Assembly: GCA_016838825.1 (NCBI GenBank)
Contig: JAEHKU010000006.1
Coordinates: 304-46,713, forward strand
Origin: Nitrosopumilales archaeon
GTDB taxonomy: Archaea; Thermoproteota; Nitrososphaeria; Nitrososphaerales; Nitrosopumilaceae
Direction: 5' to 3'
Length of the DNA: 46,410 bases
Shown here: one piece after another, positions 1 to 46,410 of the stretch
Numbering within the stretch: the first letter of the stretch is position 1
Layout: each line of letters begins with the position of its first letter
Program-made: the position numbers and the translations under genes
The notes under the pieces: generated by a model
What the model was told of the DNA's origin: nothing
What the model saw: only the letters and a program-made list of their open reading frames with translations
Databases searched by the model: none

Positions 1-848
1 ATACTACATGTTGGCATGGAATCTTCATCTAGTGCAGGAAACAAACAATGGTAACAAGCAGACTCTTTTGGTAGTATCGTAAAGACCTGTCCTGATATTC
101 CTACAGCAGCTCCTGTAACAAATGGTATCTTGTTTTTCACACACGCTTTGTTCAAAGAATATCTAGCGTTGACACTATCAAGCCCATCAATGACAACGTC
201 GCACCCTTGTACCACATCAAGTGCTGTATAATCATTTACGGATATTGGAAGTGCCTCTATGACGGTGTCGGCATTAAGTTTCTGCAACTTTTGTGCGGCG
301 GTTTCAACTTTTATTTTGCCAACATCTGTTTCATCAAACATTGTCTGTCTGTGAAGATTAGAGAGTTCGATTACGTCTCTGTCAACTATTCGCAATTTTC
401 CAACTCCCATAGCAACAAGTCTAGTGGCTATTGGATTTCCAAGACCACCAATGCCCACCACACAGACTTTGGCATTTCGTAATTTCAGCTGACCTTCATA
501 ACCAATATCTTCCAGCATCACCTGTCTTGAGTACCTATCAAGCTCTTTGCTGGAAAGATCAGACCCGCCAGCTACGGCAGGAAGTAAATTCACTTCGTCG
601 CCGTCCTTTAGGTTTGCATCCATTCCTCCTGAAAACTTTGTGTTTTTTCCATTGATGTAGATGTTGATTAGAGATTTAGGAGTGCCATCATCGTTTAACA
701 CTCTTCGCTTAAAGTCATCTCCCATCTCTTCAGATATTTTAGTAAAGGCTTCAGCCAGATTTGCACACGAGATATCTACTTTTTTTTCGCCACCACCCTT
801 GTTTAGTACAGATGGAATTACAAACTTGATACTTGCCAGAACAATCAC
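1..848 (-). CDS. MoaD-like ubiquitin-fold domain fused to E1-like MoeB/ThiF adenylyltransferase (3' end cut by window)
   Basis: I translated this by hand because it runs off the left edge. The GTG start at 848 overlaps the threonine synthase stop (GTGA). Residues 1 to about 95 form a MoaD/ThiS-like sulfur-carrier domain ending in LLPAVAGG (Gly94-Gly95). An E1-like domain follows at once: RYSRQ at 105-109, the ATP-binding loop GIGGLG at 132-137, and a zinc-type CYHC pair at 265-268. About 282 residues are visible and the C-terminus is missing. MoeB/ThiF enzymes adenylate the C-terminal Gly-Gly of MoaD/ThiS for molybdopterin or thiamine sulfur transfer, or for 2-thiouridine and protein conjugation. 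Here the Gly-Gly is internal, so the carrier would need proteolytic release or would act tethered. The family call is firm; the pathway (molybdopterin, tRNA thiolation or protein modification) cannot be decided here. Confidence 0.88.
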   Translation of the reverse strand, partial: MIVLASIKFVIPSVLNKGGGEKKVDISCANLAEAFTKISEEMGDDFKRRVLNDDGTPKSLINIYINGKNTKFSGGMDANLKDGDEVNLLPAVAGGSDLSSKELDRYSRQVMLEDIGYEGQLKLRNAKVCVVGIGGLGNPIATRLVAMGVGKLRIVDRDVIELSNLHRQTMFDETDVGKIKVETAAQKLQKLNADTVIEALPISVNDYTALDVVQGCDVVIDGLDSVNARYSLNKACVKNKIPFVTGAAVGISGQVFTILPKESACYHCLFPALDEDSMPTCS

Positions 849-2056
849 CTAATCACTGCTGAAATCTTTGCAACATCTGCTTGCATTACCTCTGGCTTTT
901 GAAGTACTTCCATCAAAGGTTCAGTTGCTTTGAGTCCATTCCCTGTAACATAGCAAATTGTGGTGTCGTTTTTGTCAATCTTCCCTTCTTCCACTAACTT
1001 TTTGAGAATAGCAACTGCCACCCCACCTGCTGGCTCTGTAAAGACTCCTTCTGTTCTAGCAAGCAATAGTATGGCATCTAGGATCTCTTTGTTGGTGCAC
1101 TCTTCTGCGAACCCATTATACTGCTTGAGTCGCTTGAGAACGTAATTACCATCTCCAGGATCGCCTATTGCAAGGCTCTTTGCGATAGTATCAGGATTTT
1201 CGACTGGAACCACAGAGCTGTTTTTCTTAAATGCATCAACTATCGGAGCACATCCTTGTGGCTGCGCTGCAGTGATACACATTGAAGAAACATCATCTAT
1301 CAAGGAGAGACTTTGTAGTTCTTCAAATCCCTTACAGATTGCATTTAGCATTGCACCACTTCCTACAGGTATAACAAGCTGATCTGGAACCTTCCATCCA
1401 AGTTGTTCTGCTACTTCAAATGCCAGAGTCTTGGAACCTTCAACATAGTATGTTCGCATGTTAATATTGACAATACCTATCCCTTTGGAATCACCTATCT
1501 GAGCTGCAATTCTGTTTGCGTCGTCGTAGGTGCCATCCACTGCAATATAGTTAGCACCATATGATAACGCTTGAGTAATCTTTGCATGTTCAATATCACT
1601 TGGTGCAAATACGTGACAAGAAAAACCAGCTTTTGCAGCATGAGCTGCAGTTGCAGATGCCAAGTTTCCAGTTGATGCACATCCAACAGCTGATAAACCA
1701 AACTCTTTTGCCTTTGAGACTGCAATTCCTGCTGGTCTGTCTTTGAATGAAAAAGTTGGATTTACAGAATCATTTTTGATATAAAGATTATTCAAGCCAA
1801 GTTTTTGGCCAAGCTTTTCTGCTTTTAGCAGCGGAGTCATACCAGCTCCTATACTTACAATGTTTGATTTTTCTAAAATTGGCAACAGCTCCAAGTATCG
1901 CCAGTATGTTTGCTCACGACTTGCAAACGTATCTTTGTTTATAGTAGGAAAATCGTAACGTACATCAAGTGGCCCGAAACACTCATCACAGATATACTTG
2001 AAAGTCGCATCATACTCCTTTTTACACTCACGACATTGCAACGAAATATTTGTCAA
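845..2056 (-). CDS. thrC: threonine synthase
   Basis: A 403-residue PLP enzyme that converts O-phosphohomoserine to threonine in the cytoplasm. The PLP lysine lies in NPTFSFKDRP (K105), and a phosphate-binding loop PVGSGAM comes later. The N-terminus has a small zinc-ribbon-like set CREC (8-11) and CDEC (23-26), as in many archaeal threonine synthases. The start is TTG at 2056; there is no ATG or GTG just upstream in frame. The stop overlaps the GTG of the MoaD-E1 fusion, so the two are probably co-transcribed. A cysteate synthase or another fold-type II PLP enzyme is possible but less likely given the SFKDRP context. Confidence 0.93.
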   Translation of the reverse strand: MTNISLQCRECKKEYDATFKYICDECFGPLDVRYDFPTINKDTFASREQTYWRYLELLPILEKSNIVSIGAGMTPLLKAEKLGQKLGLNNLYIKNDSVNPTFSFKDRPAGIAVSKAKEFGLSAVGCASTGNLASATAAHAAKAGFSCHVFAPSDIEHAKITQALSYGANYIAVDGTYDDANRIAAQIGDSKGIGIVNINMRTYYVEGSKTLAFEVAEQLGWKVPDQLVIPVGSGAMLNAICKGFEELQSLSLIDDVSSMCITAAQPQGCAPIVDAFKKNSSVVPVENPDTIAKSLAIGDPGDGNYVLKRLKQYNGFAEECTNKEILDAILLLARTEGVFTEPAGGVAVAILKKLVEEGKIDKNDTTICYVTGNGLKATEPLMEVLQKPEVMQADVAKISAVIR

Positions 2057-2288
2057 GATAGTCTGCCCTTTCGGAATTGATACATAAGGGATACTAATAT
2101 GAAGTTAAGTATTACTAAACTTTTCATATTGATTTGTTAAGTAAAAATTAATCAATTCTTCTCAATTTAATCAAAAGCGAATCTAACGTACGAATGTAAG
2201 GATCAAAAAATATCAAAGAATTGACGTATATTTTCAATTTCTTCTAATTTAAAAAAATATTTAGAGGTAAAGGAGAGTACCGCCGAGG
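2057..2288. promoter_or_regulatory. divergent intergenic region between thrC and a membrane protein gene
   Basis: A 232-base AT-rich gap between divergent genes. TATA-like stretches for the plus-strand gene occur near 2224-2232 (GTATATTTTC) and near 2250-2264. I see no RNA gene and no strong hairpin in it. Confidence 0.4.
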
Positions 2289-2804
2289 TTGGCAGAAAAA
2301 AAAACAGCGGCAAAGAAGACAAAGAAGATTCCTGCGATCATAGGAATAATAGTTATTGCTATTGGTGCAAGTCTTTTCATCTTTCAAGGACAGACACCTT
2401 CTGACCAAGTACCGACACCTTTTGACCAAGACTCAGAGTATGACTTTACCAAAACATACTGGCAGGCCTCTGGTCCATTTGCAATTGATAAACCAAAGTA
2501 CTTGCTTGGCGAGAACGTTTTCATGACAGTAAATGGTTTAATGTCACACGAGGCTGGCAATATTGTATTCAAACGTCCCGATGGTGGTGTTCATGTAACT
2601 ATACCATTTGATGGATTGAGTAAACCAGAGTTTAATAGTTATTTTACACCCGCCGTATCTAAAGCTCTTAAAGTATGTGGACCAGAAGACCTTGCAGGTA
2701 CTTGGCAAGTAATCTTTGAAGGAGTAAATTATGCACCAATAACCTTTGAGATTGTGTATGACTTTCTAGAAGGTTCAAGAAAATATTACGAGCCTGTATG
2801 CTAG
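2289..2804 (+). CDS. membrane-anchored protein of unknown function
   Basis: 171 residues. A very lysine-rich N-terminus (about residues 2-15) is followed by one hydrophobic segment (about 16-33), giving a signal-anchor with the remainder likely outside the membrane. The outer part is about 135 residues with two cysteines late in the chain, one of them the last residue, which could form a disulfide. The start is TTG at 2289; a TAA lies seven codons upstream in frame with no ATG or GTG between, so the start is well fixed. I do not recognise the family. The extracytoplasmic part looks like a beta-rich domain. It ends one base before the convergent hisI stop. Confidence 0.75.
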   Translation: MAEKKTAAKKTKKIPAIIGIIVIAIGASLFIFQGQTPSDQVPTPFDQDSEYDFTKTYWQASGPFAIDKPKYLLGENVFMTVNGLMSHEAGNIVFKRPDGGVHVTIPFDGLSKPEFNSYFTPAVSKALKVCGPEDLAGTWQVIFEGVNYAPITFEIVYDFLEGSRKYYEPVC

Positions 2805-2805
2805 T

Positions 2806-3138
2806 TTACTTTTTCTCCAATACGTTGTGAAAACATGCACGTTCTCCAGTGTGACATGCTGGTCCAGATGGTTCCACAAGATAGATGATGGAATCAGAAT
2901 CGCAGTCGACTAGTATTTCTTTTACTTTCTGAGTATTTCCAGATTCCTCTCCTTTCATCCATAGCTTGTTTCTACTCCTGCTCCAAAACCAAGAACTTCC
3001 TGTCTTTTGAGTACGATCAAGTGACTCCTTGTTTGCATATGCCAACGTAAGAACTTCCTTTGTATTGATGTCTTGTACTATTACAGGAACAAACCCATCC
3101 CCTTTTGAAAAATCGATATCCTCAATACTCTTTTGCAT
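2806..3138 (-). CDS. hisI: phosphoribosyl-AMP cyclohydrolase
   Basis: Third step of histidine synthesis: opens the adenine ring of phosphoribosyl-AMP. The family signature is clear: SSWFWSRSRNKLWMKGE, then VDCDSDS and CHTGERACFH with the metal-binding cysteines. An in-frame extension reaches 3198 inside hisF, but the ATG at 3138 (MQKSIEDIDFSK) is preceded by a purine-rich AGAGGTTAG element and gives the usual length of about 110 residues, so I chose it. It is the last gene of the his operon. No HisE (phosphoribosyl-ATP pyrophosphatase) domain is attached, so hisE must lie elsewhere. Confidence 0.92.
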   Translation of the reverse strand: MQKSIEDIDFSKGDGFVPVIVQDINTKEVLTLAYANKESLDRTQKTGSSWFWSRSRNKLWMKGEESGNTQKVKEILVDCDSDSIIYLVEPSGPACHTGERACFHNVLEKK

Positions 3139-3175
3139 ACTACCACTAACCTCTACTTTCTTTCTTAACCTTTCT

Positions 3176-3979
3176 TTATGCCCTAACAGGAACTCCATTC
3201 TCTTTGAGATATTGTTTTACTTTGTTGACTGGATAAGTCTCATAGTGAAAGATCGATGCTGCAAGAGCTGCATCAACGTTTGATTTTTTTAGTACATCAA
3301 GAATGTGGCTGGGCTCCCCACATCCGCCAGATGCTATTACCGGAATGGTAACTGCGTTGACAACTTCATTTGTTAATAAAATATCATAGCCCTCCTTGGT
3401 TCCATCTGCATCTATGCTGGTTAGAAGAATCTCACCTGCCCCTAGTCTTTCAACTTCTTTTGCCCAATCTATTGCATCAAGATCTGTAGCCGTCTTTCCA
3501 CCATAGATAAAGACTTCAAACCAAAACTTTTTAGAGCCTTCAGAGAAGACGTTTTTTCCTTTTTCAATATTATAGTTCCGCCTAACATCAATTGCAACAA
3601 CAACACACTGTCTACCAAAAATATTCATAAGTTCCGTCAAGACTTTGGGATTCTTGACAGCTCCTGTGTTAATTGCAACTTTGTCAGCTCCACTTAGCAA
3701 AATTTCTCGTGCATGTTGCAGAGTTTTTACCCCACCGCCTACTGTAAAAGGAATGTCAATTACTTGTGCAATTTTAGACACAAGTGATTTTATGGTTTCT
3801 CTTTGCTGCTCTGATGCAGTGATGTCAAGAAAGACTAGCTCATCTGCGCCCTCTTTGCTGTATTTTTCTGCCAACAAAACCGGATCACCAGCATCTTTTA
3901 TTGAAGAAAAGTGCGTTCCTTTTACTACACGGCCATTATCAACATCTAGACATGGAATCACTCTTTTTGTTAAAGTCAT
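3176..3979 (-). CDS. hisF: imidazole glycerol phosphate synthase, cyclase subunit
   Basis: 267-residue TIM barrel that uses ammonia from HisH to convert PRFAR to imidazole glycerol phosphate and AICAR. The N-terminal VIPCLDVDNGRVVKG carries the first catalytic Asp (D12). The second lies in VVVAIDVRRN near residue 130. Phosphate-binding glycine loops are IASGGCG and the later AALAAS segment. It overlaps hisA by 4 bases, indicating translational coupling. Confidence 0.97.
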   Translation of the reverse strand: MTLTKRVIPCLDVDNGRVVKGTHFSSIKDAGDPVLLAEKYSKEGADELVFLDITASEQQRETIKSLVSKIAQVIDIPFTVGGGVKTLQHAREILLSGADKVAINTGAVKNPKVLTELMNIFGRQCVVVAIDVRRNYNIEKGKNVFSEGSKKFWFEVFIYGGKTATDLDAIDWAKEVERLGAGEILLTSIDADGTKEGYDILLTNEVVNAVTIPVIASGGCGEPSHILDVLKKSNVDAALAASIFHYETYPVNKVKQYLKENGVPVRA

Positions 3980-4689
3980 ACTGCTTTGGCCTCCTCGATT
4001 GAGATTTTTCCATCATACAGCGCCTTTCCTAAAATAACTCCAAATACCCCGCATTCCCTCACTGGAGCGATATCGTTGATGCCAGAAATTCCGCCACTTG
4101 CAATGATTTTCGTATCTTCAATTTCACATGCCTGTTTTAATGAATTAATGTCAGGTCCTTGGAGTGTGCCATCTCTATCAACACTGGTCAAAAGAAATTC
4201 AGAGAATCCCATCTTTGCGAAATCTCGTATTCCTTCTGTTAGTTTGATCCCTGTACTTTGAGTCCAGCCGTCTATCACGATTATTCCATCAAACTGATCT
4301 ACCGATATTACAAATCTCTCTTTTCCAAATTTTTCTAAAATCTCTGGCAAAGTTTCCTTATTTTTGAATGCAAATGTTCCCAAGACCACCTTTGATGCAA
4401 TTTCTAATGCTTCCTTAATTGCAGACTCGGATCGAAATCCCCCTCCAACTTGAATTGGCGTTGAAACTGCTTTTGTGATTTTTTGAATGATTTCTAGATT
4501 AGATCCTAGTCCTAAAGTTGCATCAAGATCAACTAAGTGTATCCTGTCTGCACCTGCTTCCTCCCATTTTTTTGCAACACCAACAGGATCATCACTGTAA
4601 ATGGTTTTTTGTTTTGGATTACCCTTAACTAGACGAACAACTTTGCCGTCCATCAAATCAATTGCAGGAATTATTTTCACTTTTTGCAC
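3976..4689 (-). CDS. hisA: ProFAR isomerase (phosphoribosylformimino-5-aminoimidazole carboxamide ribotide isomerase)
   Basis: 237-residue TIM barrel, sister of HisF, catalysing the Amadori rearrangement of ProFAR to PRFAR. It has IIPAIDLMDGKVVRLVKG with the general base D11, QVGGGFRSE as phosphate loop, and IIASGGISG. The second acid is in VISVDQFDG near residue 130. The GTG start at 4689 lies inside the end of hisH (13-base overlap). Confidence 0.96.
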   Translation of the reverse strand: MQKVKIIPAIDLMDGKVVRLVKGNPKQKTIYSDDPVGVAKKWEEAGADRIHLVDLDATLGLGSNLEIIQKITKAVSTPIQVGGGFRSESAIKEALEIASKVVLGTFAFKNKETLPEILEKFGKERFVISVDQFDGIIVIDGWTQSTGIKLTEGIRDFAKMGFSEFLLTSVDRDGTLQGPDINSLKQACEIEDTKIIASGGISGINDIAPVRECGVFGVILGKALYDGKISIEEAKAV

Positions 4690-5285
4690 TCTCGTAAAAA
4701 GTTACTAATCATTACAGATCCTACTTTGCTAGATTTTTCGGGGTGAAATTGTGTACCAAAGAAGATATCTTTTTCTAAAACTGCAGGAACTGTAATTCCA
4801 TAATCGCAATCAGCTACAGTTACATCATCATTCTTTGGCTTGGTTCGGTACGAGTGTACAAAGTAAACCCACGAGTCATCTTTTACTCCCTCAAGAATCT
4901 TGCTTGGCTTCTTTATCCGCAAATTATTCCAACCCATATGAGGAATCTTTAGCGTCTTTGGGAGTAACACTACCTCACCATCCAAGATTCCAAGTCCAGC
5001 TTCTTTTCCCTCCTCGCTTTTCTCAAAGAACATCTCCATTCCAAGACAAATGCCAAGAACTGGAATTTGGTTGCCAACAAATTCTGAGAGCGTTTTCTTT
5101 GAATAGTCTCGTATGCTTCTAATTGCAGGATCAAAATTTCCTACTCCTGGAAGGACAAGTCCCGAATAGTTGTCAGTTTTATCAAAGTCCCTTATTACAT
5201 CTACGTCAGCGCCATTTTTCTCCAATGATATTTTCAGACTCAAAATGTTGCCAGCGCCGTAGTCAAATATTGCAACTTTGACCAC
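4677..5285 (-). CDS. hisH: imidazole glycerol phosphate synthase, glutamine amidotransferase subunit
   Basis: 202-residue class I glutaminase that feeds ammonia to HisF. The nucleophile is C80 in LGICLGMEMF, and the triad is completed by H181 and E183 in GTQFHPEKS. The oxyanion region LPGVGNFD is present. The GTG start at 5285 touches the hisB stop. The intact triad means this His enzyme is glutamine-dependent, unlike the CobQ later in the window. Confidence 0.96.
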   Translation of the reverse strand: MVKVAIFDYGAGNILSLKISLEKNGADVDVIRDFDKTDNYSGLVLPGVGNFDPAIRSIRDYSKKTLSEFVGNQIPVLGICLGMEMFFEKSEEGKEAGLGILDGEVVLLPKTLKIPHMGWNNLRIKKPSKILEGVKDDSWVYFVHSYRTKPKNDDVTVADCDYGITVPAVLEKDIFFGTQFHPEKSSKVGSVMISNFLRECKK

Positions 5286-5869
5286 TACATAGCACCTTTA
5301 GTACTAGGTATTCCCATTTTTTTGTCAAAACTTGTTGCATTTCTCAAAGCAACGGCAAATGATTTGATAGCAGATTCCACTTTGTGGTGATCATTTTCTC
5401 CATACTTTACAGTAAGGTGTAGACAAGCATTGAGGTTTTGAGCTAGCGACTGAAAAAAGTGTTCAATGTCCTCTTTTGACATCTCCTCAATTTGACTTCG
5501 TTTGATATGTAGACTAATTTTTTGATAGGGACGTCGCACCAAGTCTAGTGATGCTTCAGATAGTGATTCATCCATTGGAACAGAAGCATAACTGAATCGA
5601 CTTATACCAACTCTATTGCCTAGTGCCTTGTCCAATGCTTGTGCAAGTGTTATAGCTGTGTCTTCAATTAGGTGGTGATCGATTCCATCTTTGGAAACAG
5701 CTTTCAGTTTAAGATCAATCATAGAGTGTTTTGCAAACGAAGTGATTAGGTGATCTAAAAAACTAATTCCAGTCTTTACAGAAGCCTTGCCGTTTCCATC
5801 GAGCTTAACATCAACTGATATCTGAGTTTCTTTTGTCGTTCGATTAATTTTGCCAGTTCTTGATTTCAT
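5285..5869 (-). CDS. hisB: imidazoleglycerol-phosphate dehydratase
   Basis: 194 residues, the normal length for a monofunctional dehydratase. It converts imidazole glycerol phosphate to imidazole acetol phosphate. Two metal-binding histidine motifs are visible: [10 protein letters not shown] and [15 protein letters not shown], with [12 protein letters not shown] near the N-terminus. There is no fused histidinol-phosphatase domain, which leaves that step to another protein; the HAD gene immediately upstream is the obvious candidate. Confidence 0.96.
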
Positions 5870-5892
5870 CTAATCACCTGCAGAGAGCGAAT

Positions 5893-6873
5893 TTACTGCT
5901 GTTCCAGATTTAATGCCTTCGGAATCAAGTCTATTGATTCTAAAATCATGTCTGCTTTTTTTTCCTCAAACATTCTCAGTTTTTCTTCTGGGTGTTTGCT
6001 TGTTCCATATATTCCACAAAAGATGGTCATGGTTCCCATTTGTTCTGCTTCTTTTGCCATGATAAGGTCTTCAGTAGAATCACCTACAAAAATAGTACAT
6101 CGAGAACCAATACCATTGATTGCTCTTAGCAAAGAGGCGGGGTTTGGTTTTGCAAGTTCTCGTGGCTCGTCTTCTAAAAATACAGAATTTTTCAAATCAA
6201 ATTCATTGAGCAACTCTTTCAACGAATATCGTATAGATTCAATACCTCTTCCAGTAACTATGCCAATCTTTTTGCTGAACTTTTTCCGTAACGCATCAAC
6301 TAGTTCTTTCTTGAGTAGTACTTTGTCATTCTCAATTAGCCCTTTCCCGTCGAACTGAGATTTCTTTTTGTAGAGTTTGTAAAGAAGTTCAGAACCATAA
6401 AAGAGCTGATCAAAAAAAGAACAAAGAATATTCGTTGAACGCGAACCAGGATAATCTAATCTCTTTCTGACATCTGAAAGATCGACTAAGGATTCGAGAT
6501 ATTTTTCAACGGAACCAATTCCAGTCTTATTTGAATTCTCTATAACATCAAAAACAAACTTTGAAGCCGGTTTGTTTAATTTTTTTGCAGCAATATAAGA
6601 GAGAATTAAGGCATACGTTAAATCAACTTCATCATTAAACCCGCCCGTTTTTTTGAATCCTTCGATCATTTCTATTGTAACAGGATCAGATTTTTCAATA
6701 GCAGCAATTTTCTTTAGTAAAATCGCTGTTGTATTTTTTATTGTAAGATCATATGAGTTTGTAATATCAATTAACACTCCATCGCAATCAAAAATGATTG
6801 CATCAGGATTCTTTTCATCTATATTCAATGATTCATCTACGAATATTCCATCCCCTAACTTGCGTATTGTCAT
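5893..6873 (-). CDS. HAD-superfamily phosphatase in the his operon, candidate histidinol-phosphatase
   Basis: 326 residues with all four HAD motifs: IIFDCDGVLID (nucleophile D29, acid D31), IVTGRG (T207), the lysine in LAKPNP (K242) and FVGDSTEDL (D265, D269). Between motifs I and II lies a long helical cap of about 150 residues. The gene sits between hisC and hisB on the same strand; its start overlaps the hisC end by 4 bases and 23 bases separate its stop from hisB. No other histidinol-phosphatase (PHP or inositol-monophosphatase type) is in the operon, so dephosphorylation of histidinol phosphate is the likely job. The family is certain; the substrate is inferred from position. Confidence 0.85.
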   Translation of the reverse strand: MTIRKLGDGIFVDESLNIDEKNPDAIIFDCDGVLIDITNSYDLTIKNTTAILLKKIAAIEKSDPVTIEMIEGFKKTGGFNDEVDLTYALILSYIAAKKLNKPASKFVFDVIENSNKTGIGSVEKYLESLVDLSDVRKRLDYPGSRSTNILCSFFDQLFYGSELLYKLYKKKSQFDGKGLIENDKVLLKKELVDALRKKFSKKIGIVTGRGIESIRYSLKELLNEFDLKNSVFLEDEPRELAKPNPASLLRAINGIGSRCTIFVGDSTEDLIMAKEAEQMGTMTIFCGIYGTSKHPEEKLRMFEEKKADMILESIDLIPKALNLEQQ

Positions 6874-7934
6874 TTTAGAAGATCACGAACTGCCAGTAAG
6901 AATTTTGAATTCATTTGCGGAGTACCAACAGTAACCCTCAAGCATCCAGCATTTTTCCCTATTTTGCCTATGATTCTAATTACTATTCCTTGCTCTAATA
7001 GGGCAGTATAGAATCGACGATACCCACCTTTCGCATTAAAAAGAACAAAGTTTGCATTGGAATCGAAGACCTCAAACGCACCTGTATTCCGTAGTTTCTG
7101 TATTATTATGCCTCTTTCTTTTTTGACTGTATTAGCAACATCTAAAAGGTATTTTGACTTTTTTAGAGCCAAGATTCCTGCCTCTATCGCAATACTGTTC
7201 AGTGGATATGGATATTGAATTACTCGTGAAAACACATCAACCAACTCTTTATTGGCAACAAAGTATCCCAAACGCAAGCCAGCAAGTCCAAAAGCCTTCG
7301 AAAGTGTCCTAACTACAATTAGGTTATCTTTTTTCTTTGCCAGTTGCACTACAGAATAATCTGCAAACTCTACATAAGCCTCATCAATTATTACCATGCC
7401 ACGAAATTCATTGATCAACTTTTGAAGATCTTTTTTAGCAAATTGAAATCCAGTTGGGTTGTTTGGAGAATCAAGATAAAGTATATCAGACTCTCTACCC
7501 TTTGAAAGAAATTTCTTCAACTCTAATGTCATATTTTTGGAAAAAGGAATTTTGATTGTTGGAATGGAATATAGCTTACATCTTTCTTCAAAGAAACCAA
7601 ACGTAGGATCAGTTGTTATCACTCGAGTATTATCTGAAACAAAGTTTGCCAGAAATAGATCTATTATCTGATCAGAACCGTTTCCAATACCAATCATTTT
7701 AGTAGGTACTTTGATGTAATCTGAAATTGCCTCAACTAGCTTTTCAGCTCTACCAAGTGGATATTCTCTAACATCTGAGAGCTGATTTGCTTTTTCAATA
7801 ATATCAGATGAGAATGCTGGATCTATAGCATAATTTTCGTTTGAATCTAGTTTCATTACGTTAGAATGTTTTTCTGGTTTTTGATATCCTCGAAGTTTAG
7901 AGTATTCTTTTAACTTCTTTTGGAACCACTTCAT
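6870..7934 (-). CDS. hisC: histidinol-phosphate aminotransferase
   Basis: 354-residue fold-type I PLP enzyme that transfers the amino group from glutamate to imidazole acetol phosphate. Visible motifs: SNENYAID near residue 31, SPNNPTG, VIIDEAYVEF (D184, Y187) and the PLP lysine in TLSKAFGLAGLR (K213). It shares a 4-base overlap with hisD upstream and with the HAD gene downstream. A paralogue of the same fold works in the cobalamin cluster at 30445-31524. Confidence 0.95.
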   Translation of the reverse strand: MKWFQKKLKEYSKLRGYQKPEKHSNVMKLDSNENYAIDPAFSSDIIEKANQLSDVREYPLGRAEKLVEAISDYIKVPTKMIGIGNGSDQIIDLFLANFVSDNTRVITTDPTFGFFEERCKLYSIPTIKIPFSKNMTLELKKFLSKGRESDILYLDSPNNPTGFQFAKKDLQKLINEFRGMVIIDEAYVEFADYSVVQLAKKKDNLIVVRTLSKAFGLAGLRLGYFVANKELVDVFSRVIQYPYPLNSIAIEAGILALKKSKYLLDVANTVKKERGIIIQKLRNTGAFEVFDSNANFVLFNAKGGYRRFYTALLEQGIVIRIIGKIGKNAGCLRVTVGTPQMNSKFLLAVRDLLK

Positions 7935-9205
7935 CTTCCTATCCTGCCTCGTATTGCTTCAAAGTGATTTGGCAAATCCTCTGCCATTGCAAGTGTTCTC
8001 ATGTATTTTCTTATCTTTTGGAGCGATGCCTTTGAAGATTCTAGCTGAGTGTGAATCTTCATAAAATCTAAAACTGAGAGTGAACCTCTTGCTCTACCAA
8101 ACCCATTGGTGGGAAGAATGTGGTTTGAACCTAGCAGATAATCACTAGCAGCAGATGGGCTATTTTTGCCAATAAGGACTAGTCCAGCTGTTGTAATTTT
8201 CTGTGCAATTTTTTGTGGTCTTTTAGTTATAATCTCCAAGTGTTCTGGTGCTAATCTATTTACGAATTCAATAACATCCGACTCTTTTTTGCAAAGTGCT
8301 ATGAATCCATTTTTTTGTAAACTACGTCGCACTATGTTACTTCGTTTTATTTTAGGAATTTTTTGATTGAGTAATTTCAGTATGCCATCCTTAAGCTTTG
8401 TTGATGTCGTAATGACACAACACAAAGTATCAGAACTGTGTTCTGCTTGAGAAATCAAGTCTGACACCACTATGTCTGGTTCCGCAGTAGAATCTGCTAT
8501 GACTGCAAGTTCAGTAGGTCCTGCAACCATATCAATAGAGGTAAATTCACTGACCAGTACTTTTGCTATAGATACAAAAGATCCACCTGGCCCTACTATT
8601 TTGTCTACCCTAGGAATTGATTTTGTTCCATATGCAAGTGCTGCGATTGCTTGTGCTCCGCCAATCTTGTAGAATTCATCAACTCCACAAATATCAGCAG
8701 CAACAAGTGTCAAAGGGTCTATCTGCCCTTTTTTATTTGGGGGAGAAACTGCTATTACTTTTCTTACACCTGCAACTCTTGCTGGTACTACTGACATCAC
8801 AACAGAGCTGGGATATTTTGCTTCACCACCCGGAATATAACAACCAACACTTTCAATTGGCAGAAAGATCTTCTTTATCTTGGTACCATCTATCTGAATT
8901 GAAACATTCTGTAGATTATCTTTTAGCGCAAGTTCCGTTTTTTCAAGTCTTCTTTTGATAATCTTGATTGCTTGGATTTGTTCCTTAGTGACTTTGGAAT
9001 ATGCTTTTTTTATTTCTGATTTTGATACTCTAAGTGAACCAAGTTTTACACCATCAAATTTTTTTTCATATTCCTTTAGAGCTCTATCTCCGTTCTTTTG
9101 TACAGCTAAAATAATAGATTCGGCAGTCTTTTTTTGGCGTAAGCTAGGTCTTGGCCGCACAGACTTTACTGTGGCAGCCACATTTCGAACCGTGATGGTC
9201 CTCAT
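7931..9205 (-). CDS. hisD: histidinol dehydrogenase
   Basis: 424-residue zinc and NAD enzyme for the last two oxidations, histidinol to histidine. Signature segments: PGGEAKYPSSVVM, IVGPGGSFVSIAKV, the metal site region ISQAEHSSDT, and LAPEHLEI. Length is normal. It overlaps hisG and hisC by 4 bases each. Confidence 0.97.
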   Translation of the reverse strand: MRTITVRNVAATVKSVRPRPSLRQKKTAESIILAVQKNGDRALKEYEKKFDGVKLGSLRVSKSEIKKAYSKVTKEQIQAIKIIKRRLEKTELALKDNLQNVSIQIDGTKIKKIFLPIESVGCYIPGGEAKYPSSVVMSVVPARVAGVRKVIAVSPPNKKGQIDPLTLVAADICGVDEFYKIGGAQAIAALAYGTKSIPRVDKIVGPGGSFVSIAKVLVSEFTSIDMVAGPTELAVIADSTAEPDIVVSDLISQAEHSSDTLCCVITTSTKLKDGILKLLNQKIPKIKRSNIVRRSLQKNGFIALCKKESDVIEFVNRLAPEHLEIITKRPQKIAQKITTAGLVLIGKNSPSAASDYLLGSNHILPTNGFGRARGSLSVLDFMKIHTQLESSKASLQKIRKYMRTLAMAEDLPNHFEAIRGRIGR

Positions 9206-10179
9206 CTTTCCTCATCTCGTTTTATCTCCTCAAGTGATAAAATTTGTCTTGGTTCGTGAACTACCAATCCTTGTGCTATCTTTCTAAGTTCCGGGACCAT
9301 TTTGTAAAATTCAGATTTTAGAATAACTGTATTTACCCCATACCAGCCTTTCTGGCTCAAAGGGCTAATAGTAGGTCGTTTAAGAGATGGAAGTTCCTTC
9401 AATAATTTATTCAGGTTTCTTTCCATGACATTTACATAAATGTGCAAGTATTTTCTTCCTTCCACAGCACCCCTAAGTAACGTCACAATATCGTAGATCT
9501 TTTCGCGCTTGGTTTTGTCCTTCAAAGACCTTTTGTTTGCGATCAAATATGCCGAAGATTCCATCACAATATCTGTTATCTTAAGATTATTCTCGACCAT
9601 AGTAGACCCTGTTTCGGTGACATCAATTATTGCGTCAACATCATCAGGCGGTTTTGCTTCGGTGGCTCCAAACGAGAGATGAATTTGTACATTTTTGTTC
9701 TTTCCAGTTCGTGACCATGGAGTTACGATGAGAGGAGGATTAGAACCATAAAACTTCTTGTATGATTTCAATTCTTTTACAAACTTTGATGAAGTAGTAA
9801 GATATTCAGAAGAGATTCGTAAAATTTTCTTTTTCTTTCCATACGAATCTATCATTTGATCAAAAGACTTGAATCCATAAGAATCTGGTATTGCAACAAC
9901 GAGCTTTATCCTTCCAATTTCCAAGTCTAGGAGCAGTTCCACATCAGCTCGTGTTTCTTTTACCCAGTCATTACCCGTTATTCCAACGTCATACAGTCCA
10001 TCAAATACTAGAGTAGGAATTTCTTGTGGTCTGATTAACTTTACTGAAATTTTAGGATCATCCAAGGATACACGATACGCTCGGCTCTTACGTTTTACGT
10101 TGGTCCAAGCTCTTTCCAATACTTTGAAAGTATCTTCCTCTAAACTACCTTTAGGGATAGCAAACTTGACTAAAGTCAT
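9202..10179 (-). CDS. hisG: ATP phosphoribosyltransferase (long form)
   Basis: 325 residues, the long HisG form with a C-terminal ACT-like regulatory domain (about residues 230-310) that binds histidine for feedback inhibition in this family. It catalyses the committed step, ATP plus PRPP to phosphoribosyl-ATP. Motifs: FAIPKGSLEE at the N-terminus, DVGITGNDWV, and DAIIDVTETGSTMVEN (PRPP loop). It is the first gene of the his operon, and the TATA box 22-31 bases upstream suggests a leaderless mRNA. Confidence 0.95.
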   Translation of the reverse strand: MTLVKFAIPKGSLEEDTFKVLERAWTNVKRKSRAYRVSLDDPKISVKLIRPQEIPTLVFDGLYDVGITGNDWVKETRADVELLLDLEIGRIKLVVAIPDSYGFKSFDQMIDSYGKKKKILRISSEYLTTSSKFVKELKSYKKFYGSNPPLIVTPWSRTGKNKNVQIHLSFGATEAKPPDDVDAIIDVTETGSTMVENNLKITDIVMESSAYLIANKRSLKDKTKREKIYDIVTLLRGAVEGRKYLHIYVNVMERNLNKLLKELPSLKRPTISPLSQKGWYGVNTVILKSEFYKMVPELRKIAQGLVVHEPRQILSLEEIKRDEER

Positions 10180-10200
10180 CGTAGACGTAGCAACTGCTTA

Positions 10201-10210
10201 GCTATATATT
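10201..10210 (-). promoter_or_regulatory. TATA box of the his operon
   Basis: On the minus strand the sequence reads AATATATAGC, centred about 27 bases before the hisG ATG at 10179. That spacing puts the transcription start at or next to the start codon. No his attenuator or leader peptide is visible in the 38-base gap. Confidence 0.65.
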
Positions 10211-10217
10211 TTGGTCG

Positions 10218-11471
10218 TCAGAGTTCACAGAGAATTTCCTTCGCTCTGTGAATTGAGATGTCTCCTTCACTAATCATCTTCTTCACTATGGTGTCCACCT
10301 GTTCTGGTTTTGCCCCTGCACTTACAGCGAAGTTCCGTGCATGCAACTTCATGTGTCCTTTTTGTATTCCCTCTGAAGCAAGAGCTCGTAAAGCAGAAAA
10401 ATTTTGTGCAAGACCAGCAGCTGCAATTACACACGCAAGTTCTTTAGCAGAACCTACTCTGAGAATCTTGTTACAAATTTGAACCATAGGATGAACGTTT
10501 GTCACACCGCCCACTATTCCTACTGCTAACGGCAGTTCTATGCTACCTACCAAGTTTCCGTCTTTGTCTTTTTTCCACTCCGTCAGAGAACCGTAACTTC
10601 CCTTTCTAGCCGTATATGCATGTGCTGCAGCATCAATTGCCCTAGTATCTTGACCAGTAGCATTTGCAACTGCAATTATCCCGTTCATCACTCCCTTATT
10701 ATGAGTAACAGCACGATAGACATCACTTTCTGCAAACTCATAAGCAAGAATGATATTATCAACTATTTCTGATCCGCCTACCTCATCCTTGTCAAATGTT
10801 GCAGTTGCTTTGGCCAGTCTCTTTGTAGAATAATTTGATAATATTTTCAAGAGAACTTTGCCACCTGTCAGTTTTTCAATTAGTGGAGCTACTGCTTCAC
10901 ACATAGTATTTGTGATGTTTGCTCCCATAGCTTCACCCACATCAATCAAGAGTTCGACCACAAGCATAGAACCAGAACTTGCTTTGATTTCCCTACAAGA
11001 AACTTGTTTTGCACCTCTTCCCATTTTCGAAAGTGACTTGCTCTTAGTGTTTGCAAGCTGTAATATTTCATTTGAAGATTCCATCACACTATTGCTCGCA
11101 GATTTTACTTCAGCACCGATCACTTGGATCTGCCCAATACTGTAAGATTCGTCTGCCTGTGCAGTAAAGCCTCCTTTTTTTCTTGCAATCTTTGCAGCCT
11201 TGGATGCAGCTGCAATTACAGATGGTTCTTCAATGACCATCGGTACCAGATAATCCTTGCCGTTAATCTGGAAGTTAGTAGCAACTCCTAATGGAAAAGA
11301 GAGCGTTCCAATCGCATTTTCAATCATACCATCAGCTTGGTTGAATGAAATTCCTCCAGAGTTTTTAAGAACTTGAACTTCTTCGCTTGTTAAATTACAA
11401 AATCGAGATACAATATCTATTCTCTCCTCTCTACTTTTTTCGAAAAATTTTGGAATGGAAGAATCAGCCAA
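10218..11471 (-). CDS. hmgA: hydroxymethylglutaryl-CoA reductase, class II
   Basis: 417 residues. Reduces HMG-CoA to mevalonate for archaeal ether-lipid isoprenoids. Catalytic features: the glutamate in MVIEEPSVIAAA (near 82), the lysine in THNKGVMNG, the aspartate in GQDTRAID, and a C-terminal GHMKLHAR with the catalytic histidine. The cofactor region DVGEAMGANITNTM is the class II (bacterial, mvaA-like) form rather than the class I DAMGMN form of most archaea and eukaryotes. The TTG start at 11471 lies one base from the stop of the upstream GSDH-like gene, suggesting one transcript. Confidence 0.93.
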   Translation of the reverse strand: MADSSIPKFFEKSREERIDIVSRFCNLTSEEVQVLKNSGGISFNQADGMIENAIGTLSFPLGVATNFQINGKDYLVPMVIEEPSVIAAASKAAKIARKKGGFTAQADESYSIGQIQVIGAEVKSASNSVMESSNEILQLANTKSKSLSKMGRGAKQVSCREIKASSGSMLVVELLIDVGEAMGANITNTMCEAVAPLIEKLTGGKVLLKILSNYSTKRLAKATATFDKDEVGGSEIVDNIILAYEFAESDVYRAVTHNKGVMNGIIAVANATGQDTRAIDAAAHAYTARKGSYGSLTEWKKDKDGNLVGSIELPLAVGIVGGVTNVHPMVQICNKILRVGSAKELACVIAAAGLAQNFSALRALASEGIQKGHMKLHARNFAVSAGAKPEQVDTIVKKMISEGDISIHRAKEILCEL

Positions 11472-11472
11472 T

Positions 11473-12567
11473 TTATTTTACTATCCTCAAAAGTTTATCA
11501 TCTGTATTATCAGGAAATCCTTTACCGTCCGTATTTGATGTAAGAACATAAAGATACCCATCTGGTCCTTCATTAACGTCTCTTAGTCTTCCTAGCCCAC
11601 TCAATATGCTTTTTTGAGAAACAATTTCGCCTTCGTTCATCTCCAATTGATACAAGTTAGATGCACGTAATGATGCTACAATAAGGCTGTTGTGAAGATC
11701 AAGATCCTCAGATGAATAATACACAATTCCGCCTGGTTCGAAAGCTGGATCATAGCAAACAAGCGCATCAACATATTTTTTGTCTCCTGAACATTCTTGT
11801 TCAGGCCATCCATAATTCTGGCCAGGCTTTACTAGATTTATTTCATCATTCTGTGACGGCCCTATCTCTGTGATGTAAAGATTTCCAGCGTTATCCCATG
11901 TCATTCCTTGGGGATTTCTGTGTCCATATGAAAATACAGGCGAGTCCAAGTATGGATTATTTTCAGGAATAGTGCCATCATCGTTTAGTCTCAGGATTTT
12001 ACCGGCAAGCGATTCTATGTTTTGTGCTTGTTGATGGTCAGTGCCAGAGCCAACAGCTATGTATAGTTTCATGTCAGGACCAAATTTTATGATACCTCCG
12101 TTGTTAAATTTTGAAGCAGGTATCTTGTCCAAAATAGTATTTGCTTCTTTTAGTTTGTTATCTGATTCGGTAATTCGCAATACTTTGTTCCATAGCTCTT
12201 CATCTTCCACATAAGTATAATACACATAAAGGAAATGATTTTCTTCAAAATTTGGATGAGTTGCAATTCCAAGTAACCCACCTTCTGCAACTTCTGCTAC
12301 TCTCAGATTAGCTAGTGGTTCATCAATGAGCACACCGGAATCAATTACCCGTATGCTTCCTCCCTTCTCTGTCAGAAAAATCTTATCACCAGAAAAATCA
12401 AAAGACCGCGGTTTTTCAAGGTTCGTAGCTAACACTTCCACTGATTTTGTTCCGATTTCACTTGTTAAAGGCTCTGGAATTGGTAAAGGATTTGACGGTA
12501 ACGATAGTATTACAAAAGATACAGCTACTGCCGCAATAATTCCAATAATACGAATTTTTTTATCCAC
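11473..12567 (-). CDS. glucose/sorbosone dehydrogenase-like (PQQ-type six-bladed propeller) protein, membrane-anchored or secreted
   Basis: 364 residues with an N-terminal hydrophobic signal/anchor (about 5-25), so it acts outside the cell. The GSDH family pattern is clear: GGLLGIATHPNF, FLYVYYTY, NNGGIIKFGPDMKLYIAVGSG, SYGHRNPQGMTWD, GNLYITEIGPSQNDEINLV and PGQNYGWPE. The family includes soluble PQQ glucose dehydrogenases and aldose dehydrogenases, but many members have unknown substrates. The GTG start at 12567 is the first good start after the intergenic region. Its tight spacing to HMG-CoA reductase has no obvious functional meaning. Substrate and PQQ dependence cannot be told. Confidence 0.88.
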   Translation of the reverse strand: MDKKIRIIGIIAAVAVSFVILSLPSNPLPIPEPLTSEIGTKSVEVLATNLEKPRSFDFSGDKIFLTEKGGSIRVIDSGVLIDEPLANLRVAEVAEGGLLGIATHPNFEENHFLYVYYTYVEDEELWNKVLRITESDNKLKEANTILDKIPASKFNNGGIIKFGPDMKLYIAVGSGTDHQQAQNIESLAGKILRLNDDGTIPENNPYLDSPVFSYGHRNPQGMTWDNAGNLYITEIGPSQNDEINLVKPGQNYGWPEQECSGDKKYVDALVCYDPAFEPGGIVYYSSEDLDLHNSLIVASLRASNLYQLEMNEGEIVSQKSILSGLGRLRDVNEGPDGYLYVLTSNTDGKGFPDNTDDKLLRIVK

Positions 12568-12620
12568 GACAGAACCACTCTAGAACGATATTAATCATTT
12601 ACAAAATTCTAGATAAAGAG

Positions 12621-12628
12621 TATATATG
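12621..12628 (+). promoter_or_regulatory. TATA box of the initiator tRNA gene
   Basis: TATATATG, 23-30 bases before the first tRNA base at 12651, the expected archaeal distance. Being palindromic, it could also serve the minus-strand GSDH-like gene, whose start is about 55 bases away. Confidence 0.6.
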
Positions 12629-12669
12629 ACATTCAAACTTCACTTGGCGTAGCGGGGTGGGGAAGTCAG

Positions 12670-12681
12670 ACTCTGGACTAA
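12670..12681 (+). other. putative 12-nt noncanonical intron in the D-loop of initiator tRNA
   Basis: Without this segment the D-loop would be 10 nt with G18-G19 joined; with it the loop is 22 nt. A relaxed bulge-helix-bulge fits: exon AGTC (12664-12667) pairs with intron GACT (12676-12679), flanked by 3-nt bulges AGA (12668-12670) and AAG (12680-12682). Cutting each bulge between its second and third base releases exactly ACTCTGGACTAA. Confidence 0.72.
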
Positions 12682-12701
12682 GTCATCCCGGCGGGCTCAT
12701 A

Positions 12702-12718
12702 ATCATCACTGATGAGAT
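12702..12718 (+). other. canonical 17-nt intron at position 37/38 of initiator tRNA
   Basis: A textbook bulge-helix-bulge is present. CTCA (12696-12699) pairs with TGAG (12713-12716), the bulges are TAA (12700-12702) and ATA (12717-12719), and the intron has an inner TCA/TGA helix with loop TCAC. Splicing restores the anticodon loop CTCATAA. Confidence 0.88.
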
Positions 12719-12773
12719 ACCCGCAAATCAGTAGTTCAAATCTACTCCCCGCTACTTTTGTCAATCTATGAAT

Positions 12774-14099
12774 TTAGAAAACTTGGAACCATTTGAGGGT
12801 GTCATTAAATTGTGTTTGTTTATTTTTTTTACCAACTCTTTGCATTGGTCTTGTAAGATGTCTGTGTGCAGACAGCACTGGTAGGTAAAGTCTTTTTTCT
12901 AAATTACGTGGGATGTACTGAATTTTTTTTCGACTACTTTTATCTCCACATCTAATGCATTCAAATCCTTGGTTCCTGCCTTTTGACTTCATTCGTTTGT
13001 GACATTTGTGACATAATGGATTTACTAGCTTTAGATTTTTTTCTAGTCTCAATATTTCCAAGAATTCAACATTTAAGATTCTTTGATGATTCTTTGATGC
13101 TTTTCGTATTCCACCACCAACTCTTACTAGGTCTCCAACAATAAGCTTTGAAGCAATCTTGGATAATCCTGTAGGTTCGTATATTGCACATCTAACTTTG
13201 TGTCCATCTTTAGTTATGAAGAAAGTGGTATGAGCTCCTCTAATGACCACCGGTTTTTTGCTAATTTGTCCGATTATAGTACCTGACGTGTATGGTTTCA
13301 AATCTGAATTCATAAACTTATTTTTTAGATGTGCGCCGGTGCCTTGGTTTGATTTAAAGACCATATATCCATCTAGTTTTTCTTTGGTTTTTACAAGTGA
13401 GGCGCCATAAATAACAGAATTAGCATTCTCTCCTCTGATGCCGTATAGAACAGGGTCTGCACCGTGTGGTGCTATCAAAATCTTGCCTTTCTCTTCGTCA
13501 TAACTATTGAATGTCTCAGGAAATGTTTTTTCTTGCATATTTCTAACACTTTGTACGGAGATCTCTCTTTTCTTTCCAAATTGTGTTTTTTTACGATAAC
13601 TGATTAGCTCAAAGGTATGATCATCGAATGTATATCCAATGGTACCTATTGCTCCAACAAGACCTTGTCCATTTCCCATGTAAAAGCACTCCAAATGATT
13701 TTTTGACACAAATTCCGTTGCACTTTTTCTCCTAATTAGTCGCCAGAGTGCAAGCTCACTAAATTCTTTGAAATGTTTAGGAATTTTTTCAGCTTCATAA
13801 AATACAAGACCAGGATTTGCACCATCTTGTGGCCTTGAATATTTCTTTACAAAATTGATTATTTGTTTTTTGATCTTTCCTGGATTGAACGTTTTAATTT
13901 TGATAGCAATCGCTCCATTTCCTCGCGTCTTCCAAGGTATGTTTGGGTTAAATCGAATTAGATAAGGATAGTCCAAAAACTGGACTTTTTCTTTTTTTAA
14001 ATAATCAACAATTTTGAAAGCAAGGAAAGTAGTACACATCTCTTTCCTAGAGTCAGTATCATCAATTCCAATGTGAAGTATTTGGCTAATTTTTCTCAA
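12774..14099 (-). CDS. tiaS: tRNA(Ile2) 2-agmatinylcytidine synthetase
   Basis: 441 residues. TiaS attaches agmatine to C34 of the CAU-anticodon tRNA-Ile2 so that it reads AUA; essential in archaea. N-terminal LHIGIDDTDSRKEMC is the family signature. A kinase-like region follows (NIPWKTRGNGAIAIK), then an OB-fold region (about 270-345, with SGTIIGQISKKPVV) and a C-terminal zinc ribbon CHKCHKRM and CIRCG. The start is TTG at 14099, which places the signature at the expected N-terminal distance. It is divergent from dph2 across a 100-base gap. It lies next to a CAT-anticodon initiator tRNA, which is not its substrate. Confidence 0.93.
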   Translation of the reverse strand: MRKISQILHIGIDDTDSRKEMCTTFLAFKIVDYLKKEKVQFLDYPYLIRFNPNIPWKTRGNGAIAIKIKTFNPGKIKKQIINFVKKYSRPQDGANPGLVFYEAEKIPKHFKEFSELALWRLIRRKSATEFVSKNHLECFYMGNGQGLVGAIGTIGYTFDDHTFELISYRKKTQFGKKREISVQSVRNMQEKTFPETFNSYDEEKGKILIAPHGADPVLYGIRGENANSVIYGASLVKTKEKLDGYMVFKSNQGTGAHLKNKFMNSDLKPYTSGTIIGQISKKPVVIRGAHTTFFITKDGHKVRCAIYEPTGLSKIASKLIVGDLVRVGGGIRKASKNHQRILNVEFLEILRLEKNLKLVNPLCHKCHKRMKSKGRNQGFECIRCGDKSSRKKIQYIPRNLEKRLYLPVLSAHRHLTRPMQRVGKKNKQTQFNDTLKWFQVF

Positions 14100-14165
14100 T
14101 TATACAGAAATTAAGCATATGACACACATTTTTGGATTACCATTACCTTTGATGATGTCGTTTGG

Positions 14166-14175
14166 TTTAAATTAA
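14166..14175 (+). promoter_or_regulatory. TATA box of dph2
   Basis: TTTAAATTAA ends 24 bases before the dph2 ATG at 14200, consistent with a nearly leaderless transcript. The motif is partly palindromic and lies in the divergent tiaS-dph2 gap. Confidence 0.55.
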
Positions 14176-14199
14176 AAACTACAGAGTTTCAAGTCACAA

Positions 14200-15195
14200 A
14201 TGATAGTAATAGATGAAAAAAAGATCTGGGAAGAGATAGAAAAACGAAAACCTGTTTCAGTGGCTATCAATGGACCAGACGGCATTCTTTCAAAGATTCA
14301 AGAAGTTGCCAAAAAAATCACATCTAGATTTAATATCCCTGCCTATGTTCTTGCGGATCCTACGTGGGGGTCATGTGACCTCAATACTGCTGGTGCACAA
14401 ATGCTAGGCGTTGACGTGCTATTTCACATAGGCCATACAATACGAATCGAAGGTTTTGGAAATAATGTAGTGATGATCGATGCATTTGATGATATTTCCT
14501 TTGACAGTGTAGCAAAAAAATGCGTAAAAGAACTAGGTAGAAAGACCGTTTCTTTAGTCACAGACAGCCAACACCTATTACATCTCAAAGTTGTAAAAAA
14601 AATTCTAGAAGAAGGTGGAATGAATGTACTCATTGGTGAAGGTAAAGGTCAATTAAATGATGGACAGGTTTTTGGTTGTGAGTTCTATCCAACAGAACAG
14701 ACAAAAGATGATGTTGATGCAAATGTTTTCTTAGGTCAAAGTAATTTTCATGCTGCCGGAATAGCTTTATCTACAAACAAACCAACGTATGTTCTAGATC
14801 CATATTTCAATGAGATTAGAGAAGTCACTGAATTTGCTCAAAAACTCCAGAAAAAGGCCACTTTAACAATATACAAAGCAGCTGAAGCTAAAACTTTTGG
14901 AATTATTGTAGGACTTAAGGAAGGTCAGTTATCAAAGATAACTGCATTAAAGTTCAAAAAGGAACTTGAAAAAGAAGATAAAAATGTCCTGCTTTTTGCA
15001 TTAACCGATATTACTAGTGACAGACTTGAAAGACTTTCAGGAGTCGATGCTTTCATACAGGTAGCATGTCCACGCATATCTATTGATAATCATTTTAACA
15101 AGCCAGTTCTTTCAACACCACAAGCACACGCGCTATTGAAATTGCTCCGAAATGAAAGTATACAAGGATATTTACAAATTCCACACTGGCTTTAG
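14200..15195 (+). CDS. dph2: diphthamide biosynthesis radical enzyme Dph2
   Basis: 331 residues. Archaeal Dph2 is an unusual [4Fe-4S]/SAM enzyme that transfers a 3-amino-3-carboxypropyl group to a histidine of elongation factor 2, the first step of diphthamide. The three conserved cluster cysteines are present: C59 (DPTWGSCD), C160 (QVFGCEFYPT) and C290 (IQVACPRIS). Length matches the archaeal homodimeric form. First gene of a plus-strand group with csl4 and pheA. Confidence 0.95.
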   Translation: MIVIDEKKIWEEIEKRKPVSVAINGPDGILSKIQEVAKKITSRFNIPAYVLADPTWGSCDLNTAGAQMLGVDVLFHIGHTIRIEGFGNNVVMIDAFDDISFDSVAKKCVKELGRKTVSLVTDSQHLLHLKVVKKILEEGGMNVLIGEGKGQLNDGQVFGCEFYPTEQTKDDVDANVFLGQSNFHAAGIALSTNKPTYVLDPYFNEIREVTEFAQKLQKKATLTIYKAAEAKTFGIIVGLKEGQLSKITALKFKKELEKEDKNVLLFALTDITSDRLERLSGVDAFIQVACPRISIDNHFNKPVLSTPQAHALLKLLRNESIQGYLQIPHWL

Positions 15196-15258
15196 TATCA
15201 GGCTTTAGAAAACCAAAACGAACTCAACAATTATAATCACAAAGTTTCAAGTTTATCC

Positions 15259-15819
15259 ATGTCAGAGAGTCACGTATTTCCTGGTGATGGGATTGCAATT
15301 ATTGAAGAATTTGAAAATGGTGACAACACTTTCGATGATGGTCATATGGTAAGGTCTAGCGTAATTGGCATGACTGAGTAGAACAAAAAGAAACGAACAG
15401 CAAGTGTTCATCAGTTAAATTCTCCTCTGATTCCACAAGTAAATGATATCGTGATAGGCTCAGTAAATTCACTAATGTCTATGATGTTTGGTGTTACTAT
15501 TCATTATGTCAATGGTAACCTGACTAAAGCAAGGATTGAATGTATTAATCAATTATACAATAAAAAAAGGGTTATGGCGAGGGTTGGTGATATAGTTGCT
15601 TTACGCATAATTAGTACAATGAATGGGAAAATACATGCATCGATCGAAGGACCAGAGCTTGGAGTACTGTTTTCTAAATGCATCAAGTGTGCTTCTAACG
15701 TAATTAGGACGACTAGTGGTGTAAAATGCGTTGAATGTGGCTGGACTGAGGAAAGAAAACTGTCAAATAATTTTGGAAACGCGAATTTTATAAAACTACG
15801 ACCTAAAGCGGACAAATGA
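15259..15819 (+). pseudogene. csl4: exosome subunit Csl4, interrupted by an in-frame TAG
   Basis: From the ATG at 15259 the frame reads MSESHVFPGDGIAIIEEF, a typical Csl4 N-terminus, for 40 codons. It then meets TAG at 15379-15381 and continues in the same frame without further stops to 15819: NKKKRTASV, PQVNDIVIGSV (S1 domain) and a C-terminal zinc ribbon CIKCASNV and CVECG. Total 186 residues, normal for archaeal Csl4, the RNA-binding cap of the exosome. No indel is needed, only one changed base. Either the gene is truly disrupted, the TAG is a sequence error, or translation restarts (GTG at 15451) to give a 122-residue S1 plus zinc-ribbon product. The stop overlaps the pheA start. Confidence 0.85.
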
Positions 15820-16634
15820 TTCGAGTCGCATTCCAAGGAGAACGAGGCGCATATAGTGAAGCGGCAGCAGCAGTATATTTTAGCGAGACAATTGAGACTG
15901 TTCCATTTCCTACGTTTTATGATATCTTAGAATCTACTAAAGATGGTAAAACTAACTATGCCATTCTTCCTGTAGAGAATTCCTTAGAAGGAAGTGTAGG
16001 TGAGAGCTATGATCTATTATTGACTACCGAACTGAGTGCAGTTGGCGAGATTTATCATAGGATAATCCACTGTCTGATTGGATTTGATACATTTGAAAAT
16101 ATCAACACAGTATATTCTCATCCACAAGCTCTAGGACAATGTAGGAATTTCCTTCAGAAACATAAGATGAAAACTATTCCTACTTATGACACTGCAGGTA
16201 GTGTAAAGATCTTACTTGAATCAAAAAATAAAAACTCAGCTTGCATTGCGAGCAAAAGAGCTTCGGAAATCTACAAAGTACCTTTAATTGAAGAAGGAAT
16301 TGAGGATGATCCCAACAACTATACTAGATTTTTGGTACTTGCAAAAGAAAAGCGAATAGAAAAAACTGAAAAGGATAAAACCTGTATAATCTTTTCAATA
16401 AAACACGTTGCTGGTGCACTATACAATATTTTAGCAAAATTCAATGAATCCCAAGTAAACATGACTAAAATTGAATCCAGACCTAAAAAAGGAACTCCAT
16501 GGGAATACAATTTCTTTGTTGATTTTGAAGGAAACAATGATGACCCAAAAATAAAAGAAATGATTGATAAAATAAAAGAAAATACTTTGTTTCTTAAAAT
16601 ATTGGGTTCTTATCCACGGGCTGAAATAATCTAG
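15816..16634 (+). CDS. pheA: prephenate dehydratase
   Basis: 272 residues. Converts prephenate to phenylpyruvate in phenylalanine synthesis. N-terminal VAFQGERGAYSEAAA, then ILPVENSLEGSVGESYDLL, DTAGSVK and NYTRFLVLA are family motifs. A C-terminal ACT domain (about 188-268) includes ESRPKKGTPWEYNFFVDF, the usual phenylalanine-binding region for feedback control. Monofunctional (no chorismate mutase domain). Its ATG overlaps the csl4 stop and its end overlaps the convergent small membrane protein by 4 bases. Confidence 0.96.
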   Translation: MIRVAFQGERGAYSEAAAAVYFSETIETVPFPTFYDILESTKDGKTNYAILPVENSLEGSVGESYDLLLTTELSAVGEIYHRIIHCLIGFDTFENINTVYSHPQALGQCRNFLQKHKMKTIPTYDTAGSVKILLESKNKNSACIASKRASEIYKVPLIEEGIEDDPNNYTRFLVLAKEKRIEKTEKDKTCIIFSIKHVAGALYNILAKFNESQVNMTKIESRPKKGTPWEYNFFVDFEGNNDDPKIKEMIDKIKENTLFLKILGSYPRAEII

Positions 16635-17119
16635 AATCCTCGTGGCTTTTTTGCACTAAAACCTGCACTTACGCCAATAATTACTATCCCAGCAATTATG
16701 ACAAGGACGTGGAATGTAAAGAGAATTGGATCGTTAGTAAATTCGAATACTCCTTTAATTATAACATCAGAATCGCCAGTATTTCTAATCGTTACTTTGT
16801 GTTGCCCGTCTACTAGACCAAACCAATCCAAGCTCTTCTCTTTTCGAAATTCATCATCTACTTGAAGACTTTGTGAAGGTTCACTTTCACCTGTTGGAGT
16901 CTCAATTTTCAGATAAAATGCATTACCTGTGATATTTAGAATTTCATGAGCACCAGTTGGGGCATTAAATGCATAGACTGTATCTTCAGTAACAGATAGT
17001 GTTTCATTAATTGTTTGAGATTGTAGACCAATTGACAAAAAGAATGCAATTATTCCAATGGCAGTAATTACAGAACCTATACCAACTCCAATTCCAGTTG
17101 TTTTAGTTATCAGACCCAA
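16631..17119 (-). CDS. small membrane protein, two transmembrane segments, unknown function
   Basis: 162 residues. Hydrophobic segments at about 10-32 and 133-153 flank an external loop of about 100 residues that looks like a beta-sandwich (NITGNAFYLKIETPTGE, HKVTIRNTGDSDV). The topology resembles thaumarchaeal surface-associated small proteins, but I cannot name a family. The start is TTG at 17119. It lies 26 bases downstream of guaB on the same strand, so it may be read through from guaB. Confidence 0.75.
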   Translation of the reverse strand: MGLITKTTGIGVGIGSVITAIGIIAFFLSIGLQSQTINETLSVTEDTVYAFNAPTGAHEILNITGNAFYLKIETPTGESEPSQSLQVDDEFRKEKSLDWFGLVDGQHKVTIRNTGDSDVIIKGVFEFTNDPILFTFHVLVIIAGIVIIGVSAGFSAKKPRGF

Positions 17120-17145
17120 TCACCTTCATGCGTTTAAAAAAAGAA

Positions 17146-18576
17146 CTACATTACATCTACATCATGTGGTTGGCTTTCAGCAAATCCTGCACTTGAAATT
17201 TTCACAAATTCAGCATTTTCTTGCATCTCATTAATGGTAGTTGCACCACAATAGCTTAGACCAGAACGGATTCCGCCCTTGAGTTGTTTTACTATATCAA
17301 CAACACTTCCTTTGTAAGGAACCATAGCTTCAACTCCTTCTGCTACATAATCATTCAGATCATCTTCTATTGAAATGGTTCCATTTTCTCTGGTTTTTCT
17401 TCCAAGTGATGCATAAAAAGATGCCATGCCACGGTAGATCTTGAATCTTTTCCCATTTTTCATTACAGTAGAACCTGGGCTCTCATCAGTTCCTCCAAAC
17501 ATACTTCCCACCATAACAGTAGACGAACCAGCTGCCAGTGCTTTTGTTGCATCACCAGAGTTCCGTATTCCACCATCAGAAATTATAGGAACGTCATATT
17601 CTTTACCAATCTTTGCACAATCAAGAATAGCTGTGAGCTGTGGAACCCCAGAACCTGTTATTACTCTAGTTATACATATTGAACCTGAACCCACTCCCAC
17701 CTTAACTGCATCAACACCAGCTTTGATCAGATCTTCTACTCCTCCCGCAGTAGCAACATTTCCTGCCATTACTTCAGAGTCAGGAAAGGCCTTTTTGATA
17801 TGTTTTACCGTGTTAATCGCATTTTCACTATGTCCATGAGCAATGTCGACAACAACCACATCAGCTCCTGCCTCAAGAAGAGCTTCAGTTCTATCCATAA
17901 AGTCACCTTTTACTCCTACTGCTGCACCAACAAGTGGTCTTCCTTTTTTGTCCTTAGAGGCAAAAGGATAATTTTCAATATTTTTAATATCTTTACTAGT
18001 AATAAGGCCCTTCACATGTCCTCTCTCGTCAACAAGTGGTAGCTTCTCTATTCTATTTTTTGAAAGAATTTCCTTTGCTTCTTGTCCTTCTATGCCAGGT
18101 CTTGCAGTTATTACGTCACGTGTCATAACATCTTTTACAAGTTTAGCTTCTGACTCAAATATCACATCACGACTAGTAAGTATGCCAATCAGTTTAGAGT
18201 CATCATCAACAACCAAAAGTCCAGAAATTCCCTTCTCATCCATGTATCTTAACGCATCTTTTACGGTCTTGGCAGGATTGATAACATATGGGTTTTCAAT
18301 CATTACGCTTCCAGAACGCTTTACTTTGAGTACTTCGTTTACTTCTTCTTGTACCGTAAGAAATCTGTGAATTATTCCAATTCCACCTTGACGGGCCATA
18401 GAAACTGCCATCGCAGATTCCGTTACTGTATCCATGTTTGCACTAATAAGAGGAATGTTAAGTGAGATGTTCTTTGAAAGTTTGGTTCGTAGATCAGTTT
18501 GAGATCGTGAAGTGATTTTTGACAATTTGGGAACAAGGAGTACATCATCAAAGGTTAATCCTTCTCGTATTTCCAA
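17146..18576 (-). CDS. guaB: inosine-5'-monophosphate dehydrogenase
   Basis: 476 residues. Oxidises IMP to XMP, the committed step to GMP; guaA on the other side of this region finishes the route. N-terminal GLTFDDVLLVPK, then two CBS domains inserted at about 95-210 (adenine-nucleotide sensing in this family), the K/NAD loop KVGVGSGSICITR with the catalytic cysteine, and the flap region SLGRKTRENG. The start is TTG at 18576. Downstream of folP on the same strand with a 30-base gap. Confidence 0.96.
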   Translation of the reverse strand: MEIREGLTFDDVLLVPKLSKITSRSQTDLRTKLSKNISLNIPLISANMDTVTESAMAVSMARQGGIGIIHRFLTVQEEVNEVLKVKRSGSVMIENPYVINPAKTVKDALRYMDEKGISGLLVVDDDSKLIGILTSRDVIFESEAKLVKDVMTRDVITARPGIEGQEAKEILSKNRIEKLPLVDERGHVKGLITSKDIKNIENYPFASKDKKGRPLVGAAVGVKGDFMDRTEALLEAGADVVVVDIAHGHSENAINTVKHIKKAFPDSEVMAGNVATAGGVEDLIKAGVDAVKVGVGSGSICITRVITGSGVPQLTAILDCAKIGKEYDVPIISDGGIRNSGDATKALAAGSSTVMVGSMFGGTDESPGSTVMKNGKRFKIYRGMASFYASLGRKTRENGTISIEDDLNDYVAEGVEAMVPYKGSVVDIVKQLKGGIRSGLSYCGATTINEMQENAEFVKISSAGFAESQPHDVDVM

Positions 18577-18606
18577 CCGAACCCTTTAGTCTAGAATTGT
18601 GATATG

Positions 18607-19476
18607 TTATAAGCCTTTCTTGATATGATTTGATAATTTGGTTACAACAGTAATTACTTCTCTTGTCTCTTTGACATTGTGTGTTCTAATAATGTCTGCA
18701 CCATTATACACCGAGACCGCTTCTGCAACCAACGATCCATAAACTCTATCTTCTGGATTTTTAAGATTCAATAATTTCCCTATAAACGATTTATTTGAAA
18801 CCGATATCAACAGTGGATAACCAAATTTTAATAATTCAAGTTTACGTAAAATCAAAAAATCCCTTTCCATCCAATCAGAATTTATTTTGGTATAGAATTT
18901 ACCCTTGCCAGAACTTCTAAAAAAACCGATTGCCGGGTCTAATGTAATTTTATTTTTTTGAATATTAGAGGACTTTGCAATTCTAACACTTTGTTGTAAT
19001 AGCTTTTTAGTTTGTAGTAGTTGATTTCCCCTCACTAATGTTTTATTAAAGGCACAAAGAATAAGCGACGGTGAGTATTTTTCAACAACGCGTGGCATGT
19101 TGTTGTCATATTTTAGTCCAGAAATATCATTAATGATGTTAATTCCCAGTTCAAGTGCTGCTTTTGCAACTTTTGCTCTACAGGTATCAACTGAGATTGG
19201 TAGGTTTGAAGTTCGCTGAACTATTTTGATAGCTCTCGTTACTCTATTCATCTCCATTTTTTCTGATATTGTTGTACTCAAGTAAGGAGCAGTAGACATA
19301 CCACCTATGTCAACAAAGTCTGCTCCCTCTTCTTCCATAGTTTGAACTGCTTTAGAAATTTCGTTTTCTTTTGTTCTAACAGATTTTTTGAAAAATGACT
19401 CAGGACTTGCGTTAATAACTCCCATAATTCTTACTGGATTAGATCCCCCTACCGGAACACTCCCTAATTTATTCAC
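18607..19476 (-). CDS. folP: dihydropteroate synthase-like enzyme
   Basis: 289-residue TIM barrel. Motifs: IMGVINASPESFF, DFVDIGGMSTAPYL, PISVDTCRAKVA, INDISGL, TLDPAIGFF and a C-terminal RTHNVKETREV (phosphate site). The family joins a pterin diphosphate to p-aminobenzoate or a related arylamine; in this lineage the product could be a tetrahydromethanopterin-type C1 carrier. The divergent neighbour makes its pterin diphosphate substrate. The start is GTG at 19476; an alternative ATG at 19425 would begin just before MGVINAS. Confidence 0.88.
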   Translation of the reverse strand: MNKLGSVPVGGSNPVRIMGVINASPESFFKKSVRTKENEISKAVQTMEEEGADFVDIGGMSTAPYLSTTISEKMEMNRVTRAIKIVQRTSNLPISVDTCRAKVAKAALELGINIINDISGLKYDNNMPRVVEKYSPSLILCAFNKTLVRGNQLLQTKKLLQQSVRIAKSSNIQKNKITLDPAIGFFRSSGKGKFYTKINSDWMERDFLILRKLELLKFGYPLLISVSNKSFIGKLLNLKNPEDRVYGSLVAEAVSVYNGADIIRTHNVKETREVITVVTKLSNHIKKGL

Positions 19477-19512
19477 AGAATTTATGATAGGGCCTGTTAA
19501 TTTTAGATTTAC
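19477..19512. promoter_or_regulatory. 36-base divergent spacer between folP and mptE
   Basis: The two divergent starts are only 36 bases apart, so the core promoters must overlap each other or reach into the opposite coding sequence. TTAATTTTAGATTT in the spacer is the only TATA-like stretch. Confidence 0.4.
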
Positions 19513-20253
19513 ATGAGCTTGAGTGAATGGGAACCCAAGTATGCTGAAATTTTGAAAGAATTTGGTTATAGTAGGAAAAAAGACGAAGAAGCCGCTATAA
19601 AATTGAATTCTATCTTAAAAGAAAAAACTCCTTTAAAAAAATTAAGAGAGAAAATTAGGAATCAAACTGTCTTTGTGATTGGTGCAGGTCCCTCTCTCTC
19701 CTTTTCGATACCTGTATTAAAAAAATACAAAAAAATAATCAAAATTGTTGCAGATGGTGCAACTAAAGCACTAATTGAAAACAGAATTCAACCAGATATT
19801 GTAGTTACTGATCTTGATGGAGATATTGAATTTTTGAAAAAAGCAAGTGCTAGAAATGCAATTATGATAGTACATGCTCATGGTGATAACCAGAAAAAAT
19901 TGGAACTTGCAGCTGACTTCGACAACTGTATCGGCACAACGGAAGGAAAGCCATTTGGAAAAGTCTACAATTTTGGAGGGTTTACTGATGGTGATCGATG
20001 CTTATTTCTTGCTAGACACTTTAATGCAAAAAAAATAATTTTGTTCGGAATGGAGTTTGGAACGAAAATTGGAAAATATTCAAAGACACGAATTCCTAAC
20101 AAAAGTGTTAAGATCAAAAAATTAAGAAGGGGAAGAAAATTGCTTGAATGGATCGCTTCAAAGAATAATTTAGGATTGTATACTACCTCTAAGCCAATCA
20201 AGGGATTCCAGAAGATTGACTTTGCCAAGTTAGAAGAAATCATTGCAAGTTAG
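19513..20253 (+). CDS. mptE: 6-hydroxymethyl-7,8-dihydropterin pyrophosphokinase, archaeal MptE type
   Basis: 246 residues, DUF115/MptE family. It activates 6-hydroxymethyl-dihydropterin with ATP for condensation by FolP-type enzymes. Characteristic segments: VFVIGAGPSLSFSIP, VADGATKAL, PDIVVTDLDGDIE, IMIVHAHGDNQ, FGGFTDGDRCLFLA and IILFGMEFG. It is not related to bacterial FolK. The divergent folP next door supports a joint role in pterin assembly. Confidence 0.93.
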   Translation: MSLSEWEPKYAEILKEFGYSRKKDEEAAIKLNSILKEKTPLKKLREKIRNQTVFVIGAGPSLSFSIPVLKKYKKIIKIVADGATKALIENRIQPDIVVTDLDGDIEFLKKASARNAIMIVHAHGDNQKKLELAADFDNCIGTTEGKPFGKVYNFGGFTDGDRCLFLARHFNAKKIILFGMEFGTKIGKYSKTRIPNKSVKIKKLRRGRKLLEWIASKNNLGLYTTSKPIKGFQKIDFAKLEEIIAS

Positions 20254-20289
20254 AAATGCGTTTTAATAACGATACCACGTAGAAAAAAT

Positions 20290-20829
20290 ATGAGTTTATC
20301 TGAGGAGCAGATACGTGACATTTTAGCCCTACAAGAAAGAATTTCGCATGAAATTGAAACGCATGAAAGAGAGTTAGAACTTTTGAAAAAAAACTTGGTA
20401 ACTTTGAATACTATTCTAAAGCAATCAAGCTTTAGTAAGGCATCCTCGTTGAAAGTAGCAATTGAGGAGGATGCTAATGTTATACCAATTAGAAAAGGAG
20501 TTGAAGGAGATATTATTGCTAATGCTGAAGTAACACCTGATAAACTATCGATCGTTGTATCAGATGATGTTCAGCTAGATGAGAACACGCACCCTTTCAA
20601 ATCATTTTTTCTAGGAAGAATAATTGGAGAAATGGAAAAAAAGGATGCTTTTGATGCTCAGAAAGGCAAGATAGACAAAGATTCTATCATAAATTGCATT
20701 ATTAACAAAGACGGTAATACAATCAGAGAGATTTTAATAAAAAATTATCGTGAAAAAGATAGAGTAAAGGAAATAATTAACACCGTGGGATGGTCTTTTG
20801 CTCGCATGATTGAGAATTCTAGTAAGTAA
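20290..20829 (+). CDS. coiled-coil protein of unknown function, upstream of guaA
   Basis: 179 residues. Residues 4-45 form a predicted coiled coil (LALQERISHEIETHERELEL region). A variable acidic middle (about 55-105) follows, then a C-terminal domain (about 105-178) with FFLGRIIGEMEKKDAF and IIKNYREKDRVKEIINTVGW-like helices. I do not recognise it. It ends two bases before the guaA ATG, so the two are almost certainly co-transcribed. The conserved-looking C-terminus suggests a real protein rather than a spurious frame. Confidence 0.8.
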   Translation: MSLSEEQIRDILALQERISHEIETHERELELLKKNLVTLNTILKQSSFSKASSLKVAIEEDANVIPIRKGVEGDIIANAEVTPDKLSIVVSDDVQLDENTHPFKSFFLGRIIGEMEKKDAFDAQKGKIDKDSIINCIINKDGNTIREILIKNYREKDRVKEIINTVGWSFARMIENSSK

Positions 20830-20831
20830 AA

Positions 20832-22355
20832 ATGGATAAGATCGTTGTTTTAGACTTTGGATCCCAGTACAGCCATCTGATCTGTAGAAGGATTAGAGAT
20901 TCTTCTGTTTATGCAGAGCTAGTATCCTATAAGATATCATCAGATGAACTAGAAAAGTTGGAACCGAATGGAATCATCTTTTCTGGGGGACCGGCAAGTA
21001 TCTACAATGACAGTGCCCCAAAACCTGATAAAGCAATATTTGAGCTGGGTATACCTATTTTAGGAATTTGTTATGGTCATCAGTTAATAGTAGATAATTT
21101 TGGAGGAAAAGTAAAGCGTGCAAATCAGGAATATGGATCATCATCTCTAATTATCGACAAGAGTACTGATTTACTAAGTGGTTTAGGAGATTACATGAGG
21201 GCTTGGATGAGTCATGGTGATGAAGCTGAAAAAATTCCTGAGGGTTTTCAAGTTATAGGGCATACAAATGCATCTGCTACTGCAGCTATTGCAGATACTC
21301 AAAGAAAGATCTATGGAATACAGTTTCACCCCGAAGTGGTTCATACGGAAAGAGGAACTGAAATTTTGAAAAATTTTGCTGTGGATATCTGCCATGCAAA
21401 ACAGGAATGGACTATGCAAAATTTCATAGAGAAAACAGTTAACGAAATCTCACAAATTGAAGGAAACGTACTTTGTGCTGTTAGTGGAGGAATTGACTCA
21501 ACAGTCACTTCTTTGCTCATTCAAAAAGCTATTGGTGATAGACTGAAATGCATTTTTGTTGATAATGGTCTATTACGATATAATGAAGAAAAGGAGATTC
21601 AAAATATGTTTGAGAATAGTTTTTCATTGAACCTTACTACTGTAGCAGCTAAGGAAAGATTCCTTTCTAAACTAAAAGGAGTAAAAGATCCTGAGGAGAA
21701 AAGAAAAATTATTGGTGAGGAATTCATACGAGTATTTACAGAATTTGCTGAAAAAAATGGTCCTTTTACTTGGCTTGCTCAAGGTACACTATATCCTGAT
21801 GTGATTGAAAGTGGCGTTTCAAAAGGTCCTGCTGCAGTAATTAAAACACACCATAATGTTGGGGGATTGCCTGATTGGCTTAACCTGAAAGTCCTAGAAC
21901 CACTAAGATTTCTTTACAAGGATGAAGTAAGAAAAATTGCAAAGATACTTGGTTTGCCAGAAAAGTTAGTTACAAGACACCCTTTTCCTGGTCCTGGCCT
22001 TGCAGTAAGAATCATTGGAGAAGTTACCGACAAAAAACTCCAAATTTGCAAACTTTCAAGCAGAATAGTAGAAGATGAGCTAACCGCTGCTGGTTGGTAT
22101 GAAAAAGTGTGGCAAGCATATGCTACTGTAGGAGATGATAGGGCAGTAGGAGTGGTTGGTGATGAACGAAAATATGGAAATGTTGTGATGATCCGTGTAG
22201 TAAATTCAGTAGATGCAATGACTGCTGATTGGACAAGACTTCCAACAGAACTCTTAGAGAAAATGAGTAATCGAATTACAAATGAAATTGAAGATGTAAC
22301 ATGGGTCTCTTATGTGATTTCAAGTAAACCTCCTGCCACGATTGAACCCCAATGA
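20832..22355 (+). CDS. guaA: GMP synthase (glutamine-hydrolysing)
   Basis: 507 residues with both halves in one chain: a class I glutaminase at 1-190 (nucleophile C80 in LGICYGHQ; GIQFHPEV) and an ATP-pyrophosphatase at about 205-385 (P-loop AVSGGIDST). A C-terminal dimerisation domain contains RHPFPGPGLAVR and ends in PPATIEPQ. Amidates XMP to GMP. Many archaea split these halves into two genes; here they are fused. Convergent with the ROK kinase gene, two bases apart. Confidence 0.97.
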   Translation: MDKIVVLDFGSQYSHLICRRIRDSSVYAELVSYKISSDELEKLEPNGIIFSGGPASIYNDSAPKPDKAIFELGIPILGICYGHQLIVDNFGGKVKRANQEYGSSSLIIDKSTDLLSGLGDYMRAWMSHGDEAEKIPEGFQVIGHTNASATAAIADTQRKIYGIQFHPEVVHTERGTEILKNFAVDICHAKQEWTMQNFIEKTVNEISQIEGNVLCAVSGGIDSTVTSLLIQKAIGDRLKCIFVDNGLLRYNEEKEIQNMFENSFSLNLTTVAAKERFLSKLKGVKDPEEKRKIIGEEFIRVFTEFAEKNGPFTWLAQGTLYPDVIESGVSKGPAAVIKTHHNVGGLPDWLNLKVLEPLRFLYKDEVRKIAKILGLPEKLVTRHPFPGPGLAVRIIGEVTDKKLQICKLSSRIVEDELTAAGWYEKVWQAYATVGDDRAVGVVGDERKYGNVVMIRVVNSVDAMTADWTRLPTELLEKMSNRITNEIEDVTWVSYVISSKPPATIEPQ

Positions 22356-22357
22356 TA

Positions 22358-23239
22358 TTATGGGTTAGCATTTAGTAAAGCAGCACCAAACACTCCTGCA
22401 GAATCTCCTAATTGATTTTTAAGAATAGGAGTTTCTATAGTATCAGTAAATACATTTCTGTATACAGCATTCTTGCCTTCATCATACAGGAAAGATACAT
22501 TCGACACCCCTCCACCTAACACTATTGCATCTGGATCCAGAATGTCAATGACGTTAGCTAGTGCCCTACCAAAATTTTCCAAGAATTCATTCTTCCACTT
22601 ATTTGCTTCATCTGAAGAACTTTTTTGTACAATTATTGAAAGAGGTTCATTTCTACCAGTCAGTTCAGTCCAGCGGTTTTCTAGTGCTGGTCCGCTAATG
22701 TAGGTCTCTACACATCCCTTATGTCCACAATAACATGGATTTCCACCTGTGTGTAGTGTATGATGACCCCATTCACCAGCAATTAAAGTTCGTCCTCTAT
22801 GCAAACTACCGTTAATTACAATACCACCTCCAACACCAGTTCCCATGATTACACCAAAGACTGTGTCAAAATCTTTTGCGGCTCCAATAGTCGCCTCTGC
22901 CATTACAAAACAATTCGCATCATTATCCATTGAGATTGTTTGATGCAGCATAGATTCTAAATCATCTTTCAATGGCTTCCCAATTAAGCAAGTAGTATTA
23001 CTATTCCTGACTTTTCCAGTGTAAGGAGAGATCGTTCCAGGGATACAAACACCCACAATGCATTCATCTTGTGCTTTCTTTCGTAAATCATTGATCAAGG
23101 ATAACATGTTACCTAGAATCGCTTGATATCCACTCTCTTTGTCAGTAGGAATTCTTATTCTTTCAATTACTTGGAGTTTTTCATCAAGTAGAATTCCTTC
23201 AAGCTTGGTTCCACCAAGGTCGATACCAATTTTATGCAT
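22358..23239 (-). CDS. ROK-family sugar kinase (glucokinase-like)
   Basis: 293 residues. N-terminal phosphate loop GIDLGGTKLEG, ATP and substrate motifs DNDANCFVMAEA, GVIMGTGVGGGIVING, the substrate-binding HHTLHTGGNPCYCGHKGC with the ROK zinc cysteines, and CVETYISGPALE. The catalytic aspartate is in DNDAN. The family phosphorylates glucose, N-acetylglucosamine, N-acetylmannosamine or fructose; the CYCGHKGCVE form is common in GlcNAc and glucose kinases, but I cannot choose between them. Confidence 0.9.
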   Translation of the reverse strand: MHKIGIDLGGTKLEGILLDEKLQVIERIRIPTDKESGYQAILGNMLSLINDLRKKAQDECIVGVCIPGTISPYTGKVRNSNTTCLIGKPLKDDLESMLHQTISMDNDANCFVMAEATIGAAKDFDTVFGVIMGTGVGGGIVINGSLHRGRTLIAGEWGHHTLHTGGNPCYCGHKGCVETYISGPALENRWTELTGRNEPLSIIVQKSSSDEANKWKNEFLENFGRALANVIDILDPDAIVLGGGVSNVSFLYDEGKNAVYRNVFTDTIETPILKNQLGDSAGVFGAALLNANP

Positions 23240-23289
23240 AATTATAGTTGATGGAGTAAGTTTTGAAGGTTCGCGTGTCTTATTGGAAC

Positions 23290-23308
23290 AAAAAATATGT
23301 AAAAATCG
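23290..23308 (-). terminator. oligo-T terminator-like tract after the thermosome gene
   Basis: On the minus strand two T runs (GATTTTTACATATTTTTTG) lie about 30-48 bases after the thermosome stop, the kind of T-rich signal at which archaeal RNA polymerase terminates. Confidence 0.4.
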
Positions 23309-23337
23309 TTAAATACATTTGTTTTAAGTTTGTGAAT

Positions 23338-24963
23338 CTAGCCCATTCCGGCTGGAGGAGAACCACTTCCTTTTCCTCCAGTTACAGCTATAACATCGTC
23401 AATTCTTAGAATCATGCAAGCTGTTTCGGATGCTGATTTTATAATTTGTTCTTTAACTGCAGTTGGTTCTATGATATCGAGTGAATACATATCAGCTATT
23501 TTGGTATCCTTTGCGTTAATACCAGTCCACTTTCTTCCTTGTGACTGTTTTGCCCTTAGGTTTACCATAGTATCAATAGGATCCATTCCAGCGTTCTCCG
23601 CAATAGTAAGAGGAATTATTTCTAATGCTTCAGCAAATTTCTTGACTGCAAGTTGTTCTCTTCCTTCGAAGCGAATTGCCCAATCTTTAATTCTCGAAGC
23701 TAGATAAGCTTCGGGTGCACCTCCGCCTGCGACCACGGATGGCTTTTCTATCACATCTTTAACTACCATTAGTGCATCGTGAAGAGACCTATCAACTTCA
23801 TCAACTACTCTCTGTGAACCCCCGCGTACAAGAATTGTCACTGCAAGTGGATTTCGACATCCCTCAACGAAAACCCATTTATCAGTCTCAACTTTTCTCT
23901 GTTCCACTAGATCTGCAAAGCCCAAGTCTTTCTCAGTTATATCATCAATGTTAGATGTTATTGTACCACCTGTTGCTTTGGTAAGTTTCAGCATATCACT
24001 CTCCTTGACTCTTCGAACAGTAAGAATTCCTTGCTTTGCTAGATAATGCTGGGCAATATCATCAATCCCCTTCTGGCAAATGAGAACATTTGCTCCAACA
24101 CCGTGGATTTTGTCAACCATAGATTTTAGCATCCTATTTTCTTCTTCTAAAAACATCTGCATTTGAGTCGGGTCAGTAATTCTGATCTCAGCACTCATTT
24201 CTGTTTTTTCTACCTCAAGGGGAGAATTCACAAGTGCAATCTTTGCTTTTTCAATTTTAGTAGGCATTCCACTATGCACTACCTCTTTGTCAAGGACAAT
24301 TCCTTTCACAAGATGAGTATCTCGTATAGAATCACCAGCTTTCTTTTCTACTTTAATATTGTCCAAATCAACGGTGTATGTTTCTGCCTTTTTTTCTGCT
24401 ATCTTTAAAACTGACTCGACTACCATTTTTGCCATTACTTCACTGTCTTCTGATACAAGCTTTGATTGCATACTAGTAATTGCAACTTTTATAAGAATTT
24501 CTTTTTCATCAGGTTTTACAGATTTTGCAAATTCTGAAAGAAGAGAGAGCGCCTTATCAGCAGCAGCTTGGTATCCTTCGATTATTACAGTAGGGTGAAC
24601 ATCTTTGTTCAATAATTCTTCTGCCTTTTCTAATAGTGCACCAGCAAATATCACAGCAGATGTTGTACCATCCCCTACCTCATTATCAAGGGCTTTTGAA
24701 ATTTCTACCATCATTTTTGCAGCCGGATGCTGCACGTCAATTTCTTTCAAGATGGTTGCTCCATCGTTTGTAATGGTAACATCACCAAGAGAATCTACAA
24801 GCATTTTATCTAATCCCCTTGGACCAAGACTTGAGCGTACAAGATCGGCTACCAATCTTGCTGCCATAATGTTGTTCTTCTGAGCATCTCTTCCCTTTTG
24901 TTGAAGGACACTTTCCTTTAAGACTAAGACCGGACCTTGAGGTGTTTGTTGAATTGAAGCCAA
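23338..24963 (-). CDS. thsA: thermosome (group II chaperonin) subunit
   Basis: 541 residues. ATP-driven protein-folding ring of the CCT/TRiC family. Motifs: [43 protein letters not shown] (split here only for length), [12 protein letters not shown]-like apical region (LICQKGIDD), [13 protein letters not shown] and a Gly/Pro-rich tail [11 protein letters not shown]. The start is TTG at 24963 with no ATG nearby; the TTTGGCTTCA context suggests a leaderless TTG start. Flanking genes are unrelated. Other subunits, if any, lie outside the window. Confidence 0.96.
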
Positions 24964-25007
24964 ATTTAACTACCGAACTTTGTAATTTTATGACCCTTTT
25001 AATATTT

Positions 25008-26777
25008 TTACGCAATTATACTGATAAAAGATCTCTTCTTGACGTCTACGATTCCATTGTGCAAAATTCGTAGTTCAGGGAGCGCAAGAAAGGGTAAAAA
25101 GAGTGGAATAAGGTGTGGTCTTTTGAATCTACACCCGGCATCGCAAATTTGAGAGATAAGTGTTTGAAAGTTTGATAAGACTTCATCATAAGATTTAGTT
25201 GAAATAATGCCTAAAAATGGGAGAGGCAGTGTTACAAGTACTTTATTGTCTTTAACAACGACCAGACCACCCTGAGTATTTACTAAAGTGTTTGCAGCAA
25301 CTGCCATATCAGTTTCATTAGAACCAATAATGATCATATCATTTTCGTGGAAACTCCAAGTGGAACCAAAAGCACCAATTTCTGCTCCAAAGTTTTTTAG
25401 GAAACCGACTTTGTGTTTTGAAGAACCAAAAGTCCTGTCAAATGCTGCAACTTTCCATACATCCTTATCAATAGAGGCGCATACGTTTCCATTTTTTGAC
25501 TCAAGTTCTTCATGATCTTTTTGTGTTATTATTTCAGTTTGCATTTTAATTACTGTAGCCTGAACTTTTTCACTAGAGTCTTTAACAAAAAAATCATTCA
25601 TACTGAATTTGCGTCTGGTTTTTACAGTTCTAGTCATCCATTTAGGAAGTTTTGGTTTCTTGATATGAGTAACTAAATGACCATTTGCAACAACAAGCTG
25701 TCCACCTACAAAGACTTTTTTTGGTTTCATATTTTCTAACTTATCAAAAACTAGGATATCTGCAAGTTTTCCAGGTGCAATACCACCAAGGTCCTTGCTC
25801 AAATTATAATAGTCAAAACAATTTTTCGTAGCAAGAGAAATCGCGCTTATTTGATCTAATCCCAGCTTAATAGATTCCCGTATACAATGATCAATATGTC
25901 CTATTTCTGATAGATCTTGTGGGTCTACTCCATCTGAACAAAACATTAGTCTATCAAGATAAGTTTTTTTTGAGATAACTTGTGGAATAATCTTCTTCAA
26001 GTCTCGTCTAATTGATCCCTCCCTAATCATAATCCACATGCCAAGTCTGAGTCTCTCAATAACTTCCTCATAATCTATGGGTTCATGACATGAAAGAATT
26101 CCCGAAGAAATGTATGCATTTAGTTTTTTGTTAGTGGCACCTGCAGTATGACCATTTATAACACAATTATTTTCCAGCATGTTTTCTATTGTTTTCATTG
26201 TTCTTCTATCACGGGTTGTAACTTTTGTCCACGAAAACACTTCACCCAGACCTAAAACATTTTGTAACTTTAGAGCAGATTTTTCTTCAGCAGAAGTCAT
26301 TGTCCTTGTATTACTAAACTTCCTATCAACAGGCAAACCACCTGGTATAACGAAAAAAAATCGTGTTGGTAGAGATTCTGTAAGTTTTACAAATTCTCTA
26401 AAACCACGATAACCGGATATGCTTACCACATCAATTGGATCTGGGAAAATTGATGTTGTTCCATGAAGAAGACACTTCTTCACTAATTCAGAAGGTAAGA
26501 CGAATTGATCTATGTGTATATGTGGATCTGCAAAGCCAGGAGTGATGTAGCTTCCTTTCAGATCGATAACAGTAGTTTTATTCCCAATAGTGTGTGAAGC
26601 ATCTAATCCTACATAGGCAATTCTGTCCTTTAGTATAGCAATTTGAGAATGTGGGATTATTTCATTAGTATACACGTTGACAAGAGAACAGTTTTTCAAA
26701 ACAATTCCCGCTTTCTTTTCTCCCATTGCAACAGAATTCAATGAAGAGATCATAGTTGAAAGAGATGTTGACTTCAC
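25008..26777 (-). CDS. ade: adenine deaminase
   Basis: 589 residues of the AdeC amidohydrolase family; deaminates adenine to hypoxanthine for purine salvage. Metal and catalytic motifs: GFADPHIHIDQF (HxH), NGHTAGATN, ILSCHEPIDYEE, MFCSDGVDPQDL, then GGIAPGKLADILVFD and a C-terminal domain with GGLVVV and LPLPFLGIISTK. The GTG start at 26777 gives a short N-terminal extension; ATGs at 26753 and 26726 are alternatives. Hypoxanthine could re-enter IMP, linking it to guaB/guaA, but there is no operon link. Confidence 0.94.
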   Translation of the reverse strand: MKSTSLSTMISSLNSVAMGEKKAGIVLKNCSLVNVYTNEIIPHSQIAILKDRIAYVGLDASHTIGNKTTVIDLKGSYITPGFADPHIHIDQFVLPSELVKKCLLHGTTSIFPDPIDVVSISGYRGFREFVKLTESLPTRFFFVIPGGLPVDRKFSNTRTMTSAEEKSALKLQNVLGLGEVFSWTKVTTRDRRTMKTIENMLENNCVINGHTAGATNKKLNAYISSGILSCHEPIDYEEVIERLRLGMWIMIREGSIRRDLKKIIPQVISKKTYLDRLMFCSDGVDPQDLSEIGHIDHCIRESIKLGLDQISAISLATKNCFDYYNLSKDLGGIAPGKLADILVFDKLENMKPKKVFVGGQLVVANGHLVTHIKKPKLPKWMTRTVKTRRKFSMNDFFVKDSSEKVQATVIKMQTEIITQKDHEELESKNGNVCASIDKDVWKVAAFDRTFGSSKHKVGFLKNFGAEIGAFGSTWSFHENDMIIIGSNETDMAVAANTLVNTQGGLVVVKDNKVLVTLPLPFLGIISTKSYDEVLSNFQTLISQICDAGCRFKRPHLIPLFLPFLALPELRILHNGIVDVKKRSFISIIA

Positions 26778-26820
26778 AAATGTGATTCAAAAATCATCCT
26801 ATTATAGATTCAAGGCGATG

Positions 26821-26830
26821 TTTAAATTAC
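26821..26830 (+). promoter_or_regulatory. TATA box of the rpl44e-rps27e operon
   Basis: TTTAAATTAC, 22-31 bases before the rpl44e ATG at 26852, consistent with a leaderless mRNA. Its palindromic core may also serve the divergent adenine deaminase gene about 45 bases away. Confidence 0.55.
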
Positions 26831-26851
26831 GGAGACAGATGGTCATTTTTT

Positions 26852-27133
26852 ATGAATATGCCAAAGCAAGTTAGAAGGTACTGTCCAAAATGCAAAAAAC
26901 ACACGTTACAAAAAGTCTCAATTTACAAAGCAGGTAAAAGAAGGGGCTCGGCCATTGGTGAAAGACGACACGCAGAAGATAAGAAAGGCTATGGTGGACA
27001 AAAATTTCCAAAGTTAGCCAAGGCTGCAAAGACTACAAAAAAAATTACCCAGATTCTCACTTGTTCTGAATGTAAAAAGAAATGGCATAAACTTGGCATA
27101 AGAATTAGGAAAATGGAGTTAGTAGCACAATGA
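26852..27133 (+). CDS. rpl44e: large ribosomal subunit protein L44e
   Basis: 93 residues with two CxxC zinc pairs (CPKC near 11-14, CSECKKKW near 71) and the basic glycine-rich region KAGKRRGSAIGERR typical of L44e, which lies near the E site of the large subunit. An ATG at 26858 (MPKQVRRYCPKC) is an alternative start. It overlaps rps27e by 4 bases. Confidence 0.96.
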   Translation: MNMPKQVRRYCPKCKKHTLQKVSIYKAGKRRGSAIGERRHAEDKKGYGGQKFPKLAKAAKTTKKITQILTCSECKKKWHKLGIRIRKMELVAQ

Positions 27134-27327
27134 AGAAACACCATATACTAGTTCCAGAACCTAAAAGTAAATTTCAAAAAGTGAAATGTAAAGAATGCAA
27201 CGAAGAGAGCATTATTTACTCACATGTAACAACGGTGATTCAATGTGTTCATTGTGGAAACGTTCTTGCAGAACCAGCTGGTTCTATTGCTAAAATAAAG
27301 GGCGACGTATTAGGAAGCGCAGAGTAA
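27130..27327 (+). CDS. rps27e: small ribosomal subunit protein S27e
   Basis: 65 residues with the S27e zinc ribbon CKEC (17-20 region) and CVHCGNVLAEP. Normal archaeal length. Translationally coupled to rpl44e. Its last 18 bases overlap the convergent cobY end. Confidence 0.96.
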   Translation: MKKHHILVPEPKSKFQKVKCKECNEESIIYSHVTTVIQCVHCGNVLAEPAGSIAKIKGDVLGSAE

Positions 27328-27894
27328 GTTATAATCTCCTGCTGTGTTAAGATTAAAAGCAATTCTCTTATCATCAAAAATAACATAATTTTCTTTTACA
27401 GTACTCAAACCATCTATTTTTTGTGGATTAACCAATGATATTCCAGAATAGAAATATTGTTTATTGTTAATATTAGTGCAGTAATCTGATTTTAGGTTTT
27501 GTAACTCTAGATATTTTCTACTTAGAAGAATTGTAGTCCATGTGTTCTTTGGATCCGTCTTCTCAATAATTTTTTTTATAACACTTGCATCTAAAAGTGG
27601 AAGATCTCCTGGAGTTACAAACACAGTTTCTTCCATAGAACACAGTACACTGTTAAGGTCCTCCACGTACCCATATCCGGAAGTATCAATAGCATCAACA
27701 CCAGAATTAATAAGAAATTGACGTGTTTTTGGAGAATTCCGACTTGTTACTGCTATAACTCGTGAAAAACAGCCAGATTCTTTCATTGCTGATATAACAC
27801 GCATTATGATTGGTTTTTTGTAATTTAACAAAAGTTTCTCTAGTTGTGTTTTCATTCTACTGCCCCGTCCTCCAGACATTACTAATCCAATCAT
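27310..27894 (-). CDS. cobY: GTP:adenosylcobinamide-phosphate guanylyltransferase
   Basis: 194-residue nucleotidyltransferase, the archaeal non-orthologous replacement of bacterial CobU. It makes adenosylcobinamide-GDP, the substrate of CobS next door. N-terminal GTP-binding MSGGRGSRM, then VIAVTSRNSP, VEDLNSVL and TPGDLPLLD (metal-binding Asp). It is the last gene of the cob operon, overlapping cobS by 4 bases. Confidence 0.92.
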   Translation of the reverse strand: MIGLVMSGGRGSRMKTQLEKLLLNYKKPIIMRVISAMKESGCFSRVIAVTSRNSPKTRQFLINSGVDAIDTSGYGYVEDLNSVLCSMEETVFVTPGDLPLLDASVIKKIIEKTDPKNTWTTILLSRKYLELQNLKSDYCTNINNKQYFYSGISLVNPQKIDGLSTVKENYVIFDDKRIAFNLNTAGDYNLLCAS

Positions 27895-28616
27895 ATCGAT
27901 GCAAAAATTAGTAGAGATGATAGCCTTGTAAGTTCATTCGTTCCACCAAATACATCACCAGAAATACCACCAAAACTACGATTTGCTATCGCTAGAAGTA
28001 AAAATGATAATCCTACTCCTGCAGCAAGAACAATCAGGCCTGTAGTTCCACCAATTAAAACTAGAGGTGGTACTGCAATTGCTGCAGCTATACCGAGTTT
28101 CTTCTTATCCTTCATGGTTTCGGTAAAAGGTGAACTCATACCAGTCCAAGCAGAAGAACCTCTATTTGCTTGTAGAACCATCACAAATTTTGCAAGTATT
28201 TCACTAAGCAAGATAGCTTGAAAAAGAACAATACCTTTCATCATCGAAAAGGCCATAATCATTCCAGCTACATATAGTACAACAGTTATCACTCCTGCTG
28301 CACCAACAGCTGGATCACGCATTATGTTTTGTTTTTTCTCTTTTGTTCCCTTTGCCATCAGGCCATCTGCAAGGTCACATAAACCGTCAGTATGATGTAT
28401 TCCAGTTAAAACTACAAGTGACCCAGTCAGCAAAAGTCCTACAATTAATGGATCCAAAAAAGATGAAATTCCAAATCCTATAGAACCAACAATTAATCCT
28501 ATTACTATTCCACCAACAGGAAAAAGGTACATGTATCTTGCAACTGTACCAATATCTGAATTTTTTGAAGGTATTATTGTCAAAAACGAAATAATGGAAC
28601 TAATTGACTTAAACAT
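27891..28616 (-). CDS. cobS: adenosylcobinamide-GDP ribazoletransferase (cobalamin synthase)
   Basis: Integral membrane enzyme (about 241 residues) with several hydrophobic helices that joins adenosylcobinamide-GDP to alpha-ribazole. Motifs: FLTIIPSK, GIHHTDGLCDLADGLM (metal-binding Asp residues), MRDPAVGAAGV and the C-terminal GGISGDVFGGTNEL. I start at ATG 28616 (MFKSISSIISF). An in-frame TTG at 28631 would add five residues inside cbiB. Confidence 0.94.
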   Translation of the reverse strand: MFKSISSIISFLTIIPSKNSDIGTVARYMYLFPVGGIVIGLIVGSIGFGISSFLDPLIVGLLLTGSLVVLTGIHHTDGLCDLADGLMAKGTKEKKQNIMRDPAVGAAGVITVVLYVAGMIMAFSMMKGIVLFQAILLSEILAKFVMVLQANRGSSAWTGMSSPFTETMKDKKKLGIAAAIAVPPLVLIGGTTGLIVLAAGVGLSFLLLAIANRSFGGISGDVFGGTNELTRLSSLLIFASI

Positions 28617-29604
28617 GAAGCCACCCACCAAGATATGACAGAATAGTAATCACAGGAATTACAAAAACAGCAGTGAACAAAATTGCAGCCAACTTCATTA
28701 TAGAAATTGCTGATTTATAGTGAGTTTCAGTGAATTCTAATGTTCCATCTCCCATGGTGTAATAGTTTTCCTTTTCAAACCTTGTTCCAAGGGCTCCTGC
28801 CATTGCAGCCATTGGGTAGCCAGCATTAGGACTTGGTGTTTTTGATTCATCTCTTTTCATTATTTTAAGAGATCCACGCCAGTCCGCCTTAAGAATGGCT
28901 GCTGCCAATATTATCATGATCCCTGTCAAACGAGCTGGGAGATAATTCAATACCATATCACAGTTTGCAGAAAACCAACCAATGTTTCTAAAAAGATCTG
29001 TCTTGTATCCTATCATAGAATCTAGTGTGTTTATGACTCTATACAAGAATGCACCTGGTATGCCAAAAATGGTAAAGTAGAAAAGTGGAGCTGTTATCCC
29101 ATCCACTGTATTTTCGCTTATACTTTCTAGGGTGCCAGAAATAATATGTTCTCTATCCAAATTTTTAGTATCTCGTTTCACAATCATTGACAGTTTATTT
29201 CTTGCATCCTCAAGGTCGTTACGTGAAATTGCCTCTATGATTTTTTGTGTATGTCTTTCCATCCCCCTGATTGCAAAAGTTGTTTTGAGTAAATAGGCGC
29301 TTACTATTATAGAAAAAATTACAATAACGTAATCAATCAATGAATCAAACGTTATATTAAAAAGTAATTTATTCACTCCAAAGCTAAAAAGATAGAGTAA
29401 GGTACACACTATCGAACAAACTGAAATTGTTAAGATAACCCCAGCAAATTTTTCATTTTTTAAACTATGTTTTTTTATGAAGGGTACCAGATTACCTATT
29501 AATTTCCCAATCCATGCAGTAGGATGAAATTTATTTCGTGGATCACCAAATGTAAAGTCAATAATTATTGCTAACGCTACTAGAAAAATAGGAATTTCAA
29601 TCAA
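28609..29604 (-). CDS. cbiB: adenosylcobinamide-phosphate synthase
   Basis: 331-residue membrane protein that attaches aminopropanol phosphate to adenosylcobyric acid. Family motifs: DFTFGDPRNKFHPTAWIG near the N-terminus, ISENTVDGITAPLFY, and KTPSPNAGYPMAAMAGALG. Several hydrophobic helices. The start is TTG, overlapping the cobQ stop (TTGA). The name cobD is also used for this family; I use cbiB to avoid confusion with the decarboxylase at the head of the operon. Confidence 0.95.
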   Translation of the reverse strand: MIEIPIFLVALAIIIDFTFGDPRNKFHPTAWIGKLIGNLVPFIKKHSLKNEKFAGVILTISVCSIVCTLLYLFSFGVNKLLFNITFDSLIDYVIVIFSIIVSAYLLKTTFAIRGMERHTQKIIEAISRNDLEDARNKLSMIVKRDTKNLDREHIISGTLESISENTVDGITAPLFYFTIFGIPGAFLYRVINTLDSMIGYKTDLFRNIGWFSANCDMVLNYLPARLTGIMIILAAAILKADWRGSLKIMKRDESKTPSPNAGYPMAAMAGALGTRFEKENYYTMGDGTLEFTETHYKSAISIMKLAAILFTAVFVIPVITILSYLGGWLHV

Positions 29605-30443
29605 CTCAAAAACCTCTCTATTGCTTTCATATTAAGACTAGATTTTATTATACTGCTTAAATCCTCTATTTCCGAGTCAAGATGCACTAGAAAATTCTTA
29701 GTAAAATTCACTTTTTTTGGACTTGAATTCAGTGAATCTTCTTCTGGAATATCGAAATCAATTAGTGGAATAGTACCTAGTACTGGAATACCAGTTTTCT
29801 TCTTAAGTTTACTGAAACTTGGTTTTAGTATGTTTTTGTCTCCCCTAAACTTGTTTATTACAAAACCTGAAATCAATCTTCTATATTTCTTTTCTATGAG
29901 AGATAATGTGCCAACAAGGCTTGCAAAGCTTCCCCCTCTATCAATATCAGCTACAAGTATTACTGGAGCTCTAGCATATTCCGCAATTCTCATGTTTGCA
30001 ATATCATACTTTGCCAAATTGAATTCCGCAGGAGAACCTGCTCCCTCTATTACAATAAAGTCATATTTTTTTTGTAGCCAATCAAGTGATTTTTTGGAAG
30101 AACTTAATCCGTACCCAAGTGCAAATTTTTTGTAATAATCTTCGGCATACATTTTTTTGTAAAATTTTCCTTGTACGAACACACTACTTCTATAATTGCC
30201 AAGTGGTTTTAAAAGAACAGGATTCATGTGTGGGCTTATTGTTGCTCTCGCTGCAATTGCTTGTATTGCTTGTGCTCTAGAAATCTCAAATCCATTATTC
30301 ACATAGGAATAATTTGACATATTTTGTGATTTGAATGGAGCTACTCGAAGTCCAGAATTTGAAAATATTCTGCATAGTGCAGTAACGATTGTTGTTTTGC
30401 CTACTCCAGAGGAAGTTCCCTGTACCATTAATGCTTTTGACAT
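29601..30443 (-). CDS. cobQ: cobyric acid synthase, ATPase half only (no glutamine amidotransferase domain)
   Basis: 280 residues. The N-terminal domain is unmistakable CobQ/CbiP: Walker A GTSSGVGKTT (K16), FKSQNMSNYS, SRAQAIQAIAA, NPVLLKPLG, VIEGAGSPAE, LVADIDRGGSFASLVGT, FVINKFRGD. CobQ proteins are usually about 480-500 residues because a class I glutaminase domain with a catalytic Cys-His pair follows. Here the protein ends at about residue 280, overlapping the cbiB start, so the short length is native to the operon rather than a local frameshift. Amidation of adenosylcobyrinic acid diamide would need free ammonia or a separate glutaminase. Confidence 0.9.
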   Translation of the reverse strand: MSKALMVQGTSSGVGKTTIVTALCRIFSNSGLRVAPFKSQNMSNYSYVNNGFEISRAQAIQAIAARATISPHMNPVLLKPLGNYRSSVFVQGKFYKKMYAEDYYKKFALGYGLSSSKKSLDWLQKKYDFIVIEGAGSPAEFNLAKYDIANMRIAEYARAPVILVADIDRGGSFASLVGTLSLIEKKYRRLISGFVINKFRGDKNILKPSFSKLKKKTGIPVLGTIPLIDFDIPEEDSLNSSPKKVNFTKNFLVHLDSEIEDLSSIIKSSLNMKAIERFLS

Positions 30444-30444
30444 G

Positions 30445-31524
30445 TTAAATCACCTTAAGCGCTTTAACCAATTTCACGTTTTCAGCGTGCGTACGCACCG
30501 CGACTCTAATGAATTTATTATCAAGACCTCTAAAATTACTACAATCTCGTACTAGAATTTTTTTTTCTAGTAGTTTTTTCTGTAATCTCTTTGAATTAAT
30601 CTTGGATTTAATTAAAACAAAGTTGGTGTAAGAATTATAACAAGAGAAATTATCCATTTTCGAAAGAGAATTTCGAATGAATTTGGATTCTTTTTTAATG
30701 AGTTTTCTTGTCTTATCCAAATGAAATTTATGACATAGAGCTGCCCCAGCAGCTTTTTGTGCGAGTCCACTCACGTTCCAAGGCATCATTATTTTTTGCA
30801 TCACATTAATCATCATTCTACTAGCTAAACCATAACCAATTCTTATTCCCGCGAGTCCAAATGATTTTGTTAGTGATCGTAAAACGAATAAGTTATCAAA
30901 TTTTTTGACATAATCTTTAACAGATTCATCATGGTCTGGTACTAGTTCAATAAAGCACTCATCGACAAATACTAAGGTTGACTTGTTTTTCGCAGCAGTA
31001 ATAATCTTCATCATGTTTTCTTTTGAAATTAGTGATCCTGTTGGATTGTTTGGATTACAAATAAAAATGCAACCTCTTTTTGGAATTCTTTTTATAAATT
31101 CTGAAATCTGATTATTCAAATTCATTGATTTAAAGAAAGAAATCCTTGTATCGCATAATTTTGATGCAGCTTCATATTCTCCAAATGTAGGGATCTGCAA
31201 CAGAATTTGTTTTTTCTTATGAAAAAAAGCCTTACAAAAATTGTAAATTATTTCAGTAGCTCCATTTCCTACCACAATTTGTTGTTTTGGTATTCCTGTG
31301 TACCATTCTAGATGATTTCGAAGCTCAGAAGAATTTGGATCAGGATATACTGAAATTGCGTTTACTGATTTTTTTATTATTTTTTTAACTAAAGTTGTAC
31401 AACCTAATGGATTCACATTAGAGCTAAAGTCAATAATACCCTTTTTTGGACCTTCAATAGATTCAAGTCCACCATGTTTGACTGGAACATGATTCGAGAT
31501 ATTTTTTTCTAAATCAAATTTCAT
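30445..31524 (-). CDS. cobC: L-threonine-O-3-phosphate decarboxylase (aminotransferase class I fold)
   Basis: 359-residue PLP enzyme. Supplies (R)-1-aminopropan-2-ol phosphate, the linker that CbiB attaches. Motifs: KHGG near residue 16-19, IDFSSNVNPLG, GNGATEIIYNF, ICNPNNPTGSL, FVDECFIEL and the PLP lysine in RSLTKSFGLAGIRIGYG (K220). HisC-like fold, so histidinol-phosphate aminotransferase is the main alternative, but a true hisC is already in the his operon and this gene heads the cobalamin cluster. The equivalent Salmonella gene is called cobD. Confidence 0.88.
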   Translation of the reverse strand: MKFDLEKNISNHVPVKHGGLESIEGPKKGIIDFSSNVNPLGCTTLVKKIIKKSVNAISVYPDPNSSELRNHLEWYTGIPKQQIVVGNGATEIIYNFCKAFFHKKKQILLQIPTFGEYEAASKLCDTRISFFKSMNLNNQISEFIKRIPKRGCIFICNPNNPTGSLISKENMMKIITAAKNKSTLVFVDECFIELVPDHDESVKDYVKKFDNLFVLRSLTKSFGLAGIRIGYGLASRMMINVMQKIMMPWNVSGLAQKAAGAALCHKFHLDKTRKLIKKESKFIRNSLSKMDNFSCYNSYTNFVLIKSKINSKRLQKKLLEKKILVRDCSNFRGLDNKFIRVAVRTHAENVKLVKALKVI

Positions 31525-31608
31525 ATCATGACGATGTAAGCAAGAGATTTAGTTTGTTTTGATTATTTGCTATAAAGGATTATTAATTCTAGAAAGTGGT
31601 CATTACGT

Positions 31609-32685
31609 ATGAAAAAAGTAGGAATTGTTGGTGTTACTGGTGCAGTAGGACAAGAATTCGTCATTTCATTAGATAAGCATCCATGGTTTCAGGTTACCCA
31701 GATAGCTGCTTCGGAAAAATCAGCAGGAAAAACGTATCCCGAGGCAATTAGAGACCCAAATACTCATGTTTTAAAATGGCAAGTAGGCGGAGAAGTGCCA
31801 GATTATGTTAAAAACATGATTGTACGTTCAGTTGATGAAATTAAACCAGAAGAGCTGGACCTATTATTTAGTGCAGTCGAAAGTGAAGCCGCTCGAGACA
31901 TAGAAACTAGATTTGCAAAAGATATTCCTGTAATTAGTACATCTTCTGCCTATAGGTATGAACCAGATGTACCAATACTTATTCCTGGAATCAATGATGA
32001 ACATGCAGCACTTTTGGAAACCCAGAAAAAAAATCGTGGATGGAAGGGGTTTGTTGCACCATTACCTAATTGCACAACCACTGGTCTTGTAATTACATTA
32101 AAGCCTCTTTATGAAAAGTATGGTGCAAAAAAAGTTATAATGACATCAATGCAAGCAATTTCTGGCGCGGGTAGAACACCAGGAGTTTCAGCAATGGATG
32201 TTATTGACAATATCATACCCTATATTCCAAAAGAAGAAAACAAAGTCAGAATTGAGACCAAAAAAATACTTGGTAAGTTAAAAGATGGAAAAATAGAACC
32301 AGCTGATATTCGTGTATCATGTACTTGTACAAGAGTTCCTGTAATTGATGGTCATACTGAATCAGTATTTGTTGAGACAACTAGTGATTGTACTCCAGAA
32401 GATGCAAAGAAAACATATGAGGAATACAATAAAGGCTCAACTGTTAAGGGGTTCCCATCAGCTCCTGAAAATTATTATGTAGTTCATGATGATCCAACCA
32501 GACCTCAACCAAGAATGGAAAGGGAAGTTGGTGGTGGTATGACTACAACAATAGGTAGAATGGAAAAAGAAGAACTTTTTGATCATGGCCTAAAATACAT
32601 GCTATTCTCACATAACAAAAAGATGGGCTCAGCAAAAGGAGCGGTACTACTAGCTGAGATGCTCTACAAAAAAGGCATTATATAA
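31609..32685 (+). CDS. asd: aspartate-semialdehyde dehydrogenase family (possibly also malonyl-CoA reductase)
   Basis: 358 residues. N-terminal dinucleotide loop GVTGAVGQEF, catalytic cysteine C155 in PLPNCTTTGL, catalytic His H249 in VPVIDGHTE, and RPQPRMEREVGGGMTTTIGR. This is the fungal/archaeal type of ASD. In Sulfolobales the malonyl-CoA reductase of the 3-hydroxypropionate cycle belongs to the same family, so in an autotrophic ammonia oxidiser a dual or carbon-fixing role is possible. Sequence inspection alone does not separate the two. A TATA-like TATAAAGG lies about 38 bases upstream (near 31570). Confidence 0.85.
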   Translation: MKKVGIVGVTGAVGQEFVISLDKHPWFQVTQIAASEKSAGKTYPEAIRDPNTHVLKWQVGGEVPDYVKNMIVRSVDEIKPEELDLLFSAVESEAARDIETRFAKDIPVISTSSAYRYEPDVPILIPGINDEHAALLETQKKNRGWKGFVAPLPNCTTTGLVITLKPLYEKYGAKKVIMTSMQAISGAGRTPGVSAMDVIDNIIPYIPKEENKVRIETKKILGKLKDGKIEPADIRVSCTCTRVPVIDGHTESVFVETTSDCTPEDAKKTYEEYNKGSTVKGFPSAPENYYVVHDDPTRPQPRMEREVGGGMTTTIGRMEKEELFDHGLKYMLFSHNKKMGSAKGAVLLAEMLYKKGII

Positions 32686-32697
32686 TTAATAAAAAAA

Positions 32698-32746
32698 TTG
32701 CAAGAAAATTGCATAATAGCTTTATTAAGTGAAGGTTTTGCATAAT
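32698..32746 (+). promoter_or_regulatory. promoter with repeated TTGCATAAT elements before the Lrp gene
   Basis: TTGCATAAT occurs twice, at 32709-32717 and 32738-32746 (29 bases apart, nearly three helical turns), with a half-match TTGCAAG at 32698. The two copies flank a TATA-like TTTATTAA at 32720-32727. Placement on both sides of the TATA box suits autoregulation by the Lrp-type protein that follows. Confidence 0.45.
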
Positions 32747-32760
32747 ATTTGGTGTTTTAA

Positions 32761-33219
32761 GTGGTAAAAATAGATGATTTAGATCTTACCATCCTCTCTG
32801 AACTTTCAGCAGATGCAAACATATCTGTCCCACGACTCTCAAAAAAAATCAATGCTAATTCTTCAGTGGTTTACAGTAGAATAAAGCGACTTGTCAAAAA
32901 CAAACTGATTGAACGGTTTACCATAGTTGTAAATGATAGAGAACTTGGCTATGGTGTAAAATCATTAACTGGAATTAATATGGACTCTAAGCAAAGAGAT
33001 AATGTCATAGATGAATTATTCAACATAAACGAGGTCAGAGAAATATCTGAAGTTACAGGAAGATTTGATATCTTAGTTACAATATATGCTAAGACTCTAG
33101 ACGAAATGCACAAACTTCTATCAGAGAGTTTAGGACGAATTAATGGTGTTATAAGCTCTGAAAGCTTTATTGAAATGAAAAGACGAATCAAACCTATGCC
33201 TTACAAACCGAAGAAGTAG
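32761..33219 (+). CDS. Lrp/AsnC-family transcriptional regulator
   Basis: 152 residues. N-terminal winged helix-turn-helix (about 5-55, DLDLTILSELSADANISV and RLSKKI), then a RAM/ACT ligand-binding domain (about 65-145) with VREISEVTGRFDILV and ISSESFIEMKRR. The start is GTG at 32761. Archaeal Lrp proteins often control amino-acid genes and themselves; the neighbouring asd gene ends 75 bases upstream and could be one target. Effector unknown. Confidence 0.9.
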   Translation: MVKIDDLDLTILSELSADANISVPRLSKKINANSSVVYSRIKRLVKNKLIERFTIVVNDRELGYGVKSLTGINMDSKQRDNVIDELFNINEVREISEVTGRFDILVTIYAKTLDEMHKLLSESLGRINGVISSESFIEMKRRIKPMPYKPKK

Positions 33220-33233
33220 TTTGTTTCATTCAA

Positions 33234-33243
33234 CTTATAAATA
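33234..33243 (+). promoter_or_regulatory. TATA box of ctaB
   Basis: CTTATAAATA, about 33-42 bases before the TTG start. A purine-rich GAGGGA at 33265-33270 precedes the TTG by about 5 bases and acts as ribosome-binding site, which supports the TTG choice. Confidence 0.5.
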
Positions 33244-33275
33244 TCCTGTAAATTTCAACAAAAAGAGGGAATTTT

Positions 33276-34181
33276 TTGTTAACCAGTAAAGCTAGTTCCA
33301 AGTTCAAGATTTACTATGAAGTAACCAAGCCAAAAATTTGGTACTTGCTTGTTTTTACTGCCCTTTGTGCAGCTATCACAGCTTCAAATATTTATGAAAT
33401 AGAGATCTCGCCAATAACTTGGATCTTAATTTTAGGAGGAGTCGCTGCGGGTTCTGCAGGTGCAAACACGTTAACAAACTATCATGATCGTGACATCGAT
33501 GCAATAATGGAGAGAACTAAAGATAGACCAATTCCAAGTAGGAGGATCTATCCTCCAGAAAAGGCTAGAGATTTTGGATTCATTCTTGTTGGAATTTCCG
33601 TGATCTGTGCTTTTTCAATTAACATGTGGGCTGGCATATTCATGATTTTTGGATTAGTTGATAATATCCTAGTTTACAGCTTCTTATTAAAACGAAGAAG
33701 TAGAACCAACATTATTCTAGGTGGATTTTCGGGAGGTGCTCCTGCTATGATTGGATACGTTGCGGTAACCACAACTGGTTTGTGGGATCTGGGATTAGTA
33801 ATGGCAGGATTGGTGTTTGTATGGATTCCAATGCATATTTGGGCACTTACTCTTCATTTCAAAGATGACTACAACAAAGCAAATGTACCTATGTTAACAG
33901 CAGTACAATCTGAAAAAACGTCAGTAAGAATAATTGCAGGCACGACTCTTATGATGGTACTCTTTAGCGTAGTGCCTTTTTTCATGACTGATGAATCTGG
34001 AAATAATCTATTTCATGAAGTTTATCTCTATACTGCAATTGGTACTGGTGCTTTGATGTTAGCACTCAGTATATGGGTACTGATGAAACCTTCAGAAAAA
34101 GCTTCATGGACCTTATTCAAGTTTTCAAGTCCTTATCTTGCAATATTGTTTATTGCCTTAGCAGTTGATTCTGCATTATAG
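33276..34181 (+). CDS. ctaB: heme O synthase (protoheme IX farnesyltransferase)
   Basis: 301-residue UbiA-superfamily membrane prenyltransferase with about eight or nine hydrophobic helices. The two Asp-rich sites are NYHDRDIDAIMERTKDRP and HFKDDYNKANVPML. It converts heme B to heme O for heme-copper oxidases, fitting an aerobic organism. The start is TTG with a good upstream GAGGGA. Two bases separate its end from the convergent UbiD gene. Confidence 0.93.
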   Translation: MLTSKASSKFKIYYEVTKPKIWYLLVFTALCAAITASNIYEIEISPITWILILGGVAAGSAGANTLTNYHDRDIDAIMERTKDRPIPSRRIYPPEKARDFGFILVGISVICAFSINMWAGIFMIFGLVDNILVYSFLLKRRSRTNIILGGFSGGAPAMIGYVAVTTTGLWDLGLVMAGLVFVWIPMHIWALTLHFKDDYNKANVPMLTAVQSEKTSVRIIAGTTLMMVLFSVVPFFMTDESGNNLFHEVYLYTAIGTGALMLALSIWVLMKPSEKASWTLFKFSSPYLAILFIALAVDSAL

Positions 34182-34183
34182 TT

Positions 34184-35518
34184 CTAGGTTAGATAGTCCT
34201 TTATGAAAATTTTTTCTTGTCTAGGTATTTTTGCAATTTCAAATGATTCTTTACGTTTTGAAAATGATTTTGTAGCATCTATTCCCAACTTGGTTGTAAG
34301 TAAATTCTTTTGATCACTTGATGGATCCAGACTCGAGCCTCTAACTTTTTTAATTATAATAAGATCTTTGTCTGCCTGAAATCTAGTAGCCATAGCATAT
34401 TCAACTGCTACAGGATCATGTGGATCTATATCATCATCTACGATTATTACAGATTTTAAGGAGCGATGTGTTTTAAACGCAGATTTAATTGCCTTTTTTG
34501 GATCATTCTTATTTTTTTTAGAAATTTGAACAACTGCGTGAAGCCAATTACAACCTCCATCTGTTAACACCGCTTGAATTGTTTGTGGTACATCACGCTT
34601 TACACCTCTGTTAAGCTTTGCTTCGATTGGAATTCCCATAAGCAGTCTATGTTCGGAATAACCTGAAAGAATATCATGAAATATCGGATTGTTTCTATAG
34701 TATAATGATTCTAGCTCAAAAACAGGTTGTTTTCTTTTGAAATCGTATGTTCTCAACATTTCAACCATCCACTCTTGATGAGTTTTATCCTTTAGTATAC
34801 GCCCTTCCATGACGATTTCAGTATCTGAAGGAACATACATGGCAGAATAAGGGCATTTTGCTAATGAGAGTTTTTTATTTAATATTGCATTTGCAATTTC
34901 CAGCTCATCTTTTCCCCAGTCAGCCTGGTATGCACCTGCAATAGATATTGCGGGATGAATCCCTATAGTTATAGCAACCTTGAGATCCTCGCCATGATCT
35001 TTGGCGTAAGTGAACGACTTGTGTAGGTGTCTGCCTTCTACCATTCTTACAGAAAAGTGCTTACCATCAAGTGGTAACAGTCTATGAAAGGAAGAATTTT
35101 GGTTTTTCGTTTCCTGATTCTTTGTATACACTACAGAAGATGTGATAAAGGGTCCAGGTTCGTTTTCAAAATGTGTTACTATTGGTAGAATAGAAATACT
35201 TTTTGATCTGTTTTTCATGAATTTTCCTTTTCTTATGATTTTAGGTTTTGTTGCATTTCTAATAGCATGAATTATCTTATGATTAATGGTTGACTCTGTT
35301 GCGGAAACAGCTTTTGCGAATCGAGCTTTTGTACCGACAAGATTTGTTACTACCCTAAAATTTTTTCCTTTGATATTCTCAAATAAGACTGCTTTTGATC
35401 CATCTAGTCTTGCAGTTATTGCTGCTATTTCATATTTGGTTGATACCCTTCTTTTTATCACCGCTAAATCGCCTGATTTTTTAACACTAGCTAGGTAGCT
35501 TCTGAGATCAATTTGCAT
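34184..35518 (-). CDS. UbiD-family decarboxylase, candidate anhydromevalonate phosphate decarboxylase
   Basis: 444 residues. UbiD fold motifs: DLRSYLASVKKSGDLAVI, AVLFENIKG, RMVEGRHLHKSF, IGIHPAISIAGA, ADWGKDELEIANAIL, MVEMLRTYDF and IVDDDIDPHDPVAVEYAMATR. UbiD enzymes use prenylated FMN. Archaea with the modified mevalonate route use a UbiD homologue to decarboxylate trans-anhydromevalonate phosphate; this is the likely role here, since ubiquinone is not expected. A menaquinone-type role is an alternative. The start overlaps the stop of the upstream small gene (TAATG). Confidence 0.82.
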   Translation of the reverse strand: MQIDLRSYLASVKKSGDLAVIKRRVSTKYEIAAITARLDGSKAVLFENIKGKNFRVVTNLVGTKARFAKAVSATESTINHKIIHAIRNATKPKIIRKGKFMKNRSKSISILPIVTHFENEPGPFITSSVVYTKNQETKNQNSSFHRLLPLDGKHFSVRMVEGRHLHKSFTYAKDHGEDLKVAITIGIHPAISIAGAYQADWGKDELEIANAILNKKLSLAKCPYSAMYVPSDTEIVMEGRILKDKTHQEWMVEMLRTYDFKRKQPVFELESLYYRNNPIFHDILSGYSEHRLLMGIPIEAKLNRGVKRDVPQTIQAVLTDGGCNWLHAVVQISKKNKNDPKKAIKSAFKTHRSLKSVIIVDDDIDPHDPVAVEYAMATRFQADKDLIIIKKVRGSSLDPSSDQKNLLTTKLGIDATKSFSKRKESFEIAKIPRQEKIFIKDYLT

Positions 35519-35853
35519 TAGTGAACAATCTCCATTATTGTTTTCAAAAGAAGCTTAGTGATATTTGGTTCAAGATCTTTTTGCGTATTTACAGAAGCAA
35601 TACAAATACCTTTTACAACAGAAGCTATTCTTTCAGAAATCATTTTTAAAAAAAGAGATTGGGATTTTGTTGGTATAATTATTGCTGTACTGGGAGTTGG
35701 ACCATAACCAATTGATACCACCATAGCGCCTATCTTTTCAGTTCCCTCGGTTATTGAAATAAAATTTCCATTTTCAAAGGTTAAAACTTGAACTAGAAAC
35801 TTTCTCTGGTTTATTTCCACGGTTTTTTTCTTATAACCGGGACTACTAGACAT
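35518..35853 (-). CDS. small protein, possibly PAC4-like proteasome assembly chaperone
   Basis: 111 residues. The pattern is MVVSIGYGPTPSTAI followed by an amphipathic helix (SQSLFLKMISERIASVV), a strand GICIASVN and a final helix LLLKTIMEIVH. This resembles the proteasome assembly chaperone 4 (Pba4) family in order and spacing, where a P-S-T segment is followed by la.RLa and vfvSyN. The match is by eye and weak, so treat it as a hypothesis. The gene sits between the zinc-ribbon protein and the UbiD gene on one strand, 20 bases after the former and overlapping the latter. Confidence 0.7.
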   Translation of the reverse strand: MSSSPGYKKKTVEINQRKFLVQVLTFENGNFISITEGTEKIGAMVVSIGYGPTPSTAIIIPTKSQSLFLKMISERIASVVKGICIASVNTQKDLEPNITKLLLKTIMEIVH

Positions 35854-35873
35854 TAACAGCTAAAGACGTCTAA

Positions 35874-36113
35874 TTACGCCTTTATTGCTATCGGTTCTGC
35901 TCTAGAATCAGCTTCGACTCTAGCACGAAGTTTTGCTTTATACTTTAGATTTCTTGGTTTGGTTCTTAGTCTGTAACCGCAACATGGACACCATAGTCCT
36001 TCCCATTTTATGAAGATCTCACAAATCTGACATCTTCTTTGACCGGAAGCATAACGCCCAGTACCTACTGGCTTTTGTGCCTTGTATCTTGTGCATATTC
36101 CTTTACATGTCAT
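35874..36113 (-). CDS. small zinc-ribbon protein
   Basis: 79 residues. Cysteines at 3, 7, 28, 31, 42, 44 and 45 (CKGIC, CQIC, CPCCG) give one or two zinc-binding knuckles. The tail is very basic (RTKPRNLKYKAKLRAR), suggesting nucleic-acid or ribosome binding. The strict-looking GTGRYASGQRRCQICEIF core suggests strong conservation. I do not know a characterised homologue. A TATA-like CTTAAATATC lies at 36149-36158 on the minus strand. Confidence 0.85.
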   Translation of the reverse strand: MTCKGICTRYKAQKPVGTGRYASGQRRCQICEIFIKWEGLWCPCCGYRLRTKPRNLKYKAKLRARVEADSRAEPIAIKA

Positions 36114-36320
36114 TCTATAATCACTTACAGAGTTCTATAGTAATCACAGATATTTAAGGATGGATCAATAATTTTCATAAATTTTTGGACGTTTTTTTGT
36201 AAAAATAGTGCTGTATTTCCTGAACCATACCATAGTTTTCAGAAAAAACGAAAAAAGCTGTATAAATATCTATGGTTTCCAGACCCGATCCAAATCTCAG
36301 AGAGTTTGATGACCAGAAGT
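36114..36320. promoter_or_regulatory. intergenic region with two TATA-like elements
   Basis: 207 bases. CTTAAATATC (minus, 36149-36158) is the likely promoter of the zinc-ribbon operon. A second element, TGTATAAATATC at 36259-36270 on the plus strand, points into the RuvC-like gene from its 3' side and is not explained by any gene I trust. I see no tRNA or C/D-box pattern. Confidence 0.4.
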
Positions 36321-36983
36321 CTAGCCAACCCTCGACAGAGGAAGAACCAATCGTCTGTATCCTTCCCTTTGAGTTATGTACCTTGCCGACAGCATATCAC
36401 GTTTGCCTCTTTGGTTATAGTTTCTTATTTTTGGAGATGTATTATGCTCGTCTACAAATTCTAACTCAAAATGTGAACAATATCTTAGATTCAAAAGATT
36501 AACTATTTGCACAGCAGCCTTCATATTTCCATTCCCAATTTTTATGATTTTTCTATTTGACTTCAGTCCAGCAAGAATCTTTATTACGTGTTCTACAAGT
36601 TTCTCGACTGACACAAAAATAGACTTTTCAATTTCCTTTTGAAAATAAAATACAGACAATCCTATCCGTTTACCAGGATCTATTCCCATTACAAGTTCAT
36701 TATAATTTAGATCTGGTTGGAGTTTTTCCATAATCAAGCCCCTAACTACTGTGGGATCCTCATCAAATAAATCATCATAAAGAAAAACATTATTCGAGAT
36801 TTTTTTTACTTCAGATGGTGTAGTTAGAATCAATCGTCCTTCAGAATTTTGTACTTGTTCAGGTATTAATGAATAAAATGTAATACCTAACGATTTCAGT
36901 GTTTTTATAAACTTGAAATATGGTTTGCCAAGTGTTGTAGCAACAATAATTTGGTTTTTTTCTTGTTGAACTATACCTAGTCT
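36321..36983 (-). CDS. RuvC/YqgF-like RNase H-fold nuclease, start codon unclear
   Basis: The open frame runs from 36983 (after a TAA at 36984-36986) to 36321. The first ordinary start is TTG at 36833, but the 50 codons before it look coding: IIVATTLGKPYFKFIKTL and LGITFYSLIPEQVQ. Nuclease-like motifs: MGIDPGKRIGLSVFY (first Asp), EFVDEHNTSP (Glu) and RDMLSARYI (Asp), the pattern of RuvC/YqgF Holliday-junction resolvases and relatives. No ATG, GTG or TTG exists in the N-terminal 50 codons, so initiation may use ATA, ATT or another weak codon. A TATA-like CTTAAATTTAAC at about 36990-37001 supports a start near 36970. Substrate unknown. Confidence 0.75.
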   Translation of the reverse strand, partial: RLGIVQQEKNQIIVATTLGKPYFKFIKTLKSLGITFYSLIPEQVQNSEGRLILTTPSEVKKISNNVFLYDDLFDEDPTVVRGLIMEKLQPDLNYNELVMGIDPGKRIGLSVFYFQKEIEKSIFVSVEKLVEHVIKILAGLKSNRKIIKIGNGNMKAAVQIVNLLNLRYCSHFELEFVDEHNTSPKIRNYNQRGKRDMLSARYITQREGYRRLVLPLSRVG

Positions 36984-37005
36984 TTATCTCAGTTAAATTT
37001 AAGGT

Positions 37006-37341
37006 TTATGACTTTAACACAAAAGATACAACATCATCTACAGCCTCGTCAAATTTATTATCGATTTTTTTCTTAACTTCTCCTATTTTTTTTTCTCCTT
37101 CACTTTGAATCTTTTTAGATTCTTTGTTTGCATCTTCTCGTGCAACAGATATTATTGATTCTGCTTCCTTAGTTGCCATTCGCACAACTTTTTCTCGTAG
37201 CTTTTCAATTTCGTTTAGACATTTTAACTGAAGCTCCTTCCCTGAACCTTTTACTTTCTCGTCAAGCGAATCTATATTATTTTCAAGTTCAGAAAGTGAT
37301 TTTATGATTTCTTCTACTCGAGAAACTGAAACCTCAGACAT
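37006..37341 (-). CDS. coiled-coil protein resembling A-type ATP synthase subunit H
   Basis: 111 residues, almost entirely helical and charged. The middle (VRMATKEAESIISVAREDA) has the alanine-rich KEAE..I..A..DA heptads seen in the peripheral-stalk subunits E and H of A/V-type ATPases. It lies between nac and the RuvC-like gene, away from any ATP synthase genes in this window, so the ATPase link is only by composition. A generic coiled-coil protein remains equally possible. Confidence 0.75.
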   Translation of the reverse strand: MSEVSVSRVEEIIKSLSELENNIDSLDEKVKGSGKELQLKCLNEIEKLREKVVRMATKEAESIISVAREDANKESKKIQSEGEKKIGEVKKKIDNKFDEAVDDVVSFVLKS

Positions 37342-37376
37342 TTGAAATTGCCACCATCAAATCCGTAATTAAACAT

Positions 37377-37718
37377 TCACTTTGTAGATAGAAGTAAAAT
37401 AGCACGTGCTAAATCTCCGTTTGCTTCAATTAATGCATTAGTTGCCTCTTCTTTTGATACTCCCCCTTGTTGAGATACCAACATTATATCCTCGTCGCTA
37501 AAAACAGGCTTTTCAAGCTCTTTTTCTTCATAACTTTCTGCCACTACTTGGAAGATTGAGTTGTCTTTTCCTTTCATTTCCGTGACAGCGGGTTTAGCAA
37601 TTATTATCTCTTTTTTATCAGTTTTGATGATTACTTCCTGTACATTAGATACCTCTTTCACATCCAAGCCCATTTTGTCTAACATCCTACGCATTTGACG
37701 ATTTCCGCCACGCATCAT
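37377..37718 (-). CDS. nac: nascent polypeptide-associated complex protein
   Basis: 113 residues. The archaeal NAC homodimer binds nascent chains at the ribosome exit. The N-terminal RQMRRMLDKMGL and NAC domain (about 20-70, VQEVIIKTDKKEIII, FQVV) are followed by a C-terminal UBA domain (about 75-112, EDIMLVSQQGGVSKEEA). Five-base spacing from the PUA-protein gene upstream matches the common archaeal pairing of these genes. Confidence 0.95.
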   Translation of the reverse strand: MMRGGNRQMRRMLDKMGLDVKEVSNVQEVIIKTDKKEIIIAKPAVTEMKGKDNSIFQVVAESYEEKELEKPVFSDEDIMLVSQQGGVSKEEATNALIEANGDLARAILLLSTK

Positions 37719-37722
37719 AATA

Positions 37723-38187
37723 TCACCTAGTTTTGCTCCGATTTTTTAAACTATCCCTAACCTTTATGGCTACTCCTCTTTCTTGTGATATGATCATTGG
37801 TGATGAAAGTACTGCTCTACCTACTGCAATCACTTTATTACGAAAAAGAACTGGGACGTCGTCACTTATTAGAATATTCTTGCCACATCGCTTCACATGC
37901 TTGCAAAAAACGGAGTTTCCTTCTTCAATGAATGGTTTTGAATCAGCATCAACTTGTATGCAGTTTTCTCTGAATTTCTTACTTTTGAGCAAAATTTGTG
38001 CAAAATAAACAGTAATTGCTAGGCCACCATCGATTCTTAATGTACAAAGAAGTTTATCGCCATCGTAGACATGACGGATTCTTTTCTTCTTAGAAAATTC
38101 AAATCTAATATCCTTTGGAAGGTGTCTTGAGGTACCATTTCCAAAAAGAGCATCAAGCGTGTGTCTTATTTTAACGACTGGGTCCAT
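37723..38187 (-). CDS. PUA-domain RNA-binding protein
   Basis: 154 residues. The C-terminal half (about 75-150) is a PUA domain: VDADSKPFIEEGNSVFCKHV, DVPVLFRNKVIAVGRAVLS. The N-terminal part is a small alpha/beta pre-PUA domain. Archaeal members next to nac are thought to act on ribosomes or tRNA, but the exact function is not established. It is divergent from the phoU-like gene. Confidence 0.88.
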   Translation of the reverse strand: MDPVVKIRHTLDALFGNGTSRHLPKDIRFEFSKKKRIRHVYDGDKLLCTLRIDGGLAITVYFAQILLKSKKFRENCIQVDADSKPFIEEGNSVFCKHVKRCGKNILISDDVPVLFRNKVIAVGRAVLSSPMIISQERGVAIKVRDSLKNRSKTR

Positions 38188-38282
38188 CTCTTACTATAGG
38201 TTTAGTCGTAATATTTCTAGTCTAGTAAGTAACTATATACTAAAGAGAATTAACTATATAGATAACACAAAGGAACCCTATC
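38188..38282. promoter_or_regulatory. divergent promoter region between PUA gene and phoU-like gene
   Basis: 95 bases with two related TATA-like stretches on the plus strand, AACTATATAC (about 38230-38239) and AACTATATAG (about 38251-38260). The second lies about 25-30 bases before the ATG at 38283. Confidence 0.45.
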
Positions 38283-39323
38283 ATGGCAAACAAAGAAGAA
38301 ACAAGAAAAATTCAGTTTACTGGTAAATCGTCGTACATTATTTCACTCCCTAAACAATGGGTATTAGAACTTGGATTGAAGCAGGGTGACCAAATCGTAG
38401 TAACAAGACAAGGAACCTCAACACTACAACTTGTTCCTTCAAAACTTCATTTAAAAACTAATCAGGGAGAATTTGCAACTTTTGAAATTGAACATGATGA
38501 CGATGCGCCAACAATCACACGAAAATTAGTTTCACTCTACTTCCTAGGATTTAGTACAATTAATGCAAAACCTAAAACTGGAAGATTACAACCGTCACAA
38601 AGAATAGCTATTAAGGATACAGTAAAAAAAATACTGATGGGAACTGAGATAATAGCAGACTCTACTGATGGAATGACCATTCAGGTGCTTGTAAATTTAT
38701 TAGAACTTTCAGTAGATGGAGCCTTCAAAAGAATGCTTCATCTTGCTAAATCAATGTTAAATGATGCACTACTAGCTTTACAAGAAGCAAATTTTGATCT
38801 TGCAAAGGAAGTAGTTAACAGTGATGATGAGGTAGATAGATTTGGTTTTTACATTATAAGACAACTCAAAATTGCAATTCAAAATGAACATATTATGAAA
38901 GAAATGGGTTTTGAAAATCAACGAAGCTGTCTGGGATACAGAGTTATTGTCAAAAATATTGAGAGAACAGGTGATCATGGTGTTTCAATCGCAAAAGATC
39001 TTTTGGAATTTAAAAAACCAATTAAAAACAAAGTGATTACAAAAATCAAGGAAATGAACAAATTTGCTCTTTCTGTTATGGATGATGCTTGTTTATCATT
39101 ATTTAAGAAGGATTTCAAGCAAGCTGAAATTACATTACAAAAAATCGATAACATCACAAAATATGAGAAAGGGGTACTTGACAGCATTAAATCTTCAAAA
39201 GATGATGAAGAAATTTACCGTGTCCGAAGGATAATTGAAAATATAAGAAGAATTTCAGAATATGCTAGCGATATTTCCGAGATAGTCCTTAACATGACTG
39301 TAGAGAAAATTCTCAAAAAATAA
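38283..39323 (+). CDS. AbrB-PhoU domain protein (phosphate uptake regulator type)
   Basis: 346 residues. An N-terminal AbrB/SpoVT-like DNA-binding domain (about 8-52, [26 protein letters not shown]) is followed by two PhoU helical repeats (about 120-215 and 225-340) with [14 protein letters not shown] and [16 protein letters not shown], the metal-binding E(R)xxDxxxxI pattern. This AbrB-PhoU fusion is common in archaea and is usually assigned to phosphate control. No pst transporter is nearby. Head of the phoU-hflX-trm56-tfe group. Confidence 0.9.
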
Positions 39324-39343
39324 AACGTTGTAAAAGTGATGTC

Positions 39344-40471
39344 TTGAATAATTCAGCCATTCTGATTACTTATAATAAAGAAGATTCAATCAAGGAATCC
39401 TTATCTCTTTGCGAATCTGCAGGCTACCAAGTTTTTAAAATATTCAAGGAAAAGTATCTGAATAGTCATAAATTCGGAATAGGAGAAAGTAAAGTTAAAG
39501 AATTAATTGAAATTATAGAATCAAGAAAACCAGATGTAATAGTTTTTGACGAAATTCTCAGACCGGTTCAGCATTACAATCTTGCTTCCAGATTGAAGAT
39601 AAATATTTTGGATCGTGAAGCATTGATTTTGCAAATATTTGAACATCGAGCCACTTCTAAGGAATCTAAATTACAAGTAAAGCTTGCTCAGCTCCGATAT
39701 GAAATGTCACGCGCAAAAGAAAAAGTTCGTCTAGCAAAAACGGGTGAACAGCCAGGTTTTTTTGGTATTGGTAAATTCGAAGTTGACGTATACTATAATG
39801 ATATAAAACATAGAATGTTCAGTGTAAAGGAAAAGCTAGCAAAAGCAGGTAAACAAAGAGCTCTTCATAGGCAGGGAAGAAAAAGGATGGGTTTCAAAAT
39901 AATATCTTTAGCAGGATACACATCTGCAGGCAAAACTACATTATTTAATTCATTGACGGGTGAAGACCTAAAGAAAGGTCCAGAGCTTTTTACTACACTT
40001 TCAACGACGATAAGAAAATTCACTGCTTTTAACAAAGAGATTCTACTCTCAGATACCGTAGGATTCATTAGTAAACTTCCTACATACATGATACAATCTT
40101 TCAAGTCAACACTTGAAGAATTAACTTATGCTGACATTGTTGTACTTGTTGTTGACATCAGCGATCCGCCAATTGAGTTGAAAAAGAAATTTGCAAGTTG
40201 CATAAAGACATTAATTGAATTAGGTGTAGAGAATGAAAAGATCATTTATGTGTTAAATAAATCAGATCTTATATCACCTAATGAAATTGTGAAAAAAGCT
40301 GAAATTCTTAGAATAAAAGAAAATAAAAAATGGATTCCAATATCTGCAGCAAAGAATCAAAATATTACAAGATTAAGAGAGCTGTTGAATGATGTTTTAA
40401 AAAATCACATAGTAGGAAAAAAACGTGAACCAGTAAAATTCGAAATAACTTATGAAGATCGAAGTACTTAG
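39344..40471 (+). CDS. hflX: ribosome-associated GTPase HflX
   Basis: 375 residues. N-terminal HflX domain (1-about 180) with [23 protein letters not shown]-like [29 protein letters not shown] and [13 protein letters not shown]. The GTPase domain (about 187-360) has G1 [13 protein letters not shown]3 DTVGF and G4 NKSD. HflX binds 50S subunits and rescues or splits ribosomes. The start is TTG at 39344; the nearby ATG is out of frame and closes at once. It overlaps trm56 by 20 bases. Confidence 0.93.
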
Positions 40472-40982
40472 AATTGGTCAGCGTGTTGTACGTGACGATA
40501 GAGTAACAACGCACGTAGCATTAGTTTCTAGAGCCTTTGGTGTCTCAAAAATACTTTTGAATGAGGTTAATCCTGACATTAAGAAAACAATTTTTCAAGT
40601 GAACAAAAATTGGGGAGGGAATTTTAATGTTGAATTCATTGATGGATGGAAAAATATTCTAAAATCAAAGAAGGATGAATCTTTCAAAATTGTTCATCTA
40701 ACAATGTATGGGGAAAACATTAATGCTATTGCTGAGCGGATTGAACAAGAAAAAAAGATCTTAATAGTAGTTGGCGCAGAAAAAGTTCCAAGAGAAATCT
40801 ACGACTTTGCTGATTATAACGTAGCAATAGGTAATCAGCCTCATTCTGAAATCAGTGCACTAGCTGTTTTATTAGATAGGATACAACACGGAAAACAGTT
40901 TCAAGTTAGGTATGATTCTGCTCTTCGAAGAATAATTCCTACAAATAAAGGTAAGAAAGTAGTTAGGAAAACAATTGAATAA
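40452..40982 (+). CDS. trm56: tRNA (cytidine-56-2'-O)-methyltransferase
   Basis: 176 residues, archaeal aTrm56 of the SPOUT class. Methylates C56 in the T-loop of tRNAs. Motifs: [44 protein letters not shown] and the knot region [22 protein letters not shown]. The substrate base is present in the tRNA of this window (TTCAAAT loop). Starts inside the end of hflX. Confidence 0.95.
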
Positions 40983-40999
40983 ATATAGAATCTTTTTGA

Positions 41000-41518
41000 A
41001 TGGCTTTATTGAGTACTGATTATGATGACCCCTTTGTAAAAATATCAGCTATGATCGGGGGAGATGAATACCTCAAAGTTGCCAGATCACTTTTGAAAAC
41101 CAAGGATGCTACTGATGAAGAGATTGCAAGCTCAACTGGACTCCGAATCAATATGGTAAGAAAAGTACTCTACGACCTTTTTGGTAAAGCCCTCATCACA
41201 GGAATTCGAGTAAAAGATGAAAGAAAGGGATGGTTTGTGTACAGATGGCGTACAAGAAGAGACGAGGTTGAGAATTTCATTCGAAGTCAAAAGAAGAAAA
41301 TTTCTGACAGGTTGCAACAAAGACTAGATTATGAAAGCTCATCTGATTTTTATCACTGTGGTAACGAAGACTGTAGGAAACTTCCGTTTCAAGAAGCATT
41401 AGAAGAATTTTTCAAATGTCCATCGTGTGGAAAAGTTGTGAATCTAAAGAAAAATGACAAGTTAAAAAAGTCTCTGCAATTCAAGATTGGAGAACTCCGT
41501 AATGATCTTAACCCTTAA
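41000..41518 (+). CDS. tfe: transcription initiation factor E, alpha subunit
   Basis: 172 residues. Winged helix domain at about 15-95 (EYLKVARSLLKTKDATDEEI, GLRINMVRKVLYDL) and a C-terminal zinc ribbon CGNEDC and CPSCG (near 119-143). It stabilises the open complex with TBP and TFB. Last gene of its group, overlapping the convergent ribD-like gene by 4 bases. Confidence 0.96.
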   Translation: MALLSTDYDDPFVKISAMIGGDEYLKVARSLLKTKDATDEEIASSTGLRINMVRKVLYDLFGKALITGIRVKDERKGWFVYRWRTRRDEVENFIRSQKKKISDRLQQRLDYESSSDFYHCGNEDCRKLPFQEALEEFFKCPSCGKVVNLKKNDKLKKSLQFKIGELRNDLNP

Positions 41519-42168
41519 ACTGTATAATTAAGGACGATTTCACTATTCATTTTAATAATTTTTTTTAGTTTTAGAGAAAGTGATTTGGGAATTGTATCAA
41601 ATCCTTTTCCTTCAATTAATGAAATTGCTTTCTTGCCACCTATAATGAAAGGTGTAACTGTAACAATAATTTCATCAACTAGCTTGCATTCAATTAAAGA
41701 CCAATTAGTAGTTCCTCCTCCTTCAACTAGGATTTTTTTTATTTTTTTTCTATATAGGATTCTAAATAATTGTTTCAAATTTATTTTATTTTTACCACAT
41801 TGTATAACATCAATTGGAAATTTTTGAAGTCGGGCTAGATTAGATTTAGTAATTTTTTCTGAAACAACAATGATTGTGGAAACTTTTTTGCATGTTTTCA
41901 AAATTTTTGAGTCTGATCTAATCGTACCCTTCGAGTCCAGAATAATTCGTGTTGGATTTTTTCCTTTTAAGTGTCTCACTGTTAACAAAGGGTTATCAAC
42001 AGAAACTGTTTTTCTACCAACAAGAATAGCATCAACCCCTGACCTCAATTTATGTACTCTTCTACTATCTTTTTTTGAGGAGAGTTGCGAGTCACCACTC
42101 CTTGTGGCTATTTTACCATCCAAGCTTATTGCTGCACTAAGAACTACATATGGCCTATATCGTACCAT
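41515..42168 (-). CDS. arfC: 2,5-diamino-6-ribosylamino-pyrimidinone 5'-phosphate reductase (RibD C-terminal family)
   Basis: 217-residue DHFR-like reductase. In archaea and fungi it reduces the ribosyl side chain before deamination, the reverse order of bacteria. Motifs: RPYVVLSAAISLDGKIA, VDAILVGRKTVSVDNPLLTVR, RIILDSKG, KKILVEGGGTTNWSLI and TPFIIGGKKA. No N-terminal deaminase domain is fused. Last gene of the rib operon; its start lies inside the amidohydrolase end (14-base overlap). Confidence 0.92.
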   Translation of the reverse strand: MVRYRPYVVLSAAISLDGKIATRSGDSQLSSKKDSRRVHKLRSGVDAILVGRKTVSVDNPLLTVRHLKGKNPTRIILDSKGTIRSDSKILKTCKKVSTIIVVSEKITKSNLARLQKFPIDVIQCGKNKINLKQLFRILYRKKIKKILVEGGGTTNWSLIECKLVDEIIVTVTPFIIGGKKAISLIEGKGFDTIPKSLSLKLKKIIKMNSEIVLNYTV

Positions 42169-43348
42169 GAGCTATTTTACCTCCAATTATTACAGCCTTG
42201 ATAGCATTTTCAGAAGCACGATGTACAATCGAAGCATACGGATTATGCATTGGTGCAAGATCAATGGTTCGTTTGTCTATAATAATACAATCGGCGAGAG
42301 TATTCTCTTGAATCATGCCAAGTTTTTTATTTCTCAATAGTTTGCCAGCATTAACAGTTGCCATTTTAAGAATAGTTTTTGGATCTATTCGTGATTTTTT
42401 CATTCCCATGGAAACTTTCCAAAGATAGTCCAACTCCCTAAACATGTCAGGTGAATTGAACATTACATTATCAGTTCCAATAGTGACATTGCACCCTGCC
42501 TTAATCATGAGAGATACATCAGGTATTCCTTCTGCGAGTGATGCGTTAGCTCTAGGACAAACAACTATACTGATTTTATTTTTTGCGGCAAGTTGAAGAT
42601 CTCTTCTTGATGCATGTGTCATATGTACCAGAAAATTTGGTCTCAAAAGTAAACATCTGTGTGTTTCCGTTCTATTAGTTAATTTTTTTGAGGTTTTGCA
42701 GCTTTGATTTGTTTCAGCTGAATGGATTGCTTTTATTTTTTTGAATTTTGAATAATATCTTAATACAGAATCGCTGTTTTCATTAGACCCACTAATTCCT
42801 AATCCATCACATTTTCGTAAAAGCTGTTGGAGTTCAATTCTTTTAGATTTAGGAAGAGGAACGTTCTGCTTAACTGATCTTTTGTCTTGATAATATTCTA
42901 GTCTACCAAGTATTACCGGTCTTATTGGAACATGTCTTATAGCTTTTTGTATTAAGTTGATTCCATCAATACCTCCCTCCCTAAAATCGATAAATGTTGT
43001 AATTCCTTTTCGAATCATTGAGACACAAGCATTTCTCATAAAATCAACAAGGTGGGAGGGTTTTGAAGTGCTCAAAATACGATGTTTCAGTCCTGATATG
43101 GGATGAATTCTTTGTTCTGCATCTAACTCTAAACCCAAATCCTTTGCTAAAGAATCACCTATGTGGGTATGAGCATTTACAAAACCTGGTATCATAAGAA
43201 ATCCTTCACAATCATAACATTCTTCCTTTGAGGCTACTCTCAGACTTTTTCTTATTTGCTTAAAATATTGACCAGATACACGTACGTCTACAGAAGAAAG
43301 GTACTTTAGATCACTACCATACAATACGCTGATATTTTTTATCAGCAT
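42155..43348 (-). CDS. metal-dependent amidohydrolase in the riboflavin operon, candidate pathway deaminase or deformylase
   Basis: 397 residues of the cytosine deaminase/chlorohydrolase-type amidohydrolase family. Metal ligands visible: H60 and H62 (NAHTHIGDS), H209 (IHSAETNQ), H242 or H245 (VHMTHAS) and D293 (IGTDNVMF). The C-terminal strands (ADCIIIDKRTIDL, AVIIGGKIAHG) close the outer beta domain. It lies between GTP cyclohydrolase III and the reductase, overlapping both. GCH III product needs deformylation and the reduced pyrimidine needs deamination; no other gene in the operon does either. The family is sure; the reaction is inferred from position. A generic SAH- or guanine-type deaminase is the alternative. 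Confidence 0.85.
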   Translation of the reverse strand: MLIKNISVLYGSDLKYLSSVDVRVSGQYFKQIRKSLRVASKEECYDCEGFLMIPGFVNAHTHIGDSLAKDLGLELDAEQRIHPISGLKHRILSTSKPSHLVDFMRNACVSMIRKGITTFIDFREGGIDGINLIQKAIRHVPIRPVILGRLEYYQDKRSVKQNVPLPKSKRIELQQLLRKCDGLGISGSNENSDSVLRYYSKFKKIKAIHSAETNQSCKTSKKLTNRTETHRCLLLRPNFLVHMTHASRRDLQLAAKNKISIVVCPRANASLAEGIPDVSLMIKAGCNVTIGTDNVMFNSPDMFRELDYLWKVSMGMKKSRIDPKTILKMATVNAGKLLRNKKLGMIQENTLADCIIIDKRTIDLAPMHNPYASIVHRASENAIKAVIIGGKIAHGTI

Positions 43349-44091
43349 GATAGCTCAAGAATCTGTTGTTTTTTTCCAGTTTTACGTAATTCCCGAATTT
43401 TATCCAATGATTGTGTAGCAAGTTTAACCGCATCTCGTGCAGTTTTGGCAGTACCTATTCCACAGTTCAAAACTATTCCATGTTCCTTTTTGATTAAATC
43501 GATAAACTGTTCTGCGTTCTCTTTACCATTCTCCGATGAAATTATCATGAAGTTATCTCCTCCTATGAAAAATGTTAATGATTTCTTTTTCAAAAAAAAC
43601 TCTAACATTTTTGAATATAAGGTAAACATCATAGAAGATACTTCATACGGTGATTTTATTTTGGAAACTGATGTTAATCCATCTACATCCATATGCAGGA
43701 TCTTTACAGGATGATCCTTTTTGCCATCAACAAATCCAAAAATTCTATGATCACTATCTAAAACAATTTTTGATTTTCGTCCTTCATGTGCTCTTAAATT
43801 TGCCTCAAATGGTGAATTGTCATGACCTATTGCCATTGAGAGCTGAATTTCAAAAGATTGAGCTAATTTCTGTTGAATTGCAACATGGTCCTGCAAGGAC
43901 AATCCATTTGTAACTGCAAAAAACTCATCAAATCTGTTCAAGAAAACAAGACATTCCTTTTGTGAAAAAAGCTTTTGAATCTCTTTGTATAATGATGCCT
44001 GTAACATTTGCAACTTATGTTCTCTGTCACTACCCAATGTTAGTGTCCAAGGACCATATCCTGTGATTTTAATGATCGTGAGTTGAACCAT
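43342..44091 (-). CDS. arfA: GTP cyclohydrolase III
   Basis: 249 residues. The archaeal enzyme that opens GTP to the formamidopyrimidine (FAPy) 5'-phosphate as first step of riboflavin and F420 synthesis. Two cyclase-like domains: N-terminal TIIKITGYGPWTLTLG, NRFDEFFAVTNGL and AIGHDNSPFEA; C-terminal HMDVDGLTSV, FIGGDNFMII and NCGIGTA. Overlaps ribH by 23 bases and the amidohydrolase by 7. Confidence 0.95.
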   Translation of the reverse strand: MVQLTIIKITGYGPWTLTLGSDREHKLQMLQASLYKEIQKLFSQKECLVFLNRFDEFFAVTNGLSLQDHVAIQQKLAQSFEIQLSMAIGHDNSPFEANLRAHEGRKSKIVLDSDHRIFGFVDGKKDHPVKILHMDVDGLTSVSKIKSPYEVSSMMFTLYSKMLEFFLKKKSLTFFIGGDNFMIISSENGKENAEQFIDLIKKEHGIVLNCGIGTAKTARDAVKLATQSLDKIRELRKTGKKQQILELSC

Positions 44092-44506
44092 CTTTATCGA
44101 TCTTTTTCAATTGTTCAGATATCTTCACAGTAGCTTCTACGGCTCGTTCTGTAACGGGCCTAATTCGTGCATATGCATGTCTTTGCTGCATTCCAGGTCC
44201 GCTTATTCCTAACGTTACCGGTTTTTGGTATTTTATTGCCAGTTCAGTTATCGATTGTGCAGTAGAATTAGCAATTAGCTCATCGTGCTTTGTTTGACCT
44301 TTAATTATAGCACCAAGTGTTATGACAGCATCAATATTCTTTTTTTGTAATAACTTATCAATTACAATTGGCATATCAAACACACCAGGAACGTGACAAG
44401 TGTATTTTACGTGTAGTTTCATAATTTTTGCCTTTTCTAGAGCAACATCCAACATTCTTGATGTTATTTTCTGGTTAAAGTCCGAGACCACTATTGCAAT
44501 ATTCAA
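44069..44506 (-). CDS. ribH: 6,7-dimethyl-8-ribityllumazine synthase
   Basis: 145 residues. Condenses the ribityl-pyrimidine with dihydroxybutanone phosphate. Motifs: VVSDFNQKITSRML, HVPGVFDMPIVI, VITLGAIIKGQTKHDELIA (catalytic His region) and VTLGISGPGMQQRHAYAR. The start is TTG at 44506, two bases after the ribB stop. Confidence 0.95.
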   Translation of the reverse strand: MNIAIVVSDFNQKITSRMLDVALEKAKIMKLHVKYTCHVPGVFDMPIVIDKLLQKKNIDAVITLGAIIKGQTKHDELIANSTAQSITELAIKYQKPVTLGISGPGMQQRHAYARIRPVTERAVEATVKISEQLKKIDKDGSTHDH

Positions 44507-44508
44507 AA

Positions 44509-45189
44509 CTAGTGTACCTTAGAAAATTCTAGAAGCTCATTACCATCCAAGAAGGCAATAGCATTTTCCTGTGCATAGCTTTTTGCTTTTTTAACTGATA
44601 ATGCAGTGTATGTTTCAGAATCTAACATTTCACAAATCAAAGCCACTGGAGTTAATTTAGTAAGTTGCATTAAATATACAGACATTTCAGTGTGGCCTAG
44701 TCTTCTAGATAAAAGACCGTTTGACGCAATTAACATATGAGTATGTCCAGGTGTATTAAAAGAAGAGACAAATTTTTGCTTTTGATCTTCTGGTGCTTCA
44801 TTATGTAGATTTGCCATTTGTTTGACTGTTAACGCTCTGTCTCTATCTGTAACACCAGTATATGTTTGAACATGATTTATAGAAATTGAAAAAGAGGGTC
44901 TATCACCATAAGGCGCAGTTCCAATTATCATATTTTTTGATTCTGCATCAAAATCATCTGTGTGATACAATATATCATGCATATAGGAAAGGTCTAGACG
45001 TTTAGCAAATGCATTATCAATTGCAATACAGACTAATCCTCCTGCATGCTGTCGCATTCTGGCAATATGTGCAGGTGTAACAAACTGTGCTGCAAGAATC
45101 ATATCAACTTCATTTTCTCTTGTGCCAGCATCATGAAGTAAAACAAATTCACCTCTTTTAAGTGAAGAAATTGCATTTGCAAGTGTCAT
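44509..45189 (-). CDS. ribB: 3,4-dihydroxy-2-butanone 4-phosphate synthase
   Basis: About 226 residues from ATG 45189 (MTLANAISSLKRGEFVLLHD). It converts ribulose 5-phosphate to the four-carbon riboflavin precursor. Motifs: RENEVDMILAAQFVTP, MRQHAGGLVCIAID, TGVTDRDRALTV, FNTPGHTHMLIA and RLGHTEMSVYLM. An upstream in-frame start at 45246 would add 19 hydrophobic residues across the promoter elements and is rejected. The TATA box at 45211-45221 implies a leaderless mRNA beginning at this ATG. Confidence 0.94.
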   Translation of the reverse strand: MTLANAISSLKRGEFVLLHDAGTRENEVDMILAAQFVTPAHIARMRQHAGGLVCIAIDNAFAKRLDLSYMHDILYHTDDFDAESKNMIIGTAPYGDRPSFSISINHVQTYTGVTDRDRALTVKQMANLHNEAPEDQKQKFVSSFNTPGHTHMLIASNGLLSRRLGHTEMSVYLMQLTKLTPVALICEMLDSETYTALSVKKAKSYAQENAIAFLDGNELLEFSKVH

Positions 45190-45210
45190 AAAAAAAATTG
45201 TCACAGATCT

Positions 45211-45257
45211 GATTATAAAGGTTACTTGAAAAGTAGTAATTACCACAAAAGTGGTAA
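45211..45257 (-). promoter_or_regulatory. ribB promoter with two tandem palindromes
   Basis: On the minus strand, in transcription order: a perfect 7-bp inverted repeat TTACCAC-N4-GTGGTAA (45240-45257), a second one TACTT-N3-AAGTA (45223-45235), then the TATA box CCTTTATAATC (45211-45221), centred about 27 bases before the ribB ATG at 45189. The palindromes touch the BRE/TATA region, so a repressor bound there would block TFB/TBP. A riboflavin regulator such as archaeal RbkR is one candidate. The first repeat could also be a hairpin at the ribE 3' end. Confidence 0.55.
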
Positions 45258-45261
45258 AAAA

Positions 45262-45852
45262 TTAGCCTTGAGATAAAACGTATCTTCCAAGAATGTCAGT
45301 TTCAATATTAACTTTGTCACCATTTTTTTTTCTTGCAAAATTTGTAACTTTCATAGTATGTGGAATAATACAAACTGAAATTTTATCTCGTGTTACATCA
45401 ACAAGAGTTAGACTGATTCCATCGATGGCAATTGATCCTTTTTTTACAGCAAACTTTTTCAAATTCTTTGGTAGTTTAATCCAAATTTTTACTTCCTTTG
45501 GTCTTCTTTCAATTTTTATTATAGTACCTACCCCATCAACATGACCAAGGACAAAGTGTCCTTCCATTCTATCACCAATCTTCAAGCTACGTTCAATGTT
45601 TACCTTATCACCAGGTGACAAGTTTCCAAGATTAGTTTTCTTAATAGTTTCATCGATCATTTCAAATCTACATTTATTTTTTGAAATACCAGTAACAGAA
45701 AGACATGTACCGTTTATTGCAACACTTTGTCCAATTTTTAGACCTTTAGAATGTTTTCCCAAATCTATTGATATATTTATGGCACTACGGTTTTTTGTAT
45801 TTCTTTCAATTCTTTGAACAGTTCCTGTGCTTTCAATAACACCTGTAAACAT
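45262..45852 (-). CDS. ribE: riboflavin synthase, bacterial alpha-chain type
   Basis: 196 residues made of two lumazine-binding repeats (about 1-95 and 96-190): MFTGVIESTGTV, INGTCLSVTGI, FEMIDETIKKTNLG, then EGHFVLGHVDGVGTI and AIDGISLTLVDV. It dismutates two lumazines to riboflavin. Most archaea use an unrelated lumazine-synthase-like riboflavin synthase, so this is the bacterial/eukaryotic form. First gene of the rib operon with its own TATA box; five bases separate its end from the palindrome before ribB. Confidence 0.95.
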   Translation of the reverse strand: MFTGVIESTGTVQRIERNTKNRSAINISIDLGKHSKGLKIGQSVAINGTCLSVTGISKNKCRFEMIDETIKKTNLGNLSPGDKVNIERSLKIGDRMEGHFVLGHVDGVGTIIKIERRPKEVKIWIKLPKNLKKFAVKKGSIAIDGISLTLVDVTRDKISVCIIPHTMKVTNFARKKNGDKVNIETDILGRYVLSQG

Positions 45853-45874
45853 CTCTTAAAATGAGCTTACATAT

Positions 45875-45913
45875 GTATAAAATGATTTATCTAAATGAAA
45901 AAGCATAGATAAA
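45875..45913 (-). promoter_or_regulatory. ribE promoter: TATA box and an upstream inverted repeat
   Basis: On the minus strand TTTTATAC (45875-45882) is centred about 27 bases before the ribE ATG at 45852. Directly upstream is a perfect 8-bp inverted repeat TTTATCTA-N12-TAGATAAA (45886-45893 and 45906-45913), placed like an operator or activator site. It differs from the ribB palindromes. Confidence 0.5.
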
Positions 45914-45941
45914 CACCTTAACAGTTAGTATCAAATGTTAA

Positions 45942-46410
45942 TTATTTTGGTCTCTGAAATGTGAAAGTTACAATCTTTTGTGGAACACGGTATTCCCTAA
46001 CCTGTTGTGTTTGATTTTGTATGTCATCTTTCAGATCAGTTACTACAACTGGAACAGCCAGATTATCTTCATCAAAGGGATATGGATTGCATTCAATCCT
46101 ACCTTCACCTAGTGGGTGAAACTGTAGTTTGATGCTATCATCCCAATTTTTTCGTGGAATGTGAAGAAACTCAACTTCATCACGTCCCAGTCCTTTTGCT
46201 TCTCCAGAAAGAGGAGGGAGAAGATCTGAACACAATGACAAGGAAATAGCATCTAGTGTCTGCAACATTTTGACATGTGGTTGCAGGTTACTTGGTTGAA
46301 TCGCATCTTTTTGCCAACCTCCTAGTTTTTCAAGACGTTGTTTGAGATCCTTTTGTTGCTGATTTAGAGTATCAATTAGAGAAGATACTACCGGCAGAGA
46401 TTCCTCATTG
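45942..46410 (-). CDS. DUF3891-like protein (5' end beyond the window)
   Basis: The frame is open to the right edge of the window; about 155 C-terminal residues are visible, ending VTFTFQRPK. A coiled-coil segment (LIDTLNQQQKDLKQRLEKL) is followed by LQTLDAISLSLCSDLLPPL and an acidic-hydrophobic C-terminal domain with PYPFDEDNLAVPVV. The late LQ..D.LSL..C motif is what suggests DUF3891 to me; function unknown. Same strand as the rib operon, 89 bases upstream of ribE. Confidence 0.7.
   Translation of the reverse strand, partial: NEESLPVVSSLIDTLNQQQKDLKQRLEKLGGWQKDAIQPSNLQPHVKMLQTLDAISLSLCSDLLPPLSGEAKGLGRDEVEFLHIPRKNWDDSIKLQFHPLGEGRIECNPYPFDEDNLAVPVVVTDLKDDIQNQTQQVREYRVPQKIVTFTFQRPK

Follow-up and report, generated by a model that had tools for sequence, protein, structure and literature searches.

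The DNA analysed here (the window) is a stretch of 46,410 nucleotides in contig C6 of genome G000, a Nitrosopumilales archaeon of the Nitrosopumilaceae, ammonia-oxidiser type whose assembly amounts to 1.12 Mb in 68 contigs and is 93% complete. It carries a gene for the initiator tRNA-Met, interrupted by two putative introns, and a gene for TiaS that converges on it. The features, in window coordinates, are as follows.

12620 to 12629, plus strand: TATA-box-like sequence gtatatatga, located some 27 bases before the 5' end of the tRNA.
12651 to 12754, plus strand: initiator tRNA-Met(CAU) gene, 104 nt with two introns and 75 nt in the spliced form; CCA is not encoded.
12651 to 12669, plus strand: exon 1, tRNA positions 1-18, ending in A14 G15 U16 C17 A17a G18 and equal to the intronless relatives.
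12670 to 12681, plus strand: D-loop intron at 18/19, 12 nt, ACTCTGGACTAA (also written ACUCUGGACUAA), assigned from relatives with and without it and from the fold.
12682 to 12701, plus strand: exon 2, positions 19-37, assigned by comparison with relatives.
12702 to 12718, plus strand: canonical intron at 37/38, 17 nt, ATCATCACTGATGAGAT (also written AUCAUCACUGAUGAGAU), assigned from a strict bulge-helix-bulge in the sequence.
12719 to 12754, plus strand: exon 3, positions 38-73, assigned by comparison with relatives.
12774 to 14099, minus strand: gene for TiaS (tRNA-Ile2 agmatidine synthetase), assigned from Pfam TiaS domains; the NCBIfam TiaS model matched below its cut-off.

The tRNA gene bears all the marks of an initiator, namely the A1-U72 pair, three G-C pairs in the anticodon stem (GCGGG/CCCGC) and the anticodon CAU; the elongator tRNA-Met is encoded by a separate gene (L016). 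Removal of both inserts (12670-12681 and 12702-12718) leaves 75 nt, and this spliced form is identical in 75 of 75 letters to natural intronless genes at five other loci (L105, L130, L171, L182 and L202). The original prediction had invoked two introns to account for the 104-base gene, with the splice sites placed as above and with G18 and G19 joined once the D-loop insert is cut out; the five intronless genes agree with it in length, in the exon joins and at every letter. Comparison with intronless relatives also showed that the exons in the window are without defect. We conclude, from sequence comparison, that the window gene is very probably the functional initiator tRNA gene of the cell, with two protein-spliced archaeal introns that are both excised and exons that are joined.

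ARAGORN reported no tRNA in the window, even when introns were allowed, and the Rfam tRNA model did not report the locus at 12651-12754. The D-loop and 37/38 introns explain why neither program reported an initiator tRNA in this genome, and a simple scan of this kind would leave the impression that the genome lacks an essential gene. Further expected tRNAs of G000 may likewise be hidden by introns. At L267, about 264-369 (G000:C50:2165-2267), an ARAGORN Leu(aag) call reads like a tRNA-Gln(CUG) that has an anticodon-loop intron and, in the D-arm, a similarly built intron (GGCC facing GGUU). At L269 (G000:C4:43073-43129), where ARAGORN found nothing, a partial Rfam tRNA match looks like a tRNA-Gln(UUG) with a disrupted D-arm.

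The 37/38 insert forms the strict motif, as had been predicted for it: a 4-bp helix CUCA/UGAG lies between the bulges UAA and AUA, with GCGGG/CCCGC as the outer helix and UCA/UGA as a short inner helix. The intron is missing from part of the relatives, in which the sequence reads CUCAUAACCCGC. It is a canonical 37/38 archaeal tRNA intron with nothing unusual about it.

The D-loop insert is of a different build. Intron bases 12676-12679 (GACU) pair with A14-G15-U16-C17 at 12664-12667 to give a 4-bp central helix, AGUC:GACU, which is present in the minimum-energy fold of the precursor, stacked on the D-stem, and which lies beside the bulges to be cut, AG^A on the 5' side and AA^G on the 3' side. 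The insert does not form a strict bulge-helix-bulge. In the fold, the 3' side has six unpaired bases instead of three separating the central helix from the D-stem, and for this reason the D-arm motif is classed as relaxed; the inner part of the intron, CUCUG, allows at most one C-G pair, so that the window copy is without an inner helix, in keeping with the original prediction. The features of a relaxed motif are present, that is, an exon-intron central helix next to the cut bulges and a standard tRNA upon removal of the insert. The D-arm alone folds no better than shuffled sequences (z = +0.67); the evidence for the D-loop motif is therefore comparative, not energetic. A cut register one base earlier (CA^G...A^AGTC) was considered and rejected; it would put A at G18, and 38 of 38 parsed intronless genes read CAGG. 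Where the last intron base of a relative is G, either register fits equally well.

The comparison was made on 79 distinct exon-intron combinations with D-loop introns of 11-24 nt, the counts being of sequences and not of independent events. All 79 have G15, Y16 and C17 paired to the intron, and a shift of the partner by -3, -2, -1, +1 or +2 bases leaves this pairing in 0 of 79, which shows that the 15-17 pairing is more than chance. Position 16 is C or U; the partner of C is G in 33 of 33 cases, and U faces G 31 times and A 15 times (Fisher p = 1e-4, uncorrected for shared ancestry). A14 is paired in only 73% of the introns. Since the exon side of the central helix is nearly invariant, the case for this helix comes mostly from conservation on the intron side. 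Inner pairs 1, 2 and 3 are kept in 100, 90 and 84%, respectively, of the introns long enough to have them, by way of C-G, U-A, A-U, G-C and G-U types and at a level above all 2000 shuffles; in the compared sequences the inner helix of the order's D-loop introns shows compensatory changes. The intron sequence is variable, and the exon joins hardly change at all. Inner helices have between five pairs and none, the last being the case in genus g5, whose D-loop introns have 11 nt, and with its one possible pair the window intron is thus a reduced member of a conserved intron. The original prediction overstated the case here: the D-loop intron is not confined to this gene and is an inherited feature found across the order, usually of 13-18 nt and with an inner helix.

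We considered whether the mature tRNA keeps the D-loop insert and so has a larger D-loop, with the anticodon intron alone being spliced. The insert is short, the D-loop of tRNAs tolerates variation in length, and the D-arm carrying the insert still folds; however, retention would keep G18 and G19, which are otherwise invariant, apart from each other, the inserts of relatives vary from 11 to 24 nt although the joined exons match the intronless genes exactly, the pairing with the intron is kept in all 79, and an endonuclease of the two-subunit type is encoded (see below). We regard retention as very unlikely. It is scarcely credible that the insert arose as an artefact of sequencing or assembly or by a recent duplication. 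An AAGTCA direct repeat does flank it in the window, but the insert recurs with altered sequence in dozens of independent assemblies, including single-contig genomes, and the relatives carrying it refute this reading. Comparison among genomes establishes the insertion, the exact joined product in relatives and the conserved pairing; excision of both introns is the preferred reading.

The surroundings of the gene were also compared. TiaS lies beside the initiator tRNA at 157 of 173 loci, with few exceptions 3 to about 100 nt from the tRNA 3' end, and all five loci with the identical intronless 75-nt gene adjoin TiaS as the window gene does. Because this neighbour is found with and without the intron, intron-bearing and intronless genes represent the same locus. 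TATA-like matches upstream of the tRNA genes cluster at -30 to -26, with 152 in that 5-base bin (135 distinct upstream regions). The conserved TiaS neighbour and TATA box argue against a pseudogene. The assembly is fragmented and incomplete, and one could envisage that the window gene has decayed and that an intact initiator tRNA gene lies in the missing 7% of the genome. Yet a search of the whole of G000 (93% complete) with the spliced form, which bears on the earlier claim of a single initiator tRNA gene, detected no second copy, the sole match being the window locus; nearly all relatives have one copy per genome, and the position beside TiaS, the conserved promoter and the exons free of defects all speak for an active gene. 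We consider decay of the window copy highly improbable, and retain the functional gene as our reading of the locus. As a separate observation, the initiator tRNA, with its anticodon CAU, and TiaS, the modifier of the CAU-bearing tRNA-Ile2, lie tail to tail (12754-12774 in the window), and this arrangement spans at least two families of the order, though TiaS must avoid the initiator CAU tRNA.

A pattern scan detected the initiator tRNA gene in 186 of 250 family genomes, nearly every one of which had a single gene, and the searches were extended to other genera and families and to the class and the phylum; genus names were assigned to group codes by sequence matching. Named records with the same gene belong to Nitrosopumilus, Nitrosarchaeum, Nitrosotalea, Cenarchaeum, Nitrosopelagicus and Nitrosocosmicus. 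The majority of the family's genera have D-loop inserts at 18/19, and so do four further families of the order (f8, f10, f12 and f14). They are absent from all listed g19 genomes (Nitrosopelagicus type), from part of g11 (Nitrosopumilus type) and from several other families. Among genomes sampled from the phylum, the insert was present in 39 of the 59 that belong to the order and in 0 of the 240 outside it (the split being counted from the rows). An 18/19 intron was sought outside the order and none was found; ten genes from other orders of the class were intronless, and a distant genome outside the order, G380, has an insertion elsewhere in its initiator tRNA gene. In a tree built from the neighbouring TiaS protein, the D-loop intron trait changes at least seven times by parsimony, two of the changes being forced by well-supported branches. 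This distribution fits a D-loop intron that is old in the order, has drifted in length and sequence and has been lost several times, with the 12 nt of the window reached by shortening, a direction of change that we infer. One contig (L124), filed under a Woeseiaceae bacterium, has an archaeal initiator tRNA and TiaS and is likely mis-binned.

We examined the genes for the enzymes that would process such a transcript. Two splicing-endonuclease genes (PF01974) are present in G000 and in 21 of 21 relatives tested, with and without the D-loop intron.

L099, 1240 to 1782: endonuclease gene 1, with the Tyr/His/Lys active-site triad kept.
L100, 1432 to 2028, minus strand: endonuclease gene 2, without the His of the triad.

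The specificity loop and K44 of the Aeropyrum pernix endonuclease have been described (PMC6379350). Endonuclease gene 1 reads YYGKPLGIAKPK where chain B of 3p1z, the A. pernix catalytic subunit, reads YYGQPLDVEKPR, and the ungapped alignment through the specificity loop puts a Lys of the former at A. pernix K44. At the level of genes, the genome thus has what an (alpha-beta)2 enzyme calls for, separate catalytic and structural subunits and the specificity-loop Lys at K44. Thaumarchaeota have an alpha2-beta2 splicing endonuclease (PMC4090602), and this enzyme type removes introns with relaxed motifs efficiently (PMC6379350). The expectation of a broad-specificity heterotetramer accords with the two subunit genes, the second lacking His, and with the Lys at K44. 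A gene for the ligase RtcB is also present in G000.

In the route that we propose, the precursor would form the canonical bulge-helix-bulge at 37/38 and, in the D-arm, a relaxed motif in which the 3' portion of the intron pairs with bases 14-17 of the D-loop; this pairing would yield the cleavable bulges AG^A and AA^G. The heterotetrameric endonuclease would then cut both introns and RtcB would join the exons, restoring G18-G19 and the standard 75-nt tRNA. For the window gene we infer transcription, the cleavage sites, ligation and the order of splicing. With G18 and G19 held apart by the intron, the precursor would be without the D-loop/T-loop elbow until it is spliced. Retention of the intron in the only initiator tRNA across the order could then be a checkpoint that makes the supply of initiator tRNA, and through it the initiation of translation, depend on the activity of the endonuclease, an idea that we consider unlikely.

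Published tRNA introns of archaea measure 11-129 nt, their medians lying mostly at 12-25 nt (PMC4090602), and D-loop introns with relaxed motifs are already described, the relaxed forms being accepted as members (PMC6379350). The window D-loop intron resembles the relaxed (hBH/BHL) introns (PMC4090602, PMC6379350, PMC8450103) in being short and away from 37/38, in its exon-intron helix with predicted cuts in the flanking bulges, and in the (alpha-beta)2-type endonuclease genes of the genome. It differs from them in its site, 18/19, which is not among the noncanonical positions spelled out in PMC4090602 (3/4, 20/21, 22/23, 25/26 and others, in a list that ends "etc."), and in its occurrence in the single initiator tRNA across an order. 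Since D-loop sites, sizes and multi-intron genes have been published, the kind of intron is already known. The original prediction held that a second intron at a noncanonical site and near the minimum size tests the range of the endonuclease; the noncanonical site stands, but the size does not, 12 nt being no test of an enzyme limit on its own because it lies inside the published range and introns of 11 nt occur in relatives. The open-access text searched yielded no description of an initiator tRNA with an intron at 18/19. tRNAscan-SE 2.0 found 107 noncanonical introns in Thaumarchaeota, and its model was trained on them (PMC8450103); database annotation of the 18/19 initiator intron likely exists already. 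By its abstract, PMC7668247 deals with modified tRNAs in three other archaea. What is new is the 18/19 site and the fact that it is conserved in the initiator tRNA throughout the order, whereas the intron is ordinary in size and kind. The introns form a natural series, from 11 to 24 nt, with an inner helix of five pairs to none and several losses, for defining the minimal needs of the endonuclease at the D-loop site, in a group that includes cultured ammonia oxidisers.

Disrupted initiator tRNA genes are known in archaea from Thermofilum pendens (PMC4090602, PMC3218864), in which the halves are permuted, whereas the window gene has simple introns. Archaeal tRNA genes with up to three introns are known as well (PMC4090602, PMC8450103). 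The window gene shares two introns with such genes, for example Pyrobaculum tRNA-Pro, but is the initiator tRNA of a Nitrososphaerales-type order and not a tRNA of Thermoproteales. At L240-L247 and L249, the initiator tRNA gene has apparently three introns, at 18/19, at 37/38 and as a T-loop insert after TTCAAA(T). Nitrososphaeraceae-type loci (L096-L098, L110, L111, L122, L142, L151, L153, L158, L160 and L180) have the D-loop intron together with a further insert that separates the variable region from the T-stem.
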